Source of the DNA: Aequorivita aquimaris
GTDB taxonomy: Bacteria; Bacteroidota; Bacteroidia; Flavobacteriales; Flavobacteriaceae
DNA length: 45,204 nt
Direction: 5' to 3'
Assembly: GCF_001573155.1 (NCBI RefSeq)
Contig: NZ_JRWG01000014.1
Span: forward strand, 1-45,204
Part shown: one piece after another, positions 1-45,204 of the stretch
Layout of the letters: each line of letters opens with the position of its first letter
Numbering within the stretch: position 1 is the first letter of the stretch
Made by a program: the position numbers and the translations under genes
The notes under the pieces: generated by a model
What the model was told of the DNA's origin: nothing
Database searches by the model: none
The model's input: only the letters and a program-made list of their open reading frames with translations

Positions 1-2234
1 GAGGTGATCGCGGGACCGCAGACAGGAGCACCGGAATCTACCGTGGCGCCCACGGTGGTGCCCGTTACCGAATCCCCACAGCTTACCGCTATCGCGCCAC
101 CGCAGTCGTCGTTCGGCAATGGCTCGGTACAGGTAACGTCCAAACTGAAGTTACCGGAGTTGCTACCAAAGCCCTCCACCATAATATAATAGGTAGAAGT
201 ACCATCGGAGACAAAGGTAACCTCACTCTGAAGACCACAGGAATCATCGTTGAAGGCAAGCTCGTTGGCAAGGTTGCAATCGTCAAAGACGCGAAGCACG
301 GAGTCATAGTCGGTACCCCCACCGCAGAGCGAGATGGTCACCAACTGGGCAGAACCCGTGCCAGTGAACTTGTAGAACACATCAGGGGCTGCGTTCCCGC
401 CAGAATCCGTCGCCGTCAGAGTCTCTCCAACTACACTGTCGCCACAAGCTAAGGCGTATGCATTAGCACAATCATCATTTGTGATAACAGGAGGTACACA
501 TATAGACATTGAAAATTGAAGGACTTGCCCGGTGTCTCCACCTGCATCATCACAAACCTTCAAATTCCAGTCACCCATTATTTCTTCACCTGCAAAAGCA
601 GCTGCAAAGGTTCCTCCCATTGGCTCATAAGGCCCCACACCGAATGGAGCAGTAGCCAGGGTAATATCTGCACCGCCATCTTCAAACATAGTTCCATTAT
701 AACCATCATCTGTTCCACCGCCAAGATCATTGGCAAGCAATAATTCCGTTCCGTTTGGAGAAACCAAATAAAGATCGAGATCTGCAGTAAAAGTATGTGC
801 AATATCAATTGTTATGTTCTCTAGGATTGCTCCAGAACCAATTGTTCCCATATCCGAAACAGTCACGGGAATTAGGTTAGGGGCATTGGCACAATCTGAT
901 GTACTGTTTCCGGCACCATCTATATCAAATGGAACAGCAGTACTGTCATATACTGTACTAGTACAAGCAGGTCCACCACTATCGCAGCTATATGTTCTAA
1001 AGGTATAGTCAAAAGTCGGGAATGGGTTATAGCCAGCATTTGCAAATACATTACCATCAGGATAAGGGTCATTTGTAGATCCTGAAATACAAGGCAATGC
1101 AGTATCTCCATCAATTACTATATAATATGTATTACCCACGGTAACGTTTACCACCGGATCCCAATAAACATCGGCCCAGTTGGTACCATCAGTTTGGGTA
1201 GTTCCGCTTGCCAGCATAGTTCCTCCAGCGTTTGGAAGACCATCCCAAAGCGATAGGTCAACATTCAAGCCCGTGGATGGATCTCTGAACTTAATACCTG
1301 CTCCTGCAGATTCAGCCTCTAGCGGAATATAGGATTGCGCCAAACCTGTTTGCGAGATGTTTGCCATACAGGTATCATCCACATCTTGGTTGATTTCCAA
1401 AATAGGGCTACCGCAAACTCCGCCGCCGCCGCCAGCTCCTTCTTCTATGGTCAAGGTATCTATTCCTATATAATCTGAATTGTTACCTGCTGGTCCAGCA
1501 TCGGTCACCCAATATCTAAAGGCTATCCTTGTATTGGTGGCTCCCGAAAGACCGGAAACGGTAACAGTAAATTCTGTCCAAACTTGAGGATACCCCCCTT
1601 GAGTCAAGTTAGGGTTTATTTCCAAAAGTAGTTCTGTGTATGAGCCTACATCTGCTGGTCCAGAAGGATCTGTGTTGGCTCCTGTTGGGTCAAGCCGTAC
1701 TTCCAATCTATCTGGGAAAGTACTTGCATCTGGAGATCTTGTCCAAAAAGTTATAACATCCCCATTCTCTAATTCGAGCACAGGGGTTATCATAAAATTA
1801 TTGATTACGCTACCGGCAGTGTTGTTGAAATTTGCTCCAATATATGCCGTAGGAGCACCCGAATGGGCTGGAAAAACACCATCGTTTCCTTGAAACCAAT
1901 CTGTTAATCCTAGTGCGTCGCTAACATTCACAAAACTGTAACCAGCACCTGGCAATGTTGTAATATCATCAAAGCCTTCATCAAGCAAAGTTGCTTGTGG
2001 GTTTCTATTATTTACAACAAAACTCTGTGATTGTAAATTTGCAGGTTTGTTTGGATTGTACGTTGCCGAACTCTCTATACTTTTAAGCTGTTCAGTAGGC
2101 TCAATTGATTGTGGTTTGTTCTCAACACCTAAGCTTCTAGATCCATAGATCGAAGAATTTGGCTGGAGAAATTGTGCCTCTATGGTACTTACCATAGAAA
2201 TTAAGGCAAAAATTAGCATTGTAATTCTTTTCAT
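1..2234 (-). CDS. Large secreted multidomain surface protein, N-terminal part (runs off left edge)
   Basis: An uninterrupted frame runs from ATG at 2234 to the window edge (744 codons, no stop), so this is the N-terminal part of a larger protein. Residues 1-20 form a signal peptide. About 80-265 resembles a choice-of-anchor J (cleaved-adhesin) jelly roll: LLDEGFDD near its start and IGIDTLTIEEG at its end. A Gly run follows. About 465-575 matches a proprotein-convertase P domain (ADLDLYLVSPNGTELLLAND, then GDWNLKVCDDAGGDTG). From about 585 Cys-rich modules begin with NDDCANAYALACGDSV and restart near 700 with NDDCGGAIAVSCGDSV; YYIMVEGFGSNSGNFSL resembles PPC-type beta domains. Proteins built this way in this phylum usually end in a T9SS sorting domain, which here would lie outside the window. 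Function beyond cell-surface or secreted adhesin/enzyme scaffold is unknown. The last roughly 150 codons in view are far richer in GC than the rest. Confidence 0.85.
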   Translation of the reverse strand, partial: MKRITMLIFALISMVSTIEAQFLQPNSSIYGSRSLGVENKPQSIEPTEQLKSIESSATYNPNKPANLQSQSFVVNNRNPQATLLDEGFDDITTLPGAGYSFVNVSDALGLTDWFQGNDGVFPAHSGAPTAYIGANFNNTAGSVINNFMITPVLELENGDVITFWTRSPDASTFPDRLEVRLDPTGANTDPSGPADVGSYTELLLEINPNLTQGGYPQVWTEFTVTVSGLSGATNTRIAFRYWVTDAGPAGNNSDYIGIDTLTIEEGAGGGGGVCGSPILEINQDVDDTCMANISQTGLAQSYIPLEAESAGAGIKFRDPSTGLNVDLSLWDGLPNAGGTMLASGTTQTDGTNWADVYWDPVVNVTVGNTYYIVIDGDTALPCISGSTNDPYPDGNVFANAGYNPFPTFDYTFRTYSCDSGGPACTSTVYDSTAVPFDIDGAGNSTSDCANAPNLIPVTVSDMGTIGSGAILENITIDIAHTFTADLDLYLVSPNGTELLLANDLGGGTDDGYNGTMFEDGGADITLATAPFGVGPYEPMGGTFAAAFAGEEIMGDWNLKVCDDAGGDTGQVLQFSMSICVPPVITNDDCANAYALACGDSVVGETLTATDSGGNAAPDVFYKFTGTGSAQLVTISLCGGGTDYDSVLRVFDDCNLANELAFNDDSCGLQSEVTFVSDGTSTYYIMVEGFGSNSGNFSLDVTCTEPLPNDDCGGAIAVSCGDSVTGTTVGATVDSGAPVCGPAIT

Positions 2235-2321
2235 AATTAAATATTAGTTTAGTTAATAAGTGACTAAATGTACCTAAAATTATGTTAATCACAAATATTT
2301 ACCACAACTAGTTTGCCCGTA

Positions 2322-2361
2322 AAAATAAAAAAATCCCGTCCTCGTGAGTTAGGACAGGATT
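2322..2361 (-). terminator. Intrinsic terminator of fabI
   Basis: On the minus strand, 26 bases past the fabI stop, AATCCTGTCCT and AGGACGGGATT pair around an 8-nt loop (2332-2361, one mismatch or wobble) and are followed by a T-rich run. Confidence 0.85.
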
Positions 2362-2386
2362 CAATAAAATCATTGCAAGAAAAGCC

Positions 2387-3205
2387 TTACTTACCTTCTA
2401 CAAAAGCTTCCATCACGGCATCACTAACCCCCATGTTAGAGAACCCGCCATCATTGTATAAATTTTGAAGTGTTACCCGTTTTGTCAAATCGCTAAACAT
2501 AGCTACTGTGTAATTAGCACAATCTAAGGCAGTTGCGTTGCCCAAAGGAGACATTTTATCTGCGTAACTGATAAAACCATCAAATCCTTTTACACCCTGG
2601 CCTGCTGTAGTTGGGGTGGGTGATTGCGAAATAGTATTAACGCGAACCTTTTTATCTCTTCCGAAGAAATATCCAAAACTGCGCGCAATGCTTTCCAAAT
2701 AGGCCTTGTTGTCTGCCATATCGTTATAATCTGGAAAAACACGCTGTGCGGCCATATAGGTCAATGCTATAATACTCCCCCACTCATTCATGGCGTCTTT
2801 TTGGTAAAGTACTTGCATGGTCTTATGAAATGAGCCTGCGGAAATATCCCAACCTTTATGGGTAAAGTCATAGTTCTGGCTGGTATAGTGATTACCTTTG
2901 CGTACATTTACAGACATTCCAATAGAGTGCAATACAAAATCCAATTTGCCGCCTAAGATTTCGGTAGCTTTTGTTACTAAATTCTCCAAATCTTCTAAAC
3001 TTGTAGCATCTGCAGGAATAACTTCAGAATTAGTTTTCTCGGCCAGTGCATTAATTTGTCCCATTCGCAACGCGATGGGCGCATTGGTAAGTACAAACTT
3101 TCCGCCTTCTTCGTGAACGCGCTCTGCGGTTTTCCAAGCTATTGAATTCTCGTCCAACGCTCCAAAAATGATTCCACGTTTTCCTTTAAGTAGATTATAA
3201 GACAT
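2387..3205 (-). CDS. fabI: Enoyl-[acyl-carrier-protein] reductase (NADH) FabI
   Basis: FabI catalyses the last reduction of each fatty-acid elongation round, converting trans-2-enoyl-ACP to acyl-ACP in the cytoplasm. The 272-aa length suits the family. It is a short-chain dehydrogenase fold with the FabI-type nucleotide-binding start GIIFGALDENSIAW (about 11-24), the segment VLHSIGM (91-97) and the Tyr-x6-Lys catalytic pair Y160/K167 in PDYNDMADNK; Y150 in LTYMAAQR is the second conserved tyrosine. The ATG at 3205 is the natural start. A -7-like TATCTTTA lies about 60 nt upstream on the minus strand (3263-3270), so it probably has its own promoter although it follows recN, and it ends in a clear terminator. 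It would be the triclosan-sensitive type of reductase by family, but sensitivity cannot be read from sequence. Confidence 0.95.
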   Translation of the reverse strand: MSYNLLKGKRGIIFGALDENSIAWKTAERVHEEGGKFVLTNAPIALRMGQINALAEKTNSEVIPADATSLEDLENLVTKATEILGGKLDFVLHSIGMSVNVRKGNHYTSQNYDFTHKGWDISAGSFHKTMQVLYQKDAMNEWGSIIALTYMAAQRVFPDYNDMADNKAYLESIARSFGYFFGRDKKVRVNTISQSPTPTTAGQGVKGFDGFISYADKMSPLGNATALDCANYTVAMFSDLTKRVTLQNLYNDGGFSNMGVSDAVMEAFVEGK

Positions 3206-3274
3206 GTTTTAATTTATTTTATGGTTGAATAGATTTTCTCTTTAAAATTTTCCTTTGAAAAGTAAAGATACGTT

Positions 3275-4927
3275 TTAATTCAATAATTCCTTTGCATTGG
3301 CTATAGCCGCTTCAGAAAGATTTTTTCCGCCTAGCATTTTTGCTATCTCTACAATACGATCATCCTCATTCAAATGTTTAAGGTATGTGGCCGTAACCTC
3401 ATTAGCATCTTCTTTATAAACTTTTATATGGTTCTCGCCCTTGGCGGCAATTTGCGGTAAATGAGTAATGCTCAACAACTGCATTTTTTTGCTCATTTGG
3501 TACATAATATCTGCCATTTTATTGGCTATTTCCCCCGAAACCCCTGTGTCTATTTCATCAAAAACGATGGTGGGCAGTTTTTTATACTCGGCCAGAACAG
3601 CTTTTATTGCAAGCATAATTCTGCTCATTTCGCCTCCAGAGGCAACTTTTTTTAATGGTCCGAAAGCTAAGCCTTTGTTTGCCGTGAACAATAATTGCAA
3701 TGTATCGGTTCCATTATTTTTAAATTCTTTCGAAGAGATAAGTTCAAACTGAAATTGCGCATTGGGCAATCCCAAAGGAAATAGCATTTCTTCAAGTTTT
3801 TTCTTAAGAATAGGAATTGCCTCCATTCTTTTTTTATGAAGCTCTTCAGCTGTTTTTAAGGTACTTTCCCGCAACTGGGATTTTTGCTTTTCAAAATTGC
3901 CAATCTGTTCGTCCAGTCCCAGCGTAATGTTTACCTTTTCCTCCAGTGCTTCTTCTATTTTAATTAATTCTTCCACAGAAGAAACCGCATGTTTTTGTTG
4001 CAATTTGTAAAGCATTTGTAGCTTTTCATTAACCTGAAAAAGCATTTCGGGATCGGCTTCAATGTTTTCGGCGTTGATGTTGATTTCCGCAGCAATGTCT
4101 TCCATTTCAATAATGGTACTGTTCAAACGTTGCCATAAACCTTCAAATTTTTTTGAAAACTCTTTGATTCTTCCCAATAAAACTCGCGCTTCCTTGGCGG
4201 TTTGCAAGCTGCCTATCTGCTCTTCATCCAAAAGCTGGTTTGCATTGGCAAGCGCTTCTTGAATTGCTTCGGCATTATTAAGGGTCTCGTAGGTTTCTTC
4301 CAATTCTTGCTGGCTCAGCTTTTTCAAGTTGGCCTGTTGCAGTTCATTATAAAGAAAAGTGTTGTAATCCAGCTCTTTGGAAGCAGTATCTTTTTGTAGT
4401 TTTAATTTTGAAAGGGCTTCGGAAGTTTTTTTGAAATCTTCAAATTGCGACTTATATACTTTTAAAAGTTCGCTATTGCCTGCCAAAGCATCAATCACTT
4501 CCATCTGAAAAGTTTCAGAAACGATCTCCAAAGTCTCATGCTGGCTATGAACATCTACCAAATAAGGAGCCAATGCCTGTAATTGTGTCAAGGAAACCGG
4601 GGTATCATTTACAAAGGCGCGGGATTTACCACCGGGCAGTATTTCGCGACGTATGATGGTATTGTGTTCGTAATCAAGATCATTCTCTTGGAAAATATTT
4701 TGAAGATCATAATTCTTGATTGAAAAATGTCCTTCAATAATACATTTTTTCAAAGGGTCTTTCACGCTACTTAAATCTGCGCGCTTTCCCAAAACAAGTG
4801 CCAAAGCCCCTAGGATGATTGATTTACCAGCACCTGTTTCACCAGTAATAATCGTAAGGCCTTCATTTAAATCAACACGAATATCTTCGATAAGCGCGTA
4901 GTTTTTTATGGCGAGGCTGGTTATCAC
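3275..4927 (-). CDS. recN: DNA repair protein RecN
   Basis: RecN is an SMC-like ATPase that acts early at DNA double-strand breaks. The 550-aa protein begins with the family-typical ITSLAIKNYALIEDI, has Walker A GETGAGKS (29-36), a long central coiled coil (about 160-370, rich in Glu/Lys/Leu heptads), the ABC signature SGGEMSR (430-436) and Walker B IVFDEIDTG (about 454-462). The start is GTG at 4927: an in-frame TAA lies three codons upstream and no ATG precedes the conserved N-terminus. It is the last member of the bamD-omega-coaBC-DUF4835-recN order, separated from DUF4835 by about 110 bp. Confidence 0.95.
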   Translation of the reverse strand: MITSLAIKNYALIEDIRVDLNEGLTIITGETGAGKSIILGALALVLGKRADLSSVKDPLKKCIIEGHFSIKNYDLQNIFQENDLDYEHNTIIRREILPGGKSRAFVNDTPVSLTQLQALAPYLVDVHSQHETLEIVSETFQMEVIDALAGNSELLKVYKSQFEDFKKTSEALSKLKLQKDTASKELDYNTFLYNELQQANLKKLSQQELEETYETLNNAEAIQEALANANQLLDEEQIGSLQTAKEARVLLGRIKEFSKKFEGLWQRLNSTIIEMEDIAAEININAENIEADPEMLFQVNEKLQMLYKLQQKHAVSSVEELIKIEEALEEKVNITLGLDEQIGNFEKQKSQLRESTLKTAEELHKKRMEAIPILKKKLEEMLFPLGLPNAQFQFELISSKEFKNNGTDTLQLLFTANKGLAFGPLKKVASGGEMSRIMLAIKAVLAEYKKLPTIVFDEIDTGVSGEIANKMADIMYQMSKKMQLLSITHLPQIAAKGENHIKVYKEDANEVTATYLKHLNEDDRIVEIAKMLGGKNLSEAAIANAKELLN

Positions 4928-5038
4928 AATGAAATTTTAGATTATGGATATTCGTATCTTCAAAATTCAAAGCTTGAATTTCGAATCTATAAATTTAAAA
5001 GAAAGTAATTAACTGGTCTAAACTTGTTGAAAGAAAAA

Positions 5039-5929
5039 TTAAAACTTGATTTCAGTCCAGTTGCTTCGTTTTGTGGGCGCCAATCTGTTTAGGTTTTCAA
5101 CCAGTTGTGTAATGTCAACCTGCGGTCCGCCGCTAAAAATAGCCTGTATTTCGTCACTCTTGGCATCAAAGAATGTACGTACCAAATATGAATTGGGGCG
5201 ACGGTCATTTATACCTTTCAATATATTAATGGCATTGGCTATTTCTTGCTTCGCTTTTTTCTGGTCTGAAGCCATGATATCCAGCCCCTCGCGGTGGTAT
5301 TGGTACATTACATTGTGAAATTCCTTATACACCGAGGATATTAATGCATCATTATATCGAAATCTGGACTGGTTCCCATCCGTGGCCTTCCATCCCGGAA
5401 AATTGCTTGAAGCGGCAGTATTTGTAATCTGTTTAGCAATTTCAAAATAGGGCGCTCCGCCATTAAGTGAAAAGGTATCAGCATCCAAACCAATAACGGT
5501 ATATACATGGAATGCAATAACCGAGACGAGGTTTGAACCAAACGTATTTATATTGAAGTTTAACGGCTCATATTCCTTATAATTGAATCGCACCTGTTTG
5601 TCAAAATAATTATAAACGGGGCTGTCGTACGTTGATTCAAAAACGGGACGTGAGGATTGCACTTGAAGCGTTGCAGTAAACGAATCTCCATCGTACTCGC
5701 TTATTATCAAACTCATGTTGCAATCTATCCGCTCCTGGTTTTTGTATTCCTTATCAGTCCATTTTGTATTGTTAACAAATTCCCGCAATTGGGTTTCCAG
5801 CGTTCGGAAAATCTGCAAATTGGGTTGTCCGGTCTGTTCGGCATCTATGGAAACGGTGCAATTAAGTTCTTGGGCCTGTGCAGTAAACACAGCAATAGCA
5901 CATAATAAGAAAAGTAAAATTTTACGCAT
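5039..5929 (-). CDS. DUF4835 family exported protein (putative PorD)
   Basis: This 296-aa protein starts with a signal peptide (residues 1-19, cleavage after AQA) and matches the DUF4835 family that sits between coaBC and recN in many Flavobacteriia. Recognisable stretches are QELNCTVSIDAEQ after the signal peptide and WTDKEYKNQERIDCNM near 57-72. Some annotation pipelines name this family type IX secretion protein PorD; I recall that assignment but cannot confirm it from the sequence. It is presumably periplasmic or at the outer membrane. The ATG at 5929 overlaps the end of coaBC by 8 bp, so the two are translationally linked. No catalytic motif is visible. Confidence 0.85.
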   Translation of the reverse strand: MRKILLFLLCAIAVFTAQAQELNCTVSIDAEQTGQPNLQIFRTLETQLREFVNNTKWTDKEYKNQERIDCNMSLIISEYDGDSFTATLQVQSSRPVFESTYDSPVYNYFDKQVRFNYKEYEPLNFNINTFGSNLVSVIAFHVYTVIGLDADTFSLNGGAPYFEIAKQITNTAASSNFPGWKATDGNQSRFRYNDALISSVYKEFHNVMYQYHREGLDIMASDQKKAKQEIANAINILKGINDRRPNSYLVRTFFDAKSDEIQAIFSGGPQVDITQLVENLNRLAPTKRSNWTEIKF

Positions 5930-7145
5930 TTGTCTGTTCTATAATATATTCTAAAATATCTTTTGCTACTTCTTTTTTAGGTTTAACAGGAAAAGGAAGT
6001 ACTTTATTGTCTTTGGTTATCAAAGTAATTTTGTTGGTGTCGGCTTGGAACCCCGCGCCTTTGTCCCGAAGCGAATTTAACACAATTAAATCTAAATTCT
6101 TTTTTTTCAGTTTCAATTTTGCATTTTCTTCTTCGTTTTCGGTTTCCAAAGCAAAGCCAACCAAAAATTGCGACTTCTTTATTTCGCCCAATGAAGCAAG
6201 AATATCCTTTGTTTTTGTAAGCTGAAGTATTAAATCATCGGTTTTCTTTTTAATTTTTTCCGAAGCAACTTCTGAAGGACGATAATCGGCAACGGCTGCG
6301 CTTAAAATAGCGACATCACATGTATCAAAATATTCGTGCGCGGCATTGTACATTTCTTCTGCAGAAGTAACACGAATAAGTTTCACGAAGTCATTTTCAA
6401 GCCTTAATGCTGAAGGTCCCGAAATCAAAACAACCTCAGCACCAAGTGAGGCAGCAGCTTCGGCTATGGCATAACCCATTTTTCCACTGGAGTGGTTCCC
6501 GATGAAACGAACGGGGTCAATGGCTTCGTAAGTTGGGCCGGCGGTGATTAAAATCTGTTTGCCGCGAAGGGGAAGTTTTTTCAATAAATCATTTTCTAAA
6601 AAGGAAACAATCTCCTCGGGCTCCGCCATCCTGCCCTGCCCCACCAAACCGCTGGCCAATTCGCCAAAAGCGGCAGGGATTTGAATATTTCCGAAGCTTT
6701 CAAGCTTTTTAAAGGTTTCTTCCGTCGATGGATGTTGGTACATATCCAGATCCATTGCAGGCGCGTAATACACGGGACATTTCGCCGAAAGGTAGCACGC
6801 AAGCAAAAGGTTATCGCAGGCGCCATTTGCCATTTTGGAAAGTGTATTGGCAGTTGCGGGAGCAATCAAAAAGAAATCTGCCCACAAGGCCAATTCTACA
6901 TGGTTGTTCCATTGGGGCTCTTTAAAGCTGTTCTCATCTTTTTCATCAGTGAAGGATGAAAAAACTTCATTCTTTGAAAGCGTTGCGAGGGTAAGTGGGG
7001 TTACAAATTCCTTTGCTGAATTTGTCATAACCACTTTTACGTTAGCTCCCTTTTTCACTAGAAGTCTAACCAAAAAAGCTGTTTTGTACGCGGCAATCCC
7101 GCCGGTAACGCCAAGCAAGATATTTTTCCCGTTCAAAACAGCCAT
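5922..7145 (-). CDS. coaBC: Bifunctional phosphopantothenoylcysteine decarboxylase / phosphopantothenate-cysteine ligase CoaBC
   Basis: CoaBC ligates cysteine to 4'-phosphopantothenate and decarboxylates the product, two consecutive steps of coenzyme A synthesis. The N-terminal flavoprotein CoaC domain (1-185) has GVTGGIAAYK (12-21), catalytic His82 in NHVEL and the flavin motif APATANT (95-101). The C-terminal CoaB domain (190-407) has ITAGPTYEAIDPVRFIGN (200-217) and SSGKMG. Two CoaC positions differ from the Escherichia coli enzyme: PAMDLDMY (129-136) has Asp where the PxMNxxMW motif has Asn, and the clamp reads LASGLVGQGRM with Ser165 where Cys is expected. The gene lies between omega and DUF4835 in a tight operon (35 bp and -8 bp). 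Confidence 0.95.
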   Translation of the reverse strand: MAVLNGKNILLGVTGGIAAYKTAFLVRLLVKKGANVKVVMTNSAKEFVTPLTLATLSKNEVFSSFTDEKDENSFKEPQWNNHVELALWADFFLIAPATANTLSKMANGACDNLLLACYLSAKCPVYYAPAMDLDMYQHPSTEETFKKLESFGNIQIPAAFGELASGLVGQGRMAEPEEIVSFLENDLLKKLPLRGKQILITAGPTYEAIDPVRFIGNHSSGKMGYAIAEAAASLGAEVVLISGPSALRLENDFVKLIRVTSAEEMYNAAHEYFDTCDVAILSAAVADYRPSEVASEKIKKKTDDLILQLTKTKDILASLGEIKKSQFLVGFALETENEEENAKLKLKKKNLDLIVLNSLRDKGAGFQADTNKITLITKDNKVLPFPVKPKKEVAKDILEYIIEQTNA

Positions 7146-7180
7146 TCTGTAAGTTTTTAAAAGTTATAAAATAACTTTTA

Positions 7181-7510
7181 TTATTCTACTACTTCGTCTG
7201 CGGTGTTGCGGTAGTAGATTTTGTTTTCCAACCATTCCTGCACTGCCAAAGCGTGCGGTTTTGGAAGCCTTTCGTAAAATTTTGAAACCTCTATTTGCTC
7301 CTTGTTTTCGAAAATTTCTTCCAAACTGTCGTTGTAAGTGGCAAACTCGTCAAGTTTTTCCAAAAGTTCTTTTTTAATGTCACCGTTTATTTGTGCGGCA
7401 CGTTTCGCAATAATGGAAATAGCCTCATAAATGTTGTTTGTAGGCTCGTCAATTTTATTCTTGTCAAGCGTAACGGTATTGATTGGTGCATCTGAATTTT
7501 TAATATCCAT
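7181..7510 (-). CDS. rpoZ: DNA-directed RNA polymerase omega subunit, Bacteroidota type
   Basis: A 109-aa protein containing the omega core NNIYEAISIIAKRAAQIN (25-42), which matches the conserved RPAYEL/A..RA region of omega subunits, followed by an acidic tail specific to this phylum. Omega assists folding and assembly of beta-prime into RNA polymerase. It lies 12 bp after bamD and 35 bp before coaBC, the usual order in Flavobacteriia. Small and divergent from proteobacterial RpoZ, but both context and core motif agree. Confidence 0.85.
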   Translation of the reverse strand: MDIKNSDAPINTVTLDKNKIDEPTNNIYEAISIIAKRAAQINGDIKKELLEKLDEFATYNDSLEEIFENKEQIEVSKFYERLPKPHALAVQEWLENKIYYRNTADEVVE

Positions 7511-7522
7511 AATAAAAATTAA

Positions 7523-8332
7523 TTAAATAGTGGGTTCTGTTTCTAAAGGCACAATTCTGCTCTCTATATCCTGATAAAATTCCATTGCTTCAGGAGCTAA
7601 ATCTGTATCCTTATAATATTTTATAAAATTATTGTAATAAACTTTTGCATCGCGCAGACGTTCCTGCACCAAAACCGGAATACTGTTTATGGCCAATTTA
7701 TATGCAGCTACAAATCTTCCGTAAAAGGCATCTTTTCTATAAATAGAGCCCGGATTATCTGTAATAAAATTATCAAAGGCGCCAATGGCAGCTTTGTAAT
7801 CCTCAACGTGCAAATATTGTTTTGCAACCTCAAATTCTTTCTTTTCCAACTTATTTCGCAATTCCGCTACCAATGTATTTGCTTCGGCACGTTTGTCTGA
7901 ATTTGGATATTGGTTTATAAATTCCTGAAGTTTTTCAAGTCCTTTATCGGTGTCTTTTTGATCCAAAGAATATCTGGGCGAAAGTTGGTAAAAACTTTTT
8001 GCAGATTTAAAAGCCGCTATTTCAACACTGTCGCTCTGTGGATAGGCTTGGGTAAACCTTTCAAATTGATACCCAGCCAAATAATAATCTTCAAGATTGT
8101 AATAGGTGTTGGCGTATATGAACATCAGCTTTTCGCCTTGTGGCTTCCCTCTGTATGCGGGCACCAACTGCTCCATTAATTTGAGGCCTTTTTTGTATTT
8201 CCCAATTCTATAAAGGGAATCGGCAAAAGCGTATTTTTTACCCATATCATCCTTTCGCAAAACCTGTTGGTATTGGCTACAGGACGAAAAAAGAATGGTT
8301 AAACAAAGTATTATAAAAAGTGGTAATCGCAT
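7523..8332 (-). CDS. bamD: Outer-membrane assembly lipoprotein BamD
   Basis: BamD is a TPR lipoprotein of the BAM complex that inserts beta-barrel proteins into the outer membrane. The protein opens with a lipoprotein signal ending LFSSC, followed by TPR-like helices (YAFADSLYRIGKYKKGL, YYLAGYQFERFTQAYPQSD, LEKLQEFINQYPNSD). Two ATG codons are possible, at 8347 and 8332. I choose 8332 (269 aa, MRLPLFIILCL) because a perfect promoter -7 box lies at 8351-8359, which would put the upstream ATG at or before the transcription start, and because the shorter form is a typical lipoprotein signal. It heads the operon bamD-omega-coaBC-DUF4835, probably with recN. Confidence 0.9.
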   Translation of the reverse strand: MRLPLFIILCLTILFSSCSQYQQVLRKDDMGKKYAFADSLYRIGKYKKGLKLMEQLVPAYRGKPQGEKLMFIYANTYYNLEDYYLAGYQFERFTQAYPQSDSVEIAAFKSAKSFYQLSPRYSLDQKDTDKGLEKLQEFINQYPNSDKRAEANTLVAELRNKLEKKEFEVAKQYLHVEDYKAAIGAFDNFITDNPGSIYRKDAFYGRFVAAYKLAINSIPVLVQERLRDAKVYYNNFIKYYKDTDLAPEAMEFYQDIESRIVPLETEPTI

Positions 8333-8350
8333 GGGCTTAAAAAACATCGT

Positions 8351-8383
8351 GCAAAAATAGGGAATTAAACGTGATTGGACAAA
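8351..8383 (-). promoter_or_regulatory. Promoter of the bamD operon
   Basis: On the minus strand TTTG (8380-8383), then 20 nt, then TATTTTTGC (8359-8351): both elements of the Bacteroidota sigma-70 promoter (TTTG, 19-20 nt, TAnnTTTGC). Transcription should start a few bases before the ATG at 8332. Confidence 0.75.
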
Positions 8384-8470
8384 ACTTATTCTTCGGCTAA
8401 AATATTGCGCTGAAGTCTATTATTTGCAAGCCTTTTGAAATATTTAACTTCAAATGCAAAAAGGGAGCTT

Positions 8471-9346
8471 TTAGAATTTTTTGATGAAATCTTCTATTTT
8501 GGATCTCAAACCATCGCTAACTCCCACCAAAGGAAGCCTTACGGTATCACCGCAAATTCCCAATGATCTAAAAACTGCCTTTATTCCGGCAGGATTTCCT
8601 TCCGCAAAAATATAATCGATTGCCGGGGCAATTTTGTAATGTATTTTATAGGCTTCGTCAGCTTTTTTGTCGAGACCCAGTTTTACCATTTTTGAGAATT
8701 CCTTCGGAAATCCTTCGCCGATAACCGAAATCACTCCTGCCCCACCGGCAAGTATCATTGGCAAGGTAATCATATCATCGCCAGAAATAACAAGGAAATC
8801 TTTTGGGCAACCGGAAATCAATTTCATCGCTTGCACAATATCACCGGCGGCTTCTTTTATGGCAATAATTTTTTCAAAATCATTCGCCAATCGGATTACG
8901 GTTTCAGGAAGCATATTTGAAGCCGTCCTCCCCGGAACGTTGTATAAAATTATGGGTAGCGGAGCAGCCTTCGCAATTGCGGCAAAGTGCTGATAAATAC
9001 CTTCCTGCGTAGGTTTATTATAAAAAGGTGAAACCGAAAGAATAGCGGTAAATGCAGAAATATCACGGGTTTTCATTTCTGAAATAACCTCCTGCGTATT
9101 GTTGCCACCAATGCCCAAAACCAAAGGCAACCGACCATTATTTGCAGAAATCACGGTGTCAATTACCAGCTGTTTTTCTTCTTTTGAAAGCGTGGCGCTT
9201 TCGGCAGTGGTTCCCAAAACTACCAAATAGTCAATTCCGTTTTCTATGTTGAAATTCACCACGTTTTTAAGTCCTTCCACATCTACGGAAAAGTCACTTT
9301 TAAACGGGGTTATCAATGCTACGCCAGTTCCAACTAATTCTTTCAT
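8471..9346 (-). CDS. dapA: 4-hydroxy-tetrahydrodipicolinate synthase DapA
   Basis: DapA condenses pyruvate with aspartate semialdehyde in the first committed step of lysine and diaminopimelate synthesis. The 291-aa TIM-barrel aldolase shows the triad residues in place: GTTAES (45-50), Tyr135 in YNVPGRT and the Schiff-base Lys164 in [19 protein letters not shown] (106-116) supplies the second conserved tyrosine. It starts one base after the DUF6913 gene ends, so the two are cotranscribed. dapF, which acts later in the same pathway, lies elsewhere in this window (25358-26131). Confidence 0.96.
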
Positions 9347-9347
9347 A

Positions 9348-9866
9348 TCAATCTATTTTCTTTAAGATTTTTAAATATTTTTTCACTTCACTTTTAAAAA
9401 TTTCCGGTTTTTGCAGATCAACGTTTAAAAGCAAATCGAAAAGTCGCTCATCTGAATAATTAAAACCTATTTTGAATTTTGCTTGGCTCTGCGCCACCAT
9501 TGCCCCCAAAAACTCATGTGTTCCCTTGTAATAACCTATTAGCACATCAAAAGGAAAATCGAGAAACTCCTGCGCATTTTGGTTGTGTATTTCGCCCCGC
9601 CATGTAAATTCCTTATTGGTTATTTGATTTTGTCGAAGCGAAGGAATTTTTCTCCTCGTTTCCACAAAAGTGAAAAGTTTTACGTCCTTACGCTGCAAAC
9701 CAAGTTCTCTTCCAAATTCATAAAGCATTTCAAAATCGTCAAAAAAAGCTTCGTCAACCACAAAGCCCAAATATTTTAAAGGCTCGTTGCGCTTTGAAAA
9801 ATCGCGCTCCGTCAGGTTTTTTTCAATGTGCTTTTTTAAGGAATGTCGCTTTACTTTTTTCAACAT
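9348..9866 (-). CDS. DUF6913 family protein, unknown function
   Basis: A 172-aa cytoplasmic protein with no signal peptide or membrane segment. It matches the DUF6913 family that flavobacterial genomes place between ligA and dapA. Notable stretches are [16 protein letters not shown] (33-48) and [18 protein letters not shown] (about 103-120), which suggest an alternating alpha/beta fold; the N-terminus is Lys-rich. It is translationally adjacent to dapA (1-bp gap). No catalytic motif was recognised. Confidence 0.8.
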
Positions 9867-9887
9867 GGAATGCCCAATTCTTGTGTG

Positions 9888-9896
9888 GCAAAAATA
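9888..9896 (-). promoter_or_regulatory. -7 element upstream of DUF6913-dapA
   Basis: TATTTTTGC on the minus strand is a perfect TAnnTTTGC box, 21 nt before the ATG at 9866. No well-spaced TTG partner was found, so the call rests on one element. Confidence 0.55.
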
Positions 9897-9924
9897 GCTA
9901 TTTTCAGCGCTTTTCTGCTTTCAA

Positions 9925-11971
<2,047 letters not shown>

Positions 11972-12002
11972 GTTACTGAAATTTTCAACAAATTATTAGC
12001 AA

Positions 12003-12707
12003 TTAATCATCAATAAAAATTTTACGAACCAGAGCGGCACAAAGTCCGCCAGCAATTGGGGCTACAATAAATAACCATAATTGTTGTAAAGCCATACCGC
12101 CTGAAAAAAGCGCAGGGCCCAAACTACGGGCAGGGTTTACGGAGGTTCCCGTAATTGGAATAACAACCATATGTATCAACGCCAAAGAAATACCTATTGC
12201 AAGCCCCGCCATCATTGGCGCATTATGTCTTTCTGAAGTTGTACCGAAAATGACCATTAAAAAAAGGAAGGTAAAGACAAACTCAGCGATAAGCGCAGAA
12301 GTCATATTGTATTCGCCTCCATAACCAGCGCCCCATCCATTAGAACCTAAGCCCCATTCGGGCATTACAAATCCAGCGCTTCCTGTGGCGAGCAGGTATA
12401 AAAGTCCTGCGGCAGCAACAGCACCAATACATTGGGCAATTACATAACCCACCGTATCTTTGGCGGAAAGTTTTCCGGCAGCGAGCATAGCTATTGAAAT
12501 GGCAGGATTAATATGGCATCCTGAAATTGGTCCTATAGTATAGACCATTACCAAAACAGCAAATCCAAAGGCTAGGGCAATTCCTAAAACACCAATACCA
12601 ACTGGACCAGATTGGGTTACACTTGCAATTGTGGCGGCACCACAGCCAAATAATACTAAGGCGAATGTACCGAGTGCTTCAGCAAAATACTTTTTTGAGG
12701 AACTCAT
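12003..12707 (-). CDS. aqpZ: Aquaporin Z
   Basis: An inner-membrane water channel of the MIP family with six transmembrane helices. Both signature loops are intact: HINPAIS in the first half and SVNPARSLGPAL in the second. The selectivity-filter neighbourhood fits AqpZ rather than a glycerol facilitator (short loops, 234 aa). I use ATG at 12707 (MSSSKKYFAEALG) rather than a TTG two codons upstream. The gene is flanked by roughly 80-95 bp gaps and appears monocistronic. Confidence 0.95.
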   Translation of the reverse strand: MSSSKKYFAEALGTFALVLFGCGAATIASVTQSGPVGIGVLGIALAFGFAVLVMVYTIGPISGCHINPAISIAMLAAGKLSAKDTVGYVIAQCIGAVAAAGLLYLLATGSAGFVMPEWGLGSNGWGAGYGGEYNMTSALIAEFVFTFLFLMVIFGTTSERHNAPMMAGLAIGISLALIHMVVIPITGTSVNPARSLGPALFSGGMALQQLWLFIVAPIAGGLCAALVRKIFIDD

Positions 12708-12803
12708 AATCAATTATTTAAGAGGTTAGACAACTTAAATTTAAGAAAATGAATTTACTATTTGGAAATTGTTAAAAAGGATAGCCTAATTGTTAACAAA
12801 GCA

Positions 12804-13394
12804 CTATGCCCTGTCGGAATTTAGCCACTTGGGCAACTGTGGCGTCTTAAATTCCTCCATCTTTTTTAGAAGTTGGTCTGGATTGGAAGCAACCAAAAGC
12901 AGATTGTAGTTGTCCATGGAAAGGAAACCTTTGCGAACCATGGTTTCAAGCATTTTAATAAGATCGTTGTAAAAGCCATTGATATTTAAGAGGCCGATAG
13001 GTTTTTGGTGAAGGCCCAATTGAAGCCAGGTTATTATTTCAAAAAGTTCTTCCAAGGTTCCCATACCACCGGGAAGGGCAATAAAGCCATCGCTTGCTTC
13101 CTGCATTTTAAGCTTCCGCTCGTGCATGTTTTCAGTAGTAATTAGCTCGGTGAGGCCCAGATGCACTACTTCTTTTTTCTTCAAAAAATTGGGGATGATG
13201 CCAATAACTTTTCCGTTATTGTCCAAAACGCTTTTTGCAATGGTGCCCATAACGCCTATTTTGGCAGCGCCGTAAACCAAAGTAATATTTCGCTCGGCAA
13301 AGATTTCACCCAGTCTTTCAGCTGTATCGGTTATCGCGAGATCGTTGCCGTCGCTACTGCCGCAAAAAACGCATATTTTATTTAGCTGGTTCAT
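12804..13394 (-). CDS. LOG-family (TIGR00730) nucleotide phosphoribohydrolase
   Basis: A 196-aa Rossmann-fold protein with ICVFCGSSDG at the N-terminus and the family-defining PGGMGTLEE at 108-116, plus the conserved Arg/Lys segment MHERKLKM. Members hydrolyse nucleoside 5'-monophosphates (cytokinin ribotides in plants, AMP or related nucleotides in bacteria) to base and ribose 5-phosphate; the bacterial substrate cannot be told from the sequence. The start ATG overlaps the end of prmC by 17 bp, so they form one transcript. Confidence 0.9.
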   Translation of the reverse strand: MNQLNKICVFCGSSDGNDLAITDTAERLGEIFAERNITLVYGAAKIGVMGTIAKSVLDNNGKVIGIIPNFLKKKEVVHLGLTELITTENMHERKLKMQEASDGFIALPGGMGTLEELFEIITWLQLGLHQKPIGLLNINGFYNDLIKMLETMVRKGFLSMDNYNLLLVASNPDQLLKKMEEFKTPQLPKWLNSDRA

Positions 13395-14250
13395 TTAGGC
13401 TACATTTTATCATCCTATCCTTTCCAAAGATGTCCTTTTTTACTTGAATATTTTTAAATCCTTCGCCTTCTAAAAGCACGGTCAATTCATCAGCAAGGTA
13501 CTCATTAATCTCGAAAAAGAGTTTTCCTTCGGGGTTTAAATGCTTTTTTGCCAAGTGCGAAATAGCACGATAAAACAGCAACGGGTCTTCATTGCTAACG
13601 TATAGCGCTGACTCCGGCTCGTGTTTTAAAACGTTCTGCTGCATCTGCTTTTTTTCAAGTTCGCGAACGTAGGGCGGGTTGGAAATTATGACGTCATATT
13701 TCTTCGGAAGGGTTTCCGCGGCTAAAATATCCTTTTGAAAAAAATCAATTTTCACCTTATTCATTTCAGCGTTTTGTTGTGCAATTTTTAAGGCTTCTTC
13801 TGAAATGTCCAATGCCGAAACTTTTGCATTGGAAAGATTTTTGGCAAGGGAAATGGCGATGCAGCCGGTGCCGGTGCCGATATCGAGAAATTGTTGATTG
13901 TTAATTGTTGATTGTTGATTGCTGAATTCAATATATATCCATTCCACCAATTCCTCTGTTTCCGGGCGGGGGATTAGGGTGTGTTCATTTACTTTAAATG
14001 GAAGGCCGTAAAATTCGGTTTCACCTATTATATATTGAACGGGTTCGTGGTTTTGTAGGCGAAGGATTGCTTTCTGAAATTTTTCGGCTTCCGTTTCGGA
14101 AACGGTTTTTTCAGGGTTTAAAGCAATTTCTATTCGGGAAAGGTTTAAGTATTTTTCAGAAAGAATGTTGAAAAACGATTGAATTTCTTCCGAAGGATAT
14201 AAACCTTTGAGTGATTCCGCGAAGTGAGTTTTTAATTTTTTTAAAGTCAA
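13378..14250 (-). CDS. prmC: Release-factor glutamine methyltransferase PrmC (HemK)
   Basis: PrmC N5-methylates the glutamine of the GGQ motif in release factors RF1 and RF2. The longest reading frame starts at ATG 14313, but its first 21 codons lie inside the upstream acetyltransferase gene. TTG at 14250 falls two bases after that gene's stop and gives 290 aa, the family norm, with MTLKKLKTHFAESL at the N-terminus, so I choose it. Seen from that start are IPRPETEELVEW, the SAM-binding DIGTGTG (about 123-129) and the catalytic NPPYV (191-195). Between IPRPETE and DIGTGTG sits a low-complexity insert SNQQSTINNQQ encoded by a short tandem repeat. Confidence 0.93.
   Translation of the reverse strand: MTLKKLKTHFAESLKGLYPSEEIQSFFNILSEKYLNLSRIEIALNPEKTVSETEAEKFQKAILRLQNHEPVQYIIGETEFYGLPFKVNEHTLIPRPETEELVEWIYIEFSNQQSTINNQQFLDIGTGTGCIAISLAKNLSNAKVSALDISEEALKIAQQNAEMNKVKIDFFQKDILAAETLPKKYDVIISNPPYVRELEKKQMQQNVLKHEPESALYVSNEDPLLFYRAISHLAKKHLNPEGKLFFEINEYLADELTVLLEGEGFKNIQVKKDIFGKDRMIKCSLNEPAK
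13889..13921 (-). repeat. Short-period tandem repeat inside prmC
   Basis: Plus strand reads variations of TTGTTGATTG/TTAATTG in tandem, encoding NQQSTINNQQ just before the SAM-binding motif. It keeps the frame and sits in a surface linker. Confidence 0.7.
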
Positions 14251-14252
14251 AA

Positions 14253-14738
14253 CTATAGTGTTTTCAACATATGCATCGGGCAGGAATAATGGCCCGTATT
14301 GCCCATCGCACATTCAATATTTTCAAAACCGGCCTGTTTATACAGCTTTTTGGCGTGGGTCATATATTCCATGGTTTCAAGGTAAATTTTTTCAAAACCG
14401 AACTCATGTGCCTTTGCCAAACAGAACTCCATCATCTGCGCGCCAACACCCCTTCCGTGGGCTTCGGGCAGGAAGTACATTTTTTGAAGCTCGCAGACGT
14501 TGCCTTCGTAGTTGTCTAGCTTCGCAACCCCTGCTCCGCCGATTATTTTGTTGTTTTCTTCCACCACAAAATAAGCGGCCTTCGGTTTTTGGTAGGTTTC
14601 AAACATACAATCCAATGATTTATCGGCATAGGCGGTACCTACTTTTGGCGCGTTGAAATCTTCCAAGACCGTACGTATTACCTTGGCTATTTGTGGATTG
14701 TCCTTCTTTTCAATAAGTCGGATTATTGGTGTGTCCAT
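14253..14738 (-). CDS. GNAT-family N-acetyltransferase
   Basis: A 161-aa single-domain acetyltransferase of the GNAT fold. The acetyl-CoA pyrophosphate-binding loop is HGRGVGAQMMEFCL (about 94-107), preceded by the beta-4 strand CELQKMYFLPEA and followed by KIYLETMEYMTHAKKLYKQAGF, the usual motif B. Substrate unknown. It is the first gene of a minus-strand unit with prmC and the LOG-family gene, and diverges from ribD with only 28 bp between the start codons. Confidence 0.9.
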   Translation of the reverse strand: MDTPIIRLIEKKDNPQIAKVIRTVLEDFNAPKVGTAYADKSLDCMFETYQKPKAAYFVVEENNKIIGGAGVAKLDNYEGNVCELQKMYFLPEAHGRGVGAQMMEFCLAKAHEFGFEKIYLETMEYMTHAKKLYKQAGFENIECAMGNTGHYSCPMHMLKTL

Positions 14739-14766
14739 TCTAATTAAATCCTTGTATTTTTACGCG

Positions 14767-15816
14767 GTGAAGATACACGAAAAATATATGTTGCGCTGCA
14801 TCCAACTGGCCAAAAACGGGCTGGGAACTACCTATCCAAATCCGTTGGTAGGCAGTGTAATTGTTCACAACGACCGAATTATTGGTGAAGGTTGGCACTA
14901 CAGAGCCGGACAGCCTCATGCCGAGGTAAATGCCATCGTGAGCGTTAGCGAAGCGAACTTGCTGAAAGAGGCTACCATTTACGTGAGCTTGGAGCCCTGC
15001 AGCCATTTTGGGAAAACCCCACCCTGCGCCGATCTGATTATCGAAAGCGGAATAAAGAAAGTGGTGGTGGGCAGTTTAGACCCAAATCCGAAAGTGGCGG
15101 GGCGCGGCATCAAACGATTGATGGAGGCCGGTTGCGAAGTGATTGTAGGTGTTTTGCACACTGAATGTGATATTTTGAACAAACGATTTTTTACATTTCA
15201 CCAAAAGAAAAGGCCGTATATTTTTCTGAAATGGGCGAAGACTGCCGACGGATTTATTGCGCCAAAGGATGAGACCCGTGACGAGACGAAACCCGTTTGG
15301 ATCACCAATGAATTTTCGCGCCAAATAGTGCATAAAATGCGGGCGGAGGAACAGGCAATTTTAGTGGGCACCCGTACGGTTTTACATGACAACCCATCGC
15401 TAACGGTTCGGGAATGGGCGGGTGAAAATCCAACGCGGATTGTGATTGACCGAAATTTAAAGATTCCGGAGAATTTTTCGGTTTTTGATTCTTCTTCCAA
15501 AACGATAGTTTTCAATGAAACGGAAAGCAAAACTTCGAAAAACATAGATTTTGAATCGATAGACTTTTCCGAAGAAATTCCCCAGCAAATCTGCGCAGCG
15601 CTTTTCCGAAGGGATATTCAGTCGGTCATTATTGAAGGTGGCGCAAAGACCCTGCAAACCTTTATTAACGCAAATTTGTGGGACGAGGCATTTGTATTTC
15701 AGGGAAAAAATCGTTTTGATGAAGGTATTGAGGCGCCGGTTTTTAAAGGTGTGCACGTTTCCGAAGAAAAGATAAAAGACGATACCCTGCGAATCTTTAA
15801 AAACGAAAACTCTTGA
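14767..15816 (+). CDS. ribD: Riboflavin biosynthesis bifunctional deaminase/reductase RibD
   Basis: RibD carries out two steps of riboflavin synthesis: deamination of diaminohydroxyphosphoribosylaminopyrimidine and reduction of the ribosyl side chain. The N-terminal deaminase has the zinc-binding HAEVNA (H51, E53) and PCSHFGKTPPC (C78, C87). The reductase domain occupies about 145-349 (RPYIFLKWAKTADGFI, then SVIIEGGAKTLQTFI). The longest frame begins upstream inside the divergent acetyltransferase gene; GTG at 14767 gives MKIHEKYMLRCIQLAKNG, the family N-terminus, and 349 aa, so I take it as the start. It overlaps the next gene by 4 bp. Confidence 0.95.
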   Translation: MKIHEKYMLRCIQLAKNGLGTTYPNPLVGSVIVHNDRIIGEGWHYRAGQPHAEVNAIVSVSEANLLKEATIYVSLEPCSHFGKTPPCADLIIESGIKKVVVGSLDPNPKVAGRGIKRLMEAGCEVIVGVLHTECDILNKRFFTFHQKKRPYIFLKWAKTADGFIAPKDETRDETKPVWITNEFSRQIVHKMRAEEQAILVGTRTVLHDNPSLTVREWAGENPTRIVIDRNLKIPENFSVFDSSSKTIVFNETESKTSKNIDFESIDFSEEIPQQICAALFRRDIQSVIIEGGAKTLQTFINANLWDEAFVFQGKNRFDEGIEAPVFKGVHVSEEKIKDDTLRIFKNENS

Positions 15817-16685
15817 TTTCACTGGCGCTCAGCATTCTTTCATCCACCATGATCTTTGTGGTTTTTAAACTTTATTCGAGGTTTAAAATCAACACCATGC
15901 AAGCCATCGTAATGAATTACTTTACGGCTTGTTTCTGTGGGATTGTTTTTCAGGAAAGTGCAATAAATATTGCAGAAATACCACACTTTGGCTGGTTTCC
16001 CTTTGCACTGGGTTTAGGGGCTATGTTTATAACCGTTTTTAACCTGATGGCAATAACTACGCAGCGCAGCGGGCTTTCGGTTGTTTCGGTAGCTACCAAA
16101 ATGAGCGTTGCTATTCCTATTCTCTTCGGGCTGTTATATTATAAAGAGAGTCTGGGAGTTTTTAAGATTATAGGAATTATTTTAGCCCTTGCTGCCGTGT
16201 ACTTGGCTTCGATAAAAAAACAGGACGGCTTAAAAATCAAGCCGACCAACTTCATCTTTCCGGTTTTGGTTTTCTTGGGCAGCGGAATAATAGATACGAC
16301 CATTAAATATTTGGAAGGCGAGTATATTGCCAAAAATGACACGCCTATTTTCTCGGCAACTATTTTTGCGATGGCAGCGGCCATTGGCGTTTTACATTTG
16401 AGCGCTCAGGCACTGCAGGGAAAATTCAAATTCCAGCTAAAAAATGTTTTGGGCGGCATTGCCTTGGGAATCCCCAACTATTTTTCAATTTATTTTTTGG
16501 TGCAGGCGCTACGGAGCGGTATCTTGGAAAGCTCGGGTATATTTACGGTAAACAATGTTGCTATTGTTATGATATCAACTTTACTGGGCATTTTGCTATT
16601 TAAGGAAAAATTATTGCTGAAGAATTGGATTGGGATTGGGCTGGCGATTCTTGGAATTTTGTTTATTGCTCTGGAAAAATGGTAG
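15813..16685 (+). CDS. EamA/DMT-family transporter
   Basis: A 290-aa integral membrane protein with about ten predicted helices in two EamA repeats, the second beginning near VLGGIALGIPNYFSIYFL. EamA proteins export or import metabolites; the substrate is unknown. The probable start is TTG at 15813, overlapping the ribD stop (TTGA), since the first helix begins there (SLALSILSSTMIFVVF). The first ATG, at codon 13, would cut into that helix. Overlap with ribD suggests cotranscription, and a riboflavin link is possible but not shown. Confidence 0.88.
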   Translation: MISLALSILSSTMIFVVFKLYSRFKINTMQAIVMNYFTACFCGIVFQESAINIAEIPHFGWFPFALGLGAMFITVFNLMAITTQRSGLSVVSVATKMSVAIPILFGLLYYKESLGVFKIIGIILALAAVYLASIKKQDGLKIKPTNFIFPVLVFLGSGIIDTTIKYLEGEYIAKNDTPIFSATIFAMAAAIGVLHLSAQALQGKFKFQLKNVLGGIALGIPNYFSIYFLVQALRSGILESSGIFTVNNVAIVMISTLLGILLFKEKLLLKNWIGIGLAILGILFIALEKW

Positions 16686-16710
16686 TCCCCCTCACCCCCA
16701 AAGGGGAAAA
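16684..16710. repeat. CCCC/GGGG intergenic inverted repeat
   Basis: The gap between the transporter and YigZ genes contains CCCCCTCACCCCCAAAGGGG followed by A. CCCC-AAA-GGGG forms a small hairpin. Similar G/C-run intergenic motifs are scattered in other Flavobacteriaceae genomes, to my recollection; only this copy is seen here. Confidence 0.4.
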
Positions 16711-16718
16711 ATGAAATT

Positions 16719-17342
16719 GTGAAATTGGAAACTGAAAAAGACACATACAAAACCATTTTAAAGGCTTCCGAAGAGGTGCTTTTTAAGGAAAGGGGCAGTA
16801 AATTCTTTGGCTATGCCTTTCCGGTGGTTTCGGAAGAGGAGGTAAAGGAACACATAGAAAATCTTAAAAAAACACATCATACCGCGCGTCATTTTTGCTA
16901 TGCTTGGCAACTCGGCAAAAGTTATGAACACTATCGGGCCAATGATGACGGCGAACCATCAAACAGTGCGGGAATGCCTATTTACGGACAATTGCAGTCT
17001 TTTGATGTAACAAATGTTTTGGTAGTGGTGGTACGCTATTTTGGCGGAACCAAATTGGGCGTGGGCGGATTGATACAGGCCTACAAAACTGCTGCGCAAA
17101 TGGCCTTGGAAACTTGTAAAATAGTAGAAAGAACCATTGATAAAACTTTCCTCCTAAAATTTGAATATCCTGAAATGAATACTGTAATGCGCATCCTTAA
17201 AGATGAAGACATCAATATTGTAGATCAAAAAATGGAGCTCAATTGTGAGTTTAAAATCGCCGTTCGGAAGAAAGATGCGGAACGGATTTTTGAGTTATTT
17301 GAAAACACTTACAAAGTGGCAATTAAACACTTGGAAAATTAA
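16719..17342 (+). CDS. YigZ/IMPACT family protein
   Basis: A 207-aa protein of the UPF0029/IMPACT family. The signature YFGGTKLGVGGLIQAY lies near 108-123, preceded by HFCYAW and NDDGEPSNSAGMPI, which are the conserved N-terminal domain residues. A C-terminal EF-G-V-like domain covers about 135-205. Eukaryotic IMPACT regulates Gcn2, but the bacterial role is not established. The start appears to be GTG at 16719; the ATG 8 bases upstream is followed at once by a stop in its own frame. Its stop codon directly abuts the stop of the convergent thioesterase gene (17342/17343). Confidence 0.9.
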   Translation: MKLETEKDTYKTILKASEEVLFKERGSKFFGYAFPVVSEEEVKEHIENLKKTHHTARHFCYAWQLGKSYEHYRANDDGEPSNSAGMPIYGQLQSFDVTNVLVVVVRYFGGTKLGVGGLIQAYKTAAQMALETCKIVERTIDKTFLLKFEYPEMNTVMRILKDEDINIVDQKMELNCEFKIAVRKKDAERIFELFENTYKVAIKHLEN

Positions 17343-17744
17343 TTATTCTTCTTTCAACTTTTCCATTAAATAATCCGGTGCTCTCATCAACTTTTTTGTA
17401 GTACTGTTCACAAAAACCAAAATTGTGGTTGCTGTAATCAAAAGTTGTTTGGACTCATTATAAATTTCATAGTAAAACTCAATTTTCACATTGGGCATTT
17501 GCTTCAAAGTAGTTTTTACGGTCAGCAAATCGTCATAAAAAGCAGGTTGCTTATAATCAATACTAAAATGGATAACAGGCAAGTGTACATTGTTGGCTTC
17601 CATCCATTTATAAGAAAAACCGAGTTCGCGTAACCATTCAGTCCTGCCCTGCTCTAAGTATTGTGCGTAATTGCCGTAGTAAACTACCCCCATTTGGTCT
17701 GTTTCGCCGTAGCGCACTCTAATATGTGTAAGTGTATTCTTCAA
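17343..17744 (-). CDS. Acyl-CoA thioesterase, YbgC/FadM hot-dog family
   Basis: A 133-aa single hot-dog domain. The motif RVRYGETDQMGVVYYGNY near the N-terminus carries the catalytic Asp16 of 4-hydroxybenzoyl-CoA-type thioesterases, and YLEQGRTEWLRELG follows it. Such enzymes hydrolyse short- or medium-chain acyl-CoA. It faces dnaA divergently (205 bp between start codons) and converges with the YigZ gene with no spacer. Confidence 0.92.
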   Translation of the reverse strand: MKNTLTHIRVRYGETDQMGVVYYGNYAQYLEQGRTEWLRELGFSYKWMEANNVHLPVIHFSIDYKQPAFYDDLLTVKTTLKQMPNVKIEFYYEIYNESKQLLITATTILVFVNSTTKKLMRAPDYLMEKLKEE

Positions 17745-17857
17745 AATTTTGTGTCAATTAAAGAAAGTTTTTTTGTAGTTTTATCGAAAGGGAAGTATGG
17801 GAAAAAAAAACTAAAAATTCAACCCTAATGTAGTTTTTTTTATAACTTTTTTGTTCA

Positions 17858-17866
17858 CATATTTGC
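17858..17866 (+). promoter_or_regulatory. Probable dnaA promoter -7 element
   Basis: CATATTTGC matches TAnnTTTGC except at the first base, 84 nt before the dnaA ATG, with a T-rich stretch about 20 nt upstream. The preceding TTGTTCACA resembles a weak DnaA box overlapping the element, which could allow autoregulation. Confidence 0.45.
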
Positions 17867-17949
17867 ACTGTTAGGAAATAGCTCGGAAACTCTCCATCCC
17901 CTATTTTTTGGCCACACCTTTTAAAAAACAAAAAACAGAATTTTTAACT

Positions 17950-19377
17950 ATGAGCAAAACTGCGGAATCGGTTTGGAACAATTGTTTGGCTTTTATCGAA
18001 GATAACATCACTTCGCAGGCATACAAAACTTGGTTCGAACCCATTAAAGCGGTAAAGCTAACCGATAATGCATTAAGCATTCAGGTTCCCAGTAAGTTTT
18101 TTTACGAATGGCTTGAGGAACACTACGTTAAGATTTTGAAAGTTGCACTTACCAAGGAATTGGGAGCTACCGCCAAGTTAGTCTACATTATTAGAATGGA
18201 AAACACCTACGGCAACAAGCAGCCCTTTACTGAGAAAATTCCGAGTGCCAACCGAAGCAACCTTCAATCGCAAGAGATTGATGTTCCTTTAAAAAACAAA
18301 AGCCCGGAGCTTAAAAATCCTTTTGTTATTCCAGGGATTCGCAATGTGAAAATTGAATCGCAGCTTAACCCCAATTATAATTTTGAGAGTTTTCTTGAAG
18401 GTGAATCAAACCGTTTGGCCCGTTCCGCTGGTCTCGCGGTTGCAAACAAACCAGGAGGAACATCCTTCAACCCCTTGCTTATTTTTGGCGGTGTCGGGTT
18501 GGGAAAAACACACCTGGGCCACGCAATTGGTGTTGACATAAAGGATAAATATCCAGAAAAAACCGTTCTTTATATTTCTGCGGAAAAGTTTACGCAACAA
18601 TACATTGAATCGGTAAAAAAGAATAACCGCAACGATTTTATTCACTTCTATCAAATTATAGATGTGCTAATTGTGGACGACATTCAATTGCTTTCCGGAA
18701 AGGCCGGCACGCAGGACGTTTTCTTCCACATATTCAATCATTTGCACCAAAACGGCAAGCAGGTTATTTTAACCAGCGACAAGGCGCCGGTGGATATGAT
18801 TGATATAGAGCAACGCCTGCTTTCCCGTTTTAAATGGGGACTTTCAGCTGAGTTGAACCACCCAGATTACGACACGCGTGTTGCAATTATAAAAAACAAA
18901 CTGTATCGCGATGGCGTGGAAATGCCGGAAGATATTATAGAATTTTTAGCAAACAACATTAAAACGAATATTCGTGAACTTGAAGGCGCCATCATTTCAT
19001 TGATTGCCCATTCTTCCTTTAACAAAAAGGAAATCACGATTGATCTTGCCCGCAAGATTGTCGATAACTATGTAAAACATACCAAACGTGAAGTTTCCAT
19101 AGACTACATTCAAAAAGTAGTGAGTGATTATTTCCAAATGGATGTTGACACTTTACAGTCAAAAACCCGAAAGCGACATATTGTGCAAGCTAGGCAATTG
19201 GCAATGTTTTTTGCAAAGAAGTTCACCAAAGCATCTTTAGCCTCCATTGGGTCACAGATTGGGCAGCGCGATCACGCAACCGTACTTCACGCCTGCAAAA
19301 CCGTTGATAATCTTTCTAGCACAGACAAGCAGTTCCGCAAATATGTGGAAGACCTCAGCAAAAAGCTGACGCTTTAA
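17950..19377 (+). CDS. dnaA: Chromosomal replication initiator DnaA
   Basis: DnaA binds DnaA boxes at oriC and melts the origin. The frame is open from TTG at 17908, but ATG at 17950 (MSKTAESVWNNCLAFIED) matches the family N-terminus and gives 475 aa. Domain I covers about 1-85 and a variable linker about 86-135. The AAA+ domain has Walker A GGVGLGKTH and Walker B VLIVDDIQ, with the arginine finger in LLSRFKWG. C-terminal domain IV carries ARQLAMFFAKKF and GQRDHATVLHACKTV, the DnaA-box-binding helix-turn-helix. The flanking genes do not include dnaN or recF, and no cluster of DnaA boxes was seen nearby. Confidence 0.97.
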   Translation: MSKTAESVWNNCLAFIEDNITSQAYKTWFEPIKAVKLTDNALSIQVPSKFFYEWLEEHYVKILKVALTKELGATAKLVYIIRMENTYGNKQPFTEKIPSANRSNLQSQEIDVPLKNKSPELKNPFVIPGIRNVKIESQLNPNYNFESFLEGESNRLARSAGLAVANKPGGTSFNPLLIFGGVGLGKTHLGHAIGVDIKDKYPEKTVLYISAEKFTQQYIESVKKNNRNDFIHFYQIIDVLIVDDIQLLSGKAGTQDVFFHIFNHLHQNGKQVILTSDKAPVDMIDIEQRLLSRFKWGLSAELNHPDYDTRVAIIKNKLYRDGVEMPEDIIEFLANNIKTNIRELEGAIISLIAHSSFNKKEITIDLARKIVDNYVKHTKREVSIDYIQKVVSDYFQMDVDTLQSKTRKRHIVQARQLAMFFAKKFTKASLASIGSQIGQRDHATVLHACKTVDNLSSTDKQFRKYVEDLSKKLTL

Positions 19378-19460
19378 TTTAGTCTGCAAAATACCTTAAT
19401 ACTATACAGTAAATAAATCTTATGTATTTTTACTGAACATTTTAACTTACAAAAATCGTT

Positions 19461-19916
19461 TTGAAAAAATATAAAATTCTTATGGTCTGCCTTGGCAATA
19501 TTTGTCGTTCGCCCTTAGCAGAAGGTATTTTAAAATCCAAAGTCGATGCTTCAAAAGTCTTTGTGGATTCCGCTGGCACGGGACATTGGCATGTGGGCGA
19601 TGAACCCGACCAACGAAGCATTGCTGTTGCAAAAAGATATAATATAGACATTACCACTCAACGGGGGAGACAATTCAGCGCAAAGGATTTTGAGGATTTC
19701 GATTTGATTTATGTGATGGACAACAGTAATAAGGAAAACGTTTTGGCATTGGCCGAAAATGATTTTCAAAAAGAAAAAGTAAAATTGATTCTTGATGAAA
19801 TTTTCCCTGGTGAAAACGTTGATGTGCCCGACCCGTATTTTGGCGGAAATGCAGGTTTTGAAAACGTTTTTAAAATGCTCGATGAAGCCTGTGAACAAAT
19901 TGCACAGCGCCTTTAA
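19461..19916 (+). CDS. Low-molecular-weight protein-tyrosine phosphatase
   Basis: A 151-aa cytoplasmic phosphatase with the P-loop VCLGNICRS (nucleophile Cys10, Arg16) and the general-acid motif VPDPYFGG near the C-terminus. Bacterial members dephosphorylate protein tyrosines, often of polysaccharide-synthesis kinases. The start is TTG at 19461 (MKKYKILMVCLGN): the first ATG lies inside the beta-strand that leads to the P-loop and would leave the fold incomplete. It follows dnaA by 83 bp. Confidence 0.92.
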   Translation: MKKYKILMVCLGNICRSPLAEGILKSKVDASKVFVDSAGTGHWHVGDEPDQRSIAVAKRYNIDITTQRGRQFSAKDFEDFDLIYVMDNSNKENVLALAENDFQKEKVKLILDEIFPGENVDVPDPYFGGNAGFENVFKMLDEACEQIAQRL

Positions 19917-19969
19917 CGCAAATTAACAGTTGGTTTTCTTACATTTAGTAATTCACTAAATAAAAAACC

Positions 19970-21349
19970 ATGAAAAATTTATTCTACTTCATTCCTTTTC
20001 TTCTTTTTTCAACCCTTCTTATTGCACAAGATGTATCCATCGAGTTCTTTAAAGGAAATTTTGATAGCCCTCTAAGTCTTCAACACACTGATGATGACCG
20101 TCTTTTTATTGTAGAAAAAGGAGGCGAAATTAAAATAATACAAGGAGATGGAACTGTTAACGCTACACCTTTTTTAAATATTTCAGGCATTATTTCAACA
20201 AACGGCGAACGGGGTTTATTGGGCATGGCATTTCATCCCGACTATAGTAATAATGGTTATTTTTATGTGTATTATACCAATACCAGCGGCAATACCCAGG
20301 TTTCGAGATTTTCAGTTGATAGCGGCAACCCCGATTTAGCAGATCCTTCTTCAGAATTATTTCTGCTGGATTATAACCAACCTGAAACAAACCACAACGG
20401 CGGCAATTTAGCATTTGGTCCCGATGGCTATCTTTACATTGCTTCTGGCGATGGTGGCGGCAGTGGCGATCCGAATGATAGAGGGCAGGATCTTGGTTAT
20501 CTATTGGGAAAAATATTGCGGATAGATGTTGATAATCCTTCTGGGGGCAACAATTACGGTATCCCCTCAGACAATCCATTTGTGGGAGACCCGAATGCCC
20601 TTGATGAAATTTGGGCATACGGCCTGCGAAATCCTTGGCGGTTTTCATTTGATTTTACTGATAATAACATTTGGATAGCCGATGTGGGACAAACCAGCAG
20701 GGAAGAAATAAATCGCGCCAATGTGGGAGAAGCTGGATTGAATTATGGTTGGAGATGCTACGAAGGAACCCAACCGTTTAACACTCAGGGTTGCCCACAA
20801 CAATCAGAGTTAACTTTTCCTTTAACTGAATATACACATGCAGGTGGCAATTGCTCCATTACTGGCGGTTATGTTTATAGAGGTTCAGTATATTCTGATA
20901 TTCCAGGACTGTACTTTTTTGCAGATTTCTGTAGCGGGCTTATTGGTACGGTTGATAATTCTGGAAATTTGGTAGAGCACGGTAATTTCTCAGGAAGTTG
21001 GGTTTCTTTTGGTGAAGATGTCAATAAGGAACTTTACATCATAGATTTTGGCGGAGACATTTATCAAGTTAAAGGTGGTGAACTGGCCAATACAGAAGAT
21101 TTTTCTTTTGAAAATACGCTTACAATGCTCCCAAATCCCACATCAGAGAATGTTACTTTTAGTTTTAAAAACGGTACCCATCAAACAATTAAGTTTTTTG
21201 ATATAAGAGGAAGCTTGGTTTCTTTCGAAGAAAATATATCTAGCAATAATAAAATTATTGATGTTTCAAATTTGAACCCAGGAATTTATTTTGCCAAAAT
21301 CACTTCCGAAAAAGAAAACACAATTGTAAAAAAATTGATCGTACAATAA
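19970..21349 (+). CDS. Exported PQQ-dependent sugar dehydrogenase with T9SS sorting domain
   Basis: A 459-aa exported protein. Residues 1-19 are a signal peptide (cleavage after LLIA). About 25-345 is a glucose/sorbosone-dehydrogenase six-bladed propeller, with the catalytic-histidine motif NHNGGNLAFGPDGYLYIASG (H142), GKILRIDVDNP, and WAYGLRNPWRFSFD. The last 73 residues, beginning LPNPTSENVTFSF and ending in NPGIYFAKI then KKLIVQ, are a type A T9SS C-terminal signal, so it should be secreted through the outer membrane and may be attached to the surface. The probable reaction is oxidation of aldose sugars with pyrroloquinoline quinone. The RsmI-like gene follows after 3 bp. Confidence 0.93.
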   Translation: MKNLFYFIPFLLFSTLLIAQDVSIEFFKGNFDSPLSLQHTDDDRLFIVEKGGEIKIIQGDGTVNATPFLNISGIISTNGERGLLGMAFHPDYSNNGYFYVYYTNTSGNTQVSRFSVDSGNPDLADPSSELFLLDYNQPETNHNGGNLAFGPDGYLYIASGDGGGSGDPNDRGQDLGYLLGKILRIDVDNPSGGNNYGIPSDNPFVGDPNALDEIWAYGLRNPWRFSFDFTDNNIWIADVGQTSREEINRANVGEAGLNYGWRCYEGTQPFNTQGCPQQSELTFPLTEYTHAGGNCSITGGYVYRGSVYSDIPGLYFFADFCSGLIGTVDNSGNLVEHGNFSGSWVSFGEDVNKELYIIDFGGDIYQVKGGELANTEDFSFENTLTMLPNPTSENVTFSFKNGTHQTIKFFDIRGSLVSFEENISSNNKIIDVSNLNPGIYFAKITSEKENTIVKKLIVQ

Positions 21350-21352
21350 TTA

Positions 21353-22066
21353 ATGAATTCAAAAAAAGGAAATTTATACCTCATCCCCTGCCCTATGGGC
21401 GATGTGCCTCCATTGGCAGTGCTTCCCATTTCAGTAAAGAAAGCGATTGAAAAAATAGATCACTACATCGTGGAGCATGAAAAAAATGCACGCCGATTTA
21501 TAAAAAGTATTGTCCCCGAAAAGAAACAACCCACGCTGAAATTTCAAGAGATAAACAAATTTACCCACGCTGAAGAAATCCCCTCCATGCTCAATCCGTG
21601 CCTGGAGGGTTTTGATGTGGGCGTAATAAGCGACGCGGGTTGTCCCGGAATTGCGGACCCCGGGGCAAGAGCGGTACATCACGCACACGAACTGGGCATA
21701 AAGGTCGTGCCCCTCGTGGGACCATCGTCCATTTTACTGGCAATGATGGCCAGTGGATTTAACGGTCAAAATTTCGCTTTTAACGGGTATTTACCTATTG
21801 ATAAAGGCGAAAGGAAAACAGAACTGAAAAGACTTGAAAAAATATCAAAGGATTTTGATCAATCCCAACTATTCATTGAAACTCCGTACCGTAACAATCA
21901 AATGCTGCAGAGCCTAATTGAAAATCTCAACCCCCAGACGAGAATTTGTGTGGCTTGCGATATTACTTTGCCATCAGAATACATAAAAACTGCTCCTGTA
22001 AGTTTATGGAAAAAAATAAAGGTGGATCTTCATAAAAGACCCACCTTATTTATCATTCAAGGGTAG
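21353..22066 (+). CDS. RsmI-like SAM-dependent methyltransferase (tetrapyrrole methylase fold)
   Basis: A 237-aa protein of the tetrapyrrole-methylase superfamily most like RsmI, the 16S rRNA C1402 ribose methyltransferase. The SAM-site motifs VISDAGCPGIADPGA (about 91-105) and LVGPSS are intact. The N-terminus reads LYLIPCPMGDVPPLAVLP where RsmI usually has LYLVATPIGNLED, and the C-terminal helical domain is missing, so this is a paralogue that need not share the C1402 target. Its last 50 bases also form the terminator hairpin of the convergent gene. Confidence 0.85.
   Translation: MNSKKGNLYLIPCPMGDVPPLAVLPISVKKAIEKIDHYIVEHEKNARRFIKSIVPEKKQPTLKFQEINKFTHAEEIPSMLNPCLEGFDVGVISDAGCPGIADPGARAVHHAHELGIKVVPLVGPSSILLAMMASGFNGQNFAFNGYLPIDKGERKTELKRLEKISKDFDQSQLFIETPYRNNQMLQSLIENLNPQTRICVACDITLPSEYIKTAPVSLWKKIKVDLHKRPTLFIIQG
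22010..22051 (-). terminator. Terminator of gene 22070-22717, embedded in the convergent coding sequence
   Basis: On the minus strand AAATAAGGTGGGTC pairs with GATCCACCTTTATTT around a 9-nt loop, followed by TTTTTT. It lies about 19 bases past the stop of the minus-strand gene, wholly within the final codons of the RsmI-like gene on the plus strand. Confidence 0.85.
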
Positions 22067-22069
22067 AAT

Positions 22070-22717
22070 TTAAATTACCCTCGGTTTTTTATTTGGTACA
22101 ATATGCGAAGTATCATACCCTGAAAACTTTCGCAAATAATAACGAATGGAGGCGCCATTGGCATCCTCAAAACGGTTTTCGCCCGCGCTTCTCAAAAATT
22201 TCTTCACATTACCGGCACCTGCCAAATGAGCAGCGGCCAAAATTCCCGATTCGGTAACTTTCACACCGCCAATGGTTTTGCCTACGTAGCGCTTTATATC
22301 GTTCCGAAGCACCCACTTATTCAAAGAAGTGTATGCTAGGAAGGCAGCCTCCTGCTGGCGGGTATCGTATAAAAAATTATCGGTGTTCTTAAAACCAATC
22401 ATTCGTAAAGTGGCGCGGGAAAACTGATATTTCCCCATATATCCATAATCGTTTACGATATGGTAATTTCCTCTGGATTCCTTAAAACCAAGAGCTTCTT
22501 TAAAACCCAAATAGGATTTTCCCAAAAACAAATAAAACTTTGGGGTCACAGGAGCAATAAATGGCATAAGCTCTGCTTCTGTGGGAACGGTGTAGTCTAA
22601 CTCTAATCCTTCTGTACTAAAAGTAGAAAAATCGTAGCTATCTTTTGAAATGAAACCTGTCCCTACTGTTACGGTAACAACAAGTAATACTGCAATGAGA
22701 TATATTCTTTTTTTCAT
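22070..22717 (-). CDS. Exported lysozyme-like (putative peptidoglycan-cleaving) protein, copy A
   Basis: A 215-aa protein with an N-terminal signal or anchor (residues 4-22). The core KEALGFKESRGNYHIVND followed by GYMGKYQF (92-99) resembles lysozyme/SLT-type muramidases, in which a Glu (here E80) opens the motif ES.GNY and GKYQF follows. Then come QEAAFLAYTSLNKWVLR and ESGILAAAHLAGAGNV, also typical of this fold. Related proteins are sometimes labelled peptidoglycan-binding LysM proteins, although no LysM repeat is visible. It is a paralogue of the next gene upstream. It has a -7 box at 22761-22769 and its own terminator. Activity is inferred, not shown. Confidence 0.75.
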   Translation of the reverse strand: MKKRIYLIAVLLVVTVTVGTGFISKDSYDFSTFSTEGLELDYTVPTEAELMPFIAPVTPKFYLFLGKSYLGFKEALGFKESRGNYHIVNDYGYMGKYQFSRATLRMIGFKNTDNFLYDTRQQEAAFLAYTSLNKWVLRNDIKRYVGKTIGGVKVTESGILAAAHLAGAGNVKKFLRSAGENRFEDANGASIRYYLRKFSGYDTSHIVPNKKPRVI

Positions 22718-22732
22718 TAAGGTTTAAAATTC

Positions 22733-22769
22733 CGATGTTATTACATCGTCGTTTCAGCGCGCAAAGATA
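22733..22769 (-). promoter_or_regulatory. Promoter -7 box and leader palindrome of gene 22070-22717
   Basis: TATCTTTGC (minus strand, 22769-22761) is a perfect -7 box. The leader between it and the ATG contains CGATGTAATAACATCG (22733-22748), a 6-bp stem with a 4-nt loop. Confidence 0.6.
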
Positions 22770-22814
22770 AGGCTTTTTTTAAAAATCTGATTTTTAGGCT
22801 GTTAAATAAATATT

Positions 22815-22847
22815 AAATAAAAAAGCTAGGCTTGTCAACCTAGCTTT
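22815..22847 (-). terminator. Intrinsic terminator of gene 22857-23498
   Basis: AAAGCTAGG and CCTAGCTTT pair perfectly around an 8-nt loop on the minus strand and are followed by a T-rich tail, 9 bases past the stop codon. Confidence 0.9.
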
Positions 22848-22856
22848 CTTCAATAA

Positions 22857-23498
22857 TTATAATGTCGCCCTGGCATTGTTGTCTGGGAGTATTTCAGAGA
22901 CATCGTAATCTACGAAGCGTTTCATATACCTAGTTATAGGCACGTGATTGGCATCTTTGAAAACGACTTCTCCATTGCTGTCCAGAAATTTCATAACATT
23001 TCCGGCACCTCCCAGATGCGCCGCGGCCAAAAGGCCCGATTCGGTTATCTTAACACCATTGATGGTTCGGCCATCAAACCTGTCAATATAATCCCGAAGT
23101 ACCCATTTGTTTTTGGAAATCAAGGCCTCAAAGGCTTTTTCCTGTAACAAAGGGGAATTTAAAAATCGGGAGGTATTATGGATTCCGACCCAGTTAAGGG
23201 TGGAACGGCCAAACTGGTATTTGCCCAAATAACCCAATCTGTTCACGGCTCTGTAGTTGCCACTGCTTTCGCTAAAGCCGAGGTCGTAACAGAAACCCAG
23301 GAACGACTTCCCAAGAAAGGGAACACTGTCTTGGGAACTCATATTCACTTCATATTCGTAGGGCACATGGGCAACGTCCCCTACAATATTTGTAGCGAAT
23401 ATAGAACTGCTGTAATCTTCTCTTTTTGAAGAGAATGCCGTTGCAACAAATACCGCAACAGCCAGCAGCACAGACAATTTCATAAAACGTTTTGTCAT
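22857..23498 (-). CDS. Exported lysozyme-like (putative peptidoglycan-cleaving) protein, copy B
   Basis: A 213-aa paralogue of the downstream gene, arranged in tandem. It has a signal peptide (about 1-23), FLGKSFLGFCYDLGFSES with candidate catalytic E77, GYLGKYQF (89-96), KNKWVLRDYIDRF and ITESGLLAAAHLGGAGNV. The two copies share the whole core but differ in the 40-50 residues after the signal peptide. Each has its own terminator, so they can be expressed separately. A leader of more than 100 bp without an obvious consensus promoter precedes it, containing a GC-rich imperfect palindrome (23531-23552). The assignment to lysozyme-like folds rests on motifs only. Confidence 0.75.
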   Translation of the reverse strand: MTKRFMKLSVLLAVAVFVATAFSSKREDYSSSIFATNIVGDVAHVPYEYEVNMSSQDSVPFLGKSFLGFCYDLGFSESSGNYRAVNRLGYLGKYQFGRSTLNWVGIHNTSRFLNSPLLQEKAFEALISKNKWVLRDYIDRFDGRTINGVKITESGLLAAAHLGGAGNVMKFLDSNGEVVFKDANHVPITRYMKRFVDYDVSEILPDNNARATL

Positions 23499-23773
23499 GT
23501 TTTACTTAGTTTTTAAAAGTTATAATTATTGCGCCACCGCCTTATGCGGCGCGAAATAAATTCTTAAAAAGTAAACACACGCTATGGCAAACGCATGCTC
23601 GCCGCGCTATATGAAAAAATTGTGCCAAAGAACGATTGACAACCAAGTGCATTAGCTGATTATCAATTAATTAACAAAATAAAATTACAATAAACCTATC
23701 CGGATCCCGAAGGCTTAACAGACTTTAACCCGGATATTTGAAAGATTTTAACAGAAAAGAATTTCCTGAAGAC

Positions 23774-24817
23774 TTACCTATTCAATCCTTGACTATTCAC
23801 CCAGCGCACATACTCAATTTTGTTCACGTTGTGCTGTGCCAGGGTTTTTGCAAATTTGTGATACCCAAAATTGGTAACATCTGCTACAAAATAGTAATAA
23901 TCGTGCTGCTCTGGGTTCAGCACCGCGTCTATGGATGAAATATCGGGCATCGTGATGGGGCCGGGCGGTACGCCGGCATATTTATATGTATTGTACGGAG
24001 AGTCCAATTCCAAATCTTTATAAAGCACCCTTTTTATTATTTGATTGTAATCCCCGCTTTCGCGTTTCAGGGCATAAATAACCGTCGGATCGGCTTGCAG
24101 CAACATTCCTACTTTTAACCTGTTTAAATAAACTCCCGCTACTCTCGGTCGTTCATCCACTTTAGCGGTTTCTTTTTGAACGATTGCGGCCAACGCCATT
24201 ACTTGCTCTTTGGAAAGATTTATTTTTTTGGCCTTTTCAGTTCTCGATTCGTTCCAAAAGCGCTCGTATTCCGTTTTCATACGTTCGCGGAAGGTTTCCG
24301 CAGAACTGTTCCAATAAAACTCATAGGTATTCGGAATATACAATGAAAGGGCGGTTTCCTCATTCAAACCAACTTCCTTTAAAAATTGCGGATCGCGCAT
24401 TGCGTTCAAGAGCGAAACACTATCGGCTTCAATCTGTTTTGAAATATGGCCGGCAAGGTCTTCCAAACGCTCTTGATTGTTGAACTTTACATTGATTGGA
24501 ATATTTCGGCTTCGCAGTGTATTTACAATATCATTATTGCTCATTCCCTTTCTAATGATGAAATGTCCCGGTTTTATATTTGAAGTATACTTTTTTTGTT
24601 CCGCAATGGTAACGAATGAACCCGTGTCCCGCAAAAGCGGCTCAAGTTCTTCAACCACATCATTTATGGTTGCGTTGGTAGGAATATAAACGTGGGCCTC
24701 CTTATTATTGAAAGCCGTATTGCCCGAAAAAGCGGTGTCGTAAACGTACCAAGCAAAAGCTCCCATCCCAATGGCACCGAGCAAAACGACAGCTATCAAT
24801 ATTTTTTTTATATACAT
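23774..24817 (-). CDS. mltG: Endolytic murein transglycosylase MltG
   Basis: MltG cleaves nascent glycan strands in the periplasm and is thought to set glycan length. The 347-aa protein has one N-terminal membrane anchor (about 4-26), a LysM-like region (AHVYIPTNATINDVVEELEPLL, about 41-62) and the YceG catalytic domain, with Glu216 in AAIVQKETAKVDERP, YLNRLKVGMLLQADPTV, and the C-terminal SPYNTYKYAGVPPGPI. It is 17 bp downstream of a GNAT gene that overlaps dapF, so dapF-GNAT-mltG is probably one transcript. Confidence 0.95.
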   Translation of the reverse strand: MYIKKILIAVVLLGAIGMGAFAWYVYDTAFSGNTAFNNKEAHVYIPTNATINDVVEELEPLLRDTGSFVTIAEQKKYTSNIKPGHFIIRKGMSNNDIVNTLRSRNIPINVKFNNQERLEDLAGHISKQIEADSVSLLNAMRDPQFLKEVGLNEETALSLYIPNTYEFYWNSSAETFRERMKTEYERFWNESRTEKAKKINLSKEQVMALAAIVQKETAKVDERPRVAGVYLNRLKVGMLLQADPTVIYALKRESGDYNQIIKRVLYKDLELDSPYNTYKYAGVPPGPITMPDISSIDAVLNPEQHDYYYFVADVTNFGYHKFAKTLAQHNVNKIEYVRWVNSQGLNR

Positions 24818-24833
24818 TTTTCTGATTTTGGGA

Positions 24834-25361
24834 TTAGGGGTTTATTAGCTGGTAAAAATATTCACTTTTATAGTTTCCGTCTGAAAAAATCCAGTCCTTT
24901 TTTAAACCGCCTCTTTCAAAACCAGCCTTTTCAAATAGTTTGATGCTGCCCTGGTTCTGTTCGGAAATGCCCGCGAAAATTTGATGGACGTTCAGATGTT
25001 TAAAGGCATAATTGCAAGTAAGGCCCAATGCTTCGGATGCATACCCTTTTCTTTTATCCGCTTCGGAAAAAATTACGATACCCACCCCTACCCTGCTGTG
25101 TTTTGGATCAAAATCGTAAAGATCGATGAAGCCTACCAGCGCCTGGTCTTCCTTTTTGCAAATTGCCAAACGCAGCTGTTGTACATCGTAAATATCGCGG
25201 TGGCTGTTTTCAAGATATTGCAGTAAAATATATTTAGAATAGGGCGTCGTGGTGTTGCTCACTTCCCAAAGCGATTCGTCATTTTCCAAGGTATAGAGAA
25301 AATCGAGGTCTGAAAGCTCCAAGGCACGTAAAAAAATATGTTCTCCCTTTAACGTTTTCAT
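24834..25361 (-). CDS. GNAT acetyltransferase, RimJ/RimL-like
   Basis: A 175-aa GNAT enzyme of the RimJ/SpeG-like branch: LRALELSDLDFLYTLEND at the N-terminus, VGVGIVIFSEADKRKGYASEAL (the CoA-binding loop KGYAS) and GISEQNQGSIKLFEKAGF at the C-terminus. The acceptor could be a protein N-terminus or a polyamine and is undetermined. It starts within the dapF stop (4-bp overlap), so translation is coupled to dapF. Confidence 0.88.
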   Translation of the reverse strand: MKTLKGEHIFLRALELSDLDFLYTLENDESLWEVSNTTTPYSKYILLQYLENSHRDIYDVQQLRLAICKKEDQALVGFIDLYDFDPKHSRVGVGIVIFSEADKRKGYASEALGLTCNYAFKHLNVHQIFAGISEQNQGSIKLFEKAGFERGGLKKDWIFSDGNYKSEYFYQLINP

Positions 25362-26131
25362 TGCCAGATTCCTTTAAAGACTTGTGTTGCCGGCCCTTCC
25401 AAGTACACATTTCTGTAACCCCAATCGGTTTTTTCAAACCGAACCTGCAATTGGCCGCCCGGTGTTTTTAGCAGCACCTTATTTTCGGAAGTTTTACTAG
25501 TTTCAAACATAGCGATGGCAACGGCGGTCACGCCGGTTCCACAGGACAGGGTTTCATCTTCCACGCCGCGCTCGTAGGTTCGCACTGAAAAAATGGCAGG
25601 AGCTATTTGCTCCACGAAATTCACGTTAGAACCTTCTTTTCCGTAAATTTCATTTCGAATATTTCTTCCTTTTGTAAATACATCATAATTCTGTAATCCC
25701 GAAACCATTTCAACGTGATGTGGCGATCCGGTGTTCAAAAAAGTGAAATTTTCTGCAACATTAATCTTTTCCACATCGTTCATTTTTAGTGAAACCCAAT
25801 CCTTGTCAACCCTTGCCTCGTGCATTCCGTCCACCGCTTCAAAGTTGGTTTTCTCCGAAATGATTCCCAGAAATTTTGCAAAATGCACAATGCATCTTCC
25901 GCCATTACCACACATGGTGCTTAGATTGCCATCACTATTATAATACACCATCTTAAAATCTGCGGTCGGGTGTTTTTCCAGCAAAAGCAGCCCATCAGCA
26001 CCCACACCAAAGCGGCGGTCACAGATTTGGGCAACGAGTGCCGTATTCTCTTTTGGAAAAAATTCATCACGATTATCGATAATCACAAAATCGTTTCCCG
26101 TGCCCTGATATTTATAAAAGGTGAATTCCAT
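25358..26131 (-). CDS. dapF: Diaminopimelate epimerase DapF
   Basis: DapF interconverts LL- and meso-diaminopimelate, which feeds both lysine and peptidoglycan. The 257-aa protein has the two catalytic cysteines in their motifs: C74 in MCGNGGRC and C197 in SCGTGVTA. FYKYQGTGNDFVIID opens the protein as usual. A TATCTTTG box lies only 8 nt before the ATG (26139-26146), so the transcript may be nearly leaderless if that box is used. It heads dapF-GNAT-mltG. Confidence 0.96.
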   Translation of the reverse strand: MEFTFYKYQGTGNDFVIIDNRDEFFPKENTALVAQICDRRFGVGADGLLLLEKHPTADFKMVYYNSDGNLSTMCGNGGRCIVHFAKFLGIISEKTNFEAVDGMHEARVDKDWVSLKMNDVEKINVAENFTFLNTGSPHHVEMVSGLQNYDVFTKGRNIRNEIYGKEGSNVNFVEQIAPAIFSVRTYERGVEDETLSCGTGVTAVAIAMFETSKTSENKVLLKTPGGQLQVRFEKTDWGYRNVYLEGPATQVFKGIWQ

Positions 26132-26274
26132 ACGCGCACAAAGATATAAAAAGCCACCCCAGCTTTCAGGAAAGTTATCACGTTAAATACAAGTTAAATA
26201 CCCCTTCTTGGCATACTTTTTTCTAGTCATGGTTGTTAAATTTGTGGGAGTATTTAAATAATGTTTCTTCAAAA

Positions 26275-26312
26275 AAGTGTTTTTTCTTGATTTCTCAAGT
26301 ATGAAAACACTT
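26275..26312 (+). repeat. Two-part inverted repeat upstream of the Deg protease gene
   Basis: AAGTGTTTT and AAAACACTT enclose an inner CTTGA/TCAAG stem (26275-26312). A further AAAAAAGTGTTTT copy lies at 26338-26350, about 40 bases before the ATG. A TAAATTTG box lies at 26237-26244, which would place the hairpin in the 5' leader. This could be an operator or an RNA element. Confidence 0.55.
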
Positions 26313-26389
26313 ATAGCAATCTAAAATGCTAATCTTGAAAAAAGTGTTTTGCAACATAATTTTTTATTAATCATAAAATTCAATATAAA

Positions 26390-27778
26390 ATGAAACAGAC
26401 ATTCCGTTTATTTCTGGTAGCGCTGTTTGCGGGCGCAGTTACACTTGGAGGTTATAAATTTTTTGAAAAAAAGGATTATATATCCTTCGAGCCCCAAAAA
26501 ACTTCAAACTTTATCCCCACTAGCTTTTCTGCGGCAGCTGCCGAAATGAATACAGATTTTACCGATGCGGCGGAAAAAACAGTACACGCAGTAGTACACG
26601 TTAAAAATATGAGTGTGAGCACACAGCCCACCAATATATTTGAATACTTTCAAGGAGGCGGCCAGCCCCGGGCTCGCGTGGGTAGCGGAAGCGGCGTCAT
26701 CATTTCGCCCGATGGTTATATTGTAACCAACAATCACGTAATAGCGAACGCCACAAACCTGGAGGTTACCTTAAATAACAACAAAACCTATACAGCCAAA
26801 TTGATCGGTACCGACCCAAATACCGACATCGCCCTTGTAAAGATTGATGGTAATGAAGAGTTTCCTTTTATACCTTTTGGCGATTCAAACAATGTAAAAA
26901 TTGGCGAATGGGTCTTGGCCGTTGGTAATCCTTTTAACTTAACCTCAACCGTAACCGCTGGAATTATAAGTGCAAAGGCGCGCGACTTAAACCAATTTGA
27001 CGGCAATCCACAATCATTCATTCAAACCGATGCCGCGGTAAACCGTGGTAATAGTGGCGGCGCCTTGGTAAATACCCGTGGCGAATTGATTGGAATAAAC
27101 ACTGCGATCACCTCGGAAACCGGAAGTTATGTGGGCTACTCCTTCGCCGTTCCTTCCAATAACGCCCGAAAAGTGATTGAGGATATTTTGGAATACGGAA
27201 ACGTTCAGCGTGGCATTTTAGGTATTCAAGTAGGAAATATAAACCCACAGATTGTGGAAAAATATGGAATTAACGACACCGAAGGCGTTTTTGTAGGCGG
27301 AATTGAAAAAGGTAGCGGCGCAGATAAGGCCGGAATAAAGGAGGGCGATATAATCAAGCAATTGGATGGCTATAAGGTTTCAAAATTTGCGGATCTTTCT
27401 GGTTATTTAGGCTCCAAAAGACCAAACGATGTGGTGGAAGTAACTATTCTTCGCAACGGCAAGGAAAGAAAAGTATCGGTAACTCTCGTAAAACTGGAAA
27501 CTTTCTCCATTGACGATTTAGGGCTGGAAGTAAAAAACACCACTCCCGAAGAGCTAAGGGAGCGTGGCCTTAAAAACGGTGTAACTGTTACTCGCGCCCT
27601 CACACCAGAAATTGCACAATACAAACTTGAGGGAATTATCATCACCCAGATTAATGACGAAACCGTCAATGACATTGATGATGTTAAGCGAATTATGACA
27701 CAACGAAACTATCGTTCCCCAATTAAAATGACTTTTATGGACACAGCCGGAAAAATCAATTCCTTTATTTTTAGGTAG
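26390..27778 (+). CDS. Do/DegP-family periplasmic serine protease
   Basis: A 462-aa trypsin-like protease-chaperone of the HtrA family for periplasmic protein quality control. A signal or anchor segment covers about 5-25. The catalytic triad is complete: H116 in TNNHVI, D146 in NTDIALVKI, S222 in RGNSGGAL. Two PDZ domains follow (about 265-365 and 370-460; VQRGILGIQVGNI and IIITQINDETVNDIDDV). An extended intergenic hairpin and direct repeats precede it, consistent with stress regulation. DegP and DegQ cannot be told apart here, so no symbol is given. Confidence 0.93.
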   Translation: MKQTFRLFLVALFAGAVTLGGYKFFEKKDYISFEPQKTSNFIPTSFSAAAAEMNTDFTDAAEKTVHAVVHVKNMSVSTQPTNIFEYFQGGGQPRARVGSGSGVIISPDGYIVTNNHVIANATNLEVTLNNNKTYTAKLIGTDPNTDIALVKIDGNEEFPFIPFGDSNNVKIGEWVLAVGNPFNLTSTVTAGIISAKARDLNQFDGNPQSFIQTDAAVNRGNSGGALVNTRGELIGINTAITSETGSYVGYSFAVPSNNARKVIEDILEYGNVQRGILGIQVGNINPQIVEKYGINDTEGVFVGGIEKGSGADKAGIKEGDIIKQLDGYKVSKFADLSGYLGSKRPNDVVEVTILRNGKERKVSVTLVKLETFSIDDLGLEVKNTTPEELRERGLKNGVTVTRALTPEIAQYKLEGIIITQINDETVNDIDDVKRIMTQRNYRSPIKMTFMDTAGKINSFIFR

Positions 27779-27828
27779 TAGCTATGACGGAATCATTTTA
27801 AAACATACTTTAAGTTGAAATTTTTAAG

Positions 27829-27884
27829 CCACGAATCCACGAATTATTATTACCAATATTCGTTGATTCGTGGTTTTATTTTTT
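27829..27884 (+). terminator. Strong intrinsic terminator after the Deg protease gene
   Basis: CCACGAATC-c-ACGAAT pairs with ATTCGT-t-GATTCGTGG (15 bp with one symmetric mismatch) and is followed by TTTTATTTTTT. The sequence resembles the CCACGAAT-type intergenic repeats I recall from other Bacteroidota. Confidence 0.88.
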
Positions 27885-27892
27885 AGAATATA

Positions 27893-27925
27893 TTTCATCA
27901 AAACGATGAAAAAGAGTACTTTTGC
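27893..27925 (+). promoter_or_regulatory. Promoter of the GAPDH gene
   Basis: TTTC (27893-27896), 20 nt, then TACTTTTGC (27917-27925), a perfect -7 box, 33 nt before the ATG. Confidence 0.75.
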
Positions 27926-27958
27926 ACCAAATTTTAAACCCTTTAAAAATCCTTCCAT

Positions 27959-29407
27959 ATGAGTTTTGATGACGTTTATGAAAAAGAACTTTCTTTTCAA
28001 ACTGACCGCCGAAAAGCTTCAGTAGAGTTTATTAAAATCGTTAGTGATCTTTGGTACGATAAGTCCATTGAACTGGTACTTTTCCGCAACCAGCTTATAG
28101 ATCGTAACGTAAGTGAAATTTTGAATCTTCACGAATATGCTGGCGAATTTGTTCAAAAGCCAATATCAATCTTTGACTCCGTTGAAATCGCGCAGGCCAT
28201 CAAAACCTTGGATCTTCCACCCGCAAAATTGGATATCGGAAAACTAACCTATGAGTTCCATTTAGAGGACGATAAATATTCAAACGCCCTGTCATTTGTT
28301 TCAGACAAATTAAAGGATGCCAAGGAAAGCAAAAACATTGTTCCTAAAGACGTCGTTCTTTATGGTTTCGGAAGAATTGGTCGCTTGTTGGCTCGTGAGC
28401 TTATGACCCGCACCGGTCAAGGAAACCAGCTTCGCCTTCGTGCCATTGTAGTTCGTGGAAAAATGGATCAAACGGTGCTGGATAAAAGAGCAACTTTGCT
28501 TCAATATGATTCTGTACACGGCGATTTCCCCGGAACCGTGCGTACCGACCTTGAAAACAGCGCGTTGGTTATTAACGGGACTACCGTTCATATCATTTCA
28601 GCAAACAACCCTGAAGATATTGATTACACACAATACGGAATTGAAGACGCCTTGGTGATTGACAATACCGGAGCTTTCCGTGATGATGCAGCACTTAGCC
28701 GCCATCTAAAATCTAAAGGAACTTCAAAGGTTTTGCTTACCGCTCCAGGAAAAGGAGTGCCGAACATCGTTCACGGGGTGAACCAAAACGAATATGACCC
28801 GAATAAAGTAGATATCTTTTCGGCCGCATCTTGTACCACAAACGCCATCACTCCTATTTTAAAAGCAGTTGAGGATTCTTTTGGAGTGGTTCGTGGGCAT
28901 TTGGAAACAATTCACGCCTATACAAACGACCAGAATTTGGTAGACAATATGCATAGTAAATACCGTCGTGGCCGTGCTGCGGCGCTGAATATGGTAATTA
29001 CTGAAACTGGCGCTGGAAGTGCCGTTGCGAAAGCATTGCCTTCACTGGCTGGAAAACTTACCAGCAACGCAATTCGCGTTCCTGTTCCAAATGGTTCATT
29101 GGTTGTTTTGAATTTAGAAGTTGCAACCCCTACCACATTGGATGGAATTAATTCCACAATGAAAAAATACGCCCTGGAAGGCGATCTGGTTGAGCAGATA
29201 AAATATTCATTGAGCAATGAGCTTGTATCCAGTGATATTGTTGGCTCATCTGCCCCTGCTATTTATGACAGCAACGCAACTATCGTTACCGAAGATGGTA
29301 AAAATGTAGTACTTTATATTTGGTATGATAACGAGTATGGCTATAGTCATCAAGTAATCCGCTTGGCCAAGTATATTGCGCAGGTTAGGAGATATACATA
29401 TTATTAA
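27959..29407 (+). CDS. gap: Glyceraldehyde-3-phosphate dehydrogenase, long form
   Basis: GAPDH interconverts glyceraldehyde 3-phosphate and 1,3-bisphosphoglycerate. At 482 aa it is about 140 residues longer than the usual 330-340; the extra part is N-terminal (1-130) and helical. The Rossmann motif GFGRIGR is at 136-142, catalytic Cys292 is in SAASCTTNAI, and the partner histidine is H319 in HAYTNDQNL. The strand that normally ends in an Asp selecting NAD reads RAIVVRG, so NADP use is possible. Strong promoter upstream, strong terminator downstream, monocistronic. Confidence 0.94.
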   Translation: MSFDDVYEKELSFQTDRRKASVEFIKIVSDLWYDKSIELVLFRNQLIDRNVSEILNLHEYAGEFVQKPISIFDSVEIAQAIKTLDLPPAKLDIGKLTYEFHLEDDKYSNALSFVSDKLKDAKESKNIVPKDVVLYGFGRIGRLLARELMTRTGQGNQLRLRAIVVRGKMDQTVLDKRATLLQYDSVHGDFPGTVRTDLENSALVINGTTVHIISANNPEDIDYTQYGIEDALVIDNTGAFRDDAALSRHLKSKGTSKVLLTAPGKGVPNIVHGVNQNEYDPNKVDIFSAASCTTNAITPILKAVEDSFGVVRGHLETIHAYTNDQNLVDNMHSKYRRGRAAALNMVITETGAGSAVAKALPSLAGKLTSNAIRVPVPNGSLVVLNLEVATPTTLDGINSTMKKYALEGDLVEQIKYSLSNELVSSDIVGSSAPAIYDSNATIVTEDGKNVVLYIWYDNEYGYSHQVIRLAKYIAQVRRYTYY

Positions 29408-29426
29408 TAGTAATAAGCTATATATA

Positions 29427-29459
29427 AAATCCCGCTATGTTTGTAGCGGGATTTTTTTT
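29427..29459 (+). terminator. Intrinsic terminator of the GAPDH gene
   Basis: AAATCCCGCTA and TAGCGGGATTT pair around TGTTTG, followed by eight T. Confidence 0.95.
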
Positions 29460-29477
29460 GCCTATTTACTACACATG

Positions 29478-29504
29478 TAAAAACAAAGCCGCTTAAAGCG
29501 GCTT
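29478..29504 (-). terminator. Probable terminator of the DinB-family gene
   Basis: AAGCCGCT-TTA-AGCGGCTT (29486-29504) on the minus strand is followed by TGTTTTTA, 65 bases past the stop at 29570. Confidence 0.65.
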
Positions 29505-29569
29505 ATATTGTTTCAGTATTTAAAGGGGCTATGCAGCGGTTACCATTATTGGCAGTAATGTTTTTATTT

Positions 29570-30037
29570 TTAATCCCATATTTCAGGTCGATTAATTTTC
29601 ATCGCTCTTAAATATGATAGAAATTGTCCCGCGTGAACAGATTCGTGATATCCAATTCGCAATAAATATTTTCCGAGGGTTTTCTTTTCTCCATTTCCTG
29701 GGTGAACGATTTCGGTTTGGGTTAATTCTATATCTGAAAATTGTCGAACACTTTCCAAAAATTTTTCTCTATATGGTTCGGCAAACTCAAGTTCACTGGC
29801 TACGCTAATTAAGGGGCGATTTTTCCAAGGTGTTTGGTAATTTGTCATATCTCCTTGGTTGATAATAATATTCCATCCATAATCGGCTTCTAATACGTGC
29901 CTAATCATTTCTATCGCAGACATCGCTTTTTCGTCAGGTTTCCAATTATAATAGTTTTTTGGTAGCCCATTCCATAATTTTATACTCTTTCTCCTTATTT
30001 CAATAAAATTTAAAATTATGAGGTCGGATTGGTTCAT
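29570..30037 (-). CDS. DinB-family metal-binding protein
   Basis: A 155-aa four-helix-bundle protein of the DinB/YfiT superfamily. The three metal-ligand histidines are visible: H47 in MIRHVLEADYG, then H131 and H135 in GYHESVHAGQFLSYLR. Family members include thiol-dependent transferases such as bacillithiol S-transferase; the reaction here is unknown. The gene stands alone at the edge of the accessory segment, after a probable terminator from the GAPDH side and before a 180-bp spacer with no recognised element. Confidence 0.88.
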   Translation of the reverse strand: MNQSDLIILNFIEIRRKSIKLWNGLPKNYYNWKPDEKAMSAIEMIRHVLEADYGWNIIINQGDMTNYQTPWKNRPLISVASELEFAEPYREKFLESVRQFSDIELTQTEIVHPGNGEKKTLGKYLLRIGYHESVHAGQFLSYLRAMKINRPEIWD

Positions 30038-30202
30038 TTTCTTTGTTTAAAGATGTGGCTGCAGATTACTGCTAACGTTTAGTATAAAAGAAGTAGGCCT
30101 GTAAATAAGCAATTTCCTTCCAGATTATCCACAAGCCAAATCTTTTGCATTTATTTTATATTTTTTTTGAAGAACGGGATTAGTGCTTTTCATAGGAGCC
30201 AT

Positions 30203-30851
30203 TGTTGTGTGTAGTGTTTATATTCGGTTGGTGTCTTCTCTCATTGCATCTACGAAATCAGTTTCTTTTATTTTCTTTAAAAATCGCTCGTTCATATCTT
30301 GATTTAATGTGTAAAATTGAACTTCGCCAGAGTAATGAACATAACCTAAAATATCTTGTTTTTTGTTCAAAAAGTGGTTGTGGAAAAATCCGCTATCACA
30401 ATTCGTTAATATTACAAAATGTTTAAAAAACTCTTCAAGATCTACTTTGTCAACTTCTATAGCTCCGTTAAATTTTCCTGTCAGCTTGTGCTTATCAAAA
30501 TATGAGACAGCATTAATTAATGTTTCGTAATCATTTTCTTGAGCGATGTGTTTTGCAATCCACCGCATATTGTGAGCACTTAAGAATATCAGTTGGTTTA
30601 CTTCAAGTAATCCGAAAAGTTTTGATAATTCAGATGTAAGATTTTGTACAATTCTTTCATCATCTTCGTCTGTCAGTTTTACACAATAATATGAATAGAC
30701 TTTTGGAAAATGTGAAAATTCAGTTTGAGTTTCGTCATCAACTTCCCATAGTGGAAAATTCCTGTATTTGATTATCGAAATGTCTCTTGGGATTTTCTTT
30801 ATCATTTTATTTCAGGACGGGTCAACATTACACACAACATGTTTATATACG
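30203..30851. repeat. Inverted and direct repeats bounding gene 30218-30805
   Basis: TGTTGTGTGTA (30203-30213) has a perfect inverted copy TACACACAACA (30829-30839). Beside each lies a direct copy of TGTTTATATnCG (30215-30226 and 30840-30851, 11 of 12 identical). Together they frame a single gene, and the left direct repeat contains its stop codon. Confidence 0.6.
30218..30805 (-). CDS. Hypothetical protein in a cassette-like segment
   Basis: A 195-aa soluble protein of no recognised family. The N-terminal half has PLWEVDDETQTEFSHFPKVY and VYSYYCVKLTDEDDE. Around 76-82 is FLSAHNMRWIAKHI, and the C-terminal half is aromatic (GFFHNHFLNKKQDILGYVHY). There is no signal peptide, membrane helix or catalytic motif I can name. 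Its base composition is lower in GC than the flanking genes, and short repeats frame it closely, which suggests acquisition. Immunity or antitoxin-like roles are common for such solitary acidic proteins, but nothing here proves one. Confidence 0.65.
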   Translation of the reverse strand: MIKKIPRDISIIKYRNFPLWEVDDETQTEFSHFPKVYSYYCVKLTDEDDERIVQNLTSELSKLFGLLEVNQLIFLSAHNMRWIAKHIAQENDYETLINAVSYFDKHKLTGKFNGAIEVDKVDLEEFFKHFVILTNCDSGFFHNHFLNKKQDILGYVHYSGEVQFYTLNQDMNERFLKKIKETDFVDAMREDTNRI

Positions 30852-30920
30852 CATGTTTTTAAAATCTTATTGCTGCTATCCCGCACATGTGCGCCACAGC
30901 ATGCCCCCCAAATATAAAGT

Positions 30921-31283
30921 TTATTTCCCAATCACCTGCATCAAGGTTTCCACCTTCGTTTTCAACACTTTGTTCTCCTCCTCCAGCGCGGCAATGCGCT
31001 GCTGTAAGGGCAGCGCGGGGTCTGGCGCGTTGGTGGTAAAGTGTGCCGGGAGCTGGGCGGCCAGGTCCATAAAAAAGTTGTGGTTTAACCCTAACGAGAG
31101 GTGCCATAGGGTTTTACATAAAGAATTGTCCTGTTTTTGGTACCTCATGATGCTGTTGGGGCTTTTGCCCATAATCTTACTGAGCGTAGCCTTGCGGGTA
31201 CGATGCGCTTTAAAGTACGCTTTTAGCGCAATACCTAATGGGGGCATTGGGCAGTCTTGTAAGGTGTATTTCTTGTAGGCCAT
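30921..31283 (-). CDS. Helix-turn-helix / leucine-zipper DNA-binding protein
   Basis: A 120-aa protein, GC-rich compared with its neighbours. Residues about 15-66 look like a small phage-type helix-turn-helix (GIALKAYFKAHRTRKATLSK then SPNSIMRYQKQ). A Pro/Ala linker (79-92) follows. Residues 93-118 form a leucine zipper with d positions L93, L100, L107, L114 and a positions I97, N104, V111, I118; the single Asn at an a position matches the arrangement in GCN4 and favours a parallel dimer. Directly upstream, and touching the start codon, is an array of 21-bp direct repeats that it may bind. Family unknown; autoregulator, partition protein or replication-control protein are all possible. Confidence 0.7.
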   Translation of the reverse strand: MAYKKYTLQDCPMPPLGIALKAYFKAHRTRKATLSKIMGKSPNSIMRYQKQDNSLCKTLWHLSLGLNHNFFMDLAAQLPAHFTTNAPDPALPLQQRIAALEEENKVLKTKVETLMQVIGK

Positions 31284-31450
31284 AAATGATGGTTTTTAAT
31301 AATTAAATGATGGTTTATAGGTATTAAATGATGGTTTATAGATATTAAATGATGCTTTGTAGTAATTAAATGATGATTGATAGGAGTTTAACTTTGACAA
31401 ATAGCAGTTAAATGACGATTTATAGCAGTTAAACATTTAATTTTATTAAT
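31283..31450. repeat. 21-bp direct-repeat (iteron-like) array
   Basis: Units begin TAAATGATGG at 31283, 31304 and 31325, continue with variant units at 31346 (TAAATGATGC), 31367, 31388 (degenerate) and 31409 (TAAATGACGA), and a partial one at 31430, all exactly 21 bp apart. The best consensus is TAAATGATGGTTTATAG plus 4 bases. Each good unit contains TAAA-N6-TTTA dyad symmetry. An inverted copy, AAACCATCATTAAA, lies at 31504-31517. The array occupies the leader or promoter of the helix-turn-helix gene; the rest of the gap to 31598 holds a terminator and A/T-rich sequence. Confidence 0.9.
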
Positions 31451-31551
31451 TTAAGTATGGAATGTGGTAGATAAACTATGGTAGTTGCTATTTTAAGTAC
31501 AGAAAACCATCATTAAACTTGCAAAAAGCATCTCTTTTTTGTTTGCACTAT

Positions 31552-31578
31552 GCACAAAAAATACGGGCAAAGCCCGTA
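31552..31578 (-). terminator. Intrinsic terminator of gene 31599-32087
   Basis: TACGGGC-TTT-GCCCGTA on the minus strand followed by TTTTTTG, 21 bases past the stop codon. Confidence 0.9.
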
Positions 31579-31598
31579 CCTTTTCAGGGGTTCAAAAA

Positions 31599-32087
31599 CT
31601 ACGGGGTTTCCCCATCATCACTGGGCCTGCCTCCCTGCCCTTCAAAACGCACCTTGAGCCTGTTATAACTGTTCTGCGCGCCGGGCACGCCGGTGCGCGC
31701 CAAAACTTCTATCATGCCATAGGCTCCCGTGGCCATGCCATAGGTTTCATGCCCCGCCATGCGCTTTAAGTCCCGAACCCGCTGTAGAAGATCCATCAAC
31801 CGGGTTTCAATGGTTTCTCCCTGTCCAAAAAGTTGCAGGTCGTTGGCCAGATAGTCTCTGTTGTAAGTCGCATTTACGGCGGCAATGGGGTTGGTGTCCA
31901 TCTCGTTGAGCACCTCTTCGGCAAACACCTTGTTGTTCACGCTTATGGCGTTTAGGCTGCTGCGTTGTTCCGGCGTTAGGGTACTATCCGGCAGGGCGGC
32001 CTGTACCGTTGCAAGACTTTCCAGGATCGTTGTCATAACGTTTGCGTCAATTACCTGGTTCAGTAGGTTTTGGTTTGTGTTACTCAT
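31599..32087 (-). CDS. Hypothetical helical protein, GC-rich gene
   Basis: A 162-aa soluble protein I do not recognise. It appears almost wholly alpha-helical: NLLNQVIDANVMTTILESLA, a Pro-containing turn (LPDSTLTPEQRSSL), then ETRLMDLLQRVRDLKRMAG and TGAYGMIEVLARTGVPGAQNSYNRLK, with a disordered Gly/Asp tail (151-162). No signal peptide. Base composition matches the helix-turn-helix gene downstream and not the core genes, so the two may have arrived together, although a strong terminator and the 21-bp array separate their transcripts. Confidence 0.65.
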   Translation of the reverse strand: MSNTNQNLLNQVIDANVMTTILESLATVQAALPDSTLTPEQRSSLNAISVNNKVFAEEVLNEMDTNPIAAVNATYNRDYLANDLQLFGQGETIETRLMDLLQRVRDLKRMAGHETYGMATGAYGMIEVLARTGVPGAQNSYNRLKVRFEGQGGRPSDDGETP

Positions 32088-32149
32088 AGCTTAAAAATTT
32101 TAAAAGATTAATACTTTCAATTTTCGGAAAAAAACAAAAACCAGTCAAC

Positions 32150-32169
32150 GGGGGAAATCCCCCTTTTTT
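32150..32169 (+). terminator. Plus-strand terminator-like hairpin with no upstream plus gene
   Basis: GGGGG-AAAT-CCCCC followed by TTTTTT. It faces the plus strand, yet no plus-strand gene lies between 29407 and it. It may block read-through into the DUF748 gene or end an antisense RNA. Confidence 0.6.
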
Positions 32170-32300
32170 CTGTATGTGTTTTCCTACTTTTTCAACAGCT
32201 CGCCGGGGGTTCGGCAAACAGTATGTGTAGTTTTATGAGTTCATTAACTGAAAATCTGCAAGCTTTCAATCAAATTTGTTAAAATCATTTATTCTAAAAA

Positions 32301-33476
32301 ATGTCAAACAATCCTAAAAAAAGCCGTTTCAAAAAGAAACGATATATAGTTCCCATTATCATTTTAATCCTTCTCATAGCCTTTCGGCTTTACCTACCCA
32401 CCCTTGTAAAAAATTATGTAAACAAAGTGTTGGCAGACATTCCGGGCTATTATGGGCAAGTGGAGGATATAGACATTGCCCTAATTCGCGGGGCATATGT
32501 TATTAACGGCATGTACCTTAACAAAGGCACGGCAGAAAGCCAGGTGCCCTTTTTAAACTTTCCAAAAAGTGATATTTCTATTGAATGGAAATCACTCTTT
32601 AAAGGCAAAATAGTGAGCGAGATAATTATGACCAGCCCAGAGGTTATCTACGTTTTTGAAGACCAAAAAGACGAAAGCGGAGATGCCAATGTGGACGATT
32701 GGACCAAAGCTCTCACAGATCTTGTACCCATAGACATAAACCATTTTGAGGTTTACGATGGCAAGTTGGCGTTTGTACAGCTTTCCGCAGAGCCCAATAT
32801 CGATTTACAAATCAACAACCTCCAACTCACCGCAGATAACCTGCGTAATGTGGTGGAGAAGGAGCGCATACTCCCCTCACCCATTCGCGCAAGCGGTGTA
32901 TCTATTGGTAAAGGGAAGGTTTCCCTAGAAGGAAATATGAATCTTGTGAAGGAAATTCCAGATATGGACCTTTCCTTTTCGCTGCAGGATGCCGAAGCCA
33001 CGGCACTAAATGATTTTACCAGACACTATGCAGGGCTCGATTTTGACAAAGGAACCTTTGGGATTTTCAGTGAAGTAGCCATCGCTGACGGGCACCTCGT
33101 GGGCTATATTAAACCGCTTTTAACCGATACCAAACTGATTGGTGAAGACGACGGTTTTCTAGGTGTGTTATGGGAAGGATTTGTCGGGTTTTTTAAATTT
33201 ATTCTCAAAAACCAAGGCACAGATACCCTAGCCACAAAAGTACCCATAGAAGGAGATTTGAACAATGTAGAGGCAGGTATATGGCCCACTGTTTTCAATA
33301 TTTTTGAAAATGCCTGGATAAAAGCCTTTACAAGTGAAGTTGATAACGACATTGAGTTTAAGGATGCTTTTCAGGATGAGAATTTAACCCGGGAGCAAAA
33401 ACGGGAACTTAGAAAAAAAGAGCGCGAAAAACGAAGAGAAGAACGCAAAAAGGAACGCGAGGCACGCAAAGGATAA
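32301..33476 (+). CDS. DUF748 / AsmA-like membrane-anchored protein
   Basis: A 391-aa protein with a short basic N-terminus and one membrane helix (about 15-33), followed by a long periplasmic beta-rich region of the DUF748/AsmA-like type (YYGQVEDIDIALIRGAYVI, then VEVYDGKLAFV-like segments such as INHFEVYDGKLAFVQL). The last 35 residues are strongly charged (Arg/Lys/Glu repeats, likely a helical tail). AsmA-like proteins act in envelope lipid or protein homeostasis; the precise role of this one is unknown. Confidence 0.85.
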   Translation: MSNNPKKSRFKKKRYIVPIIILILLIAFRLYLPTLVKNYVNKVLADIPGYYGQVEDIDIALIRGAYVINGMYLNKGTAESQVPFLNFPKSDISIEWKSLFKGKIVSEIIMTSPEVIYVFEDQKDESGDANVDDWTKALTDLVPIDINHFEVYDGKLAFVQLSAEPNIDLQINNLQLTADNLRNVVEKERILPSPIRASGVSIGKGKVSLEGNMNLVKEIPDMDLSFSLQDAEATALNDFTRHYAGLDFDKGTFGIFSEVAIADGHLVGYIKPLLTDTKLIGEDDGFLGVLWEGFVGFFKFILKNQGTDTLATKVPIEGDLNNVEAGIWPTVFNIFENAWIKAFTSEVDNDIEFKDAFQDENLTREQKRELRKKEREKRREERKKEREARKG

Positions 33477-33493
33477 TTTGAATTATTATTGCG

Positions 33494-33502
33494 TATTTTT
33501 GC
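33494..33502 (+). promoter_or_regulatory. -7 element of the TPR-trmD transcript
   Basis: TATTTTTGC is a perfect TAnnTTTGC box 20 nt before the ATG at 33522. It rules against the TTG at 33489 as start codon. Confidence 0.6.
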
Positions 33503-33521
33503 TTCACTAAATATCTACGCA

Positions 33522-34016
33522 ATGGACCACCTTACCAAACTTGAAGAATTGCTAAACCAAGCAAATACCGACATAAAAAATGGAGCTTATGACGAAGCCA
33601 CCAATAAACTTGAAAAGATTATTGATATGGATCCAAACTTCGGAAAAGCCTATAACCACTTGGGTTATCTTTATGAAGTAAAATTCCGTGAATTTGAAAA
33701 AGGAGAAACGCTATACAAGTTGTGCCTTGAAAAAACACCCTTATACCCTCCTGTGTATTATAATTACGCAGTGCTTCTTTCCACCCTCGGAAAATATGAC
33801 GAATTAAAAGACTTACTCGATACCGCTTTAAACATCCCCGGCATTACCAAGTCTACAATTTATAATGAATACGGTATTATGCTTGAACAGCAAGGAAAGC
33901 TTGATGAAGCTATTGAACATTACAAAAAATGTGCGTTGGATACTCTGGACAAAGGCGTTCTGGAACGAGCAAAAGGCTCCATTGACCGCTGCAAAATGAA
34001 AAAAGAATTCCTGTAA
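33522..34016 (+). CDS. Tetratricopeptide-repeat protein
   Basis: A 164-aa cytoplasmic protein made of about three TPR units: [20 protein letters not shown] (first), [16 protein letters not shown] (second), and [20 protein letters not shown] near the C-terminus. It is presumably an interaction scaffold. ATG at 33522 is chosen because a perfect -7 box lies at 33494-33502, downstream of the alternative TTG at 33489. It overlaps trmD by one base (TAATG), so the two are coupled. Confidence 0.85.
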
Positions 34017-34690
34017 TGCGTATTGATATAATAACAGTACTCCCCGAATTGCTACAAAGCCCTTTTGAAGTTTCTATTCTTAAGCGCGCCATTGAAAAAG
34101 GAATCGTAGAAGTACACACCCACAACCTTCGTGATTATGCTACAAATGCCTACAAACAAATAGACGATTATCAATTTGGCGGCGGTGCGGGCATGGTGAT
34201 GATGATCGAGCCTATAGATAAATGTATTTCAGAACTGAAGGCCGAAAGGGATTATGACGAAATAATCTACATGACGCCAGACGGCAAAACATTTAATCAG
34301 CATACGGCAAACGAGCTTTCGCTAAAGGAAAATATTATTATTCTCTGCGGGCATTATAAAGGTGTGGACCAACGCGTGCGCGACCATTTTATAACCCGCG
34401 AAATCTCTGTGGGCGACTTTGTGCTCAGTGGTGGTGAACTTGCAGCCGCAATTGTTTGCGATGCAGTAATTAGATTGATTCCCGGTGTATTGGGTAACGA
34501 AACAAGTGCGTTGACAGATTCATTTCAAGATAATTTATTGGCGCCGCCCATTTACACTCGCCCTGCGGAGTATAAAGGTTGGACCGTTCCTGAAATCCTT
34601 ACAAGCGGTAACACCCCAAAAATTGAAGAATGGCGTGAGGAGCAGGCGTATAAACGTACTAAGAAACGCAGGCCGGATTTGTTGGAGTAA
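34016..34690 (+). CDS. trmD: tRNA (guanine-N1)-methyltransferase TrmD
   Basis: TrmD methylates G37 of tRNAs to prevent frameshifting. The 224-aa SPOUT enzyme starts with [13 protein letters not shown] and has [24 protein letters not shown] and the trefoil-knot [13 protein letters not shown], with the usual C-terminal domain ([14 protein letters not shown]). Unlike many bacteria it is not adjacent to rpsP-rimM-rplS; rplS lies about 2.4 kb further on, beyond the sdpR-sdpI pair. Confidence 0.96.
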
Positions 34691-34748
34691 CCAATCTCCA
34701 CAATGCGGAAACTAGAAGCAAATTAGCAGACCAAACACTCAACATTTC

Positions 34749-34782
34749 ACTGACTTGCAGCTCTTTGCAAGCAATTATCAGT
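34749..34782. other. Nested inverted repeat between trmD and sdpR
   Basis: ACTGA-CTTGCA and TGCAAG-N6-TCAGT form a two-step stem without a T-run. Role unknown; possibly the end of the trmD transcript. Confidence 0.35.
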
Positions 34783-34808
34783 CAAAATTATTGCAAATTC
34801 AAAAAGTT

Positions 34809-34828
34809 ATTTAGATATTTGTCTAAAT
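34809..34828 (+). promoter_or_regulatory. Operator/promoter of the sdpR-like gene
   Basis: ATTTAGA-N6-TCTAAAT is a perfect 7-bp inverted repeat, 13 bases before the GTG start. Its centre overlaps a -7-like GATATTTG, so binding here by the SdpR-like protein would block its own promoter. Confidence 0.65.
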
Positions 34829-34841
34829 ACTTAAACAAATC

Positions 34842-35096
34842 GTGAAAGACATTTTCAAGGCACTGAATGATGATACCCGAAGGGAGATACTGGAACTATT
34901 GAAAAAGCAGGATCTTACTGCTGGTGAAATAGCTGATAATTTCAACATTTCAAAACCTAGCATTTCGCACCATTTGGACATTTTGCAACGTGCCGATTTA
35001 ATTACAGGCGAAAAAAAGGGACAGTTTATTCATTATTCAATAAACACGACCATTCTCGACGATGTTTTTACTTGGCTACTAACCCTTAAAAAATAG
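34842..35096 (+). CDS. sdpR: ArsR-family autorepressor, SdpR-like
   Basis: An 84-aa winged-helix ArsR protein: MKDIFKALNDDTRREILELL, then TAGEIADNFNISKPSISHHLDIL (recognition helix) and KKGQFIHYSINTTILDD. It closely matches the SdpR autorepressor pattern, in which SdpR represses its own operon with the membrane protein SdpI until SdpI sequesters it. No Cys metal site is visible. The start is GTG at 34842. The neighbouring gene encodes an SdpI-like membrane domain, as expected. Confidence 0.9.
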   Translation: MKDIFKALNDDTRREILELLKKQDLTAGEIADNFNISKPSISHHLDILQRADLITGEKKGQFIHYSINTTILDDVFTWLLTLKK

Positions 35097-35106
35097 ATAT
35101 TATGAA

Positions 35107-35154
35107 ATGCCCGCGAACAAATTATATACAAACCGAAGATATACACGCGGGCAT
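35107..35154 (+). repeat. 9-bp inverted repeat between sdpR and the sdpI fusion
   Basis: ATGCCCGCG (35107-35115) and CGCGGGCAT (35146-35154) are perfect complements around a 30-nt loop. In the mRNA this would form a stem ending 33 nt before the ATG at 35188, a possible translational or processing element. Confidence 0.6.
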
Positions 35155-35187
35155 TCCATCTTCCTATTTCTCAAATACTTTATAAAG

Positions 35188-36909
35188 ATGAAATTCAATT
35201 TAAAAAAAGAGCTGCCATTGATCTTGATAACCATGATTCCGGCAATATTTCTATGGTACGTATGGAAAGAACTTCCTATGGAAGTGCCCCTACACTGGAA
35301 CATACAGGGTGAAGTGGACCGATATGGAAGTAAAAATGAACTTATATGGTTAACAACGCTACTACCTATTTTTATGTATCTGCTTTTTTTGTTTGTTCCA
35401 TTAATCGACCCAAAGAAAAAAATAGCGATGATGGGCGGAAAGTTCTACACAATAAGGTTTTTCTTGACACTTTTCCTCTCAGTGCTTTTTACATTTATAA
35501 TCTATTCAGTAAAAGAGCAGACATTGACAAATCCAAATTATCTTTTTATGATTATAGGCATTTTCTATGTGGTTCTGGGCAATTATTTCAAAACTATAAA
35601 ACCTAATTATTTTATCGGTATTCGTACACCCTGGGCTTTGGAGAACGAAACTATTTGGAAAAACACACACCGCCTTGCAGGCAAGTTATGCGTAATTGGC
35701 GGATTGCTGATAATTATTTCCTGCTTTGTCTTTAATCAAGAAACCGCTCTCGCTATATTTTTAATAATTACGGCAATTATAACTTTAATTCCGGTGTCTC
35801 ATTCCTACTTCCAATTTAAAAAATTAGCTTCAGCGGTTATCCTGTTAATGGTATCAACAAGCTTTTTTGCCCAAGAAAGCCTAAAACGTCCCCAAACACC
35901 CCAAGCGCCTTTTGAATATAATGTGGAAGAAGTTTCTTTTCAAAACACCCAAGATAGCATTACCTTGGCTGGTACATTTACATATCCAAGGACCGGACGA
36001 AATTTTCCTGTAGCCATCTTGATATCCGGCAGTGGTCCTCAAAATAGAAACTCAGAAATTTTTGGACATAAGTCTTTTTGGGTTTTGGCAGATTATTTAA
36101 CAAATCGAGGTATTGCAGTGCTACGCTATGACGATAGAGGAGTTGGCGAATCTACGGGCAATTTTTCAAAAGCAACTTCAGTTGATTTTGCGGAAGATGT
36201 AGTTGCCGCGATTGCATACTTAAAAAGCAGAAAAGAAATTAATCTAAACAAAATAGGATTAATTGGCCACAGTGAAGGTGGCATTATAGCTCCGATGGTA
36301 GCTTCAGAAAATAAAAACGTAGCCTTCGTTGTTTCAATGGCTGGGGTAATGCTTCCCGGCAGTGAACTGCTGCTACTCCAAAAAGAACTGCAACTGCAGT
36401 CTATGGGTTCTTCCGAAGTTTTCATTACAAAAGAAATTGAATTTGACAAAGGGATAATGAAGCTCATCAATGCGTCTGCCTCAGATTCCTTAAAGAGGAA
36501 TTTGGAAAAATATACAAGTGAATATTTTAAGAAAAACCCAAAGTTTGCCTCTGACCATGGTATGACAGAAACTTATTACAAAACTTTGATAGTGGAGTCT
36601 TATTCCAGTCCTTGGCTCAGTAATTTTATAAAGTATGATCCAAAAAATGCTCTTGAAAGTCTTGAGTGCCCACTATTCGCCTTAAATGGCGAAAAGGATT
36701 TACAGGTTCCAGCCAAAGAAAATTTAGAGGTTTTGGAGCACATTTCAACCATTGATAGTTCTAAAAAATTCACTTTAAAATCCTATTCAGGCTTGAATCA
36801 TTTATTTCAGGAATGCAAAACCGGAACTTTGATGGAATATGGACAAATTGAGCAAACACTTTCGCCCCAAGTCTTACAAGATATTGCCGAATGGATCGAT
36901 AACTTGTGA
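35188..36909 (+). CDS. SdpI-like membrane protein fused to an alpha/beta hydrolase
   Basis: Two families in one 573-aa frame. Residues 1-211 are SdpI-like: first helix ELPLILITMIPAIFLWYVW, the DUF1648 signature MEVPLHWNIQGEVDRYGSKN (31-50), further helices and GIRTPWALENETIWKNTHRLAG. Residues 212-229 (LASAVILLMVSTSFFAQ) read like a signal peptide of a separate hydrolase. The rest is an alpha/beta hydrolase with GSGPQNRN, nucleophile Ser362 in GHSEGG, Asp504 in GEKDLQVP and His538 in LNHLF. ATG at 35188 is preferred; the frame is open from ATG 35107, but that adds 27 residues lying across a hairpin. The hydrolase should be periplasmic, tethered by the SdpI part. Frame-shift or sequencing error at the A6 run (35820-35825) cannot be excluded. 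Confidence 0.85.
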   Translation: MKFNLKKELPLILITMIPAIFLWYVWKELPMEVPLHWNIQGEVDRYGSKNELIWLTTLLPIFMYLLFLFVPLIDPKKKIAMMGGKFYTIRFFLTLFLSVLFTFIIYSVKEQTLTNPNYLFMIIGIFYVVLGNYFKTIKPNYFIGIRTPWALENETIWKNTHRLAGKLCVIGGLLIIISCFVFNQETALAIFLIITAIITLIPVSHSYFQFKKLASAVILLMVSTSFFAQESLKRPQTPQAPFEYNVEEVSFQNTQDSITLAGTFTYPRTGRNFPVAILISGSGPQNRNSEIFGHKSFWVLADYLTNRGIAVLRYDDRGVGESTGNFSKATSVDFAEDVVAAIAYLKSRKEINLNKIGLIGHSEGGIIAPMVASENKNVAFVVSMAGVMLPGSELLLLQKELQLQSMGSSEVFITKEIEFDKGIMKLINASASDSLKRNLEKYTSEYFKKNPKFASDHGMTETYYKTLIVESYSSPWLSNFIKYDPKNALESLECPLFALNGEKDLQVPAKENLEVLEHISTIDSSKKFTLKSYSGLNHLFQECKTGTLMEYGQIEQTLSPQVLQDIAEWIDNL

Positions 36910-36948
36910 TTGGTATGATTTTTTAAAACAAACAATCAACATTTTTAC

Positions 36949-36979
36949 TTGTGCAATAATATAAATTTCTTACTTTTGC
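36949..36979 (+). promoter_or_regulatory. Promoter of rplS
   Basis: TTG (36949-36951), 19 nt, TACTTTTGC (36971-36979): a textbook Bacteroidota sigma-70 promoter. Confidence 0.85.
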
Positions 36980-36984
36980 ACCCA

Positions 36985-37049
36985 CTTAATCCAACCTCTG
37001 GCGAAAACCGCGAACGTTGTTTTAATCTAAACCTTATCAAATTAACAAA
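36985..37049 (+). promoter_or_regulatory. rplS 5' leader, possible ribosomal-protein leader motif
   Basis: The roughly 65-nt leader contains CAAC-N4-GGCGAAAACCGC and GTTG, which can fold as a small stem-loop (36992-37019). Flavobacterial L19 leader motifs have been described; whether this is one needs a covariance-model match. Confidence 0.4.
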
Positions 37050-37400
37050 ATGGAAGCGTTAATTAAATTTGTACAAGACGAATTTGTTACAAAAAAAGAA
37101 TTCCCTGAATTCGGAGCTGGTGATACTATTACAGTATATTACGAAATCCGTGAAGGTGAAAAAACAAGAACACAGTTCTTTAGAGGTGTTGTAATACAAG
37201 TTAAGGGAACTGGAGTTACCAAAACTTTTACAATCCGTAAAATGAGTGGTACCGTAGGTGTGGAGCGTATTTTTCCACTAAACATGCCAGCTCTTCAAAA
37301 AATTGAGATCAACAAAAAAGGTAGCGTGCGCAGAGCTCGTATTTACTACTTTAGAGGTCTTACCGGTAAAAAAGCCCGTATCAAAGAAAAACGCATGTAG
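37050..37400 (+). CDS. rplS: 50S ribosomal protein L19
   Basis: The 116-aa protein has the L19 hallmarks: FGAGDTITVYYEIREGEKTR near the N-terminus, VQVKGTGV-like IQVKGTGVTKTFTIRKMSG, GVERIFPLNMP and the C-terminal RRARIYYFRGLTGKKARIKE. L19 lies at the interface between the 30S and 50S subunits. It is monocistronic, with a consensus promoter, a 65-nt leader and a strong terminator. Confidence 0.98.
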   Translation: MEALIKFVQDEFVTKKEFPEFGAGDTITVYYEIREGEKTRTQFFRGVVIQVKGTGVTKTFTIRKMSGTVGVERIFPLNMPALQKIEINKKGSVRRARIYYFRGLTGKKARIKEKRM

Positions 37401-37423
37401 TTTATTCTTTGTTGAAAACTATC

Positions 37424-37452
37424 AAAAGCCCTGTTTTTACAGGGCTTTTTTT
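37424..37452 (+). terminator. Intrinsic terminator of rplS
   Basis: AAAAGCCCTGT-TTTT-ACAGGGCTTTT and further T. Confidence 0.95.
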
Positions 37453-37512
37453 ATGAACAATTGTTTATAAGTCATGTTTGTAAACCGTGGATTTTTAAAG
37501 GTTTACAATTTG

Positions 37513-37543
37513 TTGCAAATTCAATTTTACGTTCTATATTAGC
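37513..37543 (+). promoter_or_regulatory. Promoter of the candidate structured RNA
   Basis: TTG (37513-37515), 19 nt, TATATTAGC (37535-37543): correct spacing, and a -7 box one base from TAnnTTTGC. No coding sequence of useful size follows. Confidence 0.6.
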
Positions 37544-37549
37544 AATATC

Positions 37550-37944
37550 AAAAACGGCCTAACAGCCATATTGATAAAACAAAGTAACGTTCTTTTACAC
37601 TATTTTTTCCAAATTGCTGACGAAGCTAACGCTCGCAAGAATGTTAGTCTCCAGATTTGAAAAAATAAAAAGAAAACACTTTACAAGCTTTTTTCGATTG
37701 CTTGAGGTACTCACGATCTTTAGATTATTAGTATTGAGATTGAAAAAAGTTTTTGGGTCAGTTTTTTGAAAATGGCATCAACCTCACGGAAGATGCAAAT
37801 TGCAAAAACAAACCCGTGTAAGTAAGTCACAGCCGCAAGTCTGTAATAATCTTGCCTTGATCCCGATTCTGTCGGGATGGTTGGTAACGATTTGCTTTAC
37901 AAGGAGCCATATCACAATGTATTTATACAGTGATATGGCTTTTC
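37550..37944 (+). ncRNA. Candidate structured non-coding RNA, about 395 nt
   Basis: The stretch between rplS and the isocitrate dehydrogenase gene has a promoter, an array of stems and a terminator. Seen stems: CAATAT/ATATTG near the 5' end; hairpin A 37601-37667 (TATTTTTTC/GAAAAAATA closing, inner CTAAC/GTTAG); hairpin B 37685-37752 (AAGCTTTTTTCGATT with GATTGAAAAAAGTTT, three G-U pairs); CACGG/CCGTG; ATCCCGA/TCGGGAT at 37860-37878; and the terminator stem. Hairpins A and B look like diverged copies of one module. Signatures of tmRNA, RNase P RNA, SRP RNA and tRNA are absent; a 6S-like RNA remains possible. The only small reading frame noticed is 17 codons from 37773. Confidence 0.55.
37905..37944 (+). 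terminator. Terminator of the candidate structured RNA
   Basis: AGCCATATCAC and GTGATATGGCT pair perfectly around a 14-nt loop and are followed by TTTCTTGTTTT. Confidence 0.85.
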
Positions 37945-40557
<2,613 letters not shown>

Positions 40558-40574
40558 AGAACATACCGTTTAAT

Positions 40575-40604
40575 AAACCTTCAGCTTTGCTGGAGGTTTT
40601 TTTT
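40575..40604 (+). terminator. Intrinsic terminator of idh
   Basis: AAACCTTCAGC-TTT-GCTGGAGGTTT (11 bp, one G-U) then TTTTT, 17 bases past the stop. Confidence 0.93.
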
Positions 40605-40618
40605 ACCCCAACAAATCT

Positions 40619-42985
40619 ATGCAGCTGAAAAAATTATTTACTTTTTTGCTTTTCTTGGGAACTGCGCTAGCTTTTTCCCAAGAAAAATTTACAATAAGCG
40701 GTACTATTTCCGAGGCAGAAACTGGAGAAACGCTCATTGGCGTAAATGTAATTATACCATCTCTTCAAACGGGAACGGTCACAAATCAATATGGTTATTA
40801 CTCGATCACTCTTCCGAAAGGAGAATATGAAATAATGTACAGCAGCATTGGCTTTGCGCCTCAAAAAGTACAGATTTCCCTTTCCGGAAATGTAAAAAAA
40901 GATTTGGCTCTTACCACAGATACCGAAAGTCTGGATGAAGTAATAATTGAAGCAAACAACGAAAGATTAAACGTACGTAGCTCACAAATGAGTGCCAATA
41001 CACTTTCCACAACCACTATTAAAAAAATTCCCGTGGTTTTGGGCGAAGTGGATGTTATAAAAGCAATAACGTTACTTCCGGGAGTTACAAGTGCCGGCGA
41101 AGGAGCCAGTGGTTTCAATGTTCGTGGCGGTGCAGCAGATCAAAATTTAATTTTGTTGGATGAGGCCACACTTTACAACTCTTCACATTTATTCGGTTTC
41201 TTTTCAGTTTTCAATCCAGATGCCATAAAAGATCTAACGCTTTATAAAGGTGGAATTCCCGCACGTTACGGTGGAAGGATTTCTTCGGTTTTAGACATTT
41301 ACCAAAAAGACGGAAACAAACGCGAACATCATGCCAGCGGCGGGATTGGGCTGGTAGCGAGCCGTTTGCTTTTGGAAGGGCCGATTAAAAAGGATGTCGC
41401 CTCATTTTTGGTGGGTGGCCGTAGTAGTTATGCCCACCTCTTTTTACCACTTTTTGATAATGACAACGTGGCTTATTTTTATGATTTGAACGCCAAACTT
41501 AGTTACAATCTCAATGATAATAACCGCTTATTTTTATCTGGTTACTTCGGAAGGGATGTTTTTGAAATATCGGACAGTTTCGCGAATAGCTTCGGAAATA
41601 CAACCTTAAACCTGCGCTGGAATCATCTTTTTTCAAATAAGTTGTTTTCAAACTTATCTTTGATTTATTCAGATTACTATTATGGCTTAGAGCTGAAGTT
41701 TGTTGAATTTGATTTTGACAGCGGCATCCGGAATTTTAATTTGAAATATGATTTCACACATTATATTTCAAACAATATTGATTTGCGCTATGGAATCAAC
41801 AGCATTTATTACAAATTCAATCCTGGCGATGTAACACCAACAACGGAAGATTCTGGAATCAATCCTTTTAAACTTACCGATAAATACGCTTGGGAAAACG
41901 CCGCGTATGTTGATGCAGAAATAGATCTCTCAAATAGAATTTCGATACAAACAGGACTTCGATTGTCTACTTTTAACCGTTTGGGACAGGACGAACTATT
42001 TCTTTATGAAAATGATAATCCTATAATTTATAATGAAAGCTTGGATATTTATCAGAAAGCAACCCCCATCGATACCGTTTCATTCAGCAGAAGCGAGACC
42101 ATAAAATCGTTCGCCAATCTGGAGCCGCGTTTTGCCATTTCCTATTTGCTGAATGACGACTCCTCCATCAAAGCCAGTTACAACCGAATGGCGCAGTACA
42201 TTCACTTAATCAGCAATACCACTTCCCCCACACCTTTTGACATTTATGCGCCCAGCGGAAAGTATATTGATCCACAGTTGGCAGATCAGGTAGCATTGGG
42301 GTATTTCAGAAATTTCAATAACTATTCTCTAGAGGTAGAAACTTTTTATAAAGAAGTTAAAAACCGTTTGGATTATGTAGATGATGCAGATTTAATCGCC
42401 AATGATGCGGTAGAACAAATTCTTTTAAACGGTGAGGCAAGAGCTTACGGACTGGAAATGCTTTTCAAGAAAAACACAGGAAAATTTCAAGGTTGGGTGG
42501 CTTATACCCTCTCAAAAAGCGAACAGAGAACCCCCGGTAGAACGCCCAATGAAAGTGGAATAAATAATGGTGAATGGTATAAATCGCCTTGGGACAAAAC
42601 ACACGATATTTCTATAACCGGACAATACGAATTTACAACTAAATGGTCCTTTGGCGCCAATTTCATCTTCCAAACAGGAATACCAACTACCTACCCGGAA
42701 GGACAATATGAATACAACGGTGTAGTTGTTCCCGTTTACGAAGCACGAAATAGCAGCCGTCTTTCAGCGTTCCACCGTATGGACTTTTCTGCCACCTGGA
42801 CCCCAAAACCCGAAAGTACAAAGCGCTGGAAAGGCGAATGGGTTTTCAGCATTTACAATGTGTATAATCGTAAAAACGCTGCTTCGGTCTCCTTTCGTGA
42901 AAACACTGACACAGGCCAAAATGAAGCTGTAAGACTCTCCATTTTTGGGATAATCCCTTCGGTAACCTACAATTTTAAATTTTAA
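40619..42985 (+). CDS. TonB-dependent receptor with carboxypeptidase-regulatory-like domain
   Basis: A 788-aa outer-membrane receptor. Signal peptide about 1-20; CarboxypepD_reg-like domain about 24-105 (FTISGTISEAETGETLIGVN, then GYYSITLPKGEYEIMYSSIGF); plug domain with VIKAITLLPGVTSAGEGASG and FNVRGG; a 22-strand-type barrel ending in aromatic TYNFKF. It takes up an unknown ligand across the outer membrane with energy from TonB-ExbBD. It is followed after 3 bp by a DUF4249 lipoprotein, a recurring pair in Bacteroidota. It does not look like a SusC, since no SusD partner is present. Confidence 0.93.
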   Translation: MQLKKLFTFLLFLGTALAFSQEKFTISGTISEAETGETLIGVNVIIPSLQTGTVTNQYGYYSITLPKGEYEIMYSSIGFAPQKVQISLSGNVKKDLALTTDTESLDEVIIEANNERLNVRSSQMSANTLSTTTIKKIPVVLGEVDVIKAITLLPGVTSAGEGASGFNVRGGAADQNLILLDEATLYNSSHLFGFFSVFNPDAIKDLTLYKGGIPARYGGRISSVLDIYQKDGNKREHHASGGIGLVASRLLLEGPIKKDVASFLVGGRSSYAHLFLPLFDNDNVAYFYDLNAKLSYNLNDNNRLFLSGYFGRDVFEISDSFANSFGNTTLNLRWNHLFSNKLFSNLSLIYSDYYYGLELKFVEFDFDSGIRNFNLKYDFTHYISNNIDLRYGINSIYYKFNPGDVTPTTEDSGINPFKLTDKYAWENAAYVDAEIDLSNRISIQTGLRLSTFNRLGQDELFLYENDNPIIYNESLDIYQKATPIDTVSFSRSETIKSFANLEPRFAISYLLNDDSSIKASYNRMAQYIHLISNTTSPTPFDIYAPSGKYIDPQLADQVALGYFRNFNNYSLEVETFYKEVKNRLDYVDDADLIANDAVEQILLNGEARAYGLEMLFKKNTGKFQGWVAYTLSKSEQRTPGRTPNESGINNGEWYKSPWDKTHDISITGQYEFTTKWSFGANFIFQTGIPTTYPEGQYEYNGVVVPVYEARNSSRLSAFHRMDFSATWTPKPESTKRWKGEWVFSIYNVYNRKNAASVSFRENTDTGQNEAVRLSIFGIIPSVTYNFKF

Positions 42986-42988
42986 GCT

Positions 42989-43789
42989 ATGAAGAAGTTA
43001 TTTTTATTGGTGATTTTCTTTGGGATTTTTTCTTCGTGTGAAGATGTAATAGACGTTGAACTTAATGACGCACTTCCAAGGTTGATTGTAGAAGCAAATT
43101 TGAATGTTTGGGAAAATGGAGCTTCGCAAGCAAGTGTGCGGTTAACGACCAGTGCTCCTTTTTTTAATAATGGGGTACCATTTATTACAGATGCAATAGT
43201 AACCGTTACCGATGAAAACGGAACTGTTTATCCTTTTACATATTCAAACAATGGTTTTTATACGGCCAATCTTGTGCCCCAGTTAAATATTGAATATACG
43301 CTTTCTATAATTTACAAAGATGAAACCTACTCTGCCACAGAAACGCTTTACACAGTTTCTCCTTTAGAATTTGTAGAACAGCGGGATGACGGCGGTTTTA
43401 CGGGGGAAGATATTGAACTGAAAGCATTTTTTACTGATCCCGTAGGGGAAAGAAATTTCTATTTCTTTGAGGGGATTTCAGAAAGAGGTGATGTACTTGA
43501 CGTATATAATGATGAGTTTTTCGATGGAAACACAATTTTTGGTTACTATTTGGTGGAAGATTTGGCTCCCGGCGACGAGGTGCAATTCAATATATACGGG
43601 GTAAGTGAAGCATATTATAATTTTATGTTTATACTTTTACAACAAACCAGTGACCAAGGCGGTGGACCGTTCGAAACTCAACCTGCAACTGTCCGCGGTA
43701 ACATTGTGAACCAGACAAATCCTGATAATTATCCGTTGGGTTATTTCAGGGTTTCTGAAGTTTCAACTCTTAATTATACAGTCCAGTAA
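42989..43789 (+). CDS. DUF4249 lipoprotein
   Basis: A 266-aa lipoprotein: signal LFLLVIFFGIFSSC with the lipid-bearing Cys17, then the family start EDVIDVELNDALPRLIVEA, beta-rich IVTVTDENGTVYPF and a C-terminal region with NIYGVSEAYYNFMFIL. DUF4249 proteins regularly sit beside TonB receptors and are thought to form the surface-exposed partner in uptake, by analogy to SusD. Function unproven. It ends 50 bp before murQ; the gap holds short ATCGTA/ATCGTC-like direct repeats. Confidence 0.9.
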   Translation: MKKLFLLVIFFGIFSSCEDVIDVELNDALPRLIVEANLNVWENGASQASVRLTTSAPFFNNGVPFITDAIVTVTDENGTVYPFTYSNNGFYTANLVPQLNIEYTLSIIYKDETYSATETLYTVSPLEFVEQRDDGGFTGEDIELKAFFTDPVGERNFYFFEGISERGDVLDVYNDEFFDGNTIFGYYLVEDLAPGDEVQFNIYGVSEAYYNFMFILLQQTSDQGGGPFETQPATVRGNIVNQTNPDNYPLGYFRVSEVSTLNYTVQ

Positions 43790-43839
43790 ATCACAATTCA
43801 AAAATCGTACATCGTCAATCATAAATCGTAAATTTGTTT

Positions 43840-44655
43840 ATGTCTTTTATTAAAACAACGGAGTCCGATTCGAAATACAATCATTTGGAAAAAATGAGCG
43901 TTTCCGAATTACTTCAAAACATCAACAAAGAAGATAAAACCGTTGCATTTTCTGTTGAAAAATCACTTCCGCAGATTGAAAAACTTACCGAAAAAGTAGT
44001 TGAAAAATTAAAAGCCGGCGGAAGGCTGTTTTACATAGGCGCAGGCACCAGCGGCCGCTTGGGAATTGTTGATGCCAGTGAATGCCCGCCAACTTTCGGT
44101 GTACCGCACGATTTGGTTATCGGTTTGATAGCCGGCGGCGATACGGCAATCAGAAAAGCCGTTGAATTTGCAGAAGATTCCGAAAACCAGGGTTGGGAAG
44201 ATCTTCAAAAGGAAAATATTTCAGAAAAAGATATTGTGATTGGCATTGCGGCTTCCGGTACTACGCCCTATGTAATTGGCGCGTTGAAGAAATGCAATGA
44301 GAAAAACATTCCAACGGGCTGTATTACTTGTAATGAAGGCAGTCCATTGGCAAATACCGCAGTATTTCCAGTGTTTGTAACCGTTGGACCCGAGTTTGTT
44401 ACCGGAAGCTCCCGAATGAAGGCGGGGACCGCACAAAAATTAGTCCTCAATATGATTTCTACTACTGCGATGGTTCAATTGGGAAGGGTAAAAGGAAATA
44501 AAATGGTAGATATGCAATTGAGCAACAACAAGCTCGTGGACCGTGGGGTACGGATGATTATGGAAGAATTGAATGTTTCAGAAAAAGAAGCACAAGTACT
44601 TTTGAAAAAATATAAAAACGTTCGCAACGTAATAAACAATTTCCGAAATGGGTAA
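43840..44655 (+). CDS. murQ: N-acetylmuramic acid 6-phosphate etherase MurQ
   Basis: MurQ cleaves the lactyl ether of N-acetylmuramic acid 6-phosphate in peptidoglycan recycling, giving N-acetylglucosamine 6-phosphate. The 271-aa protein has the SIS domain YIGAGTSGRLG (about 65-75), catalytic Glu81 in DASECPPTF, Glu112 in FAEDSEN, the phosphate loop AASGTTPYV and the signature TGSSRMKAGTAQKLVLNMIS. ATG at 43840 is preferred over a TTG two codons upstream. The last 8 bases overlap the DUF6095 gene. Confidence 0.96.
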   Translation: MSFIKTTESDSKYNHLEKMSVSELLQNINKEDKTVAFSVEKSLPQIEKLTEKVVEKLKAGGRLFYIGAGTSGRLGIVDASECPPTFGVPHDLVIGLIAGGDTAIRKAVEFAEDSENQGWEDLQKENISEKDIVIGIAASGTTPYVIGALKKCNEKNIPTGCITCNEGSPLANTAVFPVFVTVGPEFVTGSSRMKAGTAQKLVLNMISTTAMVQLGRVKGNKMVDMQLSNNKLVDRGVRMIMEELNVSEKEAQVLLKKYKNVRNVINNFRNG

Positions 44656-44872
44656 AGAACACACCGATTTTGATTTACTGAAAAAGGGCTTAAAGTTTAT
44701 GGCCTTTGCATTACCATTGCTCTTTTTGAGCCCATATCTATTAACTCTTTCATTTTTGAATAATGAAACGTTTATGTTTTATGTGTTTCTTTTCTTTGGA
44801 ATTATAGCCGGTGCAGGTGCTATTTATCTTTGCTTTAAAGGGATAAATACTATTTTGAAGTCCATCTTTTAA
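44648..44872 (+). CDS. DUF6095 family small membrane protein
   Basis: A 74-aa protein with two transmembrane helices (about 15-37 and 43-63) joined by a short loop. It matches the DUF6095 family, which I recall as a companion of murQ in Flavobacteriaceae. The start overlaps murQ by 8 bp, so they are cotranslated. No known activity. Confidence 0.8.
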   Translation: MGKEHTDFDLLKKGLKFMAFALPLLFLSPYLLTLSFLNNETFMFYVFLFFGIIAGAGAIYLCFKGINTILKSIF

Positions 44873-44920
44873 TTTTCCCGAATACCTCATTTTAAGAGTT
44901 TAGTCTATCTCCCTTTACCC

Positions 44921-44957
44921 CATAAAAAAAGTCCCTCATTTTTCAATGAAGGACTTT
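44921..44957 (-). terminator. Terminator of the rRNA operon
   Basis: On the minus strand AAAGTCCTTCATT pairs with AATGAGGGACTTT around GAAA and runs into TTTTTTT, 5 bases past the 5S gene. Confidence 0.92.
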
Positions 44958-44961
44958 AAAG

Positions 44962-45070
44962 GAAGGCGGCGACCTACTCTCCCACTGGATAGCAGTACCA
45001 TCGGCGCAAACGGGCTTAACTTCTCTGTTCGGAATGGTAAGAGGTGAGCCCCGTCGCTATAACCACCTTA
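44962..45070 (-). rRNA. rrf: 5S ribosomal RNA
   Basis: The minus strand reads AAGGTGGTTATAGCGACGGG, later CCATTCCGAACAGAGAAGTT and GATGGTACTGC, ending in GAGAGTAGGTCGCCGCCTT. The terminal helix AAGGTGG/CCGCCTT closes the molecule (45069-45063 with 44969-44963). It is the last gene of an rRNA operon whose 23S lies beyond the right edge. Confidence 0.97.
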
Positions 45071-45204
45071 GTTTTAAGTGTTCAGTGTTCAGTTGCAGTT
45101 GGCAGTAAAAAATACTGTTGCTTGCAGTTTTGCACCTTGCACTGTCCGCCATTGGCGGACAAATATCTTGACATATCGAAACAAACAATAGAAGAAAAGT
45201 GAAC
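45071..45204 (-). other. 23S-5S spacer with a perfect palindrome
   Basis: The spacer contains GTCCGCC-ATT-GGCGGAC (45144-45160), a perfect 7-bp stem that may be a processing site or a small dispersed repeat, and imperfect GTGTTCAGT/GTTCAGTTGCAGTTGGCAG repeats next to the 5S gene. Confidence 0.6.

Follow-up and report, generated by a model that had tools for sequence, protein, structure and literature searches.

A 45,204-nt stretch of Aequorivita aquimaris DNA (contig NZ_JRWG01000014.1 of assembly GCF_001573155.1; hereafter the window) carries a phased array of 21-bp repeats (31283..31513, strandless) directly in front of a small gene (gene B; 30921..31283, minus strand) whose 120 aa product is the probable reader of the array. 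With moderate confidence, we interpret B as a locus-specific, array-binding autorepressor, the array and the helix-turn-helix (HTH) of B being swapped together, and the module as heading an integron-like cassette platform in Aequorivita. The usual upstream partner of B is gene A (31599..32087, minus strand), which encodes a 162 aa protein of an unnamed family with an all-helical model, as judged from modelling and profile searches. A, the array and B are contained in a 1333-bp repeat (30837..32169, minus strand) that recurs, 98.1% identical, at another locus of this genome, where its flanks differ.

The array was delineated with TRF and a lag scan. TRF identifies a period of 21 with 7.2 copies at 31283-31433, and the best lag in 31283-31520 is also 21 (identity 0.83 over 84 bp, z=15), against a mean of 0.485 (s.d. 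0.023, maximum 0.571) in 500 dinucleotide-preserving shuffles of the same interval. The period reported in the first-pass annotation, which had counted seven units and a partial one, is therefore real, but the array is longer than described: stronger units run to ~31429, and three weaker units starting at 31451, 31472 and 31493 hold the 21-bp phase and extend the array to ~31513. The first unit overlaps the start codon of B (31281-31283) by one base, in agreement with the earlier description of an array touching this codon, and the single inverted copy mentioned there was located, as AAACCATCATTAAA, at 31504-31517. The TAAA-N6-TTTA symmetry that had been ascribed to every good unit was not recovered in each of them. 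The motif has only three matches in the array (31304, 31325 and 31409), and dyad symmetry does not exceed column-shuffled chance in either the window array (p=0.61) or its 98% identical sister array (p=0.41). The surrounding GC-rich island is modest: GC content at 31-32 kb (45.5%) is above that of the other kilobases of 25-37 kb (33.7-43.1%), although values of 47-49% are reached elsewhere in the window.

AlphaFold2 modelling of B (pLDDT 84.5; both A and B were modelled as monomers) yields helices at residues 16-27, 31-38, 42-50, 56-66, 70-76 and 90-119, the first five forming an HTH and the last a coil, in line with the HTH-zipper architecture initially proposed for this gene. Foldseek comparison points to a lambda-repressor-like HTH, with mostly XRE regulators among the 50 matches listed (probability 0.97-1.00) at E values of 0.018-0.11, none of those listed reaching 0.001. 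The best PDB matches include HipB, SinR, C.Esp1396I and P22 C2, the last of which was also matched weakly in a profile search. In Pfam, B has no HTH match at E≤1 and only weak zipper-like matches, none above cut-off. On the basis of the model and of homologue comparison, B is an XRE-like HTH protein (~14-76) with a C-terminal coiled coil (90-119).

Homologues of B were retained when their open reading frame had at least 90 aa and the profile match started at or before position 20 and ended at or after position 90, fragments and broken copies being dropped beforehand; one disrupted B (L028) was kept. All 38 distinct B genes in this set have an upstream array with a lag of 21, 22, 42, 43 or 44, each scoring above its own 30 shuffles, which keep base composition only. 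The first-pass annotation had suggested searching relatives for the same period upstream of the protein, and homologues devoid of repeats, which would have spoken against it, are absent among the 38. Automatic tracing places the array end within 60 bp of the B ATG in 31 of these loci. With fragments included, B matches are present in 19 of the 28 Aequorivita genomes. The loci compared in this work comprise both orthologues and paralogues, several of them taken from metagenome-assembled genomes.

The sequence of the repeated unit varies from B element to B element, and array similarity follows HTH similarity. Among arrays of equal unit length, to which the comparison was limited, pairs with an HTH identity of at least 0.9 share on average 18.0 of 21-22 unit positions (6 pairs), decreasing to 15.0 at identities of 0.7-0.9 (4 pairs), 12.4 at 0.55-0.70 (21 pairs) and 11.3-11.9 at lower identity. 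HTH and array-profile similarity are correlated across the set (r=0.47, n=37, Mantel p=0.0005) and after thinning to HTH identities below 0.9 (r=0.32, n=32, Mantel p=0.0005), in a test that is not fully independent because the elements are related to each other. The correlation between the C-terminal part of B and the array is lower in the full set (r=0.20, p=0.0025) and loses significance after the thinning (r=0.09, p=0.13). Because array similarity tracks the HTH more than the C-terminal, zipper-bearing half, B is probably the reader of the array at its own locus. Palindromic units (p<0.05) characterise 10 of 29 B arrays, the window array not being one of them.

The same observations bear on the notion that the array is a functionless minisatellite maintained by slippage. 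Lag 42 often beats lag 21 in both B and A arrays, as unequal exchange would give, but neutral slippage does not account for arrays of the same period and different sequence that recur at an equivalent position in 38 of 38 B loci and 48 of 60 A loci (see below), nor for an array that co-varies with the HTH, and we regard this explanation as very improbable.

The window element occupies the site between gapdh and the gene at 32301. Six of the 27 Aequorivita genomes having the latter gene carry an element at this site (A, B or both being seen before the end of the contig or locus), five have gapdh 129-240 bp from the 32301 gene, and the other 16 differ or cannot be judged. In the closest relative at the site (G011), the flank is 97.2% identical over 4637 bp, up to 32199. 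This genome lacks gene A, and no DNA alignment with the window is obtained for its array or for the HTH-coding half of B, the proteins being still homologous; from B residue ~66 onwards and on into the region behind B, similarity resumes, with 92.9% identity. The same alignment gap is found at the window site in other species. Since G011 and these species show a joint gap between conserved stretches, the array and the HTH-coding DNA appear to be replaced together, as a unit exchanged between relatives. Specificities could thereby be exchanged by recombination at two places, the conserved 3' half of B and the DNA upstream of the array, and joint replacement would leave the copies within one genome with, usually, different specificities. 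Among 26 within-genome array pairs, only that of the 98% identical copies stands out (0.63; next 0.49).

Near-identical copies at two loci, multiple copies in a genome, positions close to contig ends and decayed fragments are also what an ordinary mobile element would produce, and the 1333-bp unit might accordingly be IS- or MITE-like, with the array as the binding site of a transposase or recombinase. We consider this improbable. Unlike insertion sequences and transposons, the unit has no transposase gene, neither A nor B matching a transposase family when scanned, and its copies lie at loci that are syntenic between species; on these two grounds a simple transposon was rejected. The 98.1% identical copy could have arisen by gene conversion between the two loci, and gain or loss of a platform also explains the occupancy counts at the window site. 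A decayed copy in the same genome (L058:2956-3193) fuses the N-terminal 46 residues of A to the C-terminal 43 residues of B and has lost the array, and fragments of the B C-terminus accompanied by the downstream box and attI-like region described below are found in several genomes. At the window's site in another locus (L051:12418-13980), an insertion sequence with a DDE transposase lies behind B. A 1.7-kb, 99.8% identical repeat of L049 and L051 was evaluated as a mobile cassette and rejected; since the L051 copy contains the DDE transposase, the repeat is an insertion sequence.

Gene A has a wider distribution, its profile matching 31 of 395 Bacteroidota genomes and 22 of 171 genera. No family scored above cut-off for A in Pfam (24 members scanned, E≤0.01) or in PHROGs, NCBIfam and PADLOC (two members), and neither Foldseek nor VIA-align returned a convincing match to its fold, a result that is not evidence of a new fold. 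We compiled 62 distinct A loci, of which two were dropped because of too little downstream sequence; L149, where two A genes share one array, is counted twice. An array is present within 760 bp downstream of A in 48 of the 60 testable loci, with lags of 21, 22, 42, 43, 44, 63 and 64 only, and in two of the 60 upstream controls (lags 31 and 11; three controls had no sequence), as assessed against shuffles that keep base composition only. Values like 43 and 64 suggest a period set by the DNA helix, with two turns per unit, and not by codons. Two loci (L180 and L186) show a variant layout in which the array precedes A, immediately upstream of the gene and 520-780 bp from the A stop. In L155, an A locus outside the window's class, two more arrays with lags from this set are placed 6095 and 4068 bp before the stop codon of A; an open reading frame alongside looks Cas4-like by eye, and these extra arrays could be CRISPR.

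A and B are frequently but not invariably associated. A lies within 1.2 kb upstream of B in 28 of the 38 distinct B loci and is absent in nine, one of which (L023) keeps a remnant of A, the remaining locus being too short to judge. Conversely, a downstream array is present in 21 of the 33 A loci that lack B, which suggests that the arrays have a use beyond B or are served by another reader. Of the 32 genomes outside Aequorivita that carry A, 7 also have B-like genes, and 10 of 11 B-like loci have arrays above composition-only shuffles, L251 and L256 marginally so and L257 being the locus without one. One genome accounts for four of these ten loci, three of which adjoin A; the other six, distributed over five genomes, are unlinked to A. 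We considered whether an unlinked B-like gene might read an A-linked array in trans, and found this unsupported: the arrays are unmatched in the five genomes (10 comparisons, 0.37-0.47), against an other-genome background with a mean of 0.39 and a maximum of 0.48.

The association of arrays with A raises the prospect that the array is the core of a module serving A, in a DNA-organising or centromere-like A-array complex, and that B later took the array as its operator in some lineages. The frequency of arrays just after A, with or without B, agrees with such a scheme, as does their concentration in the 38 long A loci outside Aequorivita, 21 of which have an array 0-800 bp after A, with only five further arrays found. 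A-only arrays are moreover palindromic at p<0.05 in 6 of 10 entries, two of which represent a single locus with two A genes. A is, however, mostly acidic (median pI 5.1, range 4.5-9.2, 24 members) and conserved while array sequences differ, and is therefore unlikely to act as a sequence reader. The 38 loci outside Aequorivita share no conserved neighbour apart from A; the one cluster of open reading frames common to six of them takes inconsistent positions, and a conserved third gene was not found. B and its array are also found without A, in 9 of the 37 B loci whose upstream sequence is long enough to tell, and other genera have them unlinked to A. We thus deem a primary role for the array in serving A unlikely.

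In plasmid iterons and partition centromeres, a protein encoded alongside binds direct repeats about two helical turns long, and the window array likewise comprises direct repeats of about two helical turns beside the gene of a putative binder. It differs from them in that no Rep or ParA gene was found beside it, the contigs are chromosomal, and tblastn of two A proteins against plasmid and phage collections gave no match. The earlier statement that replication and ParA genes are lacking stands for the few neighbours scanned, among which no such gene was named. Unlike in ParABS, there is no NTPase partner, since A is the only conserved neighbour in the 38 loci outside Aequorivita and is all-helical, without an NTPase family.

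An intrinsic-terminator-like hairpin followed by a T run was detected by hairpin scan after gene A and before the array (31553..31584, minus strand). In the 160 nt that follow A, such a hairpin is present in 20 of 27 loci with B and in 16 of the 35 that lack B, compared with 9 of 62 when all sequences are reversed. The array therefore probably often lies beyond the A transcript and, with A mostly terminated before the array, the promoter of B should fall in or near it. This arrangement is also one of the reasons why transcription of the array into a guide or structural RNA, as in TIGR or CRISPR systems, is hardly credible. Like TIGR-Tas, as far as the accessible part of its description goes (PMC12045711), the locus has tandem units beside a small protein gene, with sequences that vary between loci. 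Unlike TIGR-Tas, it has no Nop-domain match (24 A members at E≤0.01; B at E≤1), and no spacer-like block of ~9 variable columns is visible by eye in the 34 arrays profiled (27 B and 7 A-only arrays). Further points against an RNA are the helical fit of lags like 43 and 64 and the co-variation between array and HTH; an Rfam scan of 29400-32400 also returned no match at gathering score.

Autorepression by B accommodates these observations in the following way. B would dimerise through its zipper, and the dimer would bind, cooperatively and on one face of the DNA, some ten sites spaced two helical turns apart. The array would constitute a dedicated operator in front of B's own gene, and cooperative binding would generate a steep switch that shuts B's own promoter. 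XRE regulators such as P22 C2, SinR, HipB, C.Esp1396I and C.AhdI, with which B is predicted to share its HTH fold from the best Foldseek matches, control their own genes through an operator located there. Their operators number two or three, as opposed to the ~ten phased operators of the B array, and the system described here further involves a partner gene, joint replacement of array and HTH, and a platform context. To our knowledge, a repressor rarely needs ten operators, which counts against autorepression. The self-regulating, array-binding chromosomal protein envisaged in the first-pass annotation is nonetheless probable, given arrays at all 38 loci, HTH-array co-variation and an array that fills the stretch where the promoter is expected. 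The dyad in each unit did not survive, and that reading had missed gene A, the attI-like region, the cassettes, joint replacement and the A-linked arrays without B.

The region behind B contains the elements of the putative platform. Directly after the B stop lies a candidate promoter, TATATTTG (30909..30916, minus strand), conforming to TAnnTTTG, which we take to be the Bacteroidetes -7-like box. This box is present within 60 nt of the B stop in 22 of 38 loci (shuffled mean 1.6, maximum 6), compared with 2 of 37 in a later interval. It is followed by an attI-like region (30821..30894, minus strand) that is 79% identical, over 75 bp, to what immediately follows a tyrosine recombinase gene elsewhere in this genome (G000, contig 10). 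In terms of sequence similarity, 23 of the 38 post-B regions match post-recombinase sequence of Aequorivita at E≤1e-3 (control, 2 of 36), and 15 have no attI-like match. Integron-like tyrosine recombinases were detected in 22 of 28 Aequorivita genomes at E≤1e-60. Among the loci fetched, only two elements have a recombinase alongside, directly behind B and on the same strand in L095, and convergent in L053.

Cassette-like genes follow. The first cassette-like interval in the window (30204..30838, minus strand) starts with GTTGTGTGTA, and the exact complement of this sequence, TACACACAAC, follows its open reading frame (30218-30805, minus strand), which encodes a 195 aa protein to which a Pfam-type scan assigned no family. 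The next interval harbours an open reading frame of the DinB superfamily by family match (29570..30037, minus strand) and has complementary ends by eye. The first bases of the cassette (GTT...) recur complemented just after the open reading frame in 10 of 19 first cassettes at p≤0.05, that of the window included, nine with 9-10 bases and one with 6; the shuffles here keep base composition only. The other nine have no significant complementary ends, and some of these failures probably reflect wrong junctions, which were found by pattern, or multi-gene cassettes. A looser run, again with composition-only shuffles, gave 11 of 35, against 2 of 23 in the negative control. A cassette signature beside A outside Aequorivita was looked for and discarded, appearing in one of 22 long loci (three of them with a B-like gene), no more than in the control (2 of 23). 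Attachment-like sites with self-complementary cassette ends, as in an integron-like system, were noted at L095:5392-6744, L230:1270-3120 and window positions 29480-30840.

As in integrons (IntI, attI, attC, Pc), a tyrosine recombinase is followed by a putative attachment-like site, which is preceded by a promoter-like box, and the start of the cassette is complementary to its own end in 10 of 19 first cassettes. Unlike in integrons, the recombinases scanned fall below the TIGR02249 IntI cut-off of 265 bits (scanned whole: L095, 182.0, and own genome, 195.4; the shorter L053, 165.0), and most elements are A-array-B modules without an adjacent recombinase. In Aequorivita, the A-array-B module would head a platform formed by the promoter-like box, the attI-like region, at which recombination might take place, and the cassette-like genes after B. 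Where a recombinase gene lies behind B, it may fall under the same repression, in a parallel to classical integrons, where LexA limits IntI.

More tentatively, and with less confidence than in the autorepressor itself, these modules may represent an undescribed chromosomal class in Bacteroidota, in which helical A or HTH-zipper B, or both, are tied to a helically phased, freely changing array. Array and reader head would change hands jointly, as a single specificity cassette comparable to those of immunity or incompatibility groups, and so give every locus an address of its own; in Aequorivita, these addresses would mark and control integron-like platforms served by recombinases in trans. The module was not recognisable by title or abstract start in a literature search whose scope excluded most subscription papers. 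Integron-like platforms in Bacteroidota are not wholly new: going by the portions available of each source, Bacteroidota are listed among integron-bearing phyla in a review (PMC8618304), and only In0 elements had been detected earlier in Bacteroidetes, with one complete integron named, in Salinibacter ruber (IntegronFinder 2.0; PMC9024848). The fold of B and its autorepression would be ordinary if confirmed, but ten-unit replaceable arrays, gene A and the platform setting were not recognisable among the results of that search. The system joins phased operator arrays of changing sequence, an unnamed protein family and integron-like cassette capture in Flavobacteriaceae, a combination that none of the papers listed by the search connects, and dozens of natural array-HTH pairs would allow direct tests of the HTH recognition code and of the evolution of orthogonal repressors.

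Several genes within 3.6 kb after B resemble defence genes. A Cap4 nuclease scoring above its Pfam cut-off is encoded at L050:8448-9533. An ORC-CDC6-like ATPase, also above its Pfam cut-off and with an anti-phage NCBIfam match far below cut-off, is found at L049:10540-12441, and L097:5442-6764 has OLD-like TOPRIM and DUF3226 matches, both sub-cut-off.
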